From Planctomycetaceae bacterium (lineage in GTDB: Bacteria > Planctomycetota > Planctomycetia > Planctomycetales > Planctomycetaceae), in the NCBI GenBank assembly GCA_019636285.1, contig JAHBXV010000010.1, positions 1 through 64,000 on the forward strand: a DNA stretch of 64,000 bases, written 5' to 3'. This document shows positions 1 to 64,000 of this stretch, piece by piece. Position 1 is the stretch's first letter, and the number at the start of each line of letters is the position of its first letter. The notes under the pieces were generated by a model. It was not told where the DNA came from and searched no databases. It saw only the letters and a program-made list of their open reading frames with translations. The translations under genes and the position numbers were made by a program.

Positions 1-139
1 TCGGGGTGCCTTCAATACTGACAACTCCGGTCACCGGAGCGAGTTTCGGAACGGTTGAACCGCCGCCACAGCCGGCGAGACCAGCTAGAGTTCCTGCCGC
101 CAACAGAGAGAGGGTCAGCGGGTATTTCCACATCAACAT
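1..139 (-). CDS. Small planctomycete lipoprotein, C-terminally truncated by the window edge
   Basis: The minus-strand frame starts at an ATG at 139 (a second in-frame ATG lies at 133) and stays open to the window edge. It reads MLMWKYPLTLSLLAAG, a hydrophobic stretch, then a lipobox LAGC followed by a Gly-rich linker and the start of a beta-rich segment (PVTGVVSIEGTP). This is the usual form of small exported lipoproteins with a carboxypeptidase-regulatory-like fold that sit just after DUF1559 genes in planctomycetes. A GGAG ribosome-binding site lies about 8 bases upstream. A strong terminator separates it from the DUF1559 gene. Its function is unknown and the rest of the gene lies outside the window. 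Confidence 0.75.
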   Translation of the reverse strand, partial: MLMWKYPLTLSLLAAGTLAGLAGCGGGSTVPKLAPVTGVVSIEGTP

Positions 140-152
140 GCGAGCAATCTCC

Positions 153-200
153 GAAAAAAGAAAACCGGGTGTATCCCGCGAGCCGAGGATCCACCCGGTT
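153..200 (-). terminator. Intrinsic terminator or attenuator between the DUF1559 gene and the lipoprotein
   Basis: On the minus strand a 9-bp stem (AACCGGGTG at 163-171 with CACCCGGTT at 192-200) continues after one mismatch for four more pairs and is followed directly by TTTTCTTTTTT. The T-run ends only about 15 bases before the lipoprotein start, so readthrough could set the expression ratio of the two genes. Confidence 0.8.
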
Positions 201-252
201 GTGCTCATGACAACATCGTGAAGAGGTCTATCAGCAATTTGAAGGAAAGCGT

Positions 253-1239
253 TTAGAAATCACCCAGCGGATTGCCATCGGCAGTCATAGCCAATCGCAA
301 TTGAGTGGTTCGATCGAGGTTCTCGCTGAAGAACCGGACGGAACCATCCGCCATCAGGCCATGTGCACCACCAGTGTGAGTGCTGCCCGGAGTTCCCCAG
401 TTGGCAAGCCGACCCGGAATCGAAGTGATAGGCGGCGACCAGGAGCAACACGGCCAGAAATTGATTCCGTTGGCATAACCGAAATCAATGCCGTTGCCGA
501 CCCACTTCGAATAGCCCCACGTATTGGCGATACCATTGCGGATATCCAGCGTGCCTTCCGCAACGGCAACCGCATTGCTGGTTCCGTCGGTAATATCGCG
601 AATGCGCGCCGAGTTATTGACTCCGAACATTCTGCGTGTCAGGCGGTTCTCTGCATCGTAGAAAGCACGGCTACTGGAGTACGCCGTTATATTGAAGTCA
701 TACGATGTTTTGGCCCCGTACAACCCCGCTGCAGACGCTTGTGCAGAAATCTGATAGTGAACCCCCGTGCTGCGATAGAAGGGATCGCCGTTGTCGCTCG
801 GGCAGAGAAATGCGGGGAGCGACCTCGAGAAAACTTGTGCATTGCCGTTGGTGAACGGGTCGCTACTGAAAGTCCAAGGCGCGTTAAAGGCGGCTGCTGG
901 CTCGCTGAAGTTGATCTGATTGTAGAGCGGAGCCTGATCGATGTAGGGGAGCAACAGCGACCAGCCCCGATGATTCAAGCCACGACTTCCGAGAATGGTT
1001 CGTTCCGTCGTCGAGCCGGTCATGGCGCCATCATTCATCGTCGAATACGGGAAGATGTTGTGCGTGTCGTGATAGTTGTGGAGTGCCAACCCGATCTGCT
1101 TGAGATTGTTGCGGCACTGCGTGCGGCGGGCCGCTTCGCGCGCCTGCTGAACGGCCGGAAGCAACAGCGCAATGAGGATAGCGATGATTGCGATCACCAC
1201 CAGTAACTCGATCAGTGTAAAGCCAGAACGACGCCTCAT
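253..1239 (-). CDS. DUF1559 domain-containing pilin-like protein
   Basis: This 328-residue protein starts at the ATG at 1239, just before a class III (type IV pilin-like) leader: [15 protein letters not shown] followed by one hydrophobic helix to about residue 30. The helix runs into the conserved [14 protein letters not shown] region and a Cys-containing DUF1559 body. The C-terminus carries the family H-to-DG motif ([14 protein letters not shown]). A GGGGAG ribosome-binding site precedes this start, so the 27 codons upstream in the same frame are not expected to be translated. DUF1559 proteins are hugely expanded in Planctomycetes; they are presumed to be processed by a prepilin peptidase and displayed at the envelope, but no molecular role is established. 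Confidence 0.93.
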
Positions 1240-1940
1240 GAATGGGCTCCCCAAGAAAGGAATAGGGAAAAGACTCGACCGAACGCGGGATGAACACCCC
1301 ACCGTCCACAATAATCCCAAATCAACGCATCTGCAACCACGGAATTGAAGGACTTGCAGACACTGATTTTAAGCTCAGTATCAGGTTCCGTCTCGCTTTC
1401 GTTTCGACGACGGCGGCTCTTTCAAAATCCCACCTTCAGGTCCGCTTTATCCGCCTTTCGGCATGCTTCGGATTGGCCGGATCTTTCCTCATCGTCTCGG
1501 TTCTCAATTGGATGGAACAACAGAAAGTTGATCGTGGAAGAAGGGATGCAGAGCCGAGCCGCCTTCTCGCCGACCATGCGAGATTTTCAGGCCAATGTTG
1601 GGCAAGTCAAGTAACTCTCTACTCGGCGAACATGTGGGCAGAAAACGTCAGGACCATGATTCGAACATCATCAGGGAAGTGGAATCGGCGCATCGGACGA
1701 GCATCCTGGTGCTAGAAAGTCATGGTAGAGACCGACACGAATTGGACGACGCGCACATTACTCCGTTGAGTTGGCGGGACTCCAGCGCGCGGGAGGCTCT
1801 CGAGATTCCACGCGACTTTTGGGCCGAATTGACCGAGCTAGACGCCCTCAGCCCGTGAGACCCCGGTCTCCGGGTGGAAATCCTCTTGACGAATTTCGCG
1901 GAACGGCGAGACTTGACGTAGTGAGAAATGGGGAGACGGT
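1240..1940. other. Intergenic stretch without a recognisable gene
   Basis: About 700 bases lie between the divergent DUF1559 gene and the Cys-rich exported protein. Several open frames cross it on both strands, but none has a family signature, a signal peptide or a convincing ribosome-binding site, and they overlap one another. It presumably holds the promoters of both flanking genes. I see no clear promoter or RNA gene. Confidence 0.5.
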
Positions 1941-2429
1941 GTGCCTTCGTCTCCGCAACGTCCCGTGATGGTGATATGGTTGATTCGAATGTGGCGCGAC
2001 GTGCTCTCGGTGATGATCGCCGCCTGGATGACAGCCTTTCTGGTTGTCGGCCCGGTTGTCGCGGCATCTCCGTGCCCGTGCTGCGTTTCGGAAAAAGACG
2101 ACCATGCCGGGGCACCGCGTGCCGCGTGCTGCGCCGAGCATGCGGACAAGACCCCGCTTGCGAACTGCAAGCCCGCGTCGGCTTTGAACCTGCCCGAGCA
2201 GAGCCCGAGTTGTCCGCATTGCGAGTTGCAGTCTCATCAGGTCGACGCATCGCGCATTGTTCGCTCGGCGGAGCCGGTTGAATGGGGATTCTTCGCGGCT
2301 TTGATCGCGGAGACGGGCGAAACAATCGTCCCGGTCGTCCCGCGGCTCCCCTCCACGGAACGTCTTAAGCCAATTGACGTTCCCACTCATCAAGAGCGCC
2401 AGGCACAGTTGTGCCGCTGGCTGGCCTGA
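1941..2429 (+). CDS. Exported Cys-rich hypothetical protein next to a metallothionein-like gene
   Basis: This frame encodes about 162 residues. A GTG at 1941 has a good GGGGAG ribosome-binding site 5 bases upstream; in-frame ATGs at 1968 and 1989 are alternatives. The N-terminus has a long hydrophobic segment (VLSVMIAAWMTAFLVVGPVVAA) that looks like a signal peptide or membrane anchor. It is followed by clustered cysteines: CPCC, a CC before AEH, a single Cys, and CPHC followed by a His (SH). These resemble soft-metal or zinc ligands. I do not recognise the family. It lies 143 bases upstream of, and on the same strand as, the metallothionein-like gene, which suggests a shared role in metal handling, but this is inference from position and composition. 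Confidence 0.6.
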   Translation: MPSSPQRPVMVIWLIRMWRDVLSVMIAAWMTAFLVVGPVVAASPCPCCVSEKDDHAGAPRAACCAEHADKTPLANCKPASALNLPEQSPSCPHCELQSHQVDASRIVRSAEPVEWGFFAALIAETGETIVPVVPRLPSTERLKPIDVPTHQERQAQLCRWLA

Positions 2430-2572
2430 TTTCTTCGTAGCGCCGGTTTCCCGTTGTTGAACGGCCAGGAATCGGCGGTTTTCCAGGATGGTTGCCCGGT
2501 GGGCGACTGTCTCTCCACGCGATGGCCAGTCGGTCGTCGCGCACCTGGAATGTCTTACGAAGGAATACGACT

Positions 2573-3091
2573 ATGTTGGCGAAATTGAGTTTGTTTGCCG
2601 GTCTGACGCTGATGTCAGCAGTAGGTATTGTGTTCACGGCCGGAGGAGGCGCCGCGGCGGCGAAGTCGGTGGGTGGATGTTGCAGCGGCAACGCCTGTGG
2701 TTTGTGCGAAACCTGCACGTGCGACTGTGTCGATGGCTGTCGCTGCTGTGAAACGGGTGATTGCCTGTGTGGCGATGCCTGCGAATGTGTCTGCTGCGCG
2801 GCCAAGTCGGCCCAGATCAAGACGGCTTCTGCCAAGGCGGAAACCTGCGAGAAATCGTGCTGTGCCGACAAAGCCTCGGTGACGAAAAAGGCCACGCTGG
2901 GCAATGTCATCGCGGCCGTCGGCGCTTCGGCCGGGGCTTGCTGCGCAAGCAATGCGTGCGGACTTTGCAAAGACTGCACGTGCGATTGCGCGGCGGACTG
3001 CACGTGTTGCGAAACGGGTGACTGCACCTGTGAAGCGTGTGAGTGTGTTTGCTGTGCCGCGGCGGAGTCGTTGCCGTCGTGTGTTGAGTGA
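2573..3091 (+). CDS. Exported metallothionein-like protein with two 16-Cys repeats
   Basis: The 172-residue protein starts at the ATG at 2573, preceded by AAGGA. Residues 1 to about 28 form a signal peptide (LSLFAGLTLMSAVGIVFTAG). The mature part has two near-identical Cys-rich modules, residues 36-75 and 123-161, each with 16 cysteines in the same order (CC, NACGLC, CTCDC, CC, ETGDC, ACECVCC). A Lys/Ala linker with three more cysteines joins them and one Cys lies near the C-terminus, giving 36 Cys in 172 residues. Cys pairs of CxC and CC type suggest multinuclear binding of soft metals such as Cu, Zn or Cd, as in metallothioneins. Known bacterial metallothioneins are usually cytoplasmic and much shorter, so this may be a distinct exported family. 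A strong terminator follows. Confidence 0.85.
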   Translation: MLAKLSLFAGLTLMSAVGIVFTAGGGAAAAKSVGGCCSGNACGLCETCTCDCVDGCRCCETGDCLCGDACECVCCAAKSAQIKTASAKAETCEKSCCADKASVTKKATLGNVIAAVGASAGACCASNACGLCKDCTCDCAADCTCCETGDCTCEACECVCCAAAESLPSCVE

Positions 3092-3102
3092 TGAATGAAG
3101 AG

Positions 3103-3143
3103 CGCCCGGGAGGGAGGGTTCCCTTCCGGGCGTCGTTTTGTTT
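3103..3143 (+). terminator. Intrinsic terminator after the metallothionein-like gene
   Basis: A 12-bp stem with one G-T pair (3103-3114 with 3121-3132) closes a six-base loop and is followed by TCGTTTTGTTT. It begins 12 bases after the stop codon of the metallothionein-like gene and therefore ends its transcript. Confidence 0.85.
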
Positions 3144-3155
3144 GGGGGGGAGGAA

Positions 3156-3194
3156 GACCGCCGCCAGCGGCGGCGGCTTTTCAGGGGGACGTTG
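3156..3194 (+). repeat. 39-bp CCGCCGCC hairpin repeat, copy 1
   Basis: The unit is a GC-only hairpin (CCGCCGC, CA loop, GCGGCGG) followed by CTTTT and the conserved extension CAGGGGGACGTTG. It recurs with one mismatch at 3395-3433 and without the extension at 4191-4218. On the plus strand it has the form of an intrinsic terminator. Confidence 0.75.
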
Positions 3195-3195
3195 C

Positions 3196-3381
3196 TCACG
3201 GCTTCTTCTGGGGTGCCTTCAGTGCTGCGCGCACGGTTTCGGCGAACTTCATGACGGCGATCATGTTGCGCACCCGTTCGTCCGGAGTTCTTCGCAGATT
3301 GGCGGCGATCAGCGAGAGATCGACGTCCTTTTTGTAGAACTCGATGATCGGGTTTGGCCCCAGGTCCAGGTTATCGCGCAT
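3196..3381 (-). CDS. Small hypothetical protein (61 aa)
   Basis: The start is taken at the ATG at 3381 (MRDNLDLGPNPIIEFYKKDVD), preceded by AAAGG. The longer upstream frame only translates the flanking repeat. The protein has the pattern P-IIE-YKKDVD-SLI--NLR-TP-ERV--M, seen in small bacterial proteins that often partner a nucleotidyltransferase or similar short gene; no such partner is evident here. It is charged, probably helical and cytoplasmic. The function is unknown. Both ends abut copies of the CCGCCGCC hairpin repeat, so the gene could have moved as a repeat-bounded cassette, though there is no direct evidence of that. Confidence 0.6.
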   Translation of the reverse strand: MRDNLDLGPNPIIEFYKKDVDLSLIAANLRRTPDERVRNMIAVMKFAETVRAALKAPQKKP

Positions 3382-3394
3382 CGTGATGGCCTTT

Positions 3395-3433
3395 GACCGC
3401 CGCCAGCGGCGGCAGCTTTTCAGGGGGACGTTG
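3395..3433 (+). repeat. 39-bp CCGCCGCC hairpin repeat, copy 2
   Basis: This copy matches copy 1 over 39 bases with one substitution in the hairpin (GGCAGC for GGCGGC). Its CAGGGGGACGTTG end supplies the stop codon and last codons of the minus-strand DUF4058-like gene. Confidence 0.75.
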
Positions 3434-4163
3434 ACTCGACGATTGTTCGCCAAGGTGCCGGGTAGGTTTTCCAGACGCTCTCGTACGTCTCTTCCAACGG
3501 GAGCGGCAGGTAGGCGGTTTCGTCGAGAAACAGGGGCGGTGAGGGAAGACTCTCGCCGACGCGGACCGGTTGCACGTAGGCTGACGTCGTCTTGCCGGCG
3601 CAGTAGGCGGCGGTCAATCGCTCACCGGTTGCGATTCCTTGCGCCGGCTCCCCGGCCAGCGCGTCCCAGAATGCAACGTGCAGCCCTTCCGGAGCGAGGC
3701 GTCCCGGCGGGAAGAGGTCGATCACGACGACGTGTGTTCCCCCTTCGACCAACTCGCATACCTTGTCGACCAGGTCCTGAAGACGACTTCGGCTGGTCTT
3801 GTTGCCGGGGGAGACAATCTCGACGACCGCGACCAGTCGATCGTCCCCCACGCGACGAATCACCAGCCGATCGGCTCGCCGCAGTGCGTGGAGTGTTTCC
3901 GATTCTTCGTGAATCGCGGCCAGCGGCGGATGTTCGGCCACGGCCAGCACGCCTCCGCCTCGGACCGGTTCGAGGTCTTCGGCCGACTCGGTCGCGAATG
4001 CCACAACATCCGGTTCCAGTCGACCGGCGATTTGCTCGCCAGCCGCGAAAAAGCCTGGCGGCAGTAAACCATCGTTCAGGCGGTCGGCCAGCCGATAGAT
4101 CCATGCATTGTGAAAATGATGGAACATGCCGGGCCGAACGCGCGTCCAGTCGTGGAGTGGCAT
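3420..4163 (-). CDS. DUF4058-like protein (PD-(D/E)XK-like fold suspected)
   Basis: This 247-residue protein begins MPLHDWTRV with a His-rich stretch (MFHHFHNAW), typical of a family common in planctomycetes, cyanobacteria and acidobacteria that I place with or near DUF4058. The centre carries LVAVVEIVSPGNK and later HVVVIDLFPPG, which resembles the E-x-K core of PD-(D/E)XK nuclease-like folds found in Uma2 and DUF4058 proteins. No partner gene hints at a role. The last codons (STSP and stop) are formed by the GGGGGAC end of a dispersed repeat, so the original C-terminus may have been replaced. The family call is fairly confident; nuclease activity is only inferred from fold-like motifs. Confidence 0.75.
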   Translation of the reverse strand: MPLHDWTRVRPGMFHHFHNAWIYRLADRLNDGLLPPGFFAAGEQIAGRLEPDVVAFATESAEDLEPVRGGGVLAVAEHPPLAAIHEESETLHALRRADRLVIRRVGDDRLVAVVEIVSPGNKTSRSRLQDLVDKVCELVEGGTHVVVIDLFPPGRLAPEGLHVAFWDALAGEPAQGIATGERLTAAYCAGKTTSAYVQPVRVGESLPSPPLFLDETAYLPLPLEETYESVWKTYPAPWRTIVESTSP

Positions 4164-4190
4164 GTTGGGATTTCCACAATAATGTTGTAA

Positions 4191-4218
4191 GACCGCCGCC
4201 AGCGGCGGCGGCTTTTCA
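4191..4218 (+). repeat. CCGCCGCC hairpin repeat, copy 3 (short form)
   Basis: It has the same GC hairpin followed by CTTTTCA as copies 1 and 2, but lacks the GGGGGACGTTG extension. It lies between the DUF4058-like start and the metH 3' end. Confidence 0.65.
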
Positions 4219-4232
4219 TCTGATTAGAGATT

Positions 4233-4308
4233 CTCACACAACCTCTGTGCAATCCGGTCTTTGCCAGCTGTTCGATAGATCAATGGCAGGCACAACCGGT
4301 TGTGTGAG
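4233..4308. repeat. 76-bp inverted-repeat element, copy 1
   Basis: The element is bounded by a perfect 11-bp inverted repeat, CTCACACAACC and GGTTGTGTGAG. It has a conserved left part (CACAACCTCTGTGCA) and right part (CAGGC-CAACCGGTTGTGT), and the right part contains the self-complementary CACAACCGGTTGTG. A second copy of exactly the same length lies at 27782-27857. This copy sits 7 bases beyond the metH stop codon. Confidence 0.7.
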
Positions 4309-4315
4309 AAGCCGG

Positions 4316-7300
4316 TTAATCATAACCCAGGTTGGGGGCGAGCCAGCGTTCGATTTCGGGGACGGGGACTCCCTTGCGGCGGGCGTAGTCTTCGACCTGG
4401 TCTTTGGTGATCTTGTCGACGGCGAAGTACCGCGCTTCCGGGTGGGCGAAGTAGAGACCGCTCACCGAGGCGGCGGGCCACATGGCGTAGGATTCGGTCA
4501 GCTTGATGCCGGTTCGCGGGGTCGCTTCCAGGAGGTCGAACAGTCGGGGCTTCTCGGTATGGTCCGGGCAGGCGGGGTAGCCGTAGGCCGGGCGGATGCC
4601 GCGATATTTTTCGGCGATCAGATCGTCATTCGAGAGACCTTCGCCGCCGCCAAAGCCCCAGTCTTTTCGGGCCTGTTCGTGGAGTTTCTCGGCGAAGGCT
4701 TCCGCCAGTCGGTCGGCGAGGGCCTTCACCATGATCGACGAGTAATCGTCGTGCTTCTGATGCTCGAAGTCGTCGGCCAGTTCGTCGCAGCCAAAGCCAG
4801 TGGAGACCGCGAACGCGCCGAGGTAGTCTGTGCGGCCGCTGTCTTTGGGGGCGATGTAGTCGGCGAGCGAGCGGAAGTATTTCTGCTCGGGGCGTTCCCA
4901 TTGCTGGCGGAGCATGGGGAAAGAGGTTGAGGGTTGAGGGTTGAGGGTTGAGGGTTCTGAGGAAGAAGGACGCGGGGACTCGGGGAGGGGGAGATTGGGG
5001 GAGAAGATGGGTTGGTCGTTGGTTGTGACGGTCGACAGGAGGCCTGATTCGGCCAGTAAATTGAGGGTGCGGTAAACCGTGGCGCGGGAGTGACGCTTGG
5101 CGCGGGGGACTCGGTTGATTAACTCATCGGGGGTGAAGGCGGAGCGCGAGGTCAGGGCGACTTCCGCGACCGCGCGGCGTTCGACGGAGAAGGCCATCCC
5201 CTTTGTTGCCAAGAACTGCTCGAATTTTTCGATCGCTCGGGCTAAGGGAGTTTTTGACTGATCTGCCGCAGCCGTTGGGTAGACGAGGATGTCGTCGCCA
5301 TTGGAGTTGGCGGGCCAGAAGCCGTAGACGCCGCGGGCGGTCAGCAGTTTTTCGCGGATGATGCGGTCGAGAAGTTTGCGGGCGTCGTCGTAGAGCTTTT
5401 TGGCTTCGGTGCCGACGGTCGCGTCTTCGAAGATGCGCGGATATTTGCCCTTCAGTTCCCACGTCATGAAGAACGGCGACCAGTCGATGTAGGGGATCAG
5501 TTCTTCCAGCGGGTAGTCATCGAGCTGTTTGAGACCGAGGAATGAGGGCGTGGGGATATCGACCGTGGCCCAATCGGTCGGGAACCGGCGTTCGAGAGCC
5601 TCTTGATAAGGAACCAGCTTGCGAGTGGCCTGCATCCCTTCATACGTGCGGCGATCGCGCTCCTGATCCTGACGGACCTTAGCGACATAGTCTGCCTTAC
5701 GATCCGCGTCGATCAGGCTTTCGACGGCAGGGACCGAGAGCGAGGCATCGACAACGTGGATCACCGGTTCCCCGTAGTGGGGGGCGATCTTGACGGCCGT
5801 ATGCCGCGCGCTGGTCGTTGCTCCGCCAATCAACAGAGGGACGACGAACCCCTGCCGCTGCATTTCCTTGGCGACTGTGGCCATTTCTTCCAGCGAGGGT
5901 GTAATCAGGCCGGAGAGGCCGATGATGTCGACACCTTCGGCTTTCGCGGTTTCGAGGATCTTGTCGCAGGGGACCATCACGCCGAGATCGATGACGTCGA
6001 AGTTATTACAGCGCAAGACGACCGCGACAATGTTTTTGCCAATGTCGTGGACGTCCCCCTTCACCGTCGCGATCAGGACTTTGCCGCGGGAGGAAGACGT
6101 GGTCGATGGTTGAGGGTTGATGGTTAATGGTTCGGAAGAAGCGGCGGCTTCTTTTTCGGCTTCCATGAAGGGCTGAAGGTAGGCGACCGCCTTCTTCATG
6201 ACGCGGGCCGATTTGACGACCTGCGGGAGGAACATTTTGCCCTGGCCGAAGAGGTCGCCGACGATGCTCATGCCGTCCATGAGCGGGCCCTGAATGACGT
6301 TCAGGGGACGGCCATATTTCTGGCGGGCTTCTTCGGTATCGACTTCGATGTAATCGCTGACGCCTTTGAGCAGCGCGTGTTTGAGGCGTTCTTCGACGGG
6401 GCCGTTGCGCCATTCCTCGACGACGGCTTCGGTTTCCGACTTCGTGGCCTTCATTTGCGAGGAATAGTCGATCAGCCGTTCGGTCGCGTCGGGCCGACGG
6501 TTGAGGAGGACGTCCTCGACGTATTCGAGCAGTTCCTTGTCGATTTCCTCATAGACGGCGAGTTGACCGGCGTTGACGATGCCCATATCGAGCCCGGCGC
6601 GGATGGCGTGATACAGGAAGGCCGCGTTCATCGCTTCGCGAACGAGTTCGTTGCCGCGGAACGAGAACGAGACGTTGCTGACGCCGCCGGACGTCTTCGC
6701 ATGCGGGCAGGTCGCCTTGATTTCGCGGACGGCGTCGATGAATTCGACGGCGTAGTTGGCGTGCTCTTCCATCCCCGTGCCGACTGTGAGGATGTTCGAG
6801 TCGAAGATGATGTCTTCCGGGGGGAACCCGGCCTTTTCGGTCAACAGTTTGTAGGCCCGCTGGCAGATCGCGACCTTGCGGTCTTTGAGGTCGGCCTGTC
6901 CCTGCTCATCGAAGGCCATCACGACGACGGCGGCCCCGTAACGGCGAATGGTGCGGGCCTGTTCGAGGAACTTGTCTTCGCCTTCCTTCATGGAGATCGA
7001 ATTGACGACCCCCTTGCCGGAGAGGCATTTGAGCCCGGCTTCGATGACTTCAAATTTCGAGCTGTCGACCATCACCGGCACCTTGGCGATGTCGGGGTCG
7101 TCGGCGATCAGGTTGAGGAAGTGGGTCATTTCGGCGGCGGAGTCGAGCAGACCTTCGTCCATGTTGACGTCGATCATGTTCGCGCCGTTCTCGACCTGCT
7201 CGCGGGCGATCGAGAGAGCTTCTTCGTACTTCTTCTCGCGGATCAGCCGCGCGAATTTCTTCGAGCCGGTCACGTTGGTGCGTTCGCCGATCATTAAGAA

Positions 7301-8410
7301 GGGCGAGGAGCCTTGAGCGGAAGGCTGAGAGCCAGAGGAAGCGTCGGACGGGGTGGTGTCTTTCAGCGCGAGGAGTTCGGAGCCGCTGTAAAGCGAGTCG
7401 TGGGCGCCTTCGGGGATGCGGCGCGGGCGCTGGTCGGCGACGGCTTCGGCAATTTCCTTGATGTAGGCGGGCGTGGTGCCGCAACAGCCGCCGACGATGT
7501 TGACCCAGCCGTTCTTCGCGAACTCGCGGATGTTCTTCGCGACGTCGGACGGCGAGGCATCGAAGCCCCCCATGCCGTCGGGCATGCCGGCGTTGGGATA
7601 ACAACTGATGTACTTCGGCGCGATATGGGCCAGCGATTCGAGGTAGGTTCTCATCTGCGCGGGACCGAGCGCGCAGTTGAGGCCGACGGACGTCATCGGA
7701 AAATGCGAGACGGCTGCCCAGAAGGCTTCGAGCGTCTGCCCAGTGAGCGTACGTCCGCCGGTGAAGATCGTCCCGGAGACCATGACGGGAATCCGCCGTC
7801 CGGTTTCCGCGAAGACCTGCTCGATCGCTTTGAGACACGACTTCATGTTGAGCGTGTCGAACGATGTCTCCGGCAGCAGAACGTCGACGCCCCCTTCGAG
7901 GAGGCCGCGGACCTGCTCGGCATACGAGGCGACCATGTCGTCGAATGAGACCGGGCGATAGCCGGGACGGTCGGCGTTGAAGGAGAGCTGGACTTTCGTC
8001 GGTCCGATGCTTCCCGCGACGAAGCGCGGCTTCGACGGATTGCGAGCCGTGAATTCGTCGGCGACCGACCGGGCCAGCTCGGCCGCCTTGAGGTTGATCT
8101 CTCGCGTCAGGTCGGCGAGGCCGAATTCTTCCATCGAGACGATATTCGCGTTGAACGAATCGGTCTCGATGATGTCGGCCCCGGCCTCCAGGTACTGCCG
8201 GTGGATCGATGCGATCATCCGGGGCTGCGTGAGGACCAGCACGTCGCTGGCGTTCTTCAGGTCGATCGCATGATCCTTGAACCGCTCGCCCCGATAGTCG
8301 GCCTCGGTCGGATTGAACTGGTGAATCATCGACCCCATCGCCCCGTCAATGACGAGAATCCGCTGGGTGAGAAGCTCTTCAAACAAACCGAAAGGTTGGG
8401 GACCGGACAT
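4316..8410 (-). CDS. metH: Cobalamin-dependent methionine synthase with an inserted Fur-like winged helix
   Basis: MetH transfers a methyl group from methyl-tetrahydrofolate through B12 to homocysteine. The start is the ATG at 8410 ([14 protein letters not shown]), giving 1364 residues against about 1227 in E. coli. The domain order is: homocysteine-binding barrel with zinc ligands Cys246, Cys309 and Cys310 (GGCCGTTP); pterin-binding barrel ([11 protein letters not shown]); B12 domain with the DVHDIG motif and axial His788; and the AdoMet activation domain, ending [11 protein letters not shown]. Residues 1045-1165 have no counterpart in normal MetH. They contain a Fur-type winged helix (about 1058-1128, ATVYRTLN then ESGLL) and a Pro/Ser linker encoded by TTGAGGG heptads. 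A second heptad-encoded linker precedes the B12 domain. The reading frame is intact and catalytic residues are kept. I see no cobalamin riboswitch upstream. Confidence 0.97.
4928..4957. repeat. TTGAGGG heptanucleotide tandem repeat inside metH
   Basis: Four consecutive TTGAGGG units plus TT lie within the metH reading frame and encode the linker STLNPQPST between the Fur-like insertion and the rest of the activation domain. Degenerate forms occur at about 6106-6134 in the same gene and at 14014-14038 between genes. Confidence 0.85.
6106..6134. repeat. Degenerate TTGAGGG/TTGATGG heptad repeat inside metH
   Basis: Variants of the same heptad (GGTTGAGGGTTGATGGTTAA) encode the linker LTINPQPST just upstream of the B12-binding domain. 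Confidence 0.75.
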
Positions 8411-8516
8411 GGCGACGGGCAATCTGGCGAGGAAAACGGGCGGTAACTGGTCTGTACAGGTTGGGACTCTCGGCAAAGTATAACGGAATGGGCTTCACTG
8501 CCGTAGTCGGAAGAGG

Positions 8517-8602
8517 AGTCGAGGGTCGAGAGTCCAGAGTCGAGAAATGCTGGAGAATTCTGACGTTTTGGGCTCTCGACTCTCGACACTAGACTCTCGA
8601 CA
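8517..8602. repeat. Imperfect inverted repeat of CTCGA-rich units upstream of metH
   Basis: The left arm at 8517-8544 (repeats of GTCGAGAGTC type) is matched by an inverted right arm at 8572-8602 (CTCTCGACTCTCGACACTAG and onward), separated by about 27 bases. It lies between the divergent metH and HAD hydrolase genes. It looks like an expanded short-repeat palindrome, not a defined operator. Confidence 0.6.
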
Positions 8603-8661
8603 CCACCGGACGCAATTGAGTTCGCCGATGCCATGGATTTGACAAGACCGCAGGTTTACCA

Positions 8662-9393
8662 ATGCCAGAGTGGGTCTTTTTTGATGTTGGGAATGTGCTG
8701 TACAATGACGACCGGCAGTCGGCTCGGAGTTATGCCCATTTTCATCGGGTCTTTCAGTCGTACGAGCCGGGGTTGACGTTCGCCGATCTGATGCGGGAGC
8801 GGGAGTTGGAGGCTCGGCAGGCGCCGGGGTGGGTGCTGCGGCGCATCTCGCAGCGGCGGCTTCCGGCGGACCGGTTCGCGGCGGAGCTCACGGCATTGCG
8901 AGCGCTGCTGGAGTCACAATTCGATGAGCATCACCAGATCAACCCCGGCGCGGCCGAAGTGCTGGCGGAACTGGCGAAGAGCTATCGGCTCGGCATCCTG
9001 GCCAATCAGCCAGCCGAGTGCCGGGCGAGTCTGGCGCGGCGGAATCTGCTTGCCTACTTTCAGGTGGTCGCCATCAGCGAGGAACTCGACCTCCACAAAC
9101 CCGATCCGGAAATCTTCCGGTGGGCTCTGGAGCAAGCCGGCTGCGATCCGGCCCAGGCGGTGATGGTGGGGGACCGCCAGGACAACGACATCGCCCCGGC
9201 GAAGGCGTTAGGCTTTAAGACGGTGCAGGTTGTCTGGCGGGAGAAGTGCTGGCCGGGCGAGACCGACGACGATTTGCTGTTCCTTGACTCCTGCCGCCGC
9301 GTGCCGGTGTTCTCGCAGCAGTTTCCGGGCGGGGAGCCGGATGCGGTGATTGGGGAGTTGGGTGAGTTGCCGGGGGTGTTGGGGGGGATGTGA
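8662..9393 (+). CDS. HAD-superfamily hydrolase
   Basis: This 243-residue protein has the HAD motifs in order. Motif I is FFDVGNVLY near the N-terminus, with the nucleophile Asp followed two residues later by Gly in place of the second Asp, as in many haloacid dehalogenase-type members. Motif II is ILANQP, the Lys motif is HKPDPEIF, and motif III is MVGDRQDNDIAPAKALG. A helical cap region lies between motifs I and II. The missing second Asp suggests a dehalogenase-like or otherwise altered activity instead of a typical phosphatase, but the substrate is unknown. The gene diverges from metH across a palindromic spacer. The start ATG is preceded by a weak AGG site. Confidence 0.88.
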   Translation: MPEWVFFDVGNVLYNDDRQSARSYAHFHRVFQSYEPGLTFADLMRERELEARQAPGWVLRRISQRRLPADRFAAELTALRALLESQFDEHHQINPGAAEVLAELAKSYRLGILANQPAECRASLARRNLLAYFQVVAISEELDLHKPDPEIFRWALEQAGCDPAQAVMVGDRQDNDIAPAKALGFKTVQVVWREKCWPGETDDDLLFLDSCRRVPVFSQQFPGGEPDAVIGELGELPGVLGGM

Positions 9394-9440
9394 CGGCAAG
9401 AGAGTGATTCCAGGTGCATGAACGAGAAGATTAACGAGGC

Positions 9441-10226
9441 GTGCCGTACAGGAAGTGGCGAGAGCGTTTCGAGGTTGGCAAACGCCGTCTTGATTCCAGA
9501 CATCCGATTGTACGCGACGATTATCATGAGTATTCTCACGCGCGATCTGACGAGAAAAGTGCTTGGGCGCCGAGAACCTTCATGCGTGATTTTGCTGCTC
9601 GTTATCGAACGCTCTATGAACGGTTCGGCTACCCATTGGGTAAGACGCACGGGATGGCCACATCCGTCCTCGACGCGGCCGCCAGTCGGCTTGGTGTGAC
9701 GATTCCCGACGCCTTGCGTGTTTATTACACAGTCGCTGGTAACGAGCGGCGATTCAATCGGTCACTCCACAGGTTTCTTCATCCTTCGAAATGGTTCGTC
9801 CAGGGACGCCACATCGTCTTTCTCGAAGAGAACCAGGGCTGCTGCTGGTGGGGCGTGTCGGTGAAGTCCCGCGGCGCAGCGGATCCAATGATTTCCCAAG
9901 GTGTCAGCGGCGACGAGTCCATTGAGTGGCACAAAGAGCACGACAGGAGTTCCACCTTTATCTCCGTCATGCTCCATCAGCAAGCGGTTTCCGGTGGTTA
10001 TCGCTTCTATGGGTCCGTCCCAGCACCGGACGATATTTATGAGAAGCTGAAGAAGGACTGGGAATGTGTCGGCCAGGTCAATGAATTCTGGGCATTCAGC
10101 CGTCAGAATCAAGCCGTCTGTCTGATGGCCGGTAGTGGGCTTCCATTCATGCCTGACATGATGTTGATGGCTGCCGGGAAGACAGCCAAGGATGTCGAAG
10201 CCATTGGCGAATCGCTGGGTGTCTAA
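9441..10226 (+). CDS. SMI1/KNR4 (SUKH)-like protein
   Basis: The frame opens with a GTG at 9441 (GAGG upstream); an in-frame ATG at 9582 (MRDFAARYRTLYERFG) is an alternative start. The core AASRLGVTIPDALRVYYTVAGN, then HIVFLEENQGCCWWGV, matches the SUKH pattern of a helix, a short LP-like turn and a beta hairpin with an aromatic GV motif. SUKH proteins often act as immunity factors against nuclease or deaminase toxins in polymorphic toxin loci, and also occur as orphans. No toxin gene is adjacent here, so the role is open. The protein is soluble with no signal peptide. Confidence 0.72.
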   Translation: MPYRKWRERFEVGKRRLDSRHPIVRDDYHEYSHARSDEKSAWAPRTFMRDFAARYRTLYERFGYPLGKTHGMATSVLDAAASRLGVTIPDALRVYYTVAGNERRFNRSLHRFLHPSKWFVQGRHIVFLEENQGCCWWGVSVKSRGAADPMISQGVSGDESIEWHKEHDRSSTFISVMLHQQAVSGGYRFYGSVPAPDDIYEKLKKDWECVGQVNEFWAFSRQNQAVCLMAGSGLPFMPDMMLMAAGKTAKDVEAIGESLGV

Positions 10227-10318
10227 CGAGGTCGATCGGCGAGATTGTCGACGCGAAACATCAAGACGCGAACACGTTTCACGGAGAAGGCAACCTGAAT
10301 CGGGATTACTTCTACGGG

Positions 10319-11020
10319 ATGCTGTTTAGTTTTGTCGCAGTTGCATTGCTTGTGATGGCGGTACGCGGTGGTGCGTATGTTCTGCTCGCCTGGCCGGCGC
10401 TGTCTTTTGGAATTGTTTCGATCACCTACTTCACGAATGAGGCGCGCTGGTTTGGAAAACGCGGCGACGGATCGCGGCATTGGCTGGCCACGGCGGCTCT
10501 TCTGCCGTACATCACGTTCGCTCATGCGGTTTGGCGGATGCAGGTTTTCTTGTCGCGCGAACCGGCTATCAGCCTCGTAAATGACTCGCTTGCAGTCTCG
10601 CGGAGATTGCTTGCTCACGAAGTCCCGGCGGACGTGGACGTTGTCTGCGACCTGACCTGCGAACTTGTGGACCCTGAATCCGTGCGCGCGAAGCCTGGAT
10701 ATTGCTGTCATCCCATTCTGGACGCGGGTGCGTGCGCGGCCAGTGAGTTGATCGCTCTGGCTCGGAGACTCCCGCCGTCGAGCGATCGTCGACTCCTGAT
10801 CCATTGCGCGAATGGGCACGGGCGCACGGGGATGTTTGCGGCGGTCTGGTTACTGACTCATGGATTTGCGGAAACCGTTGACGACTCCCTTGCGACGCTG
10901 CAAACGGCGAGACCTGGAATCGGGCTGCGAACTCGTCAACGCCGGTTGGTCGCCGAGGCGTATTCGCTGCTTCGTGACTCTCACGAGTCGGGCGTTGTCT
11001 CTGACCGCGGCGGTGTGTAG
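10319..11020 (+). CDS. Membrane-anchored dual-specificity (tyrosine-type) phosphatase
   Basis: The 233-residue protein has two hydrophobic N-terminal segments (FSFVAVALLVMAVRGGAYVL and a second through ALSFGIVSITYF) followed by a phosphatase domain. The signature LLIHCANGHGRTG gives catalytic Cys163 and Arg169 in the HCxxGxxRT loop, and a candidate general acid lies in the HPILDAG region. The fold is that of DSP/PTP-like Cys phosphatases. The true start may be a CTG at 10295 with GGAGAAGG just upstream, adding NRDYFYG. The placement suggests the catalytic domain faces the cytoplasm. The substrate could be a phosphoprotein or a phosphoinositide-like lipid; nothing nearby decides this. Confidence 0.8.
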   Translation: MLFSFVAVALLVMAVRGGAYVLLAWPALSFGIVSITYFTNEARWFGKRGDGSRHWLATAALLPYITFAHAVWRMQVFLSREPAISLVNDSLAVSRRLLAHEVPADVDVVCDLTCELVDPESVRAKPGYCCHPILDAGACAASELIALARRLPPSSDRRLLIHCANGHGRTGMFAAVWLLTHGFAETVDDSLATLQTARPGIGLRTRQRRLVAEAYSLLRDSHESGVVSDRGGV

Positions 11021-11093
11021 CGTTATTGGAAATGTGGGCAGACCTATGCCCGTCGGCGCACGGGCGAACCCGTAAAGCACGAAGGGGCATATT

Positions 11094-11867
11094 ATGCGAT
11101 ATTTCGCGGTCTTCATTCTGCTTGGAGGATCCACATTGGGAGCTGACGTCTGGTCTCCGCCAGAAAATCCTGATCCGCAAGCGATCCTGCAGGAGGCAAG
11201 CGATGATGCACGAGCCAAACGCTACGAGACTGCTCTCGCGAAACACGTCTGGTTTCACGAACACGCATTGAAAATTGACCCTGCGTACGATGGGGTTCGG
11301 CTTTCGTTCGCCTTGATGTACTGGATCGAACTCGGAACGAAATATCCGCCAGCCCTGACCAAGCTGGAAGAGTTCCGAGACGCAGCGCAGAGGAACGTGG
11401 TTGCGGGAAAAGACGTTCGCGAGTCTTTTCACGATCTGGCATCGATTAATAACCATCTGGGTGAACAGTCGAAAACAAAAGAACTCTTTGAGGCTCTCGA
11501 TAAGAAAGATCCGAAGACCGCAAAAGAGCTCTTTGGTCTGGCACAGCCGTCATTGATTGAGGGCAAGGCCTATTCATTGGTCGGCAAGTACGTCTCGCCG
11601 AAAAATGACTTCGCCAGAATGAGAGAGGGATACCGCCAAGGCAAAAAGCTCGCAGACGACGCTCGTTTCGGCGAGAGACATCGGGATATCGTCAATAAAA
11701 AATACAAGAACGATATGACGACACTGGTCGCGATTCTCGCCGTGAATGACCGTAAGAAGGAGGCGGAAGAAGTCGCCGCTTCGGCACGTGCCGAGTGGGA
11801 TGTCGACTCGTTTCATGCAGCTCTTGAAGAGGCATTGAAGGGGGTTGTTCCCGATCCCTGGCCGTGA
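11094..11867 (+). CDS. Exported hypothetical protein, TPR-like helices
   Basis: This 257-residue protein begins MRYFAVFILLGGSTLGADVW, a signal peptide with a probable cleavage after LGA. The remainder is rich in Ala, Lys and Glu and forms helical pairs (QAILQEASDDARAKRYETALAKH and similar) that resemble tetratricopeptide repeats. An AAGGGG site precedes the ATG. Relatives, usually annotated only as hypothetical, are common in planctomycetes. No catalytic residues are evident. It probably mediates protein contacts outside the cytoplasmic membrane. Confidence 0.72.
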   Translation: MRYFAVFILLGGSTLGADVWSPPENPDPQAILQEASDDARAKRYETALAKHVWFHEHALKIDPAYDGVRLSFALMYWIELGTKYPPALTKLEEFRDAAQRNVVAGKDVRESFHDLASINNHLGEQSKTKELFEALDKKDPKTAKELFGLAQPSLIEGKAYSLVGKYVSPKNDFARMREGYRQGKKLADDARFGERHRDIVNKKYKNDMTTLVAILAVNDRKKEAEEVAASARAEWDVDSFHAALEEALKGVVPDPWP

Positions 11868-12168
11868 TGGGAGGTGCCCGCAGGTGGCCTCGGTGTTAAC
11901 GGTCTGAATGGCGGGTTGCCTATAAGCGTGTGAGCAATCGTTTTCTGCGACCCCCTTCAGGGGTCGGGGTCATTTTATTGGACCTAAACCGTGGGTGCGC
12001 TGCGCGACCCACGGCTACCTTCTGCGACCCCCTTCAGGGGTCGGGAAGACGGCTCACGGTTGGGAAAACGACGATGGGCGACAAGCTGATTCGGCGAGCC
12101 TTCGAGGATCTCGTCCGAAGCTCGGAAGTGGGTCTATGCCGACCGATCAAACAGCCCTATGGGATTGC
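11868..12168. other. Repeat-filled intergenic region
   Basis: The spacer holds two copies of the palindrome GACCCCCTTCAGGGGTC (11949-11965 and 12026-12042) and one GTGGGT-GCGCTGCGCG-ACCCAC inverted repeat (11991-12012). I see no gene in it. Confidence 0.7.
11949..12042. repeat. Palindromic repeat cluster (CAGGGGTC and GTGGGTGCGC types)
   Basis: Two identical 17-base palindromes flank a hairpin of the form GTGGGTGCGC then TGCGCGACCCAC. The latter, with its CGGCTACCTTCT extension, reappears at 54116-54148 and in inverted, variant form near 53973-54003, so it is a dispersed family. Confidence 0.75.
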
Positions 12169-13971
12169 TCACAATACCCGGAGTTCGATGGATTGATTCG
12201 ACGGGTTCTCGCCGGCTTCGATGGTGTATTCGGAGGCTTCGTTGAATGTGGCCGTGAATTCGCGTGGTTCGCCGTTTTCGGTCCAGCGGTGGGTGATGGT
12301 GATTGGGGATGGTGGGGTCGCGGTGGGGGGTTTGCAGCGGGCGGTGGTGCGGAGGGTGGCGAGGCCGGGGGCGCCGCGGAAGCGGAGGAAGATGGATTCG
12401 GCGGGGGTTTCCAGTTTGTGATGGACGTCGCGTTGGACGATGCCGTTGGTGGCGAGGTCTGGCCATTGCTCATTGAGCAGCGGTTGCCAGTTCTGAGGGC
12501 TATTGGCGGCCCAGTCGATGCCGAATTCTTGCGAAGTGCTGCCTTCGCGGGTGAAGGCGGCGCCGGCGGTGAATTCGTGGATCTGGCAGCCGGGCCAAGG
12601 GGGGAGCCGGGTGATGATGGTGCCCAGGCCGCGGATGCGGGGGGCGGAGGCGTCTTGCCGGGTGGGCGGGCGGATCGCGTATTTGAGGAAGCCGTTTTCG
12701 TCGGAGCCGGGCATCTCGTAGCGGGCCAGACGCGTCGGTTGGCCGTGGGCATCGCCACTGCGGAAAATGAGGCGATTGGTGCCCGTCTTCAGGTTCGGAA
12801 TGGAACCGGGGGAGACCTGGGACCAGGCGGTGATGGTCAGTTTGCCGACGATCGATTCGCCCGGTTTCCCTTTCAAGGCGATGCGCAGCCAGAATCGTGA
12901 GCGACCGGCGAGTTCTTTGGTGAGATCGATCGGCTCGGGGAGCTTCTTCGTGTCGATCGTCAGCCAGGTGGCGCCGTAGTCGGGGGACCATTGGAGCGTC
13001 AGGCCCTTGCCGTCTGCTTCGAGAATGACAGCTCCCGCATCGTCTTTGGCGTCGTTCAGTTTGCCAACGATGGGGACGAAGGGGCCGGGGGACTCGAAGG
13101 CCAGGATGACCACGCCGTCGCCGGCTTCTTGAAGTGTCAGCCCGGCTTCGGTGCGGTGGATGTTGTCGACCGACTCGGCTTCGGTTGCCCAGTCATCGCC
13201 CAGTTCGGCGGCGAATGGATTGAAGATGATCTTGGCGAGAGAGAAGAGTCGTTGGTTCGCCGGTTCCGATTTGGGGCCGACTGGTTCGCGGGCGAGTGTT
13301 TCTGCCCAGGGTTTGTCTTTGAGGGCGCGGGCGTCGCACAGCCAGCGGGGTTCGGGGGGATCGCGGAACCAGGTGATTTGAGTTCCGCGTATGAGGTGGC
13401 AGTCGCCGGTGAAGTCGGCGGGGGCAGTGGCCAGATGGTAGGACAGGTCTCCCGAGCGCAGCCGTGCGAGCGCGGGTTCGATGGCTGCATCAGCCGGTAG
13501 CAGGATGGGTGGAGCTGCGTCGTTTGTTTTGAGGTCGGCAGCCGACCAACTCTTGTCGGAGTGGCTCAGCCAGAGGGCCGAGGGTTCGAGCGTGGCGAAG
13601 ACCCACTTGTCGCCGAGTTGAAATTCGCAGCCGCAGATTTCGGCCCCGGCACTGACCAGACGAGCGGTGCCGCCAAGTTGCTGCCAGAGGACGGCGAGTG
13701 CGTTCAGGCGGGTGGCGGGGCTCGCGTAGCCGGTGATGTTCAGGAGCCACAGGGGATCGGTCATGCGGCCGAAGTCGATGGACGACTCCTGATCGCTGAA
13801 CGTGTCGCCGCCGTCGGCGATTGCCTGTGAACTGGCGGCGAACCACTGGAAGAGCCGCGAGAGTTTTGTCGCCGCGTTGTCGGTGGCCCAGGCGGGATCG
13901 TGGCGGAATGCTTCGAAGGAAAACAAATCGATCTGATTGACGGGCAATAGCCGGGGGGAGTTGATGGACAT
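12169..13971 (-). CDS. Large hypothetical protein (600 aa)
   Basis: The protein starts MSINSPRLLPVNQIDLFSFE with no signal peptide and is 600 residues long. The N-terminal third is helical, with several Trp and an FQWFAASSQAIADGG segment. The remainder looks like a series of beta-sandwich or propeller-type units, with a BNR-like WSPDYGATWLTID and repeated segments ending in W or F. I do not recognise an enzymatic motif. It is encoded convergently with neither neighbour and lies head-to-head with the DUF1549/DUF1553 gene. High GC codon use matches the surrounding genes. The open frame is long and regular enough to be a real gene, but the function is unknown. Confidence 0.75.
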   Translation of the reverse strand: MSINSPRLLPVNQIDLFSFEAFRHDPAWATDNAATKLSRLFQWFAASSQAIADGGDTFSDQESSIDFGRMTDPLWLLNITGYASPATRLNALAVLWQQLGGTARLVSAGAEICGCEFQLGDKWVFATLEPSALWLSHSDKSWSAADLKTNDAAPPILLPADAAIEPALARLRSGDLSYHLATAPADFTGDCHLIRGTQITWFRDPPEPRWLCDARALKDKPWAETLAREPVGPKSEPANQRLFSLAKIIFNPFAAELGDDWATEAESVDNIHRTEAGLTLQEAGDGVVILAFESPGPFVPIVGKLNDAKDDAGAVILEADGKGLTLQWSPDYGATWLTIDTKKLPEPIDLTKELAGRSRFWLRIALKGKPGESIVGKLTITAWSQVSPGSIPNLKTGTNRLIFRSGDAHGQPTRLARYEMPGSDENGFLKYAIRPPTRQDASAPRIRGLGTIITRLPPWPGCQIHEFTAGAAFTREGSTSQEFGIDWAANSPQNWQPLLNEQWPDLATNGIVQRDVHHKLETPAESIFLRFRGAPGLATLRTTARCKPPTATPPSPITITHRWTENGEPREFTATFNEASEYTIEAGENPSNQSIELRVL

Positions 13972-14013
13972 GGGGCGAGGGCCTGGGAGGGATACCGGGG
14001 ATTTAGTCGTCGA

Positions 14014-14038
14014 TGGTTGAGGGTTGATGGTTGAGGGT
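14014..14038. repeat. Intergenic TTGAGGG heptad repeat
   Basis: Units TTGAGGG, TTGATGG and TTGAGGG in tandem, the same heptads that form two in-frame linkers in metH. Confidence 0.7.
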
Positions 14039-14055
14039 CAAGCGAGGAGACGGAA

Positions 14056-14087
14056 GGGAGCGCTCCCCGGTGGGTCGCGGCTAAGGG
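14056..14087. repeat. GGGAGCGCTCCCC intergenic repeat, copy 1
   Basis: The palindrome GGGAGCGCTCCC is followed by GGTGGGTCGCGGCTAAGG. A near-identical copy lies at 22197-22229, again shortly upstream of a plus-strand gene. Confidence 0.7.
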
Positions 14088-14207
14088 AAGGAGATTGCTG
14101 ATTGGTGGCTGGAGGGGGTACACTGGGGTTGCATGAATGCAATTACATGCCTGGATGCTTCTTGCCGGATGCCTCGCCGTTTTCTCGCCTCGCGGAGCCG
14201 TCCGCCT

Positions 14208-16424
14208 ATGTCGTCGCGTATCACGATGCCGCTGTTTCTTCTGTTCGTGAGCGGGCTGGCTGCGCCTCTTGGTGCGGACGAGGTTTCGTTTCGTCGCGAC
14301 GTGATGCCGATTCTGGGGAAAGCAGGCTGCAACAGGGGGACTTGCCACGGGAATGCGAATGGCAAGGGGGATTTCAAGCTGACGCTGCGGGGGGATGATC
14401 CGACGACGGACTTTCAGACGCTGAGTCATGACTGGCTGGGACGGCGGACGAATCGGCTGGAGCCGGAGCAAAGCCTGCTCTTGCAAAAAGCGACGATGCA
14501 GGTGCCCCATCTGGGGGGACGCCGTTTCGAGATCGGCAGCCCGGAATATGTGCTGCTGCGGGACTGGATTGCGGAGGGCGTCAACGATCGTGGCGCGACG
14601 GAAGCGCCGCTGGTTGGTCTGACGGTAACTCCTGAGTCGGTCCGAAATTCCATCGACGAACCGACAGCGGATTTTGAAGTCACTGCGAAGTTCGGCGATG
14701 GTACCACGCGTATCGTGACGGGACTGGCAGTGTTTGAGCCGGTCGATCCGATCCTGGAGCTGACGGGCGAAGGGCGGGTGACGGCGACCGCGCCGGTCGA
14801 ATCGACGCTGCTCGTGCGGTACATGGACCGGCAAGTCGCCGTGCCGTTTCTGGTGGTGCCGAATCGACCGCCGGTGGACCTCGCGGCTTCGCAGGCCGGG
14901 AACCTGATTGATCGTGAAGTGCTCGCCAAGCTGGAATCGGTCCGCATGGAACCGTCGCCGCTTTGCGATGACAGCACATTCGTTCGTCGAGTGATGCTCG
15001 ATCTGACGGGAGTTAAACCGACGGCCGAGGAAGCCCGGCGGTTCGTCGCGTCGACCGATGTGGACAAGCGAGCGAAGCTGATCGACCAGTTGCTGGAGTC
15101 GCAGGCGTTCGCCGACTGGTGGGCGCTGAAATGGTCGGACATGTTGCGGGTGGAGGAGAAGACGCTCGACCGCAAGGGGGTGGGGAACCTGCATGGCTGG
15201 CTGCGGGAGTCGTTCGCGACGAACAAGCCGCTCGACAAGTTGGTTCACCAGTTGATTGCCGCGCGGGGGAGCACGTATTCGGAGCCGCCGGCCAATTTTT
15301 ATCGGGCCTTGCGTGAGCCCTTCGAGCGTTCGGAGGGAGTCGCGCAACTGTTTCTGGGCGTTCGCCTGCAATGTGCGAAGTGCCACAACCATCCCTTCGA
15401 CAGGTGGACGCAGGACGACTACTACTCGTGGGGAAACCTGTTCGCGCGGGTAGATTACAAGATTGTCAGCAATAATCGCAGGGACTCGAACGACAAGCAT
15501 GAGTTCGACGGCGAGCAGATTGTCTGGATGAAGCCCAGCGGCGACGTGGACGACCCGCGGACGGGCAAACCGCGAAAGCCTCGCTTCCTGGGGGCCGAAT
15601 CGGCTGTCGCGAACGAGGCGGACCGGCTGTTGGCACTTGCTGACTGGCTGACCGGACCGGACAACACGCGGTTCGCGCAGGTTTTGGTGAATCGCACGTG
15701 GGAACAGGTGTTCGGGCGGGGGCTGGTCGACCCGGTCGATGACTTCCGCGACAGCAATCCGCCCTCGCATCCCCGGCTGCTGGAGGAGCTGTCGAGAGAG
15801 CTCCGGGAGAGCGGGTACGACGTGCGGCACGTCTTGCGGCTGATGTTGAATTCGACGACGTACCAACGCGCCAGCAGCGTGACGGAGACGAACCAGGACG
15901 ATGAGCGAAATCTCGCGCGGACGGTGGTGCGGCGACTGACTGCCGAGCAGATTCTGGACTCGTACGCGGCGTTTTATGACCGGCCGCTGCCGGTGACGGG
16001 TTATCCGGCGGGGACGCGAGCCGGGGAGTTGGCGGGAGTCAGCCCGGTTCGCTCGCGGGAGCAGAAACAGGGCTCGGTGGAGTCGCTGCTACGGCTGTTT
16101 GGCCGTCCGCCGCGGTTGCAGTCGTGCGATTGCGAGCGTTCGGATGAACCGACGTTGAACCAGACATTTCAGCTCGTGAGCGGCAACTTGCTCAACGAAT
16201 TGCTGACCGATCCGAAAAACCGCCTGGCGAACTGGCTGGAGTCGGGAATGACGACGACGGAACTGGTCGACTCGATCTCCTGGGAAGCGTTGTCGCGTGC
16301 CGCGACGCCGGTCGAGCGAGAGCGTTTCACAGCCTATCTCGAGGGCGCGAAGGATCGTCGGCAAGGGCTGGAAGACGTCTGCTGGGCAGTGCTGAACAGC
16401 CACGAATTCCTGCTGCGATACTGA
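14208..16424 (+). CDS. DUF1549/DUF1553 cytochrome-like protein (PSCyt1-Big-PSCyt2-PSD1)
   Basis: The start is placed at the ATG at 14208, where MSSRITMPLFLLFVSGLAAP forms a signal peptide and CGGAG lies 10 bases upstream; in-frame ATGs at 14133 and 14169 are alternatives. The domain order is: a planctomycete cytochrome-like segment with the unusual haem-type motif CNRGTCHG (Cys-x4-Cys-His); a Big2-like beta domain (LTVTPESVRNS onward); a DUF1549 domain with the canonical CxxCH motif CAKCHNHPFDRW; and DUF1553 (NRTWEQVFGRGLVDPVDDFR). The family is a planctomycete/verrucomicrobial hallmark, thought to act outside the cytoplasmic membrane, often beside sulfatases or a DUF1501 gene. No DUF1501 gene follows here. 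Confidence 0.92.
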   Translation: MSSRITMPLFLLFVSGLAAPLGADEVSFRRDVMPILGKAGCNRGTCHGNANGKGDFKLTLRGDDPTTDFQTLSHDWLGRRTNRLEPEQSLLLQKATMQVPHLGGRRFEIGSPEYVLLRDWIAEGVNDRGATEAPLVGLTVTPESVRNSIDEPTADFEVTAKFGDGTTRIVTGLAVFEPVDPILELTGEGRVTATAPVESTLLVRYMDRQVAVPFLVVPNRPPVDLAASQAGNLIDREVLAKLESVRMEPSPLCDDSTFVRRVMLDLTGVKPTAEEARRFVASTDVDKRAKLIDQLLESQAFADWWALKWSDMLRVEEKTLDRKGVGNLHGWLRESFATNKPLDKLVHQLIAARGSTYSEPPANFYRALREPFERSEGVAQLFLGVRLQCAKCHNHPFDRWTQDDYYSWGNLFARVDYKIVSNNRRDSNDKHEFDGEQIVWMKPSGDVDDPRTGKPRKPRFLGAESAVANEADRLLALADWLTGPDNTRFAQVLVNRTWEQVFGRGLVDPVDDFRDSNPPSHPRLLEELSRELRESGYDVRHVLRLMLNSTTYQRASSVTETNQDDERNLARTVVRRLTAEQILDSYAAFYDRPLPVTGYPAGTRAGELAGVSPVRSREQKQGSVESLLRLFGRPPRLQSCDCERSDEPTLNQTFQLVSGNLLNELLTDPKNRLANWLESGMTTTELVDSISWEALSRAATPVERERFTAYLEGAKDRRQGLEDVCWAVLNSHEFLLRY

Positions 16425-17423
16425 CGGACGATCGATGGGCGGCTTCGCGCCAGCCACCACGCGAGCGGCACGGGCGCGGCGTTTTAGAGGCAACTTCTGC
16501 CAGAGACCGCTGGGCGAGGTCCATTGGCCGGGGAGATGTTCACCCTCCCCAAGAACGGCGGAATTGGCGCGGTCGGAGAGTCTTTATCGCCCACTCGCGG
16601 TTCTTGAGGAACGCGAGGCGGAACGGCAATAGTCGTGCATTTTTCGAGCGATTCCTGGCGCGCTGTTGATCTGGGGAAACCTTTCGGGCACGCATGTGTC
16701 AACGTCGATCAACACGGGGTTTCCGAGGAACGAGAAGGGTCGTGAACAGCTTGTTTTTGAGATGAAATTTTATTGACAGACCGACCAATGGGTTGAACAA
16801 TATCGCTGCCTTGATGATGACTCCCGCCAGATGACCCGCCTCCAGCAAGACGCTGTCTGTTTCCAAGCCATGAATGGCCGGCCGATAGGGGCCCGTGCCC
16901 GAGTCGTTTGGCGACGAATGTCCGCGTGGAAGAAGGGTGTTTCACGGGTGACGTTTTGTTGCCCGACGAAATGCTGTCGCGGACGAATCCTGTCGTGGTA
17001 AGACAGGGCCGGGAAGGTTTCCGGTGGATGGGCTTGGAGCTGTGTTTGCCGAAACAGTCCGCTTCGCGGATGGGGATCGGGGAGCATTCAGACTTGAGGC
17101 ATGACGGAGTGGTGGTTTCAAAACTCACCGGACGATGGCGGTTCCCGCCGAATCCTTGAGGTTTTGTTGATGGAACGCGGGTTTTGAAACGTACTGTCGG
17201 TTGTGATGAAGTCAGTTTGACGATGACGGAGTTGGTGGTGTCCGAGCTGATGTTGCTCGGACAGAGGGGCTGACCAGCCGATATGGTCGCCACGGGCGTT
17301 GCTGGATGATGCCGCCGTGATGGACGGGGTAGACGTGCTTGACGGAGCAGCCGCGTCACGCGGAGACGCAACGATGCAGCATTGTCCGGCGTGAAGTGGA
17401 ATCAGGGAATCGGAGTGAACGGT
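16425..17423. other. One-kilobase gap with no convincing gene
   Basis: Overlapping open frames on both strands lack family features, signal peptides and good ribosome-binding sites. AT content rises near 16740-16800 (ATGAAATTTTATTGACAG). It could contain a decayed gene, a long leader of the acidic protein gene or an unrecognised RNA; I cannot support any of these. Confidence 0.5.
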
Positions 17424-17738
17424 ATGAGTTTCGATTACGACCTCGATGATGATACAGACCTTGATGACGCCAATGACGTGGCTCTCGAACTGGACGAGCC
17501 CGAAGAGGAATACGCCGAAGGCGACGACGACCTGCTCGACCTCGAAGACATTGACTTCGAAGCCCTGGGAATCGATCCGAAGGGCCCCACGCTCGCCAAG
17601 CCTGGCTCGGAGCAGAAGGTTCTGACGCTGGCGGCCCGCTATGCGGCCGGTGTCCCCCTGTGGCACGACGGCGACTGCTACGACCACGGTCCGGGGGCGG
17701 ACTGGCTGGGCCGCCTGGCTCGTGGCGCGAAGAGCTAA
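17424..17738 (+). CDS. Small acidic hypothetical protein (104 aa)
   Basis: The start is the ATG at 17424 (MSFDYDLDDDTDLDDAND), 8 bases after CGGAG; a TTG at 17382 would add 14 residues without support. The N-terminal half is extremely acidic, with long Asp/Glu runs; the C-terminal half (LTLAARYAAGVPLWHDGDCYDHGPGADWLGRL) is less charged and contains a Cys and several His. The composition suggests a protein that binds a basic partner, cations or nucleic-acid-binding proteins. I do not recognise the family. A perfect terminator lies about 100 bases downstream. Confidence 0.65.
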   Translation: MSFDYDLDDDTDLDDANDVALELDEPEEEYAEGDDDLLDLEDIDFEALGIDPKGPTLAKPGSEQKVLTLAARYAAGVPLWHDGDCYDHGPGADWLGRLARGAKS

Positions 17739-17842
17739 GCGAGTTGAGTTGAGGGTTTCACGCCCTGTCGATCGCAGCCACCAGCCAGCGACGAGCAGCC
17801 AGCGGGAACCCGGAAGCAAGCAAATCGGCGACTGCGGAACCT

Positions 17843-17872
17843 GGCCCGCCACCTTGTGTGGCGGGCCTTTTT
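17843..17872 (+). terminator. Intrinsic terminator
   Basis: A perfect 10-bp stem (GGCCCGCCAC with GTGGCGGGCC) with a five-base loop is followed by five T residues. It ends just upstream of the ADP-ribosylglycohydrolase start, so that gene must have its own promoter or depend on readthrough. Confidence 0.9.
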
Positions 17873-17889
17873 CGTTTGGAATCGATGCC

Positions 17890-18966
17890 ATGACACCCGC
17901 CGCAACGCTCGCCCCTCACGAAAACGCGGTCGTTGGCAGTCTGCTGGGAACAGCAGTTGGTGATGCATTGGGGCTGCCGTACGAAGGGCTTGCTCCGGAG
18001 CGAGCCCGACGGATGCTGGGGGAGCCGGATCGGCATCGCCTGGTCTTTCACCGCGGGATGATTTCGGATGACACCGAACATTCGTGCATGGCGTTGCAGG
18101 CGCTGTTGCGGGCGGAAAGCGATGACCGCCTGGCCCGCGAGTTCGGGAAGCTGCTGGTTCGCTGGCTGATGATGGTGCCGGCCGGGGCGGGCATGGCCAC
18201 CGCGCGGGCGGGCCTGAAACTGGCGATCGGTTTCTCTCCGTCGGCCAGCGGCGTGGCGTCGGCCGGGAATGGACCAGCGATGCGGGCGGCGGTGCTGGGG
18301 GCCGCCATTGCAGACCTCGACAGGTTGCCACGAGTCGTGCGATCGCTGACAACGCTGACGCATACCGATCTTCGCGCGGAACAAGGGGCGCTCGCCGTTG
18401 CGATCGCGGCCGCGCATGCCCGGTCGACGGCTCATCCCACGGGTGAGTCGTATTTCGCGATGGTCGAAGAATTCATTCCGCGCGAGGAATCGTCGCGGGA
18501 GTTTCACGTCGCTTGTGAGCAGGTCCGCGAGAGCCTGGGACGCGGCGAACGGACCGAGGAGTTTGCCCGAAGAACATGTGGTGGCCGGGGAGTCAGTGGC
18601 TATGTGCTACAGACGGTCCCGGTCGCGCTGCATGCGTGGCTCAGCCATCCTCGCGACTTGGCGGCGGCCCTTCCCGCAGTCATTCGCTGCGGCGGCGACA
18701 CGGACTCGACCGGTGCGATCGTCGGGGGCATCGTGGGAGCGGGGACGGGGCCGGACGGAATTCCGGACGTGTGGCTCAATGGATTGTGGGAATGGCCGCG
18801 CGGTGTCGCGTGGATGACGGAGCTTGCCCGACGAGCAGCGCGAGCCGAATCGGAAACGTCGGCCCCCTGCCCTTCCTTTTCGCCGTTCGCTGTGCTGCCG
18901 CGAAACGCGGTTTTTCTGTCCATTGTGCTCGCGCATGGATTTCGGCGACTGCTACCGCCGTACTGA
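17890..18966 (+). CDS. ADP-ribosylglycohydrolase family protein
   Basis: From the ATG at 17890 the protein is 358 residues. It shows the family metal-binding motifs: VGSLLGTAVGDALGLPYEG near the N-terminus, ISDDTEHSCMA for the first Mg site, and CGGDTDSTGAIVGGIVGA for the second. These enzymes remove ADP-ribose from proteins or nucleic acid, as DraG and ARH proteins do, using two Mg ions. The last 40 residues (Pro/Ser and a hydrophobic stretch) go beyond the usual fold. No dedicated ADP-ribosyltransferase is adjacent, so the target is unknown. A long upstream extension of the frame covers the terminator and the preceding gene and is rejected. Confidence 0.9.
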   Translation: MTPAATLAPHENAVVGSLLGTAVGDALGLPYEGLAPERARRMLGEPDRHRLVFHRGMISDDTEHSCMALQALLRAESDDRLAREFGKLLVRWLMMVPAGAGMATARAGLKLAIGFSPSASGVASAGNGPAMRAAVLGAAIADLDRLPRVVRSLTTLTHTDLRAEQGALAVAIAAAHARSTAHPTGESYFAMVEEFIPREESSREFHVACEQVRESLGRGERTEEFARRTCGGRGVSGYVLQTVPVALHAWLSHPRDLAAALPAVIRCGGDTDSTGAIVGGIVGAGTGPDGIPDVWLNGLWEWPRGVAWMTELARRAARAESETSAPCPSFSPFAVLPRNAVFLSIVLAHGFRRLLPPY

Positions 18967-18995
18967 CTGCGGGAGGCTATGAGAGGTCGTTCAGA

Positions 18996-19057
18996 AGTAA
19001 CCCGAAACGTCAGCGAGGGAGAGAACAGAGCCGCCCTCGCTGACGCTTCGGGTTACT
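18996..19057. repeat. AGTAACCCGAA palindromic repeat, copy 1
   Basis: AGTAACCCGAAACGTCAGCG and its complement CGCTGACGCTTCGGGTTACT form long arms around a short spacer, between two convergent genes. The family has other members at 34627, 44480, 46208 and 55492 in this window. Confidence 0.85.
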
Positions 19058-19084
19058 AAATTCAGCATGAATTCATCATGCGGG

Positions 19085-20314
19085 CTAGACCCGCAGATAC
19101 CAGCCGCGGCGTTCCATCAGGCGGCAGGGGATGAAGACGGCCAGCACGAAGCAGGCGAAGCCCGTCAGCGCGAACGCGACCGAGGAGGTTCTCTCGGGAA
19201 AGAACGGCCCCACGACCCAGCCGGCGACGTCGTGCAGCAGGTAGGCGGTCAGCGAGTTGACGCCCAGCGTACGAAACAGGCCGCTCTGAAATCCGCAACC
19301 GTCGACGAGGGCCAGGAAGAGTCCATACACGACCATCGCGAAGCCGCCCGCGAAGGCGGTGTAGGTGATCGTTCCGCCGCGCTGGCTCATCATCCAGTAG
19401 TTCCAGGCACGAACGCTGCTGTCCGGGGGCGGCATGAACGGGGGTTCGATCAGCCGTCCGGTCCAGGTCTCGAATCGGCTCGGATCGGGAAAGACAGGAT
19501 CGCTGGCGAGCACGCGAGCACGCCGTTCGAGTGGCTGAACATCCTGGCTGGCTGGGCTCTGGTACAGCATGCTCAGATTCGAGAGCAACCAGGCTCCGGC
19601 CATGACTCCGACGCCGACGAGTGCCAACTTCCGAGCGGCTGCGGCGCCCGATTGGCGGACTAGATCGCAGGCGAGGGTGCCGAGGATGGCGGGGATCGTC
19701 CAGGTGAGAAATCCGAACGGGCCGCCATCAATGCCGTTGGGTGAGGTGTTCACCCAGTGAAAGTTGAACCAGGCCGACAAGGCCAGATGCAGGACGCTCG
19801 AGGCGACCGCGTAGATGATTCGCGTTCGCGTGCTGCCCAGGACGACCGGGAGAATCCAGGCCGACGTGATGGCGATGTGCATCAGCGTCTGGAACCAGCC
19901 GCGTTTGAGCTGATAGGCCAAAAGACCGATTGGCCCCAGTTCATGCCAGCGTTCGACCACGCCGTGCCAGTCGGTGAATGTGTACCAGGCAATCGCGATG
20001 CCGGCGAGACCGAGCACGCGTCGGGTCAGTCGGCCCCAGGGAACCGGTTCGCCGCGATCCCGCCGCCGCGACAATCCCAAGCGGAGGGCGAAACCGGCCG
20101 CGAACAGGAACTGCGGCATGATGGTGTCGGCGTAGCTGCAATAGTCGTGCGAGTGCTTGAGGATGCGGGGGCAGATCGCATAACCGCCGAGAAAGTTGAC
20201 CAGCAGCATGCCGAACATCGTGTAGCCGCGGAACTGATCGAGCGAGGCAATGCGGGCGACTGGTGGGCGAGGCGCGACGGGGAGGTCGGGAGAATACTCG
20301 GTCGACGAAGCCAT
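19085..20314 (-). CDS. Multi-pass acyltransferase-like membrane protein (DUF5009/HGSNAT-like)
   Basis: This 409-residue protein begins with a short Pro-rich cytoplasmic segment and then the motif RIASLDQFRGYTMFGMLLVNFLGG, characteristic of membrane acyltransferases of the acyltransferase-3 and heparan-alpha-glucosaminide N-acetyltransferase-like group. About ten hydrophobic segments follow. A conserved His-Asp-x-Cys region (HSHDYCSYADTIMPQFLFAAGF) lies after the first helix and probably forms the active site. The enzymes move acyl groups across the membrane onto sugars or lipids. The acceptor cannot be told from the context. The gene ends convergently with the ADP-ribosylglycohydrolase gene across a palindromic repeat. 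Confidence 0.8.
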   Translation of the reverse strand: MASSTEYSPDLPVAPRPPVARIASLDQFRGYTMFGMLLVNFLGGYAICPRILKHSHDYCSYADTIMPQFLFAAGFALRLGLSRRRDRGEPVPWGRLTRRVLGLAGIAIAWYTFTDWHGVVERWHELGPIGLLAYQLKRGWFQTLMHIAITSAWILPVVLGSTRTRIIYAVASSVLHLALSAWFNFHWVNTSPNGIDGGPFGFLTWTIPAILGTLACDLVRQSGAAAARKLALVGVGVMAGAWLLSNLSMLYQSPASQDVQPLERRARVLASDPVFPDPSRFETWTGRLIEPPFMPPPDSSVRAWNYWMMSQRGGTITYTAFAGGFAMVVYGLFLALVDGCGFQSGLFRTLGVNSLTAYLLHDVAGWVVGPFFPERTSSVAFALTGFACFVLAVFIPCRLMERRGWYLRV

Positions 20315-20362
20315 GCTGCGAACCTGGAACCGGAAGACGGAATATTCTCTCCCTCTCTGAAG

Positions 20363-20668
20363 CTACTGAACGCGGACGTGCCGCACGTCGTGCTCCAGCA
20401 GCCACTCGACGAACCGCTCCTGGTCTTCGCTCAGTTCGAGTTCCGTCCGAGCCGCGCTGTCCAGCGGCGAGACAATGACGAGGCAGCCGTCTTCGCTGCA
20501 GCGCTCGGCGTCTTCACGCGTGACCCAGTATTCGCCGGACCCCAACGTGTCGGGCGCGCCTCCCGTTCCCGGTTGCGTGGCGAAATAGACAATGTCGTGC
20601 CGGAAGCGAGTCCCCAACGACAGCGAGGGGGCATCCGGCCGATCGATCGCAGTCACCACGCAGGCCAT
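20363..20668 (-). CDS. Small hypothetical protein (101 aa)
   Basis: The ATG at 20668 follows GGAG at about 11 bases. The protein reads MACVVTAIDRPDAPSLSLG and ends in an acidic helix (LSEDQERFVEWLLEHDVRHVRVQ). It is soluble with no recognisable motif. It lies 48 bases upstream of the acyltransferase-like gene on the same strand and may be co-transcribed with it. Confidence 0.6.
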   Translation of the reverse strand: MACVVTAIDRPDAPSLSLGTRFRHDIVYFATQPGTGGAPDTLGSGEYWVTREDAERCSEDGCLVIVSPLDSAARTELELSEDQERFVEWLLEHDVRHVRVQ

Positions 20669-20724
20669 CCGAAGTTCAACTCCATCAAAGGATCACATTT
20701 GTCGATCGGCTATTCCGCTGAGCG

Positions 20725-20808
20725 GGGTGGCACGCCCTGGAGGCTTCCGAAAGGGCGTGGGATTTGACAATTCGCCACGCCCTTCGAAGACTCAGGGCGT
20801 GCCACCCT
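20725..20808. repeat. GGCACGCCCT long inverted repeat
   Basis: The sequence TGGCACGCCCTGGAGGCTTC and onward to GGGCGTGG is mirrored by CCACGCCCTTCGAAGACTCA and onward to GGGCGTGCCACC, with a short central spacer. It lies between two minus-strand genes and can form a very stable imperfect hairpin. Confidence 0.75.
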
Positions 20809-20835
20809 ACCACAAAACGACACTCCGCCAGCAAG

Positions 20836-22065
20836 TTACTGCGCCGGGGCCTGCTGCAACCGATACAGATGCGTATCGGTTCGCAGGAAGATGGCTCCAT
20901 CGGCAGCGACGAGCGATGCCAGCGTGCGGCCGGGGACCGTGTTGGTTGCGAGGACTTCGTACGTTTTACCGGGTTTCAGAACGGTACACACGCCTTCTTC
21001 GTCGAGGAAGTAGATTCGGCCATCGGCGAAAATGGGGGACGCGGAGAAGTTGCCGCCGAGCCGTTCCTGCCAGTGCTGCTCGCCGGTTTTGGCATCGAGG
21101 CAGGTGGCGATTCCCTTGTCGCTGACGAGGTAGATTTCATCGCCCACGAGGAGGGCGGACGGGTTGTGCGGGGCGCCGCGGGTTAACTGCCAAGCTTCGT
21201 GGGTTTCAGTGATATCCCCTTCCCCGCCCAGGCGAATGGCATAAAAGACGGCGGTGTCGTAGCTCGACGAGACGAACGTCAGGCCATGTCCGACAACAGG
21301 TCGCGGGACGACCGAGTAGCCCTTGGGCCAACGGAACTTCCAGATCTCCTTGCCCGTCCGAGGTTCGTAGGCGATGACCCACTCGCCGCCGGGAGCAATG
21401 ACCTGCGGCACGCCGTCGACTTCGGTCAGCAGGGGTGTGCAATAAGCCATTTTGCCTTCACGGGGCGAACGCCAGACTTCATCGCCGGTGGCCTTGTCGA
21501 GCGCCACGACGTACTGCACGTCGGTGCCATCGCAGGCGATGATGAGGAGATTCTCGAACAGCACGGGAGAACCGCCGGGGCCGTGGCGGTGGTTGTAATC
21601 GAGTTCTTTCTTCCAGACGACTTCGCCAGCGGTGGTGAGACAGGCAGTCCCCAGGCGGCCGAAGTGAACGTAGACGAAGTCCCCTTCCAGGATCGGGGTG
21701 GGACTGGCATAGCTATTCTTCTTGTGAATGTTGCCCGGTTCGTCGTGATGAAAGACTTCCCGATCCAGGAAGCGTTCGCCCGACTTGAGGTCGAAGCACA
21801 ACAGACGCAGCGAGGCGCCATCGTCGACAGCCGTCGACAGCCAGAGGCGGCCATCCTGAATGGACGGAGACGACCAGCCCAGGCCGGGGACTTCGATTTT
21901 CCAGGCGACGTTGTCGCTATCGGACCACGTCAATGGCAGGCCGGTTTCGTCCGAGTGTCCCTGACCGTCGGGACCGCGAAACTGGGGCGAGTCGCCTGCG
22001 TGAGCCAGGGTTCCGGCGGCGAACAGCATCAAGAACAGATGTCTGGCAGTAGAAACGATCGGCAC
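20836..22065 (-). CDS. PQQ-type beta-propeller repeat protein, exported
   Basis: The start is a GTG at 22065 with GGGGAG upstream, giving a signal peptide (PIVSTARHLFLMLFAAGTLAHA) and a 409-residue precursor. An ATG further upstream would only translate a dispersed repeat. The mature protein opens with SPQFRGPDGQGHSDETGLPL, the planctomycete PQQ-propeller signature, and has repeated blades of the kind DKATGDEVW, EPRTGKEIWKF and DAKTGEQHWQ. These proteins form eight-bladed propellers in the periplasm; many lack a quinone cofactor and act as scaffolds or outer-membrane assembly-like factors. No dehydrogenase partner is nearby. Confidence 0.88.
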   Translation of the reverse strand: MPIVSTARHLFLMLFAAGTLAHAGDSPQFRGPDGQGHSDETGLPLTWSDSDNVAWKIEVPGLGWSSPSIQDGRLWLSTAVDDGASLRLLCFDLKSGERFLDREVFHHDEPGNIHKKNSYASPTPILEGDFVYVHFGRLGTACLTTAGEVVWKKELDYNHRHGPGGSPVLFENLLIIACDGTDVQYVVALDKATGDEVWRSPREGKMAYCTPLLTEVDGVPQVIAPGGEWVIAYEPRTGKEIWKFRWPKGYSVVPRPVVGHGLTFVSSSYDTAVFYAIRLGGEGDITETHEAWQLTRGAPHNPSALLVGDEIYLVSDKGIATCLDAKTGEQHWQERLGGNFSASPIFADGRIYFLDEEGVCTVLKPGKTYEVLATNTVPGRTLASLVAADGAIFLRTDTHLYRLQQAPAQ

Positions 22066-22196
22066 AGCAACTCCCCTCAAACACTTGCGGCGGACCCCGG
22101 CGAGCCACGGAGCAGTTATAGCCGGGCGGACTGGCGGGCGAAACGGATCGGTGAAGTTGGATGTTCGACGGGGGCGTGGGAACGGCGAGGATTCGC

Positions 22197-22229
22197 GGGG
22201 AAGCGCTCCCCTGCGGGTCGCGGCTAGGG
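22197..22229. repeat. GGGAGCGCTCCCC intergenic repeat, copy 2
   Basis: AAGCGCTCCCCTGCGGGTCG with CGGCTAGGG matches the repeat at 14056-14087. It lies 58 bases before the AddA-like start. Confidence 0.7.
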
Positions 22230-22286
22230 CGTGGTACACTTTGCTGGCGGAGCGCAGAGTTTCATTCACCAGGATTCGCCACGTTC

Positions 22287-25200
22287 ATGACGGCCGCTAC
22301 TCCCAGGTTGACCCAACAACAAGAACAGGCCATTACGACGCGCGACGTCTCGGTGGCGCTGTCGGCTGGGGCGGGTTGCGGCAAGACATTCGTGCTCACG
22401 CAGCGATTCCTGGCGCACCTGGCACCGGGGGACGGTTCATCCCCGCTGCACCGGCTGGTGGCGATTACGTTCACCGATAAAGCGGCCCGCGAAATGCGGG
22501 ATCGGATTCGTGAAGCCTGCCATCGTCGACTGATTGGCTGCCCGGCGGAGGAAGTGGACCACTGGCTGGAGATTGTCCGCGACCTTGAAATGGCCCGGAT
22601 CAGCACGATTCATTCGTTCTGCACGACTCTGCTCCGGCGGCATGCGCTGGAAGCGGGATTGGACCCGGGTTTTGCGGTGGTCGAACCGGTTGTTGCGGAT
22701 CGCTTGCGGACCGACAGCGTGCGAGACGTGGTGTTCGCGGGCCTGGCCGATGATGACGAAGACGTTCATGAACTGGTCTATCAGTTTGGGCTGGAAGGGC
22801 TGCGCAGAAACCTGAGCGCGCTGACGGTTCAGCGGTTTCGAGCAGACCTTGCTGAACTGGCCGAAGTCACAGTCGAGGGCTGGAAAGACCGCTGGCGGCA
22901 GGCATGGACGGGCGAGATCGTGCCGCGGCTGGTCGGCGAGTTTCGGGAATCGACGACAGTCCGTCACGTGCGAGAATTGCTGGAGGGAGAGACGCCCACG
23001 AATGCCGTGATGAAGGCCCGTTGCGAGGCGATCCTGAACTGGCTGTCTCCCAACCAGGATTGGCCGGACCCGGTCGTGGCGCTCACCACGATTCAGGAGC
23101 AGGCCAAGGTCCAGGGAGGGGGCACGAAAGCGTCGTGGTCGTCCCCGGATGTTTACGAAGGTGCGAAGACGCTGCTGACGAATCTGCGAAATGCGTGCAA
23201 GAAGCTCGCGGAGAAGCTCGACCTGCCGGACGAAGACCTCGATCTGTCGGCGGATATTACGGTACGCCTTTCTCGGCTGGCATTACGGGCGGCCAATGCC
23301 TATGAAGAGGCCAAGCGGCAGGCGTCGCAGCTCGATTTTGATGATCTGCTCTTGCAAGCGCGGAATCTGCTGCGCGATGTGCCGGACGTCTCGCGCGAAA
23401 TCGGGGACGGGCTCGACCTGTTGATGGTGGACGAATTTCAGGACACCGATCCGGTTCAGGCGGATCTCGTCAAATCGATCTGCGGCCGCGCGCTGACTTC
23501 GGGCAAGCTGTTTCTGGTCGGGGATGCCAAGCAGTCGATCTACCGGTTTCGGCGGGCCGATCCGCGGGTGTTTGAGCAGTTGCGGAAGGCGATTCCCGAC
23601 GAAGGGCGATTGCCGCTGACGCGAAACTTTCGCAGCCGTCGGGCGGTGCTGAACTTCGTCAATGCCGTGTTTCGGGAAGCGATGGGTGACGGATACGAAG
23701 CCTTGGTTCCGGACGATACGGCGCTAGACCCGCCTGTCCCGTGCATCGAGTTTCTGCTGGCAACCGAGGACGTGGAACAGTCGTTCGAGTCCTCCGACGA
23801 GTCGGAGGAAAGCGAACAACCGAGCGCGGCTGAGAATCGTTCGCAAGAGGCGCGCTGGATCGCCCGGCGAATTGGCGAGTTGCTGGCCGATTCGACGCCG
23901 CGAATTCGAGACAGGAAGGCGCCCCATGGAGTTCGGCCCGTCGAGAAGGGAGATATCTGCCTGTTGTTCCGGGCACTGACGGATGTCGCGAAGTACGAGA
24001 CCGCGCTGCGCGAGGCAGGGATTGATTATTACCTGGTGGGCGGCCGTGCGTTCTTCGCGCAGCAGGAAGTCTACGACCTGACCAACCTGTGCCGATGCGT
24101 GGTCGAACCGGATGATGAGATTGCACTGATCGGCGTGCTGCGTTCGCCATTGTTCAATCTGAGCGACGACACGCTGCATGCCCTGTCGGGAGGCGAGGGA
24201 ACGTGGTGGCAGCGGCTCCATAAGCCGGTCCCGCCTCAGGTTTCCGAAGAGCAGGCGGACCGCGTGAAGTTCGCGGGACGGCTGCTGGCACATCTGCGTC
24301 GCAACAAGGATCGCTGGACGATCCGCGAGTTGCTCGACGAAGCCGTGCGGCAGACGGGTTACGAAGCGGCTTTGCTGCTGGAATTCCTGGGCGAGCGGAA
24401 ACTCGCGAACCTACGAAAATTGTTGACGATCGCCGACGATTTCGACGCGGCCGAGACCATGACCATCGCGGATTTCGCGGAGCGGCTCGGGACTGCGGTT
24501 CAGGACCAACTGACCGAAGAGCTGGCGGCGACGCAGCCCGAGCGGGGCAATGTGGTGCGGCTGATGTCGATCCATCAGTCGAAGGGGCTGGAGTTCCCGG
24601 TGGTCTTCGTGGTGGACATGGATCGCGTGAGGCGTCCGTCGAATGCGGCGGCGATTGTCGATGCGGACCTGGGGGTTGCTGCGTCTTTGCCGGAGCAGTT
24701 CACGCGAAAGCGGCGACATGTCGGTATGACGATTCATCGCATTCGCGAAGAAGCGGCGGAGCGGGAGGAGCATCTGCGGCTGCTGTACGTTGCCACGACG
24801 CGGGCGGCTGATCTGTTGATCCTGAGCGCGGGGCTGGGGCCGTCGCGAAAGGTGAAAGGTGAGTGGCTGAAGTCGATCGAGCGGGTCTTTTCGCTCGACG
24901 AAGGGCTGCCTCGGCTCGATCCGCTGCTGGGGACAACGATCGGCGCGAAGCATCGCGATGAGATTCCGAGCATTCGCGTGCATCGCGAACCGCCGGAACA
25001 TGTCGTCGAGGAAGCGGAAGCGACCTCGGCTGGTTCGCTCCCGTGGCAGAATGTTCGCGAGTGGGTTCTGACTTCGCCGGGCGTCGAATGGCCGGCCACA
25101 GCGAGGCAGTTTGAACCGGACGCAGCGGCCATTCGCTGGACGAGCCCATCGACCCTGGAAGGAGTCGTCCCCGGCGAGCCGACTGTTTTACCGACGGGCG

Positions 25201-25787
25201 CGTTGGTGGATTCCGATCAGGGGACGGAACTCGGGACGCTGATGCACCAGGTTCTGGAGGGTGTCGACTTCCGTGATCCGGAAAGCTGGCGGCGCCCGTG
25301 GGAAATGGCGTGCCGCCGGATGGCGGACGTCGTCAGTCCGAAGACGGGCGAAACGGCCCGACGGCTGCTCGAAGAGTTTGCCGGCTCGACGCTGTGGCAG
25401 GAGTTGGCGGAGTGCCGGAACGTGCTCCGAGAGATGGAGTTCGTGCTCCGGTGGCCGATCGGCGACGTGACGGGGAATGCACTGATTCGGGGGCGGATCG
25501 ATCTCGTCGCCCAGCGAAGCGACGGCGTCTGGTGGATTGTCGACTACAAGACCGGGCAAACCGAACTGGCGCGGACGGATGCGGAGTTGTGCGGCCCATA
25601 CGCCATTCAACTGGGGATCTACGCGCTCGCACTGGAGGCCCTGTTGCCGAATCCTGCCGGATTACAGGTCGGGCTGATCGTCTTTCGCCCACGTCCCCGA
25701 TTTGCCCGGCTCGACTGGCCGGCTTGTCGGGACGACATCTTGCGAAAGCTGTCGGCAGCGCTATCGCCAGCGATGACAGGCGAGTGA
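22287..25787 (+). CDS. addA: AddA-like UvrD-family helicase with RecB-type nuclease domain
   Basis: The start is the ATG at 22287 (MTAATPRLTQQQEQAITT), giving 1166 residues. The Q-motif is followed by a Walker A loop SAGAGCGKTFVL at about residues 28-34, with Cys where Ser or Thr is usual before GKT. The superfamily 1A motifs follow: ITFTDKAAREM, Walker B LLMVDEFQDTDPVQ near 379, VGDAKQSIYRFRRADP, and MSIHQSKGLEFPVVFV. The C-terminus holds a RecB nuclease domain with GRID near 1070 and the catalytic DYKTG near 1085. AddA works with AddB in recombinational repair of double-strand breaks. No addB gene is adjacent, so the partner must lie elsewhere or be absent. The symbol is assigned by domain order only. 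Confidence 0.88.
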   Translation: MTAATPRLTQQQEQAITTRDVSVALSAGAGCGKTFVLTQRFLAHLAPGDGSSPLHRLVAITFTDKAAREMRDRIREACHRRLIGCPAEEVDHWLEIVRDLEMARISTIHSFCTTLLRRHALEAGLDPGFAVVEPVVADRLRTDSVRDVVFAGLADDDEDVHELVYQFGLEGLRRNLSALTVQRFRADLAELAEVTVEGWKDRWRQAWTGEIVPRLVGEFRESTTVRHVRELLEGETPTNAVMKARCEAILNWLSPNQDWPDPVVALTTIQEQAKVQGGGTKASWSSPDVYEGAKTLLTNLRNACKKLAEKLDLPDEDLDLSADITVRLSRLALRAANAYEEAKRQASQLDFDDLLLQARNLLRDVPDVSREIGDGLDLLMVDEFQDTDPVQADLVKSICGRALTSGKLFLVGDAKQSIYRFRRADPRVFEQLRKAIPDEGRLPLTRNFRSRRAVLNFVNAVFREAMGDGYEALVPDDTALDPPVPCIEFLLATEDVEQSFESSDESEESEQPSAAENRSQEARWIARRIGELLADSTPRIRDRKAPHGVRPVEKGDICLLFRALTDVAKYETALREAGIDYYLVGGRAFFAQQEVYDLTNLCRCVVEPDDEIALIGVLRSPLFNLSDDTLHALSGGEGTWWQRLHKPVPPQVSEEQADRVKFAGRLLAHLRRNKDRWTIRELLDEAVRQTGYEAALLLEFLGERKLANLRKLLTIADDFDAAETMTIADFAERLGTAVQDQLTEELAATQPERGNVVRLMSIHQSKGLEFPVVFVVDMDRVRRPSNAAAIVDADLGVAASLPEQFTRKRRHVGMTIHRIREEAAEREEHLRLLYVATTRAADLLILSAGLGPSRKVKGEWLKSIERVFSLDEGLPRLDPLLGTTIGAKHRDEIPSIRVHREPPEHVVEEAEATSAGSLPWQNVREWVLTSPGVEWPATARQFEPDAAAIRWTSPSTLEGVVPGEPTVLPTGALVDSDQGTELGTLMHQVLEGVDFRDPESWRRPWEMACRRMADVVSPKTGETARRLLEEFAGSTLWQELAECRNVLREMEFVLRWPIGDVTGNALIRGRIDLVAQRSDGVWWIVDYKTGQTELARTDAELCGPYAIQLGIYALALEALLPNPAGLQVGLIVFRPRPRFARLDWPACRDDILRKLSAALSPAMTGE

Positions 25788-25816
25788 CGTGGGGGGAAAG
25801 AGGTGGTGCCCTATTC

Positions 25817-26197
25817 TTAAATCGGGTCCGTCTGGGCGTCTGAGAGAATCGGGCGTAGCGAATCCCCGAATGCGGATTTAATGAGGTGCCATCTAAAGAA
25901 CCAGCGAGTTCCATCCTTGCTACAGGCCCACATGTAAGGCCAAAGAGGATCAGAACCAGTCGCTCGCCTGAATTCGGCCGCGACTGATATGAGCGGGCGG
26001 TAAACAACCTCTGCCGTATCGGCTCTCAAAACGCCCCGCTCAATTAACATCATCGCCGGGCCGATTGAGAGAGCGTACAGCGGGCCAATTGCGAGAATCC
26101 CTGCCAGTGTCAACCGCTTCCAAGACCACCAATTCCACACCGCGAACCACCGCACGTGGCGCGGGAGAGGGACGGCAGGTGGGAAGTCGGTGGGCAT
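25817..26197 (-). CDS. Small membrane protein (126 aa), planctomycete-type hypothetical
   Basis: The protein reads MPTDFPPAVPLPRHVRWFAVWNWWSWKR and then one strong hydrophobic segment (LTLAGILAIGPLYALSIGPAMML). A Tyr/Arg-rich region (EVVYRPLISVAAEF) and a C-terminal charged tail follow. The HVRWFAVWNWW motif and single or double membrane pass are features I associate with a recurrent planctomycete orphan family. It ends convergently with the AddA-like gene, 29 bases away. The function is unknown. Confidence 0.72.
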   Translation of the reverse strand: MPTDFPPAVPLPRHVRWFAVWNWWSWKRLTLAGILAIGPLYALSIGPAMMLIERGVLRADTAEVVYRPLISVAAEFRRATGSDPLWPYMWACSKDGTRWFFRWHLIKSAFGDSLRPILSDAQTDPI

Positions 26198-26558
26198 TCC
26201 TGCAGCATACCAGCGAAAATGCCCCGTCCATCCACCGAACGGTACCGGATCAATCGAGAAGAGTCAGAATGGCCACCGAAAGCGGAAGAATTCGTCGCGG
26301 CGCGGCGATTGGGAAATGTTCACGATATACTGCGGACGACGCGGCGGCTCGCGGGGAGCCCTGCCAGTAACATTCTCTTCAAGGCGGCCAATCGGTTCCT
26401 AGTGCTCTGTCCATGCGAATGATTCGGGTGTGTGCCACTGGCTTTGCCAGTGCATCGTTTTGTGCGTGAAAGATTTAAGACGCACTGGCGGAGCCAGTGG
26501 CACACGAAAATCAAGCCCTGACAGAACGCTATTGTCCGATGGTCGTGATTGTTCGACG
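26198..26558. other. Intergenic region upstream of argG with GCCACTGGC palindromes
   Basis: It contains the repeat pair described at 26431-26506. I found no additional gene. No clear arginine operator can be read without comparison. Confidence 0.55.
26431..26506. repeat. GCCACTGGC palindromic repeat pair
   Basis: Two inverted units, TGTGCCACTGGC-TTT-GCCAGTGC and CGCACTGGCGGAGCCAGTGG followed by CACACG, face each other. Related units lie at 37315-37345 and near 55571-55599, where the whole GACGCACTGGCGGAGCCAGT string with GGCACACGAA is repeated exactly. Confidence 0.8.
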
Positions 26559-27776
<1,218 letters not shown>

Positions 27777-28297
27777 AATTCCTAACACAACCTCTGTGCA
27801 GTGAGGCTTTTGCTTGGATTTTCGCAGTTTTCTGACAGGCGCAACCGGTTGTGTCAGGGGTTCTTGGTCGGCTGCTCAGGAAGGGACTGGTCTCTCAGGA
27901 ATCACTTTTTGAGGAGCTTGTGGTTCGCGACCTGCCAACCGGGGTTCCGAGCGGGATCTTGGAGCGGATTTCGGAAGCGCTGGGAGAGCGCGGCTTTCCT
28001 CAAAAAGGATCGGTTTCCGGAGCCGCGAACGATGTTTCCCACAGAGGCAAAGCCAGGTTGGTGGGCGGGCACCATTTCGATGACGTAAGTTCTGAAATAG
28101 CTTCACTCAGCGGTGCGAATCTGCTAGGATGCCGTGCATGAAAATCCATCATGTTCGCTGAAAAATGCGGCCAGTCCCTGTGCGTGACGCAGGCCGAGCG
28201 TTAAATCGTACGGACCGAGGTCGGCTGGCAACCGGAAGCCGGTAGCCAAAAGACCCGGTCACCAAAAGACAGAGAGACATTTCGTCAGGAGCCCTCG
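27777..28297. other. Intergenic region between argG and hpf
   Basis: Besides the 76-bp element there is an open frame of 96 codons from a GTG at 27851, but it starts inside the repeat and has no family features. The stretch ATGAAAATCCATCATG near 28139 is short. I support only the repeat here; the hpf promoter presumably lies within the last 150 bases. Confidence 0.5.
27782..27857. repeat. 76-bp inverted-repeat element, copy 2
   Basis: It has the same length as copy 1 at 4233-4308. The ends CTAACACAACC and GGTTGTGTCAG pair with one mismatch. The first 19 bases match copy 1 with one difference and the last 21 with two, while the centre has diverged but keeps a GG-x2-TTTGC core. It begins 5 bases after the argG stop codon. 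Confidence 0.7.
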
Positions 28298-28657
28298 GTG
28301 CAAGTTGAATTTGCGTGCAAGCACGGGACTGTCAGCCCTCAGTTGCGGGAGCAGTTGGCCAAGAAGGCTGAGAAGCTGCTGAATTTCCACGACCGGATCA
28401 CGGCGATTACCGTGACGATCGATTTCCACAAGGAAGATGGGCACGAGCGGGCGAAGGTGGAAATCCTGGTCGACGCCGAGCACAAACATAACTTTGTCGC
28501 TCAGGACACCCAGGACGATGTCCATGCGGCCTTTGATCTTGCGATGCACAAGATGGAGCAGCAGATCCGCAAGTACAACGAGAAGATTCAGGATCATCGC
28601 CGCACTCCCCCGACGCAGGCAGCGGTCGAGAAGCTCAACGGCGGAGGGGAAGAATAG
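28298..28657 (+). CDS. hpf: Ribosome hibernation promoting factor (short HPF/RaiA type)
   Basis: The protein starts at a GTG at 28298 with AGGAG 7 bases upstream and is 119 residues long. It has the beta-alpha-beta core of the family (LNFHDRITAITVTIDFHKE, then AKVEILVDAEHKHNFVAQDTQDDVHAAFDLAMHKMEQQIRKYNEKI). HPF binds the 30S subunit at the mRNA/tRNA channel and promotes inactive ribosome dimers under starvation. It lacks the C-terminal dimerisation domain of long HPF. It precedes ptsN, the order hpf-ptsN also seen downstream of rpoN in proteobacteria. A terminator lies 16 bases after the stop codon. Confidence 0.93.
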   Translation: MQVEFACKHGTVSPQLREQLAKKAEKLLNFHDRITAITVTIDFHKEDGHERAKVEILVDAEHKHNFVAQDTQDDVHAAFDLAMHKMEQQIRKYNEKIQDHRRTPPTQAAVEKLNGGGEE

Positions 28658-28975
28658 CGGAGCGCGGCTGAGGCGACTCGATTTCGCCGAGTCGATTTTT
28701 TGCCAAATGGCCTCGACCGTCGCGAGGAATTGCTCAGCCGAACGGCTTCCTGGATCGATGCGCGGCGACAAGATCGCGACCGACCGGTATCGGAACTTAT
28801 TACACGAAGGCAGGTTGCGGCGCGGGCCGATTGAGTTTGGCTTAGTAGCTGGCACTCCAGTTGCAGAATCGTATTCTGTTCGTAATTGAACCAGCAGAAA
28901 CTCCGCTCTGATGCGGTAGCATCATGCGGTTCCGGACTCCTCCGGCAACGGCAGGATTTTCCAAAGGATTTCTCG
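28658..28975. other. Intergenic region between hpf and ptsN
   Basis: It starts with an intrinsic terminator and otherwise shows no gene. The presence of a terminator implies that ptsN is driven by a separate promoter in the last 200 bases, but I cannot name its boxes. Confidence 0.55.
28674..28701 (+). terminator. Intrinsic terminator after hpf
   Basis: CGACTCG pairs with CGAGTCG around a seven-base loop, and the run ATTTTTT follows directly. It lies 16 bases after the hpf stop. Confidence 0.8.
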
Positions 28976-29446
28976 ATGAAACTCTGTGACTTTGTAGTCC
29001 CTGATGCCATCATTCCCGACTTGACGGCATCGACGAAGGAAGAGGCGATTCGCGCGATGGTCGCGAGCCTGACGGAATCCGGGAGCATTCCCGCGGACCA
29101 GAGCGAAAGCATCGCGGCGGCGATTCTGAAGCGCGAGGAACTGGGTTCAACGGGGATCGGCAACGGCGTGGCGGTCCCCCACAGCAAGCATCCGTCGATC
29201 GACAAACTGGTGGCGACGGTGGCCCTGGCGAAAAGTGGCGTGGATTTTGCAAGCCTGGACGGGGAGCCTGTCTACATTCTCTTCCTGCTGGTCTCTCCGC
29301 CGGATCGTCCGGGAGACCATCTTCGCGGGCTGGAGAACATTTCCCGGCATCTGCGGAACCAGAATTTCTGCAAGTTCCTGCGGCAATCGAAGACCCGCGA
29401 GGACGTGGTGGAACTTCTGCGAGAAGCGGATAACAACGAACTCTGA
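28976..29446 (+). CDS. ptsN: PTS EIIA-Ntr family protein
   Basis: The ATG at 28976 follows AAGGA and gives 156 residues. The conserved phosphorylation site is [12 protein letters not shown] with His69, and the fold signature [23 protein letters not shown] is typical of EIIA of the fructose/mannitol-nitrogen class. The protein accepts phosphate from HPr and usually regulates potassium, nitrogen or stress functions instead of carrying sugar. It is followed by HPr and Enzyme I genes on the same strand, with 48 bases to the HPr start, and no EIIB or EIIC gene is present. This supports a regulatory PTS. Confidence 0.93.
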
Positions 29447-29494
29447 GAACCCAGAAGCCCGGTCGCATCGCGCGGCCGGTACACGGAGCGGCCC

Positions 29495-29797
29495 ATGACC
29501 GTCGAGCACTCCGCCCATCGTCGCGTGGTGATTGTCCAGAACGAGCACGGCTTGCACATTCGCCCCTGCTCGCTGATCGCCGCGACGGCTCAGAAATACC
29601 AATCGACTTTGACGGTCACGAACGGGACGACCAGGGCCGACGGCAAACGGGTGCTGGAGCTGATGACGCTGGGAGCGCTTCCCGGCACGGAGCTTGAGCT
29701 TCTGGCAATCGGGGCGGATGCTCCGGCTCTGCTCGACGAAGTCAGCGAACTGTTCGCTGGAGACTTCATGGCCTCGCAACCGGTGACGACCGGCTGA
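29495..29797 (+). CDS. ptsH: HPr-like phosphocarrier protein
   Basis: This 100-residue protein carries phosphate from Enzyme I to EIIA. The active-site motif is EHGLHIRPCSLIA with His21, where Ile-Arg-Pro replaces the usual Ala-Arg-Pro. The helix around the regulatory site reads ADGKRVLELMTLG; Arg52 occupies the place of the Ser that HPr kinase phosphorylates in firmicutes, so Ser-type regulation is unlikely. A short N-terminal extension and an acidic C-terminus exceed the usual 85-90 residues. It could be called an NPr-type protein (ptsO) given its neighbour ptsN. CGGAG precedes the ATG. Confidence 0.92.
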   Translation: MTVEHSAHRRVVIVQNEHGLHIRPCSLIAATAQKYQSTLTVTNGTTRADGKRVLELMTLGALPGTELELLAIGADAPALLDEVSELFAGDFMASQPVTTG

Positions 29798-29933
29798 AGG
29801 ACGTGGCTCCGCGCGGTTCATTTGCCAGGCAGTACCGTCAAAACCCTCTGGACGTCCGAGACATTCCTGAATTCGCAGGGGTTTCCGAGCCGCCAACCGG
29901 GTTTCGACGGAAGCTCAGAGGATTCCGTCACAC

Positions 29934-31682
29934 ATGCTGGTCAAGCGAGGCATCGCCGTCTCACCGGGCGTGGCGATCGGACCGGCGCTGGTGCTCGGAG
30001 CCGAATCGTTCCGGATTCCTCAACGATTCGTGAGCATTGATGCCGTCGACGCGGAAGTGGCGCGGTTCCGGCAGGCCCAGGAAACCGTCTGCCTGGATAT
30101 CGAGGGGAATGAGCGGCTGACGGCGGAGCGGCTGGGCCAGCACTACGCGGCAATCTTCTCGGCACACCTCATGATGCTCCGCGACGAGCGGATGCTCGAG
30201 GAAATCGAATCGCTGATCCGGCAGAAGAGCTTTTCGCCGGAATTCGCGGTCAGCCGCGTGCTCAGACAGTACGCCCGGAAGTTCCAGACGCTGGGGGGGC
30301 CGTATCTCGCCGAGCGGGCCGCCGACCTGTACGACCTCGAAAAGCGGATGCTGCGGCAACTGCTGGGGGAGCGTCGCGAGGAACTGCGGCACCTGACTGT
30401 TCCGGTCGTGGTGCTCGCCCACAACCTGACGCCGAGCGAGACCGCGGGACTGGATCGCAAGATGGTCCTCGGTTTCGTGACCGAAGCGGGGGGAGCGACC
30501 AGCCACACGGCGATTCTGGCGGGGGCGCTCGAGATTCCCGCGATCGTGGGAATCGGGCAGTTTCTGGACAACGTGACCGGGGGCGAGACCGTCATCATCG
30601 ATGGGAGCCACGGTTCGGTCATCGTCGATCCGGACGATGAGACGCTCGCGAAGTTCCAGGTCTCGCGGGAACGGTTCAAGACGGCTGGCCAGCGGCTGGA
30701 GGCAATGCGGCAACTGCCGTCGGAAACGGCCGATCATATTCCGATCAAACTGCTGGGGAATATCGAGTTTCCCCAGGAAGCGGAATCGACGCGGCAGCGG
30801 GGAGCGGTTGGGATTGGTCTCTATCGGACGGAATTCCTGTACTTGCAAGAGAATCGGGAACCGACGGAAGAAGACCATTACCAGGCCTATCGGACCGTTC
30901 TGGAGGCATTTCCGCACGAGCCGGTAATTATCCGGACGCTGGACCTGGGTGCCGATAAGATGCCGGGCCCCTTGCGAACGGAGTACCCCGAAGGGGTCAA
31001 TCCGGCGCTGAGCATTCGCAGCATCCGCTTAAGCTTACAGCATTTAGAGCTGTTCAAAACCCAGCTCCGGGCCGTTCTGCGGGCAGCAGTGCATGGCGAA
31101 GTCCGGGTCATGTTCCCGCTGATTACGACCCTTCTGGAGTTCCGCCAGGCGAAGATGATTCTATCGGACGTCGCGGAAGATCTTGAGGAGCAAGGGATTC
31201 CGTTCCGCCGCGACATTCCCGTGGGAATTATGGTGGAAGTGCCATCGGCGGCACTGCTGGCGGAGGAGTTCGCGCGAGAGGTCGACTTTTTCTCGATTGG
31301 GACGAACGACCTGATCCAGTACACTTTGGCGGTCGATCGGGCGGACCCCCATGTCTCGTCGCTGTACCGAGCCGGGGATCCATCGATCCTGAAATTGCTG
31401 CGGATGGTGATCACGGCGGCGCTCAAGCACGACGTTCCCGTCTCCATCTGCGGGCAGATGTGCTCGGACCCGTTGTTTGTGCCGCTGCTGATCGGGATGG
31501 GTTACCGGACCATCAGCGTCACGCCGCAGGTCATCCCGGAATTGAAGGAAATCATTCGCAATCTGACGATTGCGAGAGCGGAACAAATTGCCGCGCGGGC
31601 GGAAGCGATGGAAACCGCGCGCGATGTCGAGAGTTATTTGCGAGGAGAATTGAGGAAAATTTGCCCTGAGCAGGTTTCTTGA
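29934..31682 (+). CDS. ptsI: Phosphoenolpyruvate-protein phosphotransferase (Enzyme I)
   Basis: Enzyme I takes phosphate from PEP and passes it to HPr. The 582-residue protein shows the N-terminal swivelling domain with phosphorylated His191 in [10 protein letters not shown], the PEP-binding barrel motifs [19 protein letters not shown] and [17 protein letters not shown], and a conserved active-site Cys near 506 in SICGQMCSD. There is no N-terminal GAF domain, so it is the ptsI type and not ptsP. It lies 136 bases after the HPr gene. With ptsN and HPr it forms a complete phosphorelay without a sugar permease, presumably regulatory. Confidence 0.95.
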
Positions 31683-32412
31683 GGGCTGCTTCCGTTATGG
31701 ACGGGAGGCCAACAGGGAACGTCCTGCCGGGGGAAGTGCCGGGGCGGCAGCCATGTCCGTCCGCGTTCCGGCAAGGCGATGTGGCGTTCCCGGCTTGGGG
31801 GTAATACCCCGAGGCAGACGGAACCTTGATCGCGAAACGCAAAATCGGGCGACGAGTGTCGTCCGCAGGGAACAGGAATCGGCCAGCGCGTTCGCGCTGG
31901 CCGAGGCAGACAGTCAACTTCTTTTTTTGTGACTCACTTGGATATCTGGTGCGACAAGATGGCGGAGAACGCGACCTGGACGCGTCCGGTGGGGGCTTCG
32001 TTGGAAGCCATCATCGACACGACCGACGGGGCGTTCGTTCCGACCTGGGTTGGGCAAATTGTCCCTTCCCCTGGCATGTGCCCTCCGTACGAACGGGGGC
32101 AACTTCAGAGTGCCGGTTTCGAAGCGTCCGCTCACTGCGGACCGTTTGACCGGACGACCCCACTTCCGCACGCCACAACCGGATTGCCGGCGCACGACAT
32201 GACGGCCGCTGGGCCACGTCGAGCTGGCCGATCGAACGGAACGTGCCACGAGCCTCGCGGATTCAACGCGAGCGAGACTGGCGCGGTGTGCGAGACGAAC
32301 TCTGCGGAGCCATATGGCCGTAGCGTTCGCGGAGCGTGGTCCAACATGCCAAACCAGGCCGAACACAGCCGGACGGTTGCCCCGATCAGCCAGTGGGCTG
32401 ACGAGGAACCTG
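31683..32412. other. 730-base region upstream of the RNase E/G gene
   Basis: Open frames here (for example from 31929) have no family features and run into the RNase gene in a different frame. The region probably contains the rng promoter and a long 5' leader. RNase E messages in other bacteria are autoregulated through structured leaders, so a similar element is possible, but I cannot identify its structure by eye. Confidence 0.5.
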
Positions 32413-34047
32413 ATGAAAAAACAAATGCTGATGAACGTCCTCCAACCGGAGGAAAGCCGGATCGCCATTCTTGAGAATGGCGGCCTGGAAGAACTTTACG
32501 TCGAGCGAAACAGCCTGCAGAGCTACGTCGGCAACATCTACAAAGGCCGCGTGGTCAACATCGAGCCGAGCATACAGGCGGCGTTCGTCGACTTCGGCGT
32601 CGGCCGAAACGGATTCCTCCACATCAGCGATGTGGAGTTCGAGTACTTCAAACACCTCGTCGAGGGTCGCGAAGACGAGTTCGATGATGATGACGAGGAG
32701 GAAGACGACGGCCCCCGCCGTGGCCGCTCTCGCGGGCGTGCGGGCGACCGGACGACGCGCGGCAAGCCGCCGATTCAGGAAGTCTTCCGCCGGGGCAGCG
32801 AAGTCCTGGTGCAGGTCATCAAGGAAGGGATCGGTTCGAAGGGGCCGACGCTTTCAACCTACATCAGCATTCCGGGCCGTTATCTGGTCCTGATGCCCGG
32901 CCTGCAGCGCGTGGGTGTGAGTCGCAAGATTCCAGACGAGTCGCTGCGGAAGCGGTTGCGTCAGCAGCTCTTGGAACTGAACCCGCCGGAAGGTCTGGGG
33001 TTCATCATTCGCACGGCGGGCGTGGACCGGACGCAGGAAGAGTTGCAGCGCGACCTGAAGTACCTGCTGCGGCTGTGGAGCGTGATCGTCAAGCGGATCA
33101 AGAAGTTCCCTGCGCCGGTCGACATCTACGAAGAAAGCGACATGATTACCCGGACGATCCGGGACATCTACACGAACGATATCGACGAGATCATCATCGA
33201 CGAGCCGCGGGCCTATGAACGGGCTCGCGAGTTCGTGAACCTGGTCCTGCCCCGCGCGGTCGATCGGGTGAAGATGTACGAAGAGGGCGATCCGCTGTTT
33301 CACAAGCACCGGATCGAGGATGAGATCACGCGGATTCAGTTGCGGCATGTCCCTCTGAAGGGTGGCGGCTCGATCGTCATCGATCAGACTGAAGCCCTGG
33401 TGGCGATCGACGTCAACAGCGGGAACTACCGGGCCGACGACGACGCGGAAGAGAACGCCTACCAGGTCAATCTGCGGGCCGCCGAAGAGATCAGCCGGCA
33501 GTTGCGATTGCGGGACATGGGGGGCGTGATTGTCTGCGACTTCATCGACATGCGGGATGAACGCCATCGACGCGGCGTCGAGCGGGCCTTCCGTGAAGCG
33601 CTGAAGCGGGATCGCGCCCGAACCAAGGTGCTGCGGATCAGTCCGTTTGGCCTCATTGAAATGACCCGCCAGCGGATTCGGCCGTCGCTGCGTCGCAGTG
33701 TCTACGAAGACTGCCCCTGCTGCCGCGGAACCGGCCAGGTGAAGACGGCGGAGAGCATGTCGATCGATGTGATCCGCATCCTGATGTCGCACGCGAACCG
33801 TGATGATGTCAGCCGCGTGGTGGTGGACGTGAACGAGGGTGTGGGGGCGTTTCTGAACAACCGCAAGCGGCGGGACATCACCAAACTGGAAGAAGATTAC
33901 GAGGCGTCGATCATTATCCACGCCTTGCCGAACGTACCGCCGGAACACCTCAAGATCCATTGCTACAACGAGTTAGGCACGGAAGTTCGCGTGCTGAACA
34001 ACGAAGGAATTCATGCCGCGAAGGCGGACTCGAAATTTCCGCGCTAG
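32413..34047 (+). CDS. rng: Ribonuclease E/G family endoribonuclease
   Basis: The start ATG at 32413 follows GAGGA and gives 544 residues. The enzyme cleaves single-stranded RNA in rRNA maturation and mRNA decay. It has an S1 domain (GNIYKGRVVNIEPSIQAAFVD onward) interrupted at about residues 84-120 by an acidic run followed by an Arg/Gly-rich run. The catalytic DNase I-like domain carries Mg ligands Asp333 (VAIDVNSG) and Asp376 (CDFIDM), and the zinc-link motif is CPCCRGTG (Cys434 and Cys437). There is no long C-terminal scaffold, so it is closer in length to RNase G. The upstream extension of the frame covers the leader. L21 follows after about 108 bases. Confidence 0.94.
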   Translation: MKKQMLMNVLQPEESRIAILENGGLEELYVERNSLQSYVGNIYKGRVVNIEPSIQAAFVDFGVGRNGFLHISDVEFEYFKHLVEGREDEFDDDDEEEDDGPRRGRSRGRAGDRTTRGKPPIQEVFRRGSEVLVQVIKEGIGSKGPTLSTYISIPGRYLVLMPGLQRVGVSRKIPDESLRKRLRQQLLELNPPEGLGFIIRTAGVDRTQEELQRDLKYLLRLWSVIVKRIKKFPAPVDIYEESDMITRTIRDIYTNDIDEIIIDEPRAYERAREFVNLVLPRAVDRVKMYEEGDPLFHKHRIEDEITRIQLRHVPLKGGGSIVIDQTEALVAIDVNSGNYRADDDAEENAYQVNLRAAEEISRQLRLRDMGGVIVCDFIDMRDERHRRGVERAFREALKRDRARTKVLRISPFGLIEMTRQRIRPSLRRSVYEDCPCCRGTGQVKTAESMSIDVIRILMSHANRDDVSRVVVDVNEGVGAFLNNRKRRDITKLEEDYEASIIIHALPNVPPEHLKIHCYNELGTEVRVLNNEGIHAAKADSKFPR

Positions 34048-34155
34048 TTCGGTATCTTGCGGCATTCTCGAAAACTTCGGGATCGGAGCGCGGTCACTCG
34101 CGCCCCAATCTCAAGCTGGCAGTTTTTGGCGACCATTCAACGGGTTTTGACGATC

Positions 34156-34500
34156 ATGTTCGCGATCTTTGAAGACGGCGGCCGGCAGTATCGTGTCTCG
34201 CAGGGTGATTTGGTTTCGCTCGATTTCCGCAAGGACGCCGAGAACGGCCAGACCATTACGCTGGACCGCGTGCTGCTCGCCAACGGCGGTGGCGGAAGCG
34301 TGTTTGGCAAGCCGGTCATCGAAGGGGCGACGATCGCGGCCGAGGTCGTGGTTCCCGAGGAAAAGGGACCGAAGCTCGAAATCCAGAAGCTGCGTCGCCG
34401 CCACGCCTCGCGGCGCCATACCGGTCACCGTCAGAAATACACCCAGGTGAAGATCACCGGCATTACGGTGCCGAATCTGGAAGTCGTTTCGGGCAACTGA
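34156..34500 (+). CDS. rplU: 50S ribosomal protein L21
   Basis: The ATG at 34156 gives 114 residues reading MFAIFEDGGRQYRVSQGD, with the conserved C-terminal GHRQKYTQVKITGI of L21. The segment KLRRRHASRRHTGHRQ is the usual RNA-binding basic stretch. L21 is normally followed by L27 (rpmA) and often obgE; here a very strong terminator follows and the next gene is on the opposite strand, so rpmA has separated. The frame upstream of the ATG has no ribosome-binding site and is rejected. Confidence 0.95.
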   Translation: MFAIFEDGGRQYRVSQGDLVSLDFRKDAENGQTITLDRVLLANGGGGSVFGKPVIEGATIAAEVVVPEEKGPKLEIQKLRRRHASRRHTGHRQKYTQVKITGITVPNLEVVSGN

Positions 34501-34544
34501 AACGAGCGGTTCAGCAAGTGCGAATCGCATAGGCAGTCGATCAA

Positions 34545-34588
34545 AAACACAAACAGCCCGAGGAATTGTCCTCGGGCTGTTTGTGTTT
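34545..34588. terminator. Bidirectional intrinsic terminator after rplU
   Basis: A perfect 20-bp stem (AAACACAAACAGCCCGAGGA with its complement) closes a four-base ATTG loop. The outer stem is AT-rich on both sides, so it can stop transcription from rplU and from the opposite strand. Confidence 0.92.
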
Positions 34589-34626
34589 CTGGCGTGCGCC
34601 GGCAGAGACTGGGAATGAGAGAACCG

Positions 34627-34649
34627 CCCTCGCTGACGCTTCGGGTTAC
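34627..34649. repeat. AGTAACCCGAA repeat family, half-unit
   Basis: CCCTCGCTGACGCTTCGGGT with TAC matches the right arm of the palindrome family; the left arm is missing. It lies between the convergent rplU and sugar transferase genes. Confidence 0.75.
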
Positions 34650-34665
34650 AAATTCGTCCTGCTGG

Positions 34666-35529
34666 TTATAGCGCGCCGCTGCCGGAGAGGACGACGCGGA
34701 TGGTCCGGAAGAGGATCTTGATGTCGTTCCACAGACAGCAATTCTGGAGGTACATCAGGTCGTAGCTGACCTTGCGGCGAAAGCCCTCGATGTCGTTGTC
34801 GTAGCCGTTGACGATCTGGGCGATCCCCGTCAGACCCGGCTTGAGGCCGAGCCGGTTGATGTAGTTGGGAATCTCTTCGTTGAGCTTTCCAATGAATTCC
34901 GGGCGTTCAGGCCGCGGTCCCACGAGCGACATCTCTCCCTTCAGGACGTTCCACAACTGGGGCAATTCGTCGAGCCGGGTCTTCCGCAGGAACCGGCCAA
35001 TCGAGGTGACGCGGGGGTCATTCTTCGCGGCAAACTGGGCACCGGCTTTTTCCGCGTCGTTCCGCATGGTGCGGAACTTGTAGAGGACGAAGGGGCGCCC
35101 GTAGCCCGATTCCCGGCGGCGGTTCGAGCCAGGGTTTCGGCGATCCTCAAACGGCATCTGGTCGGAATCGACCTGTTGTTTTCGCCGATCGGGACGGCGT
35201 TTGCGTTCGTTCAAGCCGACGCGAGTTTGACGAAAGATAACCGGACCGGGAGACGTCAGCCAGACGGCGATCGCGGTCAACAGCATGACGGGCATCAGCA
35301 AGACCAGCAGGAGGGATGCACCGACCACGTCGATCAGGCGTTTGCCGATGCGGGTCCACTCGCTCATGCAGCGCGTGCCGCGGCGCGGTGTATCCAGATG
35401 GAGCCTGGTGAGCCATTCGGGCACCGGCAGACTGCCATCAGCCAGGAAGTGGTCGTAGATGTCGGACAGTTCTGACGCCGGCTGATTGGTTCCGACTTCG
35501 TCATCGAGTTCGAGCACGCTGACAGACAT
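34666..35529 (-). CDS. Bacterial sugar transferase (undecaprenyl-phosphate glycosyl-1-phosphate transferase type)
   Basis: The start is the ATG at 35529 (MSVSVLELDDEVGTNQPASE), giving 287 residues. One transmembrane helix (residues about 67-91) is followed by the catalytic domain with FVLYKFRTMRNDAE, TRLDELPQLWNVLKGEMSLVGPRPERPEF and GLKPGLTGIAQI. These enzymes load the first sugar onto undecaprenyl phosphate for exopolysaccharide or O-antigen. Residues about 108-146 are an Arg/Lys/Asp-rich insertion not present in short WcaJ-like catalytic domains; it would lie on the cytoplasmic face. No other polysaccharide gene is adjacent. The longer frame upstream has no support. Confidence 0.9.
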   Translation of the reverse strand: MSVSVLELDDEVGTNQPASELSDIYDHFLADGSLPVPEWLTRLHLDTPRRGTRCMSEWTRIGKRLIDVVGASLLLVLLMPVMLLTAIAVWLTSPGPVIFRQTRVGLNERKRRPDRRKQQVDSDQMPFEDRRNPGSNRRRESGYGRPFVLYKFRTMRNDAEKAGAQFAAKNDPRVTSIGRFLRKTRLDELPQLWNVLKGEMSLVGPRPERPEFIGKLNEEIPNYINRLGLKPGLTGIAQIVNGYDNDIEGFRRKVSYDLMYLQNCCLWNDIKILFRTIRVVLSGSGAL

Positions 35530-35889
35530 TTTGCCACCATCCGCTTTCCAGTCGTATCCGACGGGATCCCGAACGCCCGGGTTTGCCTGACGGACCGAAC
35601 GCAACTTCGAGGCGTTCTGGAAACGTAGCTCAACTTCCCGAATGTCGATCGGAAACGACGCCGACCGGCACCGATGGAAGTCGACGAAGAAAACGAAGGA
35701 ATCGGATATAACGGGCCTTCGGGCCGCGAACCGCGAAAATCGCGGCCGGGACTTCATGATCGAGAGGTCGCTTTCAGGATCGGCGGCCCGAGAGCGGAAA
35801 GCAAAAAGCGGAGAGCCCGAGACTTCTCCGCTCCGGGCTTATTTCCCGCACTCCCTGCACGTCGAAGACTGCTTCCAAGGAAAATCACG

Positions 35890-36576
35890 ATGCCGAGCGG
35901 GAAGACTCCCGTTGTTCTCAACTGGAGCGGCGGCAAAGACAGTGCCTGGATGCTGCACGTGCTGCGGCAATCGGACCGGTACGAACCGGTCGGCTTGATT
36001 ACGATGTTCAACGCCGAGACTGACCGTGTCGCCATGCACGGCGTCCGGCGCGAGTTGCTGCAGGCCCAGTCCGTCTCGCTGAATCTGCCGCTCGTGGAAG
36101 TCGATCTGCCACCGATGCCGCCGAATTCCGTTTATGAGGCCGGGTTTGCCGACGCCGTGCGGGAATTCGCATCGTGGGGCGTTCGCCATGTGGCCTTCGG
36201 CGACCTGTTCCTCGAAGACATTCGCAGCTACCGAACCTCGTTGTGCGAACGGTTGGGGATTGAGCCACTGTTCCCGATCTGGACGGAACAGGGGGCCACG
36301 AAGCGGGTTGCCGAAGAAATCCTCGCGGCAGGGTTTCGGGGGGTGGTGTGCTGCGTCGATACGCGACACCTGCCAGCCGAGTTTCTTGGCCGGGAGTATG
36401 ACGCCGCATTTCTGGCGGAACTTCCGCCGGGGGTCGACTGGTGCGGCGAGAATGGGGAGTTTCATACCCAGGTGCTGACGGGGCCGGGGTTTGCGCGACC
36501 GATGGCCGTGCAATTGGGGGAAATCTCCGCGAAAGATTCCTTTTTGTGGTCCGATTTGCTACCACAAGGGGTCTGA
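35890..36576 (+). CDS. DUF71/COG2102 ATP pyrophosphatase, probable B12-salvage subfamily
   Basis: The ATG at 35890 follows AAGGA and gives 228 residues. The PP-loop VVLNWSGGKDSAWML binds ATP; the C-terminal CGENGEFHTQVLTGP is the diagnostic DUF71 motif. Archaeal and eukaryotic members (Dph6) amidate diphthine, but bacteria lack diphthamide. Comparative genomics of the family has assigned a bacterial subgroup to B12 salvage on the basis of its association with cobalamin transport genes. Two genes downstream is a BtuF-like protein, which fits that subgroup. The exact reaction is unproven. A longer frame from 35674 crosses a dispersed repeat and is rejected. Confidence 0.85.
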   Translation: MPSGKTPVVLNWSGGKDSAWMLHVLRQSDRYEPVGLITMFNAETDRVAMHGVRRELLQAQSVSLNLPLVEVDLPPMPPNSVYEAGFADAVREFASWGVRHVAFGDLFLEDIRSYRTSLCERLGIEPLFPIWTEQGATKRVAEEILAAGFRGVVCCVDTRHLPAEFLGREYDAAFLAELPPGVDWCGENGEFHTQVLTGPGFARPMAVQLGEISAKDSFLWSDLLPQGV

Positions 36577-36656
36577 TTGCGGGGTTTTAGAGTCGGCGGT
36601 TTTGCGCCGCCAACGGGATTTGGCAACGCGTTCCAGTCGTTGCTCGAAGGTTTGAA

Positions 36657-37292
36657 ATGAATCACGTACGCACGTCGCTGCTTCCCGGATTGGTCATTTT
36701 CGCGCTGGTGATGCGGGTGCTGCCGTACGCCCTGTATCAGGCGGGGATGCCCATCACCCCCGAGTTAACGTGGTATCCGTGGAATTTCTCGCCGTTCATG
36801 GCGTTCTGCCTGTTCGCGGGTGCGGCGGGCATGCAGAAGAAGAGCGCGTTGCTGCTGCCGATGGTGGTGCTCTTCCTGTCCGACTTGGCGATTTTGCTGC
36901 TGTCCGGGGACATCGAGTTCGCGCTTTATGGCGGACAGCCGCTGACATATGCCCTTTTCGCCTTCGTGACGCTGGCAGGCTGGAAGCTGGTCGGCCGGCG
37001 GCCCGGAATCGCGCTGGCGCTTCCGACGGCTTTCGCGGCCGAGTTGTTGTTCTTCCTCATCAGTAACTGGGCCGTCTGGCAGTTTGTCGAGGGCGTTCCT
37101 TATCCCAAGACCCCGGCCGGTTTGTGGACTTGTTATGAGATGGGCCTGCCCTATTTCGGGCGTTCGCTCATCAGCACCGGGCTGTTCACCCTCGTGCTGT
37201 TCAGCCCGCTGGGGGTGATCTGGACTCGAGCAGTACCGGCTCGTGCGGCCGTCCGCGAGCCGAACTCCGCGCTGACATCGGCGACCCGCTAG
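36657..37292 (+). CDS. DUF6580-like integral membrane protein, candidate B12 uptake component
   Basis: This 211-residue protein has about six hydrophobic segments (LLPGLVIFALVMRVLPYAL, SPFMAFCLFAGAAGM, LLLPMVVLFLSDLAILLL, YALFAFVTLAGWKLV, and two near the C-terminus). The TWYPWNFSPFMAFCLFAGA and FLISNWAVWQF patterns fit the DUF6580 family, which resembles the substrate-binding S components of ECF vitamin transporters. It lies between the DUF71 gene and the BtuF-like gene on the same strand, so a role in cobalamin or corrinoid uptake is a reasonable inference. GAAGG precedes the ATG. No ECF ATPase is nearby. Confidence 0.75.
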   Translation: MNHVRTSLLPGLVIFALVMRVLPYALYQAGMPITPELTWYPWNFSPFMAFCLFAGAAGMQKKSALLLPMVVLFLSDLAILLLSGDIEFALYGGQPLTYALFAFVTLAGWKLVGRRPGIALALPTAFAAELLFFLISNWAVWQFVEGVPYPKTPAGLWTCYEMGLPYFGRSLISTGLFTLVLFSPLGVIWTRAVPARAAVREPNSALTSATR

Positions 37293-37314
37293 GGCTTTGT
37301 CCAAGCTTGATTTT

Positions 37315-37345
37315 CTTGTGGCACTGGCAGAGCCAGTGCCACAAG
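37315..37345. repeat. CTTGTGGCACTGGC perfect palindrome
   Basis: A 14-bp stem (CTTGTGGCACTGGC with GCCAGTGCCACAAG) closes a three-base loop, 22 bases after the DUF6580-like stop. It belongs to the GCCACTGGC repeat family seen at 26431 and 55571. Confidence 0.85.
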
Positions 37346-37401
37346 ATTACGTAGCCTGCGGCTCGGCAAGATGAACGCCGCTCAACCGGGGAGTTGCCAG
37401 G

Positions 37402-38340
37402 ATGTCGAATCCGCGCATCGTCTCCCTGATTGCCAGCGCGACGGAAATTGTCGCGGCACTCGATGCGGCTGACTGGCTGGTCGGTCGCTCCCACGAGTGC
37501 GATTACCCGCCGTCGGTCACCACGCTGCCGGCCTGCTCGTCGCCGAAGTTCGACATTCATGGCGACAGCCGCGAGATCGATCAGCGGGTGAAGTCGACGC
37601 TGCAATCGGCGACGTCGGTCTACGATGTCGACCAGGCGCTCCTGGACGAATTGGAGCCGACGGTCGTCATTACGCAGTCGCAGTGCGAGGTCTGCGCCGT
37701 CAGCCTGGCGGATGTCGAGAAAGCCGTCTGCGAAATGACCCGCTCGCGGCCCAAGGTGGTGGCATGCGAGCCCAATCGTCTGGAAGACATCTGGGAAGAC
37801 ATCCAGCGGATTGCCGACGCGATTGGCGTGGGTGATCGCGGACGGGCGCTCGTGGCGCGGTGCTGTAAGCGGCTGGAACAATTGCGGCGGCGGATCAACG
37901 AGTTTTCCGGGGCTCGGCCGACGATCGCATGCATCGAGTGGATCGAGCCGCTGATGGCAGGGGGGAACTGGGTTCCCGAGTTGGTTGAGATTGCCGGGGG
38001 AAATTCGCTGTTCGGGACGGCCGGTCAGCACTCACCCTGGATGACGTGGGATGAACTTCTGTTCGCGGATCCCGATGTGCTGGCGATCCTGCCGTGTGGG
38101 TTCGACATGCGCCGCACGTATGATGAGATGCACTGGCTGACGAACCGGCCGGAGTGGTTCGAGCTGTCAGCCGCTCGAAACGGGCGCGTGGTGCTGACGG
38201 ATGGAAACCAATATTTCAATCGGCCGGGGCCACGCGTCGTCGAGTCGGCCGAGATTTTCGCGGAGATCCTGTATCCGGGCCAAATTGACTTCGGTCACAG
38301 GGGAACGGGGTGGCTGCCGTGGCCCGAACGGCCGGCCTGA
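37402..38340 (+). CDS. BtuF-like cobalamin-binding (periplasmic-binding fold) protein
   Basis: The ATG at 37402 (GGGGAG upstream) gives 312 residues: MSNPRIVSLIASATEIVAAL, the standard start of the BtuF/FhuD type III binding-protein fold. Further features are DVDQALLDELEPTVVITQSQCEVCAVS and the C-terminal GQHSPWMTWDELLFADPDVLAILPCGF. It has no signal peptide or lipobox, so it may be cytoplasmic or exported by another route. No BtuC or BtuD gene is present. Many Gram-negative genomes carry such orphan proteins beside DUF71 genes. The binding of B12 is inferred from family and context. A palindromic repeat separates it from the membrane protein gene. Confidence 0.85.
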   Translation: MSNPRIVSLIASATEIVAALDAADWLVGRSHECDYPPSVTTLPACSSPKFDIHGDSREIDQRVKSTLQSATSVYDVDQALLDELEPTVVITQSQCEVCAVSLADVEKAVCEMTRSRPKVVACEPNRLEDIWEDIQRIADAIGVGDRGRALVARCCKRLEQLRRRINEFSGARPTIACIEWIEPLMAGGNWVPELVEIAGGNSLFGTAGQHSPWMTWDELLFADPDVLAILPCGFDMRRTYDEMHWLTNRPEWFELSAARNGRVVLTDGNQYFNRPGPRVVESAEIFAEILYPGQIDFGHRGTGWLPWPERPA

Positions 38341-38466
38341 ACCGGGCTTTGTATCGCGAAGTCCGAAAACCGGGAAAACCTCGGTCTTGTTCCTCGTGCC
38401 AGCGCGTGCGATGATCTGGGGTCTTGATTTGTCGACCGATTTATCGTCGCCGCGGAAAGCTTGCTC

Positions 38467-39561
38467 ATGTTTCGGCTGATTCTGTCGCTGGTGTGTCTGA
38501 TCCCGGTTTTCGCGGGCCGTCTGGCGAGCGCGGAGGTGGAGACGATCTCGGGGACGGGTGTCGACGATTTTTCGGGAGATGGGGGTCCGGCCGTTCAGGC
38601 GGCCAGCGGACAGCCATTTGGGCTGGTGGTTGGTCCCGACGGGGGTCTGTATGTCTGCGAGACTTCAAATCACTGTATTCGTCGGGTCGATCTCAAGACG
38701 GGGATTATCACGACGGTCGCGGGGGTAGGCCGCCAGGTCGGCTACTCGGGAGATGGTGGGCCGGCGACGGAAGCCAAGCTGAACGAGCCGTACGAAGTGC
38801 GCTTCGATGCCGACGGCAACCTGTTTTTCGTGGAGATGCGGAACCATGTGATTCGCCGGGTCGATGCGAAGACGCGGATGATTTCGACGGTTGCGGGAAC
38901 GGGGCAGCCGGGTTTCAGCGGAGACGGGGGAACGGCGACTTCGGCGCAGTTCAAGCAGCCGCATTCGATCGTTCTGGATGGCAAAGGGGGGCTGTACGTC
39001 TGCGACATCGGCAATCACCGGATCCGGAAAATCAATCTCTCGACCGGGATCGTGAAGACGGTGGCGGGAACCGGGGAGCGAGAAGCGACACCGGACGGGG
39101 CGATGATTGCGGGGACTGCTCTCAACGGTCCTCGAGCGCTCGACGTCCTGCCGAATGGCGACTTCGTCCTGGCGCTGCGTGAAGGGAACGCGGTCTACCA
39201 GATACAGTGGCAGGCCGGCCAATACCGTCATCTGGCGGGAGTGGGTGGGCCAAACGGTTACTCGGGTGACGGCGGTCCGGCCAAACTGGCCAAGCTGGCC
39301 GGTCCGAAAGGGGTGGCGATCGCGCCGGATGGCGACATTTACCTGGCCGACACGGAAAGCCATACCGTGCGGGTGATCCGCCAGGGATCGCTGGTCATCG
39401 AGACGGTGGTTGGGGACGGCCAGAAAGGGGACGGGCCGGATGGGCCGCCCATGGCCTGCCGCCTCAACCGTCCCCACGGCGTGTTTGTCGACGCGGAAGG
39501 GACGCTGTACATCGGCGACAGTTCGAACAACAAGGTTCGGCGGCTGAGACGAACTCGCTAG
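38467..39561 (+). CDS. Exported NHL-repeat beta-propeller protein
   Basis: The ATG at 38467 opens a signal peptide (MFRLILSLVCLIPVFAGRLASA); the mature part starts EVETISGTG. Repeats of about 55 residues follow, each with GFSGDGGPA-like, G-D-Y-LYVCDTGNHRIRKI-like and T-TVAGTG-like strands; five to six are visible, forming an NHL propeller. Such proteins bind ligands or other proteins in the periplasm. The length is 364 residues. No neighbour suggests its ligand. The TTG at 38461 is a less likely start. Confidence 0.9.
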   Translation: MFRLILSLVCLIPVFAGRLASAEVETISGTGVDDFSGDGGPAVQAASGQPFGLVVGPDGGLYVCETSNHCIRRVDLKTGIITTVAGVGRQVGYSGDGGPATEAKLNEPYEVRFDADGNLFFVEMRNHVIRRVDAKTRMISTVAGTGQPGFSGDGGTATSAQFKQPHSIVLDGKGGLYVCDIGNHRIRKINLSTGIVKTVAGTGEREATPDGAMIAGTALNGPRALDVLPNGDFVLALREGNAVYQIQWQAGQYRHLAGVGGPNGYSGDGGPAKLAKLAGPKGVAIAPDGDIYLADTESHTVRVIRQGSLVIETVVGDGQKGDGPDGPPMACRLNRPHGVFVDAEGTLYIGDSSNNKVRRLRRTR

Positions 39562-39858
39562 TGGCCGTGTTCCGAATGCGATTTCTGTCCGTTTGAACGA
39601 GAAAGCGAACCCCGACCCATCGCCTGATCGGCCAACGTCTGGCAGATCGCTGACACTCCCCTGTATCATAAATAATTGCTTCCTGCTCGCGGGAGGGCCG
39701 GCCGCGCCCGTTCACAGGCCGATTTCACTTGTTCCGTTCGAGGTTGAGTGAGGCGGGGCCTGGGAACGAGATGGCCGATGTATTGATTTCCGGAACCGCC
39801 GACGAATTGGTTAACTGGCTGTCGGCACTCGCGCACACTGCTTCAAAGGAAGGCGACC

Positions 39859-41799
39859 GTGGCCACTGGCAAGCCGTCCGCCGCGAAACTCCCCACGCAT
39901 GCCGTGGGGATCGACCTGGGAACCACGTACTCGTGCATTTCGTATCTGAACGAGCACGGCGAGCCGGTCACCATTCCGAATCGCGATGGGGAATTGTGCA
40001 CGCCGTCGGCCGTGCTGATTGATCGCGGCGAGGTCATCGTGGGGACCGAGGCGCTGCGGAACTCGGTGCGGAAGCCGGAGCGCGTGATCCAGCATGCCAA
40101 GCGGTTCATGGGAAACCCCGACAAGAAGTGGATCATCGATGGGCGCGGCTACACGCCGCTGGATGTGTCGACGCTGATCCTGCGAAGCCTGTTGGACTCG
40201 GCGCGCGAGCGTCTGGGGGCGGTCGATCAGGCCGTCATCACGGTTCCCGCTCAGTTCAGCGAAGTGCAGCGACAGGCAACGGCGGAGGCAGGGCGAAGGG
40301 CGGGTCTCAAGAAGATCGACATCATCAATGAGCCGGTGGCGGCGGCGCTCTGTTTCGTGCTGGGGACGGAAGGGATCTGGTTCACGGAACTGGCGACGTC
40401 GCAGATGATTATGGTGGCGGATCTCGGCGGCGGGACGTTCGACCTGTCGCTGGTGCGGTACCAGAAGAACGAGGTCGTCGTCGTGGCGAGCGGCGGGGAT
40501 TTGCAACTCGGGGGAGCCGACTGGAACGCCGCGTTGCAGAAGGCAATCGCCAAGCAGTTTGCCCGCGACTTCAACCTGGATGTGATGAAGGATCGCGAAT
40601 CGGCCCAGGCGCTGGCTTTGGAAGTCGAACAGGCGAAGCGGAGCCTGTCGATTCGGCCGCGAACAGTCGTCACGTGCCAGACCGCCGGACAGCGAAAGTC
40701 TTACCAGGTCGACCAGGCGCAATTCGAACGGCAGACGAGCAATCACGTTGCCCGCATGGAAAAGCTGGTCAATGACCTCTTGACCGAACGGAAGCTGGGT
40801 TGGGCGCACGTCGATGTTGTGCTGACGACCGGCGGCGCGTCGCGAATGCCTATGGTGCGCGAGATGCTCAAACGGCTGAGCGGCCGGACGCTGAATACGT
40901 CGCTATCGCCGGATCAGTCGATCGCGCATGGCGCGACGTATTACGCGGGGATGCTGCTGTCGAACAGCCAGTTCGCGCGTTCGATCCTGAAGCCGCAGGC
41001 GGCCGCGCGGCTCGCGCAGTTCAAGCAGAAGAGCGTGAATGCCCGCGCCTTGGGAATTCTGGTGCGCGAGATGGAGAGCGGCGAACGGGTGCCGCATTAC
41101 TTCCTGCCTGCCAACACCTCCCTGCCCACCTCGGTGACGACGACGGTGGGAACCGTCAAAGCCAACCAGCGTCGCGTTCAACTGCGCGTGGTGGAAAGCG
41201 GAACCTCGGCCGATGATCGATTCGTCGAAATTGGAACTTGTCAGGTTGAGCCGCTCCCGGCGGGGCTGCCGGAAGGTGAGGAGATCACCGTCACGATTCG
41301 CTACGACGAGCAGGCACGAGTACTCGTCGAAGCGAAAGTACTGAGAACCGGCCAGGTCGCCCAGACGGAATTCATTCGGCTCGATAACCTCGTCACGAGC
41401 GCGCTGACTGAAGACGCTCCCGATGCCGAGATTCGCGTGAAATCGGGCCCGCGTGAGGCAGCACCCAAGGCGATCGTCCCGCTGGCCACCGAGGAATCGC
41501 TGACTTCGGACAGCATGGAAGAACTGAGCGCACCAGTGCTCCTGTGCAACACGTGCGAAGAACCGCTCGACGCGAAGGGGAACTGTCCGAAATGCGCGGC
41601 GTCTTCCGCACGAGGTGGTGCGCGGCGACCCGCGCCGACGCTGCCGCCGATTCCGCTGCCCAGCGATGACGAGATTATTGACCTGGTACCCAAGACTCAG
41701 CCCAAGCCGCGGCCGAAATCGGCCACTTCGGCTCCGCTGCCGGCGAAGCCGAAGGTCAAGGCGCCGCCGTTGCCGCCTTCGATCAAGCCGCCGCGATAG
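39859..41799 (+). CDS. Hsp70-family protein with zinc-ribbon and Pro-rich tail
   Basis: The start is a GTG at 39859 with AAGGAAGG upstream; the product is 646 residues. The ATPase domain shows AVGIDLGTTYSCISYL, INEPVAAALCF, MVADLGGGTFDLSLV and LTTGGASRMPMVREML. The beta substrate-binding region follows and is shorter than in DnaK; the helical lid and EEVD-like end are absent. Instead, residues 563-579 form CNTCEEPLDAKGNCPKC, a zinc-ribbon-like CxxC-x9-CxxC, followed by a Pro/Lys-rich tail of about 60 residues. No grpE or dnaJ gene is adjacent. It is probably a specialised Hsp70 paralogue and not the housekeeping dnaK. Confidence 0.92.
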   Translation: MATGKPSAAKLPTHAVGIDLGTTYSCISYLNEHGEPVTIPNRDGELCTPSAVLIDRGEVIVGTEALRNSVRKPERVIQHAKRFMGNPDKKWIIDGRGYTPLDVSTLILRSLLDSARERLGAVDQAVITVPAQFSEVQRQATAEAGRRAGLKKIDIINEPVAAALCFVLGTEGIWFTELATSQMIMVADLGGGTFDLSLVRYQKNEVVVVASGGDLQLGGADWNAALQKAIAKQFARDFNLDVMKDRESAQALALEVEQAKRSLSIRPRTVVTCQTAGQRKSYQVDQAQFERQTSNHVARMEKLVNDLLTERKLGWAHVDVVLTTGGASRMPMVREMLKRLSGRTLNTSLSPDQSIAHGATYYAGMLLSNSQFARSILKPQAAARLAQFKQKSVNARALGILVREMESGERVPHYFLPANTSLPTSVTTTVGTVKANQRRVQLRVVESGTSADDRFVEIGTCQVEPLPAGLPEGEEITVTIRYDEQARVLVEAKVLRTGQVAQTEFIRLDNLVTSALTEDAPDAEIRVKSGPREAAPKAIVPLATEESLTSDSMEELSAPVLLCNTCEEPLDAKGNCPKCAASSARGGARRPAPTLPPIPLPSDDEIIDLVPKTQPKPRPKSATSAPLPAKPKVKAPPLPPSIKPPR

Positions 41800-41817
41800 G
41801 CGTCGGTCGGACGTGAC

Positions 41818-42747
41818 TCATCGGCGCGTCTGTTCGAAGAGTTGGGTCGCCTGCGGCCCGAGGAAGCCGGAAAAGAGTTGCCGAGACCCGGTGAGGGGAT
41901 CGGTGACTTCGGTCCGCTCGGCGAGTTCGAAGTAGGCATACGGCCACTCGAGAGTCGTGATCTTTCCAGCTTCCAGGACTTCGACCTGGGCGAGGTCCGC
42001 CGAAGTGGCGGTCTGGCGCAGCGGGCTTCCGGGTCGTCCTTCGATTTCCTGCTTCATCGGAATGCCGGCAGCCGTCAGCGTGGCGACGGTTTCGCCGAGG
42101 TCGCGAAAGCCGGGGGCCTGCTGGGCGTTGACGAAAGCCGTGAAGTGATTGACCCGGTTGCCGTGCACCAGAACCCAGGCTGCGTACTGGCTGGTCTGGT
42201 TGAGGGCGACGACGAGATCGCGAGGAGGCGGACTCCAAGGGCGGACCTCAATGGCGTCGATGCACATCTGGAGGAGGTCTGGCGGCACCTGCATTTTGAG
42301 GTCGGAAAGCTGCGCGAGGATGTCGTCGCTGATGAGTGGTCGTGACTCCGCCACGACGTCGCATAAGGGCTCACGCAGGTCGGGGCCTAGCTTCCAGGTT
42401 TGCAGTTCGGAGATGAAAAGCCGCGGGAAGCCAGGCTGAGGATGCTCGAAGTGGATGGCGGAGAGATGTTTGTCCGGAAAGCGGTAGCCGCATCGTGGCT
42501 CGTAGCCGAGTGCTTCGAAGAGACGGCTGATGGAGGCGATGCCCGAGAACGGTTGCTGCGTGGCGAGCGTGCGGAAGGCGATGTGATCGTTGATGAAGCG
42601 ACCGCCGGCTCGTGTCAGCAGGTCCAGATAGACGGGAACGAAGCGGACCCGCCGACAGTACGTCTGCCAGAGGCGATCGAGAAGCTCTGCGAGGAAACGA
42701 TCGCCCGTTCCGGTCGGACACAGATCAGCATGTGGCGTGGCGCTCAT
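41818..42747 (-). CDS. DUF1338 family protein (2-oxoadipate dioxygenase/decarboxylase-like)
   Basis: This 309-residue protein has the DUF1338 pattern: an N-terminal helix, NDHIAFRT with metal ligand His55, HLSAIHFEH with a further His, HGNRVNHFTAF and GIPMKQEIEG, and a C-terminal YAYFELAER with a conserved Glu. Characterised members, such as HglS, are Fe(II) enzymes that convert 2-oxoadipate to D-2-hydroxyglutarate in lysine catabolism. The residues expected to bind metal appear present. No lysine-catabolism gene is next to it, so the substrate is tentative. It is convergent with the Hsp70 gene (18-base gap). Confidence 0.88.
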   Translation of the reverse strand: MSATPHADLCPTGTGDRFLAELLDRLWQTYCRRVRFVPVYLDLLTRAGGRFINDHIAFRTLATQQPFSGIASISRLFEALGYEPRCGYRFPDKHLSAIHFEHPQPGFPRLFISELQTWKLGPDLREPLCDVVAESRPLISDDILAQLSDLKMQVPPDLLQMCIDAIEVRPWSPPPRDLVVALNQTSQYAAWVLVHGNRVNHFTAFVNAQQAPGFRDLGETVATLTAAGIPMKQEIEGRPGSPLRQTATSADLAQVEVLEAGKITTLEWPYAYFELAERTEVTDPLTGSRQLFSGFLGPQATQLFEQTRR

Positions 42748-42824
42748 CGGCTAACCTCCGCGACTCAGGTCTTAAAGTCCAATCTGAGGCTTCCGATAAA
42801 GATAATCAGTCGTGGGAGGGTTTC

Positions 42825-43871
42825 TCAGCCCAAAGCGCGGCGAATCGAGGCTTCGTTGACTGGTTGGATGACGCCGCGTTCGGTGATGAGTGCGGTGATG
42901 TTCGTAGCGGGAGCGACATCGAACGCTGGGTTGTAGACGGGGCAATTATCGGGAGCGGTCTGCTTGCCGAAGCCTTGCGTGATTTCTTCGGATCGGCGCT
43001 GCTCGATGGGGATTTGCTCGCCGTCCGCGAGGGTCAGGTCGAAGGTGCTCGAGGGAGCAGCCACGTAGAAGGGGATGCTGTGGGCTTTGCAGAGGACCGA
43101 GAGTCCGTACGTGCCGATCTTATTGGCGGCGTCGCCGTTGGCGGCGATGCGGTCAGCCCCGACAATCACAGCCTGAACGCGACGCTCTTTCATGACCCAG
43201 GCGGCCATGCTGTCGCAAATGAGCGTGGCATCGACGCCGCGCTGCAGGAGTTCCCACATCGTCAGGCGGGCGCCTTGCAGCAATGGGCGCGTTTCGTCCG
43301 CATAGACTTTCAGCAGGGGGTTGGCCTTGGCAGCGGCGAAGATGACGGCGAGCGCGGTGCCGTCGCCAGCGGTCGCCAGGGCACCGGTGTTGCAGTGGGT
43401 GAGAACGCCTTCGCACCCGGCCAGCAACGGCGCGCCGTGTTCGGCCATGGCGGCGCACATCGCGCGATCTTCGGATTCGATCGCCCGCGCTTCTTCCAGT
43501 AATCGGTCATGAAGAGCGGTTGGCGCGAGATCCTGGAGACCGTTCGCCATCGCCCGCAGTCGGTCGAGCGCCCAGAAGAGATTGACGGCGGTCGGGCGGC
43601 TGGTGGCGAGGTAGTCGAGCACTTCGCTCAGCCGCGCGCGAAATCGTTCGGCGGAGCCGCCACGTTCGGTCTGACAACCGATGACGACTCCATACGCGGC
43701 AGCGACGCCAATGGCAGGGGCGCCACGCACGCGGAGCGCCTTGATGGCTTCCCACACGCCTTCGACGGTGGTCAGTTCCAGCACGCGCGTCTCGGTCGGA
43801 AGCAGGGTCTGGTCAAGGAGATCAAGATGGCCGGTCGCGTCGCCGCGCCAGCTTTGCGTGGGAATGGGCAC
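42825..43871 (-). CDS. mtnA: S-methyl-5-thioribose-1-phosphate isomerase
   Basis: MtnA converts methylthioribose-1-phosphate to methylthioribulose-1-phosphate in methionine salvage. The start is placed at a GTG at 43871, with GGAG 7 bases upstream; a TTG at 43889 would add six residues. The product is 348 residues. Signatures are KALRVRGAPAIGVAAAYG, catalytic Cys in LTHCNTGALATAG, Asp in VGADRIAANGDAANKIGTY, and the C-terminal YNPAFDVAPATNITALITE. No other mtn genes are adjacent. It shares methionine metabolism with the metH and the trans-sulfuration gene elsewhere in the window. Confidence 0.96.
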   Translation of the reverse strand: MPIPTQSWRGDATGHLDLLDQTLLPTETRVLELTTVEGVWEAIKALRVRGAPAIGVAAAYGVVIGCQTERGGSAERFRARLSEVLDYLATSRPTAVNLFWALDRLRAMANGLQDLAPTALHDRLLEEARAIESEDRAMCAAMAEHGAPLLAGCEGVLTHCNTGALATAGDGTALAVIFAAAKANPLLKVYADETRPLLQGARLTMWELLQRGVDATLICDSMAAWVMKERRVQAVIVGADRIAANGDAANKIGTYGLSVLCKAHSIPFYVAAPSSTFDLTLADGEQIPIEQRRSEEITQGFGKQTAPDNCPVYNPAFDVAPATNITALITERGVIQPVNEASIRRALG

Positions 43872-43951
43872 TGGGGACTCCGGGGGCAAGGCCTGAGACT
43901 TGAGGCTGTAGGCTTGAGGGAGCGAGGAAGCGAACTCATCGGGAGAGCTGG

Positions 43952-43976
43952 CGTTCCCAGGCGGAGCCTGGGAACG
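43952..43976. repeat. CGTTCCCAGGC palindrome
   Basis: CGTTCCCAGGC and GCCTGGGAACG form an 11-bp stem around GGA, in the mtnA leader. Related fragments (CCTGGGAACGA) occur near 39758, 53913 and 54204-54227. Confidence 0.75.
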
Positions 43977-44000
43977 AGTTGTTGCCGGGAATCGTGATCG

Positions 44001-44420
44001 CTATTTCATTGGGGAGTAGTCAGTGGGGGTTAGGAGGACGGAGTCGACCTTGGTGACGATCGGGCCGTTGGCTTCGGTTTCGGCTTTCACTTTCAGCCAT
44101 TCCGGGTCTTTGCGGAAGGCGTCGAACGAGGCGTTGCGGGCCTCGACGCTGTCGTGAGCGAGCAGGTAAACGAGGGTATTCGGCTGCTCGTTCGGCACGA
44201 GGTAGACGACATTCGACATGCCGTGCTTTTCAAACAGCTTCAGGGTGTGATCGCGGAAGCGGGCATGCAGTTCCGGCAATTTGCCCTCAGGAGAAGTATA
44301 CGTCCGCAGTTCGTAAATCATGGGCGTTTTTTCCTTCGAACCCTGGGCAAAACCGGCTGCCCAGCCGAGCGAGAGGGTGACGAGAGCAAGCGCGACAAGC
44401 GTCGTGGGCTGGCGAAACAT
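44001..44420 (-). CDS. Exported NIPSNAP-domain protein
   Basis: The ATG at 44420 (AAGGAA upstream) gives 139 residues. The signal peptide is MFRQPTTLVALALVTLSLGW through FAQ. The mature protein is a ferredoxin-like NIPSNAP domain: MIYELRTYTSPEGKLPELHARFRDH, then NVVYLVPNEQPNTLVYLLAHDSVEARNASFDAFRKDPEW. The family is common as exported dimeric alpha-beta-barrel proteins in planctomycetes, without an agreed function. It lies upstream of the NagB-like gene's 3' end in the opposite order, separated from that gene by a palindrome. Confidence 0.88.
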   Translation of the reverse strand: MFRQPTTLVALALVTLSLGWAAGFAQGSKEKTPMIYELRTYTSPEGKLPELHARFRDHTLKLFEKHGMSNVVYLVPNEQPNTLVYLLAHDSVEARNASFDAFRKDPEWLKVKAETEANGPIVTKVDSVLLTPTDYSPMK

Positions 44421-44479
44421 GGCAATTCCTTCGCGAAAGGGATCTATGGCGCTGGGAAAAGGACTCCGCGATCCGTGGC

Positions 44480-44534
44480 CCGAAGGGGGAGCGAGGGACA
44501 GGACAGGGCAGCCCTCGCTCACGCTTCGGGTTAC
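44480..44534. repeat. AGTAACCCGAA repeat family, variant copy
   Basis: CCGAAGGGGGAGCGAGGG faces CCCTCGCTCACGCTTCGGGT with TAC; the left arm has diverged but still pairs with the right arm. Confidence 0.65.
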
Positions 44535-44546
44535 TAAAAATCTGGC

Positions 44547-45497
44547 TCAGTTGCACTCGGCGACGAGGGGGCCGGCGAGTTCCTGGATGTAGAACAACCG
44601 TCCCGGCTGAGTGGGCATGTAGGTCGAGGGGATCCAGGGGGTCGGCTGATGACGCAGCGTCATCCACAGCGACAGCCCCTGCCACATCATGCCGCGCAAC
44701 AGGACGCCATCGGCGCCGCCGATGATTTTGTCGGCGCCGACGAAGAGGCCGGGACCGATGGTGTTCGCGAACGCCGGGACCAGCGTGGTTCGGCTCTTGA
44801 AGCTGGTGATGGCGTTCTGCTCGATCGTCAGCGGATGCAGCCTGGCACCGAGGCGATGAGTCTGCCGCTTCCATTCCTGCTCGCTGGCGTATTCACCGGC
44901 GAACTGCGGCTCCCAGAAGGCGATATGGCAGACGCGGCCGATGCCGAAGATGACGACCAGTTTGGCCCCCTTGGCGCGGAGCTCGCCGATCTTGTCGGCA
45001 TAGGTGGGGAGGAGTTTCTTCGTCGCGAAGTTGCGCTGCTTTTTCGGGACGGTCAGTTTGCCCAACGGGCCGTAGAAGGCGTGCTCCATCGCGTATTGAA
45101 ATGCGCCCGGATTCGTGGAGGGGAGGGTGTTCCCCTCGGCGTCGCTCCACTCGTCCATGTTGAAGCCATGCACGTGGTCGCACGAGACGCCCCACTCCTG
45201 CAGGAAGTAGACCGCCCAGCGGTACATGCCCATGGGGCCGACGGGGAGGATCATGGCGAGTTGTTCGCCGGCGTCGCGAGCCTGCTTGATCGTCCAGGCG
45301 ATTTCATGGCCCATCAGCGTGTCGAAGTCGGCCTGGGTCGCGCAGGGGATGGGCTCGAACTTCTTGTTCCACCATTTCTGCCGGGCGCCAATCGTCGAGG
45401 GATCGGGATCGACGCAGGCATCGATAACCGCGAGATCCCAGCCGGCGGGGAAGAATCCTTCGAGCAAACTCCCGGACAGAGTCGACAGCAAATCCAT
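44547..45497 (-). CDS. NagB-like glucosamine-6-phosphate deaminase/isomerase family protein
   Basis: The ATG at 45497 follows AGAGGG and gives 316 residues. The Rossmann-type fold is recognisable from [25 protein letters not shown] (compare LDEY in NagB) and [18 protein letters not shown]. In NagB the last motif is GIGxDGHIAFNEP; here the catalytic Asp and following Gly are replaced by Val-Cys, while His and Glu are kept. The ring-opening base is therefore altered and deaminase activity is doubtful. The C-terminus ends with a typical [18 protein letters not shown] helix. The protein could act on a different amino sugar or have become a sensor. Confidence 0.8.
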
Positions 45498-45688
45498 GAA
45501 CAAACCCTCTAGCGGGGGTAAAAGAACACAGGAGGGCATGGCGTCCTGGCAGCCGAGAGCCCTGATTGACCGACGAGTTTGACGGGAATCGGGCGGCGAC
45601 ACAAACCAACAGTCGGCAGCCTCATTGAAGCACGGTAAGGTAGTCGGCTGAGCGTCTCGTTCCCGTACTTTTCAGCGCCTGCTTTTCC

Positions 45689-46144
45689 ATGTCACCATTT
45701 CCCCGCACGGGTGTGCTTCTGGGTCTCGACTTCGGCACGAAGCGATTGGGAATTGCCGTCAGCAACCCCGAGCAGACGATCGCGATGCCGCTGGAAACCG
45801 TTCAGCGCTCGATTCCGACAGCGGAACTTCGCCGCTGGCGACAACTGATCGAGGACTATCGCGTGGTGGGATTGGTCTGTGGTTTGCCGCTGCATGCGCA
45901 AAGCGGCGACGAAAGTCCCGCGTCGACCCAGGCCCGAGCCTACGGCGACTGGTTGGCCGCTGAGTTGAAGTTGCCGGTCGCGTACCAGGACGAGCGGCAC
46001 TCCTCGTCGGAAGCGGAGCTGCATTTCTGGGCGACGGGCCGTTCTCCGGACAAGAACCGCGCGCGGCTCGACCCCCTGGCGGCCGGTCTCATCTTGCAGG
46101 CGTTTCTGGATGGCCCGCGTACGGAAGATGAGGAATCTGGCTGA
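45689..46144 (+). CDS. ruvX: Putative Holliday junction resolvase, RuvX (YqgF) family
   Basis: This 151-residue RNase H-fold protein has GVLLGLDFGTKRLGIAVSN with the first Asp, VVGLVCGLPLHAQSG, YQDERHSSSEAE with the acidic pair, and LDPLAAGLILQAFLD with the last Asp. YqgF proteins mature 16S rRNA and may resolve Holliday junctions. The gene is alone; its usual partner alaS or mltG is not adjacent. It ends convergently with mgtE across a palindromic repeat. Confidence 0.93.
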   Translation: MSPFPRTGVLLGLDFGTKRLGIAVSNPEQTIAMPLETVQRSIPTAELRRWRQLIEDYRVVGLVCGLPLHAQSGDESPASTQARAYGDWLAAELKLPVAYQDERHSSSEAELHFWATGRSPDKNRARLDPLAAGLILQAFLDGPRTEDEESG

Positions 46145-46207
46145 TCGCGTGGGGACGCTCAACACCTGGATGGATGAGGGTCGCGGGAATAGCATCCGCA
46201 CGGAATC

Positions 46208-46268
46208 AGTAACCCGAAGCGTCAGCGAGGGCGAGAGTAAGACATCCCTCGCTGACGCTTCGGGTTAC
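46208..46268. repeat. AGTAACCCGAA palindromic repeat, near-perfect copy
   Basis: AGTAACCCGAAGCGTCAGCG with AGGG is mirrored by CCCTCGCTGACGCTTCGGGT with TAC around a short spacer, between the convergent ruvX and mgtE genes. It could terminate both transcripts. Confidence 0.88.
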
Positions 46269-46275
46269 AAGAGCG

Positions 46276-47628
46276 TCACAACCATTCGAGGACGAGAATG
46301 GCGACCGAGAAGTAGATGAAGGTTCCGATGATGTCGCTGAGCGAGGCGATCAGCGGATTGGACATGACGGCCGGGTCCATGCCCAGGCGATCGAATAAGA
46401 GCGGCAGCAGGGCGCCGATGACGGTTCCCATGGTGACGACCAGGATGACCGTTCCGGCGACGACCGATCCCTGGGCAATGGTCAGCCCAAACAAACCCCG
46501 GGCCGCGGCAAACGCGAACAGGGCCAGACCGGTTCCCAGGAGCAGGCCGGTCAGGAATTCGCGCCGCGCCATGCGCATCCGCTCGCGCCGGGCCGATCCG
46601 GAGAGCGCCATCGCGCGAATCACCAGCGTCGCCGACTGGGAACCCGTATTCCCGCCACTGGCGAGAACAAGGGGAAGAAACAGTACCAGGAAATCATGGC
46701 GTTTCGAGGCCCCGTCGAACGCCTTCAGGATGGTGGCGGTGACAACGGCGACCGCGGCGAGGACGAGAAGCCAGACCCCGCGCTTCCAGGCGATCGTGAG
46801 GAGCGGCGTTTCGAGGTAGTCGAACTCCAGGGGTTCCATGGCCGACTGGCGATAGGCGTCTTCCTCGGCTTCTTCGCGGACAACGTCGAGCACGTCGTCG
46901 TGCGTGATGATGCCGACGAGGCGGCTGTCTTCGTCGAGGACGGGAATCGCGAGCAAGTCGAACCGGGCGATTTCGTTCGCGGCCACTTCCTGGTCATCGG
47001 TCACGCGGACCGAGACGAAGTCGCGGCGCATGACGGTGGCGAGCAACTGGTGCGGTCGGGCGAGCACGAGTTCGCGGAGCGTGATGACGCCGTGCAGGTG
47101 GCGCGATTCATCGACCACGTACAGGTAGTAAATCGTTTCCCGCTCGGGGGCCTGCTGGCGGACCCGGTCGAGCGCTTCGCGAACCGTAATGTTTTCCGGG
47201 AGCGAAGCGTACTCGGTCGTCATGATCGAGCCGCAGGAATACTCTGGATAGGAGAGCATCTTGCGGATTTCGTCGCGTTCGGCCTGCGCGATGAGCGGCA
47301 GGAGCTGCTCGATCTGGTCTTCCTCGAGATGTTCGAGAAGGTCGATGCGATCGTCGGGAGACATCGCCTCGACAATTTTTGACAGATGGGAGCGGTCGAT
47401 ACTGGCGACCATCTCCATCTGGAGCCGCGGCGGGAAATGCTCGAAGATTTCGGCCTGGCGTTCGACGTCGCAGGATTTAAGAACCCGCCAAGCTTCGTCG
47501 GCCTCAAGTCCGTCGAGAACTTCGGCGATGACGACTTCGTTGAGGACCGAGCAGAACTCGCGGAGGGCGGTGTTATCCTCTTCGGACAACATCAGCTTCA
47601 GGTCGGGCAGCAGCAGTTCGCTGTACAT
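46276..47628 (-). CDS. mgtE: Magnesium transporter MgtE
   Basis: This 450-residue protein has the MgtE layout: an N-terminal helical domain (LEADEAWRVLKSCDVERQAEIFEHF), two CBS domains (SCGSIMTTEYASLPENITV and TVMRRDFVSVRVTDD), a long plug helix, and five transmembrane helices. The pore motifs are LASGGNTGSQSATLVIRA and VMSNPLIASLSDIIGT. It forms a dimer gated by cytosolic Mg. AAGGG precedes the ATG. I could not recognise an M-box riboswitch in the 189 bases between rpsI and mgtE. Confidence 0.95.
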   Translation of the reverse strand: MYSELLLPDLKLMLSEEDNTALREFCSVLNEVVIAEVLDGLEADEAWRVLKSCDVERQAEIFEHFPPRLQMEMVASIDRSHLSKIVEAMSPDDRIDLLEHLEEDQIEQLLPLIAQAERDEIRKMLSYPEYSCGSIMTTEYASLPENITVREALDRVRQQAPERETIYYLYVVDESRHLHGVITLRELVLARPHQLLATVMRRDFVSVRVTDDQEVAANEIARFDLLAIPVLDEDSRLVGIITHDDVLDVVREEAEEDAYRQSAMEPLEFDYLETPLLTIAWKRGVWLLVLAAVAVVTATILKAFDGASKRHDFLVLFLPLVLASGGNTGSQSATLVIRAMALSGSARRERMRMARREFLTGLLLGTGLALFAFAAARGLFGLTIAQGSVVAGTVILVVTMGTVIGALLPLLFDRLGMDPAVMSNPLIASLSDIIGTFIYFSVAILVLEWL

Positions 47629-47817
47629 GCCACCCTTCCCTCAAACGACGCCCCTGCTGTGATTCGCCCGACGTGCCGCGATTGCCGCACACTTTATATC
47701 GACAGGCCCGCCCCGCCTTGCCGGGCCGGCGCGTTCGCACACGCCGGTCCGTACGTCTGACAAGTTCGCGACGCATCGCGAACCGGATTGTCGGGCACTC
47801 TCCTGCGGACACCAAGA

Positions 47818-48378
47818 CTAACGCTTGGAGAACTGGAAGCTGCGGCGGGCTTTCTTGAAGCCGTACTTCTTACGTTCAACCATTCGGCTGTCGCGGGTGA
47901 GAAATCCGTGATCGCCCAACGCGGCGTGCAGCGACGGGTTGATGGTTTCGAGAGCACGGGCGATACCGAGGACAATCGCCCCGGCCTGACCCGTCGTTCC
48001 ACCGCCGGTCACACGAACCCAGACGTCGACCTTGCCGAGCTTTTCGGCCATTTCGAGCGGGGCACAGACCAGCTTGCGGTCGCGCTCGATGCAGAAGAAC
48101 TCTTCCATCGGCCGTTCGTTGACCGTGAACTTCCCGGAACCGCTCTGAATGCGGACGCGGGCCACGGCCGTCTTGCGGCGGCCAGTTCCCATCGCGACGC
48201 CAAAACGATCGAGGCGACCACGCGGGCGGAAGACCGCTTCCGGAGCGGCTTCGGCGGCGGGTTCACCCGGACCGGAGAAGACCAGATCGCTGGTCGCGGT
48301 CGCGAGGCCGCTGACCATGCCGGTCTGGGTGGGTTCGGTGGATTCCGGAGCGGAGTTCGTGTTGTTCTCTTCGGTCAT
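47818..48378 (-). CDS. rpsI: 30S ribosomal protein S9 with long N-terminal extension
   Basis: The S9 core begins at MGTGRRKTAVARVRI (about residue 63) and ends in the standard basic tail KKARRSFQFSKR, which reaches the decoding centre. The first 56 or so residues are an Ala/Glu/Pro/Thr-rich extension not found in E. coli S9, giving 186 residues. No internal start with a good ribosome-binding site is evident near residue 60, so the extension is probably translated. The gene is 94 bases after rplM, in the conserved rplM-rpsI order. Confidence 0.95.
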   Translation of the reverse strand: MTEENNTNSAPESTEPTQTGMVSGLATATSDLVFSGPGEPAAEAAPEAVFRPRGRLDRFGVAMGTGRRKTAVARVRIQSGSGKFTVNERPMEEFFCIERDRKLVCAPLEMAEKLGKVDVWVRVTGGGTTGQAGAIVLGIARALETINPSLHAALGDHGFLTRDSRMVERKKYGFKKARRSFQFSKR

Positions 48379-48472
48379 CTTGCCGATTCACGTCTTACGG
48401 GGCTGAGGAAGCTGACAACGGGGTTGAGGCCCCGGACCGATGTCTTTTCATTGGCGGGCAATTGACCCGACA

Positions 48473-48967
48473 TTAGTTGCTGGCGGGGACCAGATGTCCG
48501 GGCAATTCCTGAGGCTGCTGAGCCTGATGCGGATGAGAAGCACCGGCGTACATCTTCAACCGTTCCATCATCCGACGGTTCTGGGCACCCTTGGGGAGCA
48601 TCCGGCGGACAGCCAGACCGAGGATGGCCGTGGGATCTTTCTTCCACAAGTTGAGGGCGGAATGCTCTTTCAGGCCGCCGACCCAGCCGCTGTGGTGGAA
48701 GTACGACTTCTTCGCCATTTTCGTGGTGTAGTAGTCGTGGTCGGGATGCTGCATGTCGCTGCCGGAAAACCGCACCTTGTCGGCATTGACGACGACCACA
48801 TAGTCGCCGCTGACGACATGCGGGGTGTAATCGGGACGGTGCTTGCCCATGAGAACCTGCGAGATTTTCGAGGCCAAGCGGCCGACGACCATCCCTTCGG
48901 CGTCAATCACGTACCATTTCGGCGAGACCGACTCGGGCGTCAAAAATGTGGTGCGATCCGATTTCAC
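48473..48967 (-). CDS. rplM: 50S ribosomal protein L13
   Basis: The start is a GTG at 48967 with GAAGG about 8 bases upstream. The 164-residue product shows WYVIDAEGMVVGRLASKISQVLMGK, GDYVVVVNADKVRFSG and AVRRMLPKGAQNRRMMERLKMYAG, all diagnostic for L13. A short C-terminal tail (ASHPHQAQQPQELPGH) extends past the usual end. It is the first gene of the rplM-rpsI pair. Confidence 0.96.
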   Translation of the reverse strand: MKSDRTTFLTPESVSPKWYVIDAEGMVVGRLASKISQVLMGKHRPDYTPHVVSGDYVVVVNADKVRFSGSDMQHPDHDYYTTKMAKKSYFHHSGWVGGLKEHSALNLWKKDPTAILGLAVRRMLPKGAQNRRMMERLKMYAGASHPHQAQQPQELPGHLVPASN

Positions 48968-49318
48968 GATCCCAGACCTTCGCTACCGACCAGGCAATTT
49001 TTCGCAAACCATTTCAGGGGCACGACTTTCGAGCACATTCGCACATCGAAGGCGCACCATGACCGCCGCAACGGGGCGGGAGGAATCGCACATCTTATCG
49101 GTCGACTCCCGAAACGGCAACTCCAGCCAGCCCGGCAAAATTGCCGGGCGGCCAGCCATCAAACTTTCGCCCCCGGCCAGACAAGCTGGCCGGGGGCGGC
49201 GGCGGGTCGTGGTGCCGTTCTAGCTGTCAAACTTTCGTACCCACCGGACGAGCCGGTGGGGGACGTCGGAAAAGAAGAAGACTGCGTCGGTAAATCGACG
49301 ATCGAGATCGATGAGCCA
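48968..49318. other. Intergenic region upstream of rplM with hairpin array
   Basis: The part near rplM should hold the ribosomal promoter, which I cannot mark precisely. The distal part is filled by three consecutive GC-rich hairpins (49130-49260). No gene is visible. Confidence 0.6.
49130..49260. repeat. Array of three different hairpins linked by a TCAAACTTTCG motif
   Basis: Hairpin 1 is GCCCGGCAAAATTGCCGGGC (49130-49149). TCAAACTTTCG follows at 49159, then hairpin 2 (CCCCCGGCCAG with CTGGCCGGGGG, 49170-49196). TCAAACTTTCG returns at 49227, then hairpin 3 (CCCACCGG with CCGGTGGG, 49240-49260). Stem sequences differ while the linker is conserved. Confidence 0.75.
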
Positions 49319-50143
49319 TCAACCCAGCGACACGACGGCGGGCGGGGATTCGTGGCAGCAGGCGCCGGCCTGGGCGGGTTGCGTTTCGTATTCGTCGCGG
49401 CGGCGGATCCAGATGCTGGTGTCGTTGCGTCCCTTGGGGGCGCGGTCCAGCCATTGGTACATGCCCCAGAGGACATCGAGGCCGCGCGAGTAGGCGGAGT
49501 AGGTGTGATAGACGACGGCGCCCTCGAGGACGAACGCGCTCATCCCCGGGCGTTCGCGAATGTAGGCCGGAACGTCGACTCCGCAGCCCGAGGCAATCTG
49601 ATCGAGGGGGCCATGGCAGCCGTCCTGGGCGCTGGATTCGGGCATCGGAGGCTCGGGCTTGTAGTTGTATTCGAGCCCGGCTCGCTGATCTTCTTCGGTG
49701 TATGACGCGGAGAAGTCGTGATTGAAGGCACCATCGATCGAAGATGCCCAGGGGAACGACCAGCCCATTCGTCGTTTGTAGCCTTGCAGCTTTTCCAGCG
49801 GCGCGCGGGAAACGGCCATCAGCGTGACGTCGTGATTCGCCAGATGGACCGAGATGCGGTCGAATTCATCGGCCAAAGAGGAGCACGACGGGCAGCCAGC
49901 CGTGAACTCGGGGCCGAACATGAAGTGGTAGACAAGGAGCTGCGACCGGCCGTCGAAGAGATCCTTAAGAACTGCCGGTCCGCGATCCGTGTCAAAGCGG
50001 TAGTCCTTGTCGACACGGACCCAGGGCAATTCCTGCCGTCGCCGGGCGAGTTCATCGCTGCGGCGGGTCAGCTCTTTTTCTTCAGCAAGTAGCGCGAGGC
50101 GGGCTTTCAACCAGTCTTCACGGCTGGCAAGGGGATGGCTCAT
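49319..50143 (-). CDS. DUF899 thioredoxin-fold family protein
   Basis: The ATG at 50143 overlaps the stop of the preceding membrane protein gene (ATGA), giving 274 residues. The features MSHPLASREDWLKARLALLAEEKELTR, then LPWVRVDKDYRFDT and LLVYHFMFGPEFTAGCPSCSSLADEFD are those of DUF899 proteins, with a CPSC-type redox motif in a thioredoxin-like fold. The C-terminus DRAPKGRNDTSIWIRRRDEY is typical. It is the last gene of an arsR-AHSA1-membrane protein-DUF899 operon. The family may act on peroxides or small thiols; this is not established. Confidence 0.9.
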   Translation of the reverse strand: MSHPLASREDWLKARLALLAEEKELTRRSDELARRRQELPWVRVDKDYRFDTDRGPAVLKDLFDGRSQLLVYHFMFGPEFTAGCPSCSSLADEFDRISVHLANHDVTLMAVSRAPLEKLQGYKRRMGWSFPWASSIDGAFNHDFSASYTEEDQRAGLEYNYKPEPPMPESSAQDGCHGPLDQIASGCGVDVPAYIRERPGMSAFVLEGAVVYHTYSAYSRGLDVLWGMYQWLDRAPKGRNDTSIWIRRRDEYETQPAQAGACCHESPPAVVSLG

Positions 50144-50439
50144 GACTTTGACTCCGGTTTGCAGGGATTCGAGAAGGTTGAGAGGCGAAACAGACGCGAG
50201 GCCACGAAGCAGCCGAGCAAGGTGGCTCCTAGAACCAGCATTGCGACGCGGAGCGCGGCCGCCTGAGAGAGCGTGAGCCCGACGCCCACCCACAACACCG
50301 CATAAGCGGCGAAACAGGCGGGGCATTTCGGGACCAGAAGAAAAATCGTGCTTGAAACGACCAGGGCGAGCACTTCGCCGACTCGAGAGAGCCCTTGCGG
50401 GTTGGTGCGGCGGCTGGAGGAACGGCAGCATGTGCTCAT
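50140..50439 (-). CDS. Small membrane protein with CPAC motif (99 aa)
   Basis: The start ATG at 50439 overlaps the AHSA1 stop and its own stop overlaps the DUF899 start, so all three are translationally coupled. The protein has an N-terminal basic Ser/Arg stretch with CC, then a hydrophobic segment (VLALVVSSTIFLLV), the motif PKCPACFAAY, and two further hydrophobic stretches. The CPAC between membrane segments resembles MerC-like or thiol-relay membrane proteins. Together with the CPSC protein downstream it suggests a membrane redox or metal-related function, by inference. Confidence 0.78.
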   Translation of the reverse strand: MSTCCRSSSRRTNPQGLSRVGEVLALVVSSTIFLLVPKCPACFAAYAVLWVGVGLTLSQAAALRVAMLVLGATLLGCFVASRLFRLSTFSNPCKPESKS

Positions 50440-50894
50440 GACCGCTTGGCCTTTTCGAGTTTCTGACCCGCCAGCTCACCGATGCGGCTGACCCAGTAGT
50501 CCCAGCCTTGGGAGACGCCGTCGCGATGTTCGGGATCGATCAGGCCCATGGCGCGATGCAGGAGTGTCAGGCGAGTCGAGGTTCCTTCGGCTGTCAGGCG
50601 GTATTGCAGATGGTTCGTGGCGGGGTACGACATCATCAACGGGCCGCAGATCTCCAGAAGTGCCGGGGGTTTGATGACCTGGACGTGGCCCCAGAGGTGG
50701 CCGGCGTTGTTGCCGAGGTCGCGGAACCAGCGCCCGCCGGGCCAGGGCTCGATGACCATCGGAAACGGCTTGCCGCCGGGCATCTGGCACTCCGTCCCCA
50801 TTTCATCAAGGACGGATTCGAAGGTGATCTCGATGGGAGCCGCAATGACGGTTTCTTTGCGGATCTCGAACGTGTCGACGGTTTTGCCGGACAT
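50436..50894 (-). CDS. SRPBCC (AHSA1-like) domain protein
   Basis: This 152-residue protein starts MSGKTVDTFEIRKETVIAAPIEITFESVLDEMG, the classical beginning of an activator-of-Hsp90-ATPase-like helix-grip domain. It also shows MVIEPWPGGRWFRDLGNNAGHLWGHV and a C-terminal helix (GVSQGWDYWVSRIGELAG). Such proteins often follow an ArsR-type regulator and bind hydrophobic ligands. The gene lies 33 bases after arsR and overlaps the next gene by ATGA. Confidence 0.92.
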   Translation of the reverse strand: MSGKTVDTFEIRKETVIAAPIEITFESVLDEMGTECQMPGGKPFPMVIEPWPGGRWFRDLGNNAGHLWGHVQVIKPPALLEICGPLMMSYPATNHLQYRLTAEGTSTRLTLLHRAMGLIDPEHRDGVSQGWDYWVSRIGELAGQKLEKAKRS

Positions 50895-50927
50895 GGTTGC
50901 TCTCGAAATGAGGAACGAAGGAGGGAG

Positions 50928-51269
50928 CTATGCCTGTTCGCCGCGAGCCTTGCGTTCCGCTCGCAACTTGATGCGATCCAGGTGATGGCTCCAGAGCTGT
51001 TCGAAGTTTTTGACCCAGTCATGCACGACTTTGAGCCGATCTGCTTCCAGGGAATAGATGCGCTGCTTGCCGTCTTTGTGAACCGAGACGATGCCGACCT
51101 TTCGCAGCACGCCCAGGTGCTTGGAGACAACGGGCTGCGGCAGGTCCATCGACGCGACGAGCGCCCCGACAGCCAATGCTCCCCCCGCGGCGAGCAGTTC
51201 GATGAGCTGACGGCGACGCGGTTCGGCAATTGCGTTGAAAACGTCGGACGTGGTCGGCGATCGTGGCAT
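50928..51269 (-). CDS. ArsR-family transcriptional regulator
   Basis: This 113-residue winged-helix protein reads MPRSPTTSDVFNAIAEPRRRQLIELL, with the recognition helix in MDLPQPVVSKHLGVLRKVGIVSVHKDGKQRIYSLE. It lacks Cys metal-site pairs, so it is the non-metal SdpR-like type usually found before AHSA1 genes. No Shine-Dalgarno sequence precedes the ATG; a promoter lies so close that the transcript probably starts at the ATG itself. An inverted repeat between the promoter boxes is a likely binding site for this protein, implying autoregulation. Confidence 0.93.
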   Translation of the reverse strand: MPRSPTTSDVFNAIAEPRRRQLIELLAAGGALAVGALVASMDLPQPVVSKHLGVLRKVGIVSVHKDGKQRIYSLEADRLKVVHDWVKNFEQLWSHHLDRIKLRAERKARGEQA

Positions 51270-51275
51270 GGCTCA

Positions 51276-51303
51276 ATTGTATTCCCATACTGGAATATGT
51301 CAA
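51276..51303 (-). promoter_or_regulatory. arsR promoter with operator palindrome between -35 and -10
   Basis: On the minus strand TTGACA (51303-51298) and TACAAT (51281-51276) are 16 bases apart. TATTCC and GGAATA, separated by six bases (51280-51297), form an inverted repeat filling the spacer. The predicted start point falls about at the A of the arsR ATG at 51269. Confidence 0.75.
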
Positions 51304-51350
51304 CGAGAAAATTCCCGGCGTGTTGCTCCTGAAGAACGGCCCTGCCTCGG

Positions 51351-51923
51351 CTAGGCCACGCCAGAAGGCAAGGGATCCATCAGCAACACGGCGTCTCGCG
51401 CGAAGACGAGGACGTCGTCCGGGCTCCAGATGTGCGAGTCGGCACAACAGTAGCCGCGAAGCCAGAGGACGCCGTCCATCTTGCGGAGATAGAAGCCGCG
51501 CGGGGTCACTTCGTCGTGCGCGAGCGGTTCGGACGCGATGGTGATCGAACCGGGAGGGGCACAATGCTTCGTCGGGGGCGAGCCGATCAAACCTTCGGGC
51601 TGATCGCGGTACTGCAACCGTAACTGCGGCCCCAGATCGCGATGGCAGAGCGCATAACCCCGGCGAAAGGCCTCCTCAACAATCTGATCGTACGTGGCCC
51701 CGACAATCAGTCCCAGGCTGGCGACGGTGACTTCCTCGACTTCCACGCTGACGGGGATTTCGCTCACTGCAAAGCGGTCATCGTCGAACAAGGCGATCGC
51801 ATAGGGGTTGAACTGTACGCCAGCGCTCTGGAGCTTTGCCCGCAATTCGGCTTTTGTGATCCCGCCAAGTTCGACGGTGTGCCGGCGGGGGTGGTTGTCG
51901 GGCGCGGATGTGGTGGTGGGCAT
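51351..51923 (-). CDS. Hypothetical protein (190 aa) of a widespread uncharacterised family
   Basis: The protein begins MPTTTSAPDNHPRRHTVELGGITKAELRAKLQSAGVQFNPYA and has VASLGLIVGATYDQIVEEAFRRGYALCHRDLGPQLRLQYRDQPEG. I recognise this TKAEL-LQ-AGV-N and LC--ELGP-LRLQY-DQPEG pattern as a recurrent bacterial family of unknown function. The C-terminal half is beta-rich and has two Cys in RGYCCADSHIWSPDD. It has no signal peptide. It is on the same strand as, and upstream of, the arsR operon, but has its own context. Confidence 0.78.
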   Translation of the reverse strand: MPTTTSAPDNHPRRHTVELGGITKAELRAKLQSAGVQFNPYAIALFDDDRFAVSEIPVSVEVEEVTVASLGLIVGATYDQIVEEAFRRGYALCHRDLGPQLRLQYRDQPEGLIGSPPTKHCAPPGSITIASEPLAHDEVTPRGFYLRKMDGVLWLRGYCCADSHIWSPDDVLVFARDAVLLMDPLPSGVA

Positions 51924-51972
51924 GGCTGAGGGCTGGTGAGGGAATTGGACACAGCCATTCGTATCGTCGCGT

Positions 51973-52722
51973 TTACTTCACCGTTTCGATGACCGGTTGT
52001 CGATCCGCGAATCGTAGCGATTCCAGTTTTCCTTCGTGTAGAAGCAGCACTCTGACGTTCCCGCGCCGCTCAAAGCATGACGTGTGGTCTCCAGCCAACA
52101 AAACCGCGATCATGACATCCGCGAGTCGAGTCTTGGCGGGGGAAGCGATGCTTTCCCCCAATAAGAGCGTGGCCTTCTCCAGTTCTCCTTCAACTTTCAG
52201 ACCGGGCACTTCCGCCGCGTTTCCCCAGTCTTCGACAACCGCTTCGTAAGTTCGCACGAATGATGAGTAGCCGATCGAGCGGCGCAATTTCACCTGGACA
52301 GGATTCGTGCTGTGCCGCGGCCGCCACTCTTCGTTGTACTTCAGGCACAGGCGGTCTCGACGGAGGTCGAAATCCTTGTTGTAGACAAACACGCTCAGGG
52401 GCTTCGAGTTCGCACTGTCGCTCTCCAGCACCGACGCGAGTTTCGTCCTCGACAATGGCTCCGACACTTCGATGTCGAGATTACACAAGCCGAGAAACCC
52501 GCCGAAATTGGGAACTTCGTGAGATGGCGGAGCATAGACGAGCCGTACCGTCCCGGCCGAAGAGAACGATTCCACGATCTCGCGCGGCGCGAGTACCGCA
52601 TGAAAAAAGGCATCGCCGGGCACGAAGCTGACATTTGCGGCGTCGGACGATGAAATCGCGAACGATGCCATCAGCGAAGCGAACAACAGGGTCAGGCTTC
52701 GATGAGCCAGAATGTGCGCCAT
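51973..52722 (-). CDS. Exported hypothetical protein (249 aa)
   Basis: The start is the ATG at 52722 (MAHILAHRSLTLLFASLMASF), giving a signal peptide that ends near SSSDAA. The mature part has segments NVSFVPGDAFFHAVLAPREIVESF and VRLVYAPPSHEVPNFGGFLGLCNLDIE, followed by mixed alpha/beta sequence with two Cys. I know no characterised relative. Frame upstream of 52722 is not supported by a ribosome-binding site. The function is unknown. Confidence 0.65.
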   Translation of the reverse strand: MAHILAHRSLTLLFASLMASFAISSSDAANVSFVPGDAFFHAVLAPREIVESFSSAGTVRLVYAPPSHEVPNFGGFLGLCNLDIEVSEPLSRTKLASVLESDSANSKPLSVFVYNKDFDLRRDRLCLKYNEEWRPRHSTNPVQVKLRRSIGYSSFVRTYEAVVEDWGNAAEVPGLKVEGELEKATLLLGESIASPAKTRLADVMIAVLLAGDHTSCFERRGNVRVLLLHEGKLESLRFADRQPVIETVK

Positions 52723-52969
52723 GTCATTTCCGATTAGCGGTGATTCCGCGAAGTGGCTGCGGTTCGGCGGATTCATGGTATCACGTCGGTGCTCCACGAA
52801 CAGGTGACTTGGCATTGCGGTACGACCGCGATTCATACAGCCGCCTGCGCCTCTTTCGATGGGCATTTTGGACGAGAAGGTTTTCGAGTAGATATACCGA
52901 ATCACAATTGCCCAACCGCGGTTGGTCTATCGGTGATGTACCGGTTCGTTTGAAGTTGAGGCACACTTC

Positions 52970-53350
52970 ATGGGCGTCTATGTCAGCATCCGCGGATGGA
53001 TTGAAGCCAATGCTGAGCAGCTTCGATTGATCCGCGCCGTAATTGAGAATGACGAAGACGAAGTTGGGCACCTTGCGGACTCTTGGTACTTCCCCACTAT
53101 CGGGGGTGGCTATAGCCGCTTTGTCTTCTTTGGATGTACAGTGCGGGAGTCAGAAGTTCCCCGAATCCGCGCGCAGGTCCATCGAATCGCTGAAACAATT
53201 ACAACTCACGATGCCTGCGACACCGATTTTCCTCAAGGTGACTTCCTCGTCGAACATGAATTTCACGAAGCTCAACCAGATCGCTTCCCACTTACCCGAT
53301 GGCGGTTCAGTCGCGGAGTGTTTGCTGAAAGTTGCGAGAGTGATATCTGA
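52970..53350 (+). CDS. Hypothetical protein (126 aa), possibly immunity-like
   Basis: The ATG at 52970 follows GAGG at about 11 bases. The protein reads MGVYVSIRGWIEANAEQLRLIRAVIEND and continues with GGGYSRFVFFGCTVRESEVPRIRAQVHRIAE, an alternating beta/helix pattern. The size and MGVYVSIRGWIE start remind me of small orphan or immunity-type proteins in toxin loci, but there is no toxin nearby. It is soluble and not membrane-associated. Confidence 0.62.
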   Translation: MGVYVSIRGWIEANAEQLRLIRAVIENDEDEVGHLADSWYFPTIGGGYSRFVFFGCTVRESEVPRIRAQVHRIAETITTHDACDTDFPQGDFLVEHEFHEAQPDRFPLTRWRFSRGVFAESCESDI

Positions 53351-53476
53351 CTGTCGTATGCAAAAGCCTAGCGTTGCAAGGCACCGCGTTCAGATGTTTC
53401 CTGAATTCAACGTTGATTGACGACTGCCCGGTCCATGTGGTCGCTATTAATCGAAACCTCACGGCTTGGGACTGAC

Positions 53477-53896
53477 ATGAAGCTGTTCCGCTCTCTCTGG
53501 ACGAGCATGCCGGACGACGAGTACATCTTGAGACTTCGTCGAGATATCACCTTCGTAGATCGATATCGCTTCTGGCTGGTCGTGTTTCAGATCGCCCTGC
53601 TTGTGACCGTGATTTGGGTTTTCTCGGGAATTATCCCGGTGTTGCTTCGAATCGCGCAGCCCGCCAATGCGCCGGCTGTGTTCATGGGGTTTATCGCTGG
53701 AACAGCACTTGGTCTCGCATTTGGTGGCATGATCTATGGAATACTTCACGGCCTCAGTTCGGCGTTGGGCGGTCTCCGGGCGGAACGATTGCTGATCAAG
53801 CTTCTCGATACTCTGTCTGCCGACGAATTGGAAATTCAGGACGATGGCGATCAGGACTATGACGACATCAAGGAACCGCAAGATCAGACTTGGTAG
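53477..53896 (+). CDS. Small membrane protein (139 aa)
   Basis: From the ATG at 53477 the protein has a short charged N-terminus (MKLFRSLWTSMPDDEYILRLRRDI), two transmembrane helices (FWLVVFQIALLVTVIWVFSGII and VFMGFIAGTALGLAFGGMIYGIL), and an acidic C-terminal tail (DELEIQDDGDQDYDDIKEPQD). No family is recognised. The codons upstream of this ATG lack support. Confidence 0.65.
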   Translation: MKLFRSLWTSMPDDEYILRLRRDITFVDRYRFWLVVFQIALLVTVIWVFSGIIPVLLRIAQPANAPAVFMGFIAGTALGLAFGGMIYGILHGLSSALGGLRAERLLIKLLDTLSADELEIQDDGDQDYDDIKEPQDQTW

Positions 53897-54252
53897 GTAC
53901 TGCCGGTCATGACTCCTCAGCCTGGGAACGAAAGTATGTACGATGCCGCCGATGCCGGAGGCATCGAAGATGGTAGCCGTGGGTCGCACAGCGCACCCAC
54001 GGTTAAATGAGCGTTTTTCGAGCCCTCGACCCTCAGCGGGGGTCGCAGAAAACGCTCGAATGTCTGCGACCCCCGCTGGGGGTCGGAAGAAAGATTTGAA
54101 GGGTGATTCCGTTCCGTGGGTGCGCTGCGCGACCCACGGCTACCTTCTTTGACCGCTTCGCGGTCAGGAGCTTCCCGGAGGAGGCGGAGCCTCGGGGAGA
54201 GATGTTCCCAAGCGGGAGTCTGGGAACAAGAAGAGCCTCGGGGGAGTTTGCT
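53897..54252. other. Intergenic region packed with palindromes
   Basis: At least six different inverted repeats follow one another between 53950 and 54165 and two more near 54180-54230. There is no gene. See the repeat entry for this block. Confidence 0.7.
53950..54165. repeat. Cluster of dispersed palindromic repeats
   Basis: In order: GATGCC-GGA-GGCATC; CCGTGGGTCG with CGCACCCACGG; GAGCGTTTT (54009) with AAAACGCTC (54049), enclosing CGACCCTCAGCGGGGGTCG; GCGACCCCCGCTGGGGGTCG; CCGTGGGTGCGC with GCGCGACCCACGG (54115-54139); and GACCGCTTCGCGGTC. The GTGGGTGCGC unit with CGGCTACCTTCT matches 11991-12023 exactly. Confidence 0.75.
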
Positions 54253-55353
54253 TCAGCGAATTGTCAACGGATCGGCTTCCTTATGGCTCGCCCAGATCGT
54301 TAATTCTGGCAGGCGTTCCTTGAGCAGTTCGGCCAGGCGTTCGAGGCCGAGGCGTTCGGTGGCGTAGTGGCCGGGGAGGAGGAGGCCGAGGTTGGAGTCG
54401 CGGGCTTCCAGGCAGGCGTGGAAGCGGGCTTCGCCGGTTAAGAGGGCCTGGCAGCCGGCTTTGCGGGCGTCGCGCTGGAACTCGGCCGCCGCGCCGCAGG
54501 CGATGGCCAGTCGCTTGATGACGAGGTCTGCGGCTCCCACCGTGGCGACGCTTTCGACGCGGAGGAGCGGCTTGAGGCGATTGGCGAGTTCGACAAGCGT
54601 CATGGGCTGTGCGAGCGTGCCGTAGCGGCCGCTTCCTTCGTGGGACTGGATGACCTGTTCCAGCGGGTAAACGTCGATGGCGGGCTCTTCGTAAGGGTGT
54701 GCCTTGCGAATGGCGCTGAGGACATCGGCGAGGCAATGAGATTCACAGAGGAATTCCACGCGGTCTTCTTCGACACGCTCGAACTGGCCGGGTTCGCCGA
54801 TTGTCGGGTTCGATTTTTCGCTTCCCTGAAACGTGCCGGTTCCGGGATGATAGTAGCTGCAGCGGTGGTACTCACCGATTCCGCCCGCACCGGCTTGCCA
54901 GGCCGCTTCCTGGACGGCCTCGAGTGAGTCGTGCGGCACAAAGACTGCCACCTTACGAGCCGTCATTCCGGTGCGGCGTAAGGGCTGGATGTCCTCGAGT
55001 TCGAGCAGTTCGGCGAGTTGCTGATTGATGCCGCCGACCGCGTTGTCCCAGGCGGTGTGCGGACTATGAACTGAGACGCCAGCAGCGGCGAGTTGTAACA
55101 GCATGCGGCCTTCGATGGTGCTGCCGACGATGCGCTGCGTGGGCTTAAAGAGAATCGGGTGGTGGGAGACGATCAGGTCGACCTTTTCGGCGATCGCCTC
55201 GGCCCCGACGTTGGGAGTGAGTGTGAGGCAGGTCATCACGCGCTCGCACTTCGCGGCGGCGTCGCCCCACAGCAGTCCCACGTTGTCCCAGGACTCGGCT
55301 AATCGCGGGGGAGCCAGTTGATCGAGAATGCGCAGGACATCCGTGACTTGCAT
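54253..55353 (-). CDS. Nif3-like dinuclear metal centre protein (YqfO type)
   Basis: This 366-residue protein has the NIF3 ends with a central insertion domain. Metal ligands are visible in LIVSHHPILF (two His), TAWDN (Asp) and LLLPGHYATERLGLE (His and Glu). The insertion between about 130 and 235 is the PII/CutA-like YqfO domain with HPYEEPAIDVYPL. The family forms hexameric toroids; a GTP cyclohydrolase I type 2 role has been proposed for some members but is not settled. The start ATG at 55353 reads MQVTDVLRILDQLAPPRLAESWDNVGLL, typical for the family. Confidence 0.93.
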   Translation of the reverse strand: MQVTDVLRILDQLAPPRLAESWDNVGLLWGDAAAKCERVMTCLTLTPNVGAEAIAEKVDLIVSHHPILFKPTQRIVGSTIEGRMLLQLAAAGVSVHSPHTAWDNAVGGINQQLAELLELEDIQPLRRTGMTARKVAVFVPHDSLEAVQEAAWQAGAGGIGEYHRCSYYHPGTGTFQGSEKSNPTIGEPGQFERVEEDRVEFLCESHCLADVLSAIRKAHPYEEPAIDVYPLEQVIQSHEGSGRYGTLAQPMTLVELANRLKPLLRVESVATVGAADLVIKRLAIACGAAAEFQRDARKAGCQALLTGEARFHACLEARDSNLGLLLPGHYATERLGLERLAELLKERLPELTIWASHKEADPLTIR

Positions 55354-55491
55354 GGGTGGGGTTCCGGAATGGCTAGTGCTCTGACGGTTTTATTTTAATG
55401 GCCCGGTCGGTGAGTTGTTATTTGTGCAATCCACTTAATCGGGGATATTCACGACAGTGAGGGGTGTTTGCCGAAAATCACTTTCTCGAAG

Positions 55492-55553
55492 AGTAACCCG
55501 ACGCGCCGGCGAGGGAGAGAATAGAACGCCCCTCGCTGACGCTTCGGGTTACT
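55492..55553. repeat. AGTAACCCGAA palindromic repeat, copy 5
   Basis: AGTAACCCGACGCGCCGGCG with AGGG faces CCCTCGCTGACGCTTCGGGT with TACT. The left arm carries several changes relative to the other copies. Confidence 0.8.
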
Positions 55554-55570
55554 AAAATATACAGATTTAG

Positions 55571-55599
55571 ACGCACTGGCGGAGCCAGTGGCACACGAA
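55571..55599. repeat. GCACTGGC-GGA-GCCAGTGGC palindrome
   Basis: GACGCACTGGCGGAGCCAGT with GGCACACGAA is identical to the second unit of the repeat pair upstream of argG (26480-26507). Confidence 0.8.
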
Positions 55600-55663
55600 T
55601 GAGGCAGACGAATGAGGAACACGAATAGGAAGCCGTGGAAATCCATTAGCCGATGGCCAAGAA

Positions 55664-56842
55664 TCAGTTGACGGCCACTTCGAGCGCGGCGGCGAAATCG
55701 CGTTCGAGGTCGGCGGGGTCTTCGAGGCCGATTGAGACTCGGACCAGGCCCTCGCCGATTCCGTAGCTGGCCCGTTCGTCGGCGGTCATGAACTTGTGCG
55801 AGGTTCCGGCGGGATAAGAGAGCGTTGTGCGGGCATCGGCGAGCGTGGGTGAAAAGGGGACCGCTTCCGAGATCGCCCGGAAGAAGCGATCGACGGCTGG
55901 TCGGCCTCCCGCCAGGTCAAAGGCCAGCATGCCGCCGCTGCCGCGTGGGAGCATTCGCTGGGCCAATTCGTGTGTCGGATGATCGGGCAGACTCGGGTGG
56001 TAGACCCGTTCGACGCCCGGCTGCGTGGAGAGCCACTTGGCGAAGCGGTTCGCGGTCGCGGTGACGCGTTCCATTCGCAGGGCGAGCGTTCGCAGACCGC
56101 GCGAGGCGAGCCAGCACTCGAAAGGGTTGGCGTTGACGCCCAGCAGGCTCGAGAGGCCGCGAATCTTGCGGATCCAGGTCGATGGCCCGGCGACCGAGCC
56201 GAGCATGACGTCTCCATGGCCATTTAGGGCCTTCGACCCGCTGTGCCAGACGAGCGTGGCCCCGAGTTCGAGGGGTTTCTGCAGAATGGGAGTGGCGAAT
56301 GTGGCGTCGACCAGGAGCGGGATGTCGCCGATGGCCTGGCGGATGGCCGGGAGGTCGGCCACTTCAAGCAGCGGGTTGGTGAGTGACTCGACGAGGCACA
56401 GCTTCGTACGTGGCGTGACCAGGCCGGCAAGTTCTCCGGGCCGAGCGGGATCGAAGAACGTGACGTCGACCTGATATTGCTTGGCGAACAATTTGAGGAG
56501 TTGGCCGCTGCGCCCGTAGAGAACCTGGCCGGCGAGGATGTGGTCGCCCGCGCTGGCGGCGGCGACCAGAGTAGCGGTCAACGCACCCATCCCCGACGCA
56601 AAGACGGCGGCGGCTTCGGCCCCTTCAAGGGCGGCCAAGTCGGCCGACAGAGCGGTATGGTTCGGGTTGCCGTCGCGGGTGTACAGGTATCCGGACGTGG
56701 TCCCGGCGACGACGGCGTCCAATTGGCTCAAGTCGTCGATATCGAAAGCCGTCGTGAGGTATAGCGGAGGAGCGCTGGGAGGCGTTTCAAAGTCGGGAGC
56801 GCGACCTCCCCTGGCCAGTCGGGTGGCATCGTGGTCGTTCAT
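55664..56842 (-). CDS. Trans-sulfuration PLP enzyme (cystathionine gamma-synthase/lyase or methionine gamma-lyase family)
   Basis: This 392-residue protein belongs to the Cys/Met metabolism fold-type I PLP family. The signatures are YLYTRDGNPNHTALSADLAALEGAEAAAVFASGMGA, the PLP Lys204 in HSGSKALNGHGD, and SLLGVNANPFECWLASRGLRTLALRMER. The C-terminus GLVRVSIGLEDPADLERDF is intact. Members act in homocysteine synthesis or breakdown, and the sequence alone does not separate synthase from lyase. It could supply or remove homocysteine, the substrate of MetH. No other sulfur genes are adjacent. It starts with ATG at 56842. Confidence 0.92.
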   Translation of the reverse strand: MNDHDATRLARGGRAPDFETPPSAPPLYLTTAFDIDDLSQLDAVVAGTTSGYLYTRDGNPNHTALSADLAALEGAEAAAVFASGMGALTATLVAAASAGDHILAGQVLYGRSGQLLKLFAKQYQVDVTFFDPARPGELAGLVTPRTKLCLVESLTNPLLEVADLPAIRQAIGDIPLLVDATFATPILQKPLELGATLVWHSGSKALNGHGDVMLGSVAGPSTWIRKIRGLSSLLGVNANPFECWLASRGLRTLALRMERVTATANRFAKWLSTQPGVERVYHPSLPDHPTHELAQRMLPRGSGGMLAFDLAGGRPAVDRFFRAISEAVPFSPTLADARTTLSYPAGTSHKFMTADERASYGIGEGLVRVSIGLEDPADLERDFAAALEVAVN

Positions 56843-57071
56843 GGATGGAGCCGTTCTGTCCTTCCGTCGTGAGTGATGCGGGATATGAGATGCGAAAATT
56901 TCCCGCTTCTAAAACCTGAGCATTCGTCATCGGGTAGTGTAACCGCGTCGGCCGTGGAAATCGGCCATGACAGGGCTGGCCGCTTCGCGAGGAGTTGGCT
57001 ACGCTGAAACGCCTATTCATTTCACCGCGACATTCGCCCGCGCCTGAACTCGATCGAGGAGACATGCTCCC

Positions 57072-58253
57072 ATGCGTCTAGTCCTGATGACGTTTTTGAC
57101 GGCCGTCTTCGTGAGCCTGACCGGTTCCCTGTCGGCCGAGACGATCGCCCGTTGCGGCAAGGGTTGGCTGGAAGAGATTGACGGCTACCCCGTGCTGCAC
57201 CTGAAAGGCACCCCTTGGGAAATGGGGTATCAGCATGGTGCGCTCATGAAGGAGCAGATCCGCAAGAACCTGCACAACCTGCTCGTTGCCAAAGCGGGCA
57301 GCGCGACGGTGGAAGTGGGCCCGCTGAAGGTCACGCCCCGCGTGGGCATCGAAATGATCATCAAGATTCAGGAGCCGTACGTCGACCCGCGGTATTTCGA
57401 GGAACTGGATGGCCTGGCCGCCGGGGCGGGAATCTCCGTCGCTGATGCGCGAGTCGCGAACTTCATTCCGGAATTGTTCCATTGCAGTGGCTTCGCCCTG
57501 TCAGGCACGGCGACGGAAAACGGCAGGATGCTACATGGCCGCGTGCTCGATTATGCGATCGACTGGGGTCTGCAAGAGCACATTGTGCTGATTGTCGCCG
57601 AGCCGGAAGGCCGGATTCCGTTCGTGAATGTGACGTACGCCGGCTTTACGGGCTGCGTGACGGGCATGAACGCCGAGAAAGTCTCGGTGGGTGAAATGGG
57701 GGGCGGCGGACTGGGCCACTGGGAAGGCCGACCGATGTCGCTGCTGTTGCGCGACGTGCTGGAGACCTCGGACTCGCTCGACAAGGCGATCAGCGTGTTC
57801 CGCGATGGTCCTCGCACCTGCCAGTATTTCTATGTGGTCGCCGACGGCGAAACGAACAAGGCGGTCGGCATGGAAGCGTCGTGGGATGTGTTCACGCTGA
57901 TCCAGCCGAACCAGGCGCACGATCTGCTGCCGCGCCCGGTGCCCGATTGCGTGCTGTTGTCGGCTGGGGACCGGTACCAGGAACTGGTCAACCGGGCCGT
58001 TGCCAACCACGGCAAGTTCACGCCGGAACTGGCGCTGCGGCTGATGGATCGGCCGGTGGCGATGAAATCGAACCTGCACAACGCGCTGTTCGAGCCGGAA
58101 ACGGGCCGACTGTGGATCGCCAATGCGTCCGCCGACAAGAAGCCGGCGGCCGAGCAGCCGTACCATGCGTTTTCACTGCCGGAGTTGTTGGCCAAGAAGC
58201 CGACAAGCGATAGCCCGGAACTGCCGATGGCGACACGCACGGCCGCGAAGTAG
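57072..58253 (+). CDS. Exported C45-type autoproteolytic acyltransferase/hydrolase (phospholipase B-like)
   Basis: The ATG at 57072 is preceded by GAGGAG. The signal peptide is MRLVLMTFLTAVFVSLTGSL through SAE. The protein of 393 residues shows GTPWEMGYQHGALMKEQIRKNL and ELFHCSGFALSGTATENGRMLHGRVLDYAID, in which Cys138 is the expected Ntn nucleophile exposed by autoproteolysis, and the VTYAGFTGCVTGMNAEKVSVGEMG strand. C45 enzymes hydrolyse or transfer amide bonds (acyl-CoA:6-APA acyltransferase-like, ceramidase-like). Export suggests it acts on peptide or lipid amides in the periplasm. The acidic C-terminal tail is variable. Confidence 0.88.
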   Translation: MRLVLMTFLTAVFVSLTGSLSAETIARCGKGWLEEIDGYPVLHLKGTPWEMGYQHGALMKEQIRKNLHNLLVAKAGSATVEVGPLKVTPRVGIEMIIKIQEPYVDPRYFEELDGLAAGAGISVADARVANFIPELFHCSGFALSGTATENGRMLHGRVLDYAIDWGLQEHIVLIVAEPEGRIPFVNVTYAGFTGCVTGMNAEKVSVGEMGGGGLGHWEGRPMSLLLRDVLETSDSLDKAISVFRDGPRTCQYFYVVADGETNKAVGMEASWDVFTLIQPNQAHDLLPRPVPDCVLLSAGDRYQELVNRAVANHGKFTPELALRLMDRPVAMKSNLHNALFEPETGRLWIANASADKKPAAEQPYHAFSLPELLAKKPTSDSPELPMATRTAAK

Positions 58254-58627
58254 TGCTCGCGACCGTACACTGAAATTATTTCCAAGATGCCCGGAGCGGA
58301 GGGCAAAAAGCCAAAAGCGGACAGCCAGGCCTGCCTCTTCCAGAAAATTTCTGGCTTTTCGTTCCCCGCTTTTTTGCTTTCCGCTTCCGAGTCACCGCTT
58401 TTGAAAACAACTTCCAAGGTTCGCTGGTAGCGGTTACAGCGGTTCTCCGTGGGGCAGATTGTGGCACGAATGCCACGTCTCGAACCGGTCGGAACAACTC
58501 GACCGGTTTGAGAAGTTTATAGCGATCATTCGCGTATCGCGGTTTGACGCCCGCAAAAGCGCACATAGGTTCCCAGATGACAGACTCCGGAAGTTCCGGA
58601 AGTCGCCCGTTCATCGAGGAGCCGGCC
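58254..58627. other. Intergenic region before the TadG-like gene
   Basis: It contains a low-complexity imperfect inverted stretch (AAAAGCC and AGCGGACAG facing CTGGCTTTTCG, then CCGCTTTTTTGCTTTCCGCT). A related AGCGGAAAGCAAAAAGCGGA lies at 35793-35812. No gene is supported. Confidence 0.55.
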
Positions 58628-60532
58628 ATGGTGCCAAGTTCGCCGTCCCAAGAGTCGTCAACGCGTCGCGGAGCCGTGCTTGTTCTGGCCGCGGGATGCC
58701 TGGTTCTTGTCTTCGCAATGGTGGCGTTCTCGATCGATGCCGCCTACATCTCGATGGTGGCGACCGAGTTGCAAGGCGCGGCGGATGCCAGTGCCTTGGC
58801 GGGCATCGCGCGGATGGCGAACGGTGAAGCGGCGGTGATTTCGGAGATTCAGGCGACGGCGCTGGCAAACGAGGTGGCTAACAAGCCAGCCGTCATCAAG
58901 ACGAGCGATATCGAGTTCGGGCGATTTGAAACGGCGAACAAGACGTTCACGCCCGGGAATGCCAACGCCAACTCGATTCGAGTGACGGCGCGGGCCACGA
59001 ATGAGGGCCTCTTCTTCGCGCCGGTCATCGGTCGCAAGACCTTTACCTTGCAGCGTTCGGCGGTGGCGATGCTGAACCCGCGGGATATCTGCTTCGTCGT
59101 CGACCTTTCGGGGTCGATGAACGACGACACCGATCCCTGCTGGGCGACGGGACTGATTGAAAGCGAACTGGCTCCGCAGGGCTACTCGGGCGTCGCCAAC
59201 GGGATGATGCAGGATGTCTTCACGGATTTCGGGTATGGCACTTATCCCGGCACGACTCAGTATATCGGTTCGCCGCTGAGCATTACGGCGAACAACTATG
59301 CGTACGCTGAAATGACCAAGGACAACGGCAAGCTGACGGCTACTTCGATCGCGACAACCTACCGCATCAGCAATAGCGATACGGAAGCGACTCGCAAGAC
59401 CAAAGCGTACAAATGGATCATCGACAAGCAGATCGCGGTCGTGATGCCGGCCGCCAAGCCGGTGCCGAATTCGTCGAACACGACCAGCTTTAACTACTGG
59501 TCGGCCTACCTCGACTACATCATCGAAAGTCGCAGCGTGAGCGGAAGCGGGTCGGGGATGCCGCGACGCGGATCAACGTCGTCGGTCACGGTTCCCCCCA
59601 GCCAGGACAGCGACCGCATTGATGGATTCAACAATCCCAACGGGGCGTCGTTCCCGTCGGCCTCGGTGAGCATCCCGAGAGCGTGGCGTAACAAGATTGG
59701 ATACATCACTTACGTGCAGTTCATGATGGACTGGGGCCGCGATCGTTCGCCGGACGCGGACAACTCCAATAACGCCTTTCCCAACATTGGCACCAAGACG
59801 CCGCTGTCGACGCTGAGTCCGCACTGCCCGTGGCATACCGAGTCGACGGCCGGCGGCGACTTTGATTTTCCTCCCCGGGAACAGCCCACGCACGCCGTGC
59901 GACGATCGCTGATCGCAGCCCTGCAGACGATCAAGGAGAAAAACCAGGGGCTGGCCGCGGGGACGGGCGACTGGGTGAGTATTGTCTCGTTCGATGCGAT
60001 CAGCAGCGCGCACGCGCCAACCGTGCGCTACACGCTCGCGGCCGACTACGACGCGGCGATGCAGGCATGTACTTCGTTGCAGGCCGTGGGGGACATCAAT
60101 TCGAGCACGGCCACCGAGAACGGCCTGATTCTCGGACAACAGCACGTGGCTGCAAATGGGCGGAGTTTCGCCGACAAGGTTCTGGTTCTGCTGACGGACG
60201 GCATGCCCAACATCTATCAATCGTCGAACACGGCGATCAATTCGTACATCACGCAAAATCCGAGTAGCGAGTACTATTCCTCGGGAAACAATGCCTACAA
60301 CGCGGCGATCATGCAGGCTTCGAAGATCAAGAGCAATCGCGACAAGATGTTCGCCGTCGGGATGGGGCTGGGCAGCGACATGGGATTCATGGACCGATTG
60401 TCCCGTACTGCGGGGACTGCCGTGAATGGTCAAAGCCCGCGCGGAGCTGGCAACCCGGCCGACTATGAGGAGCGGTTGACTGAGATCTTTAACCAGATCA
60501 TCAATACTCGCGGCGGCAAACTGGTGCGGTGA
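58628..60532 (+). CDS. TadG-like protein with von Willebrand factor A domain
   Basis: The start is the ATG at 58628, directly after GAGGAG; in-frame ATGs at 58544 and 58577 lack such a site. The product is 634 residues. The N-terminal RRGAVLVLAAGCLVLVFAMVAFSIDAAYISMVATELQGAADASALAG is the TadE/TadG (Flp pilus assembly) membrane segment. The VWA domain has a MIDAS motif DLSGSMN at Asp159, interrupted by a long Ser/Thr/Asn-rich insert, then STATENG and LLTDGMPN. VWA domains bind metal-dependent protein ligands. No other tad genes are adjacent. Its role is probably in surface adhesion or pilus-related assembly. Confidence 0.88.
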   Translation: MVPSSPSQESSTRRGAVLVLAAGCLVLVFAMVAFSIDAAYISMVATELQGAADASALAGIARMANGEAAVISEIQATALANEVANKPAVIKTSDIEFGRFETANKTFTPGNANANSIRVTARATNEGLFFAPVIGRKTFTLQRSAVAMLNPRDICFVVDLSGSMNDDTDPCWATGLIESELAPQGYSGVANGMMQDVFTDFGYGTYPGTTQYIGSPLSITANNYAYAEMTKDNGKLTATSIATTYRISNSDTEATRKTKAYKWIIDKQIAVVMPAAKPVPNSSNTTSFNYWSAYLDYIIESRSVSGSGSGMPRRGSTSSVTVPPSQDSDRIDGFNNPNGASFPSASVSIPRAWRNKIGYITYVQFMMDWGRDRSPDADNSNNAFPNIGTKTPLSTLSPHCPWHTESTAGGDFDFPPREQPTHAVRRSLIAALQTIKEKNQGLAAGTGDWVSIVSFDAISSAHAPTVRYTLAADYDAAMQACTSLQAVGDINSSTATENGLILGQQHVAANGRSFADKVLVLLTDGMPNIYQSSNTAINSYITQNPSSEYYSSGNNAYNAAIMQASKIKSNRDKMFAVGMGLGSDMGFMDRLSRTAGTAVNGQSPRGAGNPADYEERLTEIFNQIINTRGGKLVR

Positions 60533-60545
60533 TTTTAGGAGAATT

Positions 60546-61700
60546 TCATCCCGCGTCGAGCAACGACTTCACGATCATTGTCGCATAAGCTCCGCGCGGC
60601 AATGTGAAATCGAGAATGGTGCTGGCAGTCCCGGCGGGGCTGACGTTCAGATCGCGCGGGACGATCGCAGCCGCGCGGTCGCCCTTGGAGAAGAAGCTGT
60701 CGCGCGGGTACTTCACGCGCAGCTCTCGAAGTGCCAGGCCATGGCGCGATACGACGCGCTCGCATAAGTCGAGGAGTGGACCGGGTTCGAGATGGAGACG
60801 GGCCGAGGGGAGCGGCAATGTGAGTTCTGTCAACTCCCGACTGGACGCGGGGGAGATCTCTGCCCACGTCAGTAATGATTGATGCCCCACCGTCAGCGGC
60901 TTCAGGCACTCCCCCGGCAATTGTTCGCGCAGCCACTCGGCTAGAATGTCATTCCAGATCGCGCTCTGGAAAGCCGCGAGATACAGGCTTCGCAGATCGG
61001 CGGGCAGAAACGTGATCGCCCGGCGAAAATCTGTTGGGTGTTCCGCGAGATGACGGAAGAGGCCCCGACCGGGCGAATCGGTGAGTTTTCTCGCAAGCAA
61101 CTCCCAGTCGCCCCAGTGCTGTTGCAGCAGGTCTTTTTCGTCGCGGACTCGCGGTCGGTCGTGGACATTGCGATCCGCGATCGCAAGCCAGACGGCTCGC
61201 TCATAGTCCCCCAGGCACCAGGGCTTCGCGATGAACTCGCCGGATTCACCCAGTGAGCCAAAACGCTGGTCATCGAAGTAATTCGGCACACCGAACTGGC
61301 GAACTCGCGCAGCCGTGGCTGTCATGCCTGAGGCGCTGTCGTCAGCCATGTCGCGGAGGACGATCCGAAAGCGGTTCGCGGTGATGTCGGTCGATTCAAA
61401 CGGACGATTTGCCTGGCTTTGATAGGTGAGCGAGAAGCTTTCCTGCTGCAAGTCGCGCCGAGGGCCGCGTTGAATGGTCAGCCACTGGTGCGTGACCGCG
61501 TGGCGGTCTTTTAAGCCGCCAAAGCTGATGGCGTGGCGGGGGAATTTCCAGCGGCGGGCGATGGCCTGCACGGCTTCGAGAGTTCCCATGCCGCGCTTGG
61601 TCAGTCGATAGAGAGCGAAGGGGCCGCTTGCCGGCGCGAACTCGGTCAGTTCCTCGACTTCGAAGTCTTCGGGACGGGATTTGACTTTATTCGTCGACAT
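60546..61700 (-). CDS. truD: tRNA pseudouridine(13) synthase TruD
   Basis: TruD makes pseudouridine at position 13 of tRNA-Glu. The start is placed at the ATG at 61700 (MSTNKVKSRPEDFEVEELTEF); a GTG at 61709 is in frame. The catalytic motif is ISFGGLKDRHAVTHQWLTI with the nucleophile Asp, and the TRUD insertion domain is marked by GVPNYFDDQRFG. The length of 384 residues is normal. The C-terminus LDFTLPRGAYATMIVKSL is typical. It ends convergently with the TadG-like gene 13 bases away. Confidence 0.95.
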   Translation of the reverse strand: MSTNKVKSRPEDFEVEELTEFAPASGPFALYRLTKRGMGTLEAVQAIARRWKFPRHAISFGGLKDRHAVTHQWLTIQRGPRRDLQQESFSLTYQSQANRPFESTDITANRFRIVLRDMADDSASGMTATAARVRQFGVPNYFDDQRFGSLGESGEFIAKPWCLGDYERAVWLAIADRNVHDRPRVRDEKDLLQQHWGDWELLARKLTDSPGRGLFRHLAEHPTDFRRAITFLPADLRSLYLAAFQSAIWNDILAEWLREQLPGECLKPLTVGHQSLLTWAEISPASSRELTELTLPLPSARLHLEPGPLLDLCERVVSRHGLALRELRVKYPRDSFFSKGDRAAAIVPRDLNVSPAGTASTILDFTLPRGAYATMIVKSLLDAG

Positions 61701-61829
61701 ACGGGGCACACGCGGGATGAAAAGACTCGGAACGAGGGCAACTTCCGGCCGGGCAGCATGCAGAGACGGCGGCGCCGGGTCAATCTGGTAGAGTAACCGG
61801 CGAGCAGTCCTTCGTCGGAGTCAGGCCCC

Positions 61830-62654
61830 ATGAATGATGAACGCCGTCAATCCGTCAGTTATCTCCTCTTTGACATCGAGGCGATCGCCGATGCCGACCT
61901 TGTGAACCGCATCCGCTATCCCACGGCTGGTCTATCTCCCGACGAGGCACTGGCGCGATACCGCGCTGAGCTGATGGAACAGAACGGCAAGGACATTCTT
62001 CCCGTCACGTTCATGCTGCCAATCTCGGTGGCGGTCGCCAAGGTGACGAGCGACTGCCGTCTGCTGGAGGTGGCCGTCCTGGATGCGCCGAAGTTTCGAC
62101 CGCACGTCATCACGCGGCATTTCTGGCAGGGCTGGAATGCCTACAATCGCCCGACGCTGGTGACATTCAACGGCCGGGGGTACGACCTTCCCGTGCTGGA
62201 ACTGGCGGCCTTTCGATATGGATATTCGGTTCCGGCCTGGTTCAACCTTGATGCCCGTTCGTTCGAGCAGTCTCGCAATCGCTACAACACGCTGGCCCAC
62301 CTGGATCTGTATGACATTCTCTCGAACTTCGGCGGCACCAAACTTCCCGGCGGGTTGAATCTGCTGGCCAACTTGATCGGCAAGCCCGGCAAGACGGGTG
62401 TTGATGGTTCTCAGGTGCAGGACATGTACCTGCGGGGCGAACTCGGCCCGATCAACGACTATTGCCGCTGCGATGTGCTCGACACGTATTTCGTTTTTCT
62501 AAGAACACGCGTGCTTCAGGGAAAACTGACGCTCGAAGATGAACATGAGCGAGTTTCGGAAGCGAAAGTGTGGCTGGAGCGCGAATCGGCATCGATTCCC
62601 GCCTACGCGGAGTATCTCTCACACTGGGGCGACTGGCAGCCCCCGGCGGATTGA
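61830..62654 (+). CDS. Predicted 3'-5' exonuclease (PolB-like DEDD family)
   Basis: This 274-residue protein has the three exonuclease motifs: Exo[12 protein letters not shown] (Asp, Glu), Exo[22 protein letters not shown] (Asn-x3-Asp), and Exo[23 protein letters not shown] (Tyr-x3-Asp). It matches the stand-alone exonuclease family related to the proofreading domain of DNA polymerase B. GGAG precedes the ATG. The gene is flanked by truD (divergent) and the ruvA 3' end. It could act in DNA repair, consistent with the ruv genes next door, though this is only proximity. Confidence 0.9.
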
Positions 62655-62714
62655 CAGGCTCCTTTTTCTTCTCTCTCCGCGTCTCCCCCTCGCCGATTCT
62701 CCCCCTCTACGAAC

Positions 62715-63341
62715 CTAACCGCGTCCTTCTTCATAGATTGCGAAGATAATCTGATCGACGCTCTTGAATTTCTTTTTGCCATCCTGCGTGACGGCGTCGA
62801 GCCGCGTGCGGGCGGTCGGAGCATCGTAGCCCAGCGAAATTAGGGCTTCGAAGGCATCGGAGAGGATCGAGCGATCTTCGGCCGGCTGATCCGGGAACTC
62901 CTTGGCGATGAGGAGCGCGAACTTCACCATCTTGCGGCGAAGCTTCGCGACAATGCGCTCGGCCATTGCCGGACCGATGCCGGGCAGCAGACTCAGTTCC
63001 TTGACGTTCTGCTCCTCGATGGCTTCGGCGATCTCGCGGACCGGGCGGACCATGGCCCGCAGCGTCTTCTTAACGCCCATGCCGTCCACCGAGCAGACCT
63101 GATCGAAGAACTCGACTTCGACCTCGGAGAGGAAGCCGATCATTCGCGGCGTGAGGCGGCTGCCTTGGGGGTTTCCTTCCAGGTACTCGATGGTTCGCAA
63201 GGAGACGGTCTTGCCGACCTCTCCCTGAATCTGCCGACGGACGAATTCGGGGACGAAGACCTCGTACTCGAACGGTCCGGCTTCGATCCGGGCTGATTCT
63301 TCCGAGAGACGATTGAGCACGCCGTTGATGCGCGTAATCAC
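62715..63341 (-). CDS. ruvA: Holliday junction DNA helicase subunit RuvA
   Basis: The start is a GTG at 63341 whose GTGA overlaps the ruvC stop codon, with GGAG about 7 bases upstream, giving 208 residues. The OB-fold N-terminus [21 protein letters not shown], the helix-hairpin-helix [24 protein letters not shown], and the C-terminal RuvB-binding domain ([21 protein letters not shown]) are present. RuvA binds the four-way junction and loads RuvB. The ruvB gene is not in the window. Confidence 0.93.
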
Positions 63342-63859
63342 AGTGCAGGAACTCCGTCTTTCCCCCAGGCGGCGAGCCCGGCGGTGTGGTAATGGCACAA
63401 GGCAATGGCGAAGGCGTCGGCGACGTCGTTTGGTTCCAGAATGCGGTCCAGCCGCAGTTCGCGCTGAATTGCCAATTGGACCTGTTCCTTGGTCGCCTTG
63501 CCGCTGCCTGTCAGCAATTTCTTGATTTGTCGCGGCGTGTAATGAGCAATGGCGAGACCATGCTCGATGGCCACGTGCAAGAGGGCACCGCGGGCGTGGG
63601 CCATCAGGACTGCTGTTTTGGGATAGTCGCTGGATGAAAAGACCTGCTCGATCGCCAGCACATCCGGACGATGTTCGGCGATCACCTCCGCGAGGCCGCT
63701 GGCAATCTCATGCACGCGTTCGGCGAGCGAGAGGGACGCCGTCGAACGAATGACGCCCCCTTCCCGAATGACCGGACCACCCGGTGATCGCGCGAGGAGA
63801 CCATAGCCGGTCCGATTGAGACCGGGGTCGACGCCGAGGAGCAGCGAGGCCGTGGTCAT
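63338..63859 (-). CDS. ruvC: Crossover junction endodeoxyribonuclease RuvC
   Basis: This 173-residue RNase H-fold resolvase shows [17 protein letters not shown] (first Asp), [25 protein letters not shown] (Glu) and [18 protein letters not shown] (last acidic pair). It cuts Holliday junctions bound by RuvAB. The ATG overlaps the stop of an upstream gene (ATGA) and its own stop overlaps ruvA (GTGA), so the three are translationally coupled. All catalytic residues are present. Confidence 0.96.
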
Positions 63860-64000
63860 GAGTCGTTAGCCGATTGCTGCGGGGTCTGAAGCTCATTCAG
63901 CAGCGACTTGATCCATTCGCGGTCCTCATCCGGAAACGGGGGGCAATCGGCCGTCTCATAAGCGAGATCGCTATAGTCGGCGTTGCTCCAAGCCTGGTCG
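63856..64000 (-). CDS. 3' end of an unidentified gene coupled to ruvC
   Basis: The minus-strand frame enters from the window edge and ends in a TGA at 63858-63856 that overlaps the ruvC ATG. The visible 47 residues read DQAWSNADYSDLAYETADCP and onward to WIKSLLNELQ, an acidic, helical C-terminus. In many genomes the gene before ruvC encodes a YebC/PmpR-type regulator, but this tail is not clearly one. I leave it unassigned. Confidence 0.6.
   Translation of the reverse strand, partial: DQAWSNADYSDLAYETADCPPFPDEDREWIKSLLNELQTPQQSANDS

Follow-up and report, generated by a model that had tools for sequence, protein, structure and literature searches.

Introduction

Metallothioneins of bacteria are generally regarded as cytoplasmic proteins, and for thiol stores outside the cytoplasm Csp1 is the main known example. 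The described bacterial metallothioneins are small, Cys-dense proteins with CxC and CxxC motifs, and Csp1 is a Tat-exported four-helix bundle that acts as a Cys-rich Cu(I) store (PMC7558416). Leader proteins that sense copper during their own synthesis form a second group of related systems. In CutF-CutO, an exported nascent protein binds copper, pauses via its C-terminus and opens the stem in which the downstream Shine-Dalgarno sequence is hidden, and those CutF-like proteins that have Cys motifs are mostly found ahead of copper genes, CusCBA included (PMC9973294); a few homologues in Planctomycetes were noted by Roy et al. The DUF2946 upstream ORF CruR of Bordetella pertussis is also a copper-sensing leader located upstream of metal genes (PMC9426467); it possesses CxxC and a RAPP motif, operates through Rho-dependent termination without needing a Sec signal, and copper shuts off the genes downstream of it (PMC9973294). 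The literature that was searched contained no paper on exported metallothioneins of planctomycetes. Here we describe a locus of a Planctomycetaceae bacterium (GCA_019636285.1, hereafter G000), within a stretch of 64,000 nucleotides (contig JAHBXV010000010.1, positions 1 to 64,000 of the forward strand; hereafter the window), in which a gene for a metallothionein-like protein directly follows a gene for a small Cys-rich leader.

A metallothionein-like protein with two Cys modules

Translation of the ORF at positions 2573-3091 (+) yields an exported-looking protein of 172 aa with 36 Cys residues, in agreement with the count given in a first-pass annotation of this DNA. Residues 1-30 (2573-2662, +) make up a signal-peptide-like segment with Lys4, a hydrophobic core and AxA at 29/30, in line with the signal peptide named in the same annotation. 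The remainder consists of Cys module 1 (residues 35-77; 2675-2803, +), a linker with the motif CxxxCC (Cys 92, 96 and 97; 2804-2935, +), Cys module 2 (residues 122-163; 2936-3061, +) and a lone C-terminal Cys170 outside the modules and linker. Both modules contain 16 Cys, as had been claimed, and all 16 coincide between them, compared with 6.1 on average and at most 11 in 20,000 shuffles. To call the modules near-identical is a slight overstatement, since they share 73.8% identity at the protein and 67.5% at the DNA level. The CC, CxC and CxxC spacing that had been pointed out is represented by 7, 12 and 5 instances, respectively, and F, W, Y and H are entirely missing past residue 35. With its small size, dense Cys in CxC, CC and CxxC motifs and lack of aromatic residues after residue 35, the protein has the sequence features by which a metallothionein is recognized.

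The reading frame is real, as shown by a comparison with the relative in genome G089: the differences at the three codon positions amount to 54/55/104, and the changes in 13 Cys codons are all synonymous. The ORF is preceded by the Shine-Dalgarno sequence GAAGGA at 2559-2564, and directly 3' of it a strong intrinsic-terminator-like hairpin (3102-3133, +), with a 14-bp stem followed by CGTTTTGTTT, closes the two-gene unit. Next to the cassette, the REP-like palindromic repeat GACCGCCGCCAGCGGCGGCGGCTTTTCA occurs in three copies (3156-3194, 3395-3433 and 4191-4229).

Neither Pfam nor NCBIfam gave any match to the window protein at E values up to 10, a PDB sequence search returned none, and no metallothionein match was obtained when the nine relatives described below were compared with Pfam at E up to 1. 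AlphaFold predicted no fold for the metallothionein-like protein (pLDDT 36) or for the leader; a missing fold is expected of an apo-metallothionein and proves nothing.

Relatives and distribution

Sequence and profile searches detected the gene in only three of the 170 family genomes (G000, from which the window comes, G089 and G115), and whole-protein and first-profile searches at the level of family, order, class and phylum recovered only three genomes. A DNA pattern fixing nothing but the Cys spacing (C.C...C.CC....C.C), run over 397 genomes of the class, added six genomes (G181, G211, G226, G173, G196 and G336), for which this pattern was the sole criterion and the leader gene played no part; most of its other matches were TGC/TGT repeats. 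The proteins encoded at the six added loci are 60-117 aa long, contain 13-26 Cys and have a hydrophobic N-terminus in every case. In total, and counted as lower bounds, at least nine genomes of the class, from six genera and including G000, carry the gene, with 13-36 Cys per protein. Among the 110 sampled genomes of a second family, f5, the genus g62 alone was positive, with the gene present in all four of its species, and the distribution is patchy. A plasmid search revealed no relative and contig scans of genomes no confirmed relative; pattern matches in viral contigs were repeats or chance frames.

Across ten module sequences, taken from eight genomes, ten Cys columns show no variation. The proteins of G115 and G181 contain one Cys array, that of G115 ending in the same CxxxCC as the window's linker, and a near-repeat of the core is present only in G000 and G089. 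In the g62 protein at L180:5755-6105 (+), and in those of the three other g62 species, the core module is preceded by a second, regularly spaced array, CECVNCACPDCDG..CSC..CxCEKCGC, whose spacing is unlike that of the duplicated core of the window.

The first-pass proposal of an exported, duplicated, metallothionein-like protein is partly supported and remains the best reading of the sequence, given the CC/CxC arrays, the lack of aromatic residues, a core module kept in nine genomes and a signal-like segment in every relative. Duplication, however, does not define the family, whose members may have one module, or one module and a different Cys array. The underlying observation is confirmed, but the feature that matters most lies outside 2573-3091: the first-pass annotation missed both the partner gene and an RNA structure predicted in the junction that separates it from the metallothionein-like gene.

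The leader gene and its neighbors

The partner gene (1968-2429, +) encodes an exported-looking Cys/His protein of 153 aa with 9 Cys and a CxCC motif after the signal. In 9 of the 9 genomes with the metallothionein-like gene (six genera), such a leader gene lies directly upstream on the same strand, and its end is separated from the metallothionein-like gene by 64-143 nt. By inspection, all leaders possess a hydrophobic N-terminus and CxC/CC motifs. Similarity between the leaders of G000 and G089 is clear (E 4e-10) and weaker elsewhere; for G115, G181 and G336, kinship to the window's leader is mainly architectural, consisting in the signal-like segment, the CxC/CC motifs and the end. Every leader terminates in C-x-[W/L]-x-x-stop, with Cys always fifth from the end: C-R-W-L-A in the window (2412-2429 with the stop codon, +) and, elsewhere among the nine genomes, C-R-W-Q-K, C-V-W-L-K, C-R-W-L-N or C-R-W-R-N, C-C-L-L-N, and C-V-W-L-D. 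Length and middle part are poorly conserved, and the last five residues stand at a fixed distance from the stop codon. Pfam and NCBIfam scans of the nine leaders gave no DUF2946 match, and inspection revealed no Pro-Pro or RAPP-type motif within 15 residues of the C-terminus.

A family leader profile, built from the three genomes of the window's family, matched within that family only these same three genomes, a result that is partly circular for this reason; other matches were marginal. Leader-profile searching also located leaders without a metallothionein in two further genomes. The first, in G838 (L194:6541-6981, +; ending C-I-W-R-K), sits inside a CusCBA-type operon, in the order outer-membrane efflux gene (OEP), leader, CusB-like gene (HlyD_D23 and heavy-metal-binding domain), ACR_tran pump; a long gap (about 270-365 nt) follows this leader gene. 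The second, in G434, ends C-R-W-T-I and is followed by a gene for an exported-looking 147-aa protein (L197:7180-7620, -) with two Cys-rich CPV...CCxxC repeats and weak YHS and TRASH matches, below the Pfam cut-offs. Overall, the gene after the leader is metallothionein-like in nine of 11 cases, CusCBA-type in one and YHS/TRASH-like in one, so that it is, or plausibly is, a metal-handling gene in 11 of 11. That the partner gene adjoins an efflux operon of CusCBA type in one other genome and a gene for a YHS/TRASH-like protein in another supports a metal role for the window protein.

Those other flanking genes that were examined differ from lineage to lineage and bear no relation to one another (MetH/DUF1559; DUF486; 3-keto-disaccharide hydrolase and transglutaminase-like; PTS genes; FHIPEP and LTXXQ), and none of them is a metal gene. 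In the window, the pair has no known copper regulator or transporter beside it. The leader gene of G089 (L003:478-891, +) directly follows the DUF486 (DMT_6) membrane protein gene, with which it may be co-transcribed. The MetH ORF of the window (4316-8476, -; 1386 aa) shows a FUR-like winged-helix match (PF01475, E 3.8e-6, residues 1092-1154), which precedes the main activation-domain match (two stretches) and lies beside low-complexity 'STLNPQPST' linkers, a similar linker being present earlier in the protein.

Predicted RNA structure between the two genes

Folding of the region from the last 30 nt of the leader to 30 nt into the second gene predicted an outer stem of 12 bp, whose 5' arm (2429-2440, +) starts at the last base of the leader stop codon and whose 3' arm (2555-2566, +) covers the Shine-Dalgarno sequence of the metallothionein-like gene. 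In the predicted folds this Shine-Dalgarno sequence is mostly paired; because a paired Shine-Dalgarno is also common in shuffles, the test was aimed specifically at pairing with the leader stop region, using 300 shuffles per junction in which the Shine-Dalgarno and downstream sequence were kept fixed. The predicted pairing probability was 1.00 in G000 (0/300 shuffles as high), 0.79 in G115 (1/300), and 0.97, 0.96, 0.97 and 0.98 in the g62 genomes G211, G226, G173 and G196 (2/300, 5/300, 3/300 and 0/300, respectively). The stem was weak or absent in G089, G181 and G336, for which 33/300, 44/300 and 200/300 shuffles were as good. Pairing with the stop region is thus significant in three of the six pair-bearing lineages (G000, G115 and genus g62). 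Among natural control junctions, of which only nine could be built, one scored as high. The 5' arm in g62 falls within the final codons of the leader, and one pair is changed on both sides, from U-A to G-C, with one more double-change cell at a second pair; these four close species afford little power for covariation. A stem hiding the Shine-Dalgarno sequence was not evident in G434, the intergenic regions of three genomes, when aligned, had no clear sequence motif in common, and no Rfam match was obtained in window positions 1-9000. In summary, the predicted Shine-Dalgarno-hiding structure is good in three of the lineages but not established as a trait of the family.

Proposed working of the cassette and alternative readings

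From the observed ORFs and their pairing, the constant C-terminal motif, the metal-related neighbors of the leader and the predicted stem, we infer a cassette of two genes that serves to handle metal outside the cytoplasm. The second gene would encode a Sec-exported metallothionein-like buffer, whose CC/CxC arrays would hold several soft metal ions as metal-thiolate clusters, and the first gene a small exported Cys-rich leader. During translation and export of the leader, metal would bind its exposed Cys motifs, and the metal-bound leader would alter ribosome movement or pausing at the C-x-W-x-x C-terminus and stop codon. A ribosome held at this point could keep open the stem that otherwise hides the Shine-Dalgarno sequence of the second gene, so that the direction of regulation would be positive, with the metallothionein translated when metal outside the membrane rises. 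We consider such control of an exported buffer by a nascent, exported, Cys-based metal sensor, working in a CutF-CutO-like manner, somewhat more probable than all other explanations together. The metal sensed, and most likely also bound by the buffer, would probably be Cu(I)/Ag(I); copper is favored over zinc on account of the Cus-type neighbor in one genome and the all-Cys ligands, the window metallothionein having no His.

The same gene pair could also be read as two working partners: the leader, exported as a chaperone or carrier of metal, would load the metallothionein or dock it, and the two genes would be joined by simple translational coupling. Such a partnership would account for an exported-looking, Cys/His-rich leader in every genome and for its co-occurrence with the metallothionein-like gene in nine of nine, and coupling of a simple stoichiometric kind is likewise produced by stem-loops that lie between coupled genes. 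It fits less well with a leader whose length and middle drift while its last five residues remain fixed relative to the stop codon, as in leader peptides, and whose neighbors are interchangeable (metallothionein, CusBA, YHS-like protein); we therefore regard it as a serious but rather unlikely explanation.

A structural or surface role in the envelope, with the Cys residues joined in disulfides, appears quite improbable. Cys-rich YTV-domain wall proteins are known in planctomycetes (PMC8567305), and an exported protein meets oxidizing surroundings; nevertheless, the patchy distribution (3/170 genomes of the family, one genus in 110 genomes of another) is unlike that of a wall component, and the small size, the dense CxC and CC spacing and the link of the leader to metal efflux also speak against it. 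VKOR, taken alone as a sign of an oxidizing envelope, was uninformative, being absent in G000 and four others and present in G211.

A thiol or redox buffer, or a sink for electrophiles or oxidants, rather than a protein mainly for metals, would accord with the observation that metallothioneins can also act in oxidative stress; Pseudomonas aeruginosa PmtA has been reported at the cell surface, with a link to oxidative stress (PMC11237414). However, the fixed Cys spacing over ten modules and the metal-related neighbors of the leader point to metals, and this function as the main one is very improbable. Finally, a spurious ORF or low-complexity artefact, suggested by a long overlapping antisense ORF (2365-3027), is refuted by the third-position excess and synonymous Cys codon changes relative to G089, and with relatives in nine genomes, a Shine-Dalgarno sequence and a terminator against it as well, its probability is practically nil.

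Returning to the sensor-controlled exported buffer, an exported metallothionein raises the question of how dozens of thiols stay reduced and metal-loaded outside the membrane. As to how production of such a protein could be adjusted to extracellular metal, the leader gene suggests an answer that is open to experiment. Confirmation would widen nascent-chain metal sensing to a family of proteins whose C-terminal motif is different, and to a phylum in which little is known about copper handling. Tentatively, and with doubt slightly prevailing, the cassette may represent a new family of exported bacterial metallothioneins in Planctomycetes, run by a new class of nascent-chain metal sensors that end in C-x-W-x-x, have no DUF2946 match and are placed by related bacteria also beside a Cus-type efflux pump.

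Comparison with known systems

The window protein resembles SmtA, MymT and PmtA in being small and Cys-dense with CxC/CxxC motifs, and differs from them in its two modules, its signal-like N-terminus and its lack of a match to any Pfam or NCBIfam model. With Csp1 it shares the character of an exported-looking, Cys-rich candidate metal store; unlike Csp1, a preformed four-helix bundle, it has no AlphaFold fold, its CC/CxC spacing is ill-suited to a bundle, and no match to the Csp family was found in Pfam, NCBIfam or PDB sequence searches. The window protein, being exported-looking, Cys-rich and planctomycete, resembles the YTV-domain wall proteins in these respects; it differs in its compact CC/CxC arrays, its patchy distribution and its lack of a domain match in Pfam or NCBIfam.

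As to the leader, CruR is related, with a sign of regulation opposite to that proposed here. Compared with CutF, the leader has no DUF2946 match, ends in C-x-W-x-x instead of a Pro-rich motif and contains many more Cys, and its target is metallothionein-like, whereas CutO is a multicopper oxidase. Since neither DUF2946 nor a Pro-Pro motif was found, we call the leader CutF-like in its working and not a CutF. The closest parallel is with CutF-CutO of Rhodobacter capsulatus (cutFOG; DUF2946). There, a small Sec-exported leader with a Cys motif and a conserved C-terminus is encoded in the same orientation just ahead of its target, whose Shine-Dalgarno sequence is covered by a stem-loop, and homologues precede CusCBA-type genes (PMC9973294). 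The leader described here is likewise small and exported-looking, with Cys motifs and a constant end, and occupies the corresponding place; a comparable stem-loop is predicted in three lineages, and one genome has the leader ahead of CusCBA-type genes.

Follow-up and report, generated by a model that had tools for sequence, protein, structure and literature searches.

A Fur-type winged-helix domain inserted in the activation domain of a planctomycete methionine synthase

The B12-dependent methionine synthase MetH is among the best studied modular enzymes. In the stretch of Planctomycetaceae DNA analysed here (64,000 nucleotides, hereafter the window), the metH gene encodes an additional segment inside the activation domain, which a preliminary description had read, from the sequence alone, as a winged helix of the type found in Fur regulators. 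The locus raises the question of whether this segment is a genuine domain on a normal enzyme, whether it is shared and preserved among related bacteria, and what it could do there.

The insert and its host enzyme

In the product of the window metH, Pfam matched S-methyl_trans, Pterin_bind, B12-binding_2, B12-binding, and Met_synt_B12 in order, with the activation-domain match divided into two stretches that flank the insert. The cysteines of GLNCALG and GGCCGT, which we take to be catalytic, the presumed cobalamin motif DVHDIG, and IDWSPFF and RPAYGY, presumably activation-domain motifs of MetH, can all be read in the sequence. Judging from these features, the protein is an intact B12-dependent methionine synthase, with methyl transfer predicted. 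One MetH was found in the genome at E 1e-50, and the MetE family (PF01717) had zero matches there in a search that was positive in 10 of 14 control genomes; MetH is apparently the sole methionine-making enzyme of the host cell. The features of the locus are:

4316-4318, minus strand: metH stop codon (open-frame reading).
4319-8410, minus strand: metH, B12-dependent methionine synthase MetH, complete, 1364 aa, P0001 (open frame, Pfam, NCBIfam metH and PRK09490 above cut-off).
4319-4921, minus strand: MetH activation domain 3' of the insert, including a motif at 4559-4594 (Pfam, coordinates).
4922-5278, minus strand: insert, 119 aa, residues 1045-1163, between the strand NGDDILVY and FPMLRQQ (coordinates, linkers of 148 same-family genomes).
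4925-4956, minus strand: heptamer array, 4.6 copies with 100% matches, encoding the 3' spacer of the insert (repeat analysis).
4997-5248, minus strand: Fur-type winged-helix domain, with H1 at 1055-1069, H2 at 1076-1086, H3 at 1094-1098, recognition helix H4 at 1109-1121, and wing strands at 1125-1130 and 1133-1138 (Pfam FUR, PDB profile search, AlphaFold, structural match).
5048-5086, minus strand: recognition helix, with Tyr1113 and Arg1114 as counterparts of Tyr56 and Arg57 of MgFur (alignment, coordinates; roles from an excerpt of PMC4506495).
5279-5617, minus strand: MetH activation domain 5' of the insert, as modelled, model residue 1 being residue 932 (AlphaFold model, coordinates).

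The insert had been placed at 4913-5281 (residues 1045-1165) in the preliminary description: the place proved right, and the limits were corrected to 4922-5278 (residues 1045-1163). In Pfam, FUR (PF01475, cut-off 23.1) matched the whole protein with 27.5 bits and the insert alone with 31.5 bits (E 2e-7). The match spans positions 2-66 of the 121 of the profile, corresponding to the DNA-binding half only. Indeed, the C-terminal dimerisation domain of Fur, with its metal/zinc sites, is missing, as had already been noticed, and the sequence runs on into a spacer and then into MetH. When a profile of four inserts was compared to the PDB, the 11 best matches were Fur-family chains (E 4e-9 to 0.017).

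The AlphaFold model of the window MetH part, built on a 56-sequence alignment (window and related loci), has a mean pLDDT of 89.5, and the 10-residue blocks of the winged helix lie at 92-97, save two at 79 and 82. In the model, the insert forms four helices and a two-strand wing, and it was matched by structure to the DNA-binding domains of Fur, PerR, Mur, and Zur with Z up to 13.5 (13.5 to a published Fur model obtained by cross-linking and deep learning, 13.1 to the crystal structure of C. jejuni Fur). Winged helices unrelated to this family, TFE among them, matched it at Z 9.7 and lower, and Foldseek aligned it to PerR with E 3e-4. The MetH part of the model superposes on the E. coli and human activation domains with Z 38.0-38.8 and rmsd 1.7-2.0 over 318-322 residues, among the best nine matches. 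Furthermore, the MetH of G011, a genome of another genus, was modelled on its own 43-sequence alignment and showed the same fold in the same place (mean pLDDT 87.2, Fur-family Z up to 13.6). On these models, the insert folds as a well-defined winged helix and leaves the MetH activation domain that carries it normal and undisturbed. The earlier reading of a Fur-like winged helix in an open frame, with normal MetH on both sides, is therefore borne out by the Pfam and PDB profile matches, the predicted structure, the stop-free frame, the five Pfam domains, and the superposition on known activation domains.

Three other FUR-family genes are present in the same genome; the nearest of them, a full-length Fur, shares 36-39% identity with the insert, too little for the latter to be its recent copy. 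Recent import was also considered on the basis of composition, which gave no uniform picture: compared to equal-length pieces of their own metH, the inserts of the window, G063, and G026 lie at the low edge of GC3 (fractions 0.001, 0, and 0), but those of G062 (0.448), G011 (0.136), G025 (0.091), and G059 (0.255) do not.

Other peculiarities of the locus were recorded. The window metH has a second heptamer array at 6100-6132, in the linker before the cobalamin domain, and two more lie upstream of the gene (GAGTCGA at 8516-8545 and CTCTCGA at 8573-8601), roughly in opposite sense. A cysteine-rich frame on the plus strand (2579-3091), without Pfam match, has a hydrophobic start followed by two similar CC..C.C blocks. 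In the related locus L034 (genome G052), the stop-to-stop metH frame reaches 1476 aa despite an activation-domain loop of ordinary length.

Helix-turn-helix domains at the same loop in related genomes

The family includes 170 genomes, 164 of which matched the query containing the insert, some of them via ordinary Fur genes only. The linker, from the WPA strand to LRQQ, was read in 148 genomes (in sets of 28, 40, and 80); that of G177 ends at the contig end, and 147 are complete. A recount across the 148 measured 141, the remainder being the contig-cut L038 and six read separately. Of the 22 genomes outside the 148, G075 and G144 matched the insert-free query, with no HTH-sized gap at the loop, and the other 20 of the 170 lacked a readable linker.

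Linker length ranged from 20 to 63 residues in 140 of the 147 complete cases, 24 being the commonest value, and from 83 to 269 in the other seven. All the complete linkers longer than 63 residues (7/7) are HTHs. The architecture noticed in the window thus recurs in other planctomycete MetH proteins, and an HTH is present at the activation-domain loop in 8/148 same-family genomes, belonging to five genera. A single Fur-type domain is present in the window, G062, G063, and G011 (three genera). The G011 insert passes the FUR cut-off with 29.9 bits; those of G062 and G063 are under it (18.4 and 17.8 bits) but are 49-52% identical to the window insert. G026 carries two Fur-like domains in tandem, which Pfam calls weakly, one as MarR-like; the best match of one of these repeats to the PDB was just E 1.2, and the repeats matched the profile of the Fur-type inserts with a probability of 96.9 and E 1.4e-10. 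The contig-cut G177, of the same genus, has at least one winged helix at the loop. Lastly, G025 and G059, both from one genus, carry a LuxR/GerE-like HTH: the two inserts are 55% identical, the former scoring 24.5 bits in Pfam GerE (cut-off 23.5) and the latter 14.8 bits, under the cut-off.

Close relatives of these genomes (G001, G024, and genus g33) are without the insert. Linkers are short in the 14 proteins with IRQQ in place of LRQQ, and that of L217 has 27 residues. Repeat-like extra residues are found at the loop in G036, G012, and G130, with linkers of 55-63 aa.

Beyond the family, 370 of the 397 genomes of the class draw gave a match; the figures that follow are derived from the matches listed, with weak ones left out (about E 1e-20 to 1e-36, many in groups f3 and f8). 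Two-piece matches were obtained for all six HTH-bearing genomes, for some HTH-free ones, and, among the matches listed, for at least 11 genomes outside the family; in these latter, no HTH-sized gap was found at the loop. In the phylum draw, 193 of 294 genomes matched; among the stronger of these matches, G501, G583, and G609 were in two pieces. Other phyla were seen via 80 of 334 confirmed loci. Among these 80, the script did not locate the linker in three (L161, L164, and L165), and an HTH lies at the loop in two, L098 and L099; both are matches to genomes already counted (L099 is G011, and L098 is tied to G062). Also among the matches listed, the 120-residue linker of L117 2983-7053, a MAG of Sphingobacteriales (Bacteroidota), is a coding minisatellite (LKVEGCGLKDSH repeats) followed by further repeats.

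Taken together, the repeats of the relatives, the heptamer spacer of the window, and L117 indicate that the activation-domain loop accepts insertions, and that length alone does not make an insert an HTH. What speaks most strongly for the importance of the DNA-binding fold is that all seven long inserts of the family are HTHs. This argument has its caveats: HTHs are common, and the independent gains are few, one Fur-like and one LuxR-like as a minimum.

Selection, history, and DNA-contact residues

G062 and G063 are the sole pair close enough to test well. Their inserts show 11.5 nonsynonymous versus 35.5 synonymous differences, with a dN/dS of 0.085 against 0.063 in the rest of MetH. Splitting the insert, dN/dS was 0.091 in the HTH core (bootstrap 0.013-0.241), 0.076 in the spacers, and 0.066 in the rest of MetH, the spacers being as constrained as the core. 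These values show purifying selection on the insert in this pair. At the larger distance between the window and G062, dN was 0.338 in the core, about 1.0 in the spacers, and 0.161 in the rest of MetH: the domain is therefore kept while the spacers turn over, and the core evolves faster than the rest of the enzyme. The dN/dS of the insert was 0.36 between the window and G011 and 1.05 between G062 and G011, with constraint evident in neither comparison; as the latter two inserts are 22% identical, values of this kind are of little weight. Between G025 and G059, the core had a dN/dS of 0.19, with synonymous sites near saturation.

In the MetH trees computed without the insert columns, the window groups with the insert-free G001, and G062/G063 group with the insert-free genus g33. 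The placement of window, G062, and G063 in a single MetH clade was rejected (p-AU 0.013, for a grouping chosen after an earlier tree). The presence of the Fur-type domain requires at least four changes on the 32-row tree, where gain and loss are indistinguishable. Because the distribution is patchy and the single clade rejected, the insert must have been lost, transferred, or repeatedly gained, and is dispensable somewhere. For window, G062, and G063, we favour one gain with losses, or transfer, as their inserts are about half identical and have the same limits; those of G011 and G026 may have been gained separately.

The residues that contact DNA are described for MgFur. According to the excerpted text of PMC4506495, Arg57 and Tyr56 read bases and R57A is without binding, Lys15 lies in the minor groove and K15A weakens binding (85 to 977 nM), and His33 is part of metal site 1. 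In our alignment, the counterpart of Arg57 is present in the window, G062, G063, and G011, and is Lys in G026 and G177. The counterpart of Tyr56 is Tyr in the window and G011 and His in G062/G063. The Lys15 position is occupied by Ala, Gln, or Ser in the inserts (Ala in the window), and the metal-site His33 is lost.

A scan of the upstream regions of six metH genes for palindromes (arms of 7-9, spacers of at most 9) yielded none that they share, and one each in G063 and G001. Rfam gave zero matches in the window or eight related loci, so that there are no riboswitch differences to correlate with the insert, and defence-system models gave zero matches too. As a separate observation, made by eye, the metH leaders of L036 and L037 contain the inverted repeat CGGTTTC-N16-GAAACCG, with identical arms and a different loop, which could form a hairpin or serve as an operator.

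Possible roles and comparison with known systems

The explanation that we consider best, with a probability of roughly 45%, is that of a bifunctional MetH, which would touch DNA, as trigger enzymes do, via a DNA-binding half acquired from a Fur-family regulator. The MetH of this lineage would have gained this N-terminal half in an activation-domain loop that is permissive. The domain would give the protein a second activity, DNA contact, through which a methionine-making enzyme could act on transcription. The MetH domain arrangement shifts with the state of the cofactor. According to PMC10567725, in the reactivation state the activation domain is positioned above the cobalamin domain, and the interdomain linkers are flexible. 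Carried on the SAM-binding reactivation domain, the module could make DNA contact a readout of whether MetH is in its catalytic or its reactivation state. We do not expect the protein to sense metal, since it lacks both the dimerisation half and the metal-site His. In favour of this explanation are the identity of the domain, also in the second genus modelled, the recurrence of HTHs at the loop, the purifying selection in G062/G063, the kept Arg57 counterpart, and the absence of MetE matches. Against it stand the replacement of Lys15, the missing dimerisation domain, the Lys at the Arg57 position in G026 and G177, the lack of a shared upstream palindrome, the patchy presence, a core that changes faster than the rest of MetH, the equally constrained spacers of G062/G063, and the long repeat of L117. 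A broader version, which we regard as doubtful, would make the reactivation domain of the family MetH a socket that has received HTHs of different superfamilies on more than one occasion, giving a state-dependent (cobalamin/SAM) regulator.

MetH reactivation requires a reductase partner, and the module could be a folded docking or spacing surface without DNA binding, for instance for this partner or for a second MetH copy; its Fur or LuxR origin would then reflect that HTHs are small, stable, and common. Purifying selection and a kept fold suit any function, this one included, and the loss of Lys15 and His33, together with the absent dimerisation half, is in line with it. However, the three genera with a single Fur-type insert all retain the major-groove Arg in it, and docking would not lead one to expect HTHs of two kinds at one site, so that we hold this role to be somewhat unlikely.

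Slightly less probable, in our view, is that the loop is simply tolerant, and that pieces of DNA, in some cases as large as a domain, are inserted there in frame, persist without function, and get lost. It would account for the repeat-like extras of G036, G012, and G130, the minisatellite of L117, and the heptamer spacer of the window, as well as for the patchy presence and the p-AU of 0.013 against one clade. It fits poorly with the insert dN/dS of 0.085 in G062/G063, with a core kept between genera while the spacers saturate, and with 7/7 long family inserts being HTHs rather than assorted domains, although the independent gains are few. The captured, non-functional domain considered in the preliminary description thus loses ground to the purifying selection in G062/G063 and the recurrence of HTHs at the site, while keeping some probability. 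Lastly, an error of assembly or binning, or two genes joined by a frameshift, might be suspected in a 113-contig assembly but can be dismissed, as the frame has no internal stop and the independent assemblies of G062, G063, and G011 (records L098 and L099) carry the same architecture.

We also compared the window MetH to known systems. The window protein is like MetH (PF02965; 1MSK, 3BUL, and 8SSC) in its five domains and in an activation domain that superposes with rmsd 1.7-2.0 over about 320 residues. Unlike the E. coli and human enzymes, which align on both sides of it, it has the 119-residue winged-helix insert. The preliminary description knew of no MetH with this architecture, and a DNA-binding module in MetH was likewise not reported in the literature that we searched, most subscription papers and bioRxiv being outside its scope. 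Should the module prove inactive, the loop would still be a site at which a large enzyme naturally tolerates insertions, and its natural variants would be instructive about domain insertion.

With the Fur/PerR/Zur regulators (PF01475), the insert shares the winged-helix DNA-binding half and a recognition helix with Tyr-Arg; unlike them, it is without the dimerisation half, the metal-site His33, and Lys15 (roles as in the excerpt of PMC4506495), and it is embedded in an enzyme. CarH also has, in a single chain, an HTH and a cobalamin domain resembling that of MetH (PMC11796333, in its excerpted text), and the NCBIfam CarH model gives a hit in the B12 domain of the window MetH with E 2e-4, far under the cut-off. 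However, CarH has an HTH of the MerR type and is not an enzyme, whereas the window MetH is a complete enzyme, and the HTH, of Fur type here and of LuxR type in some relatives, sits in another domain. A working module would add to CarH another way for a cobalamin protein of the MetH type to control genes.

The trigger enzymes PutA, NadR, and BirA join a metabolic enzyme and a DNA-binding fold in one chain, with terminal DNA-binding domains and known operators. The window MetH resembles them in bringing the two together and differs in that its module is an internal insert with predicted DNA binding; with a working module, MetH itself would serve as the readout of methionine, SAM, and B12 status.
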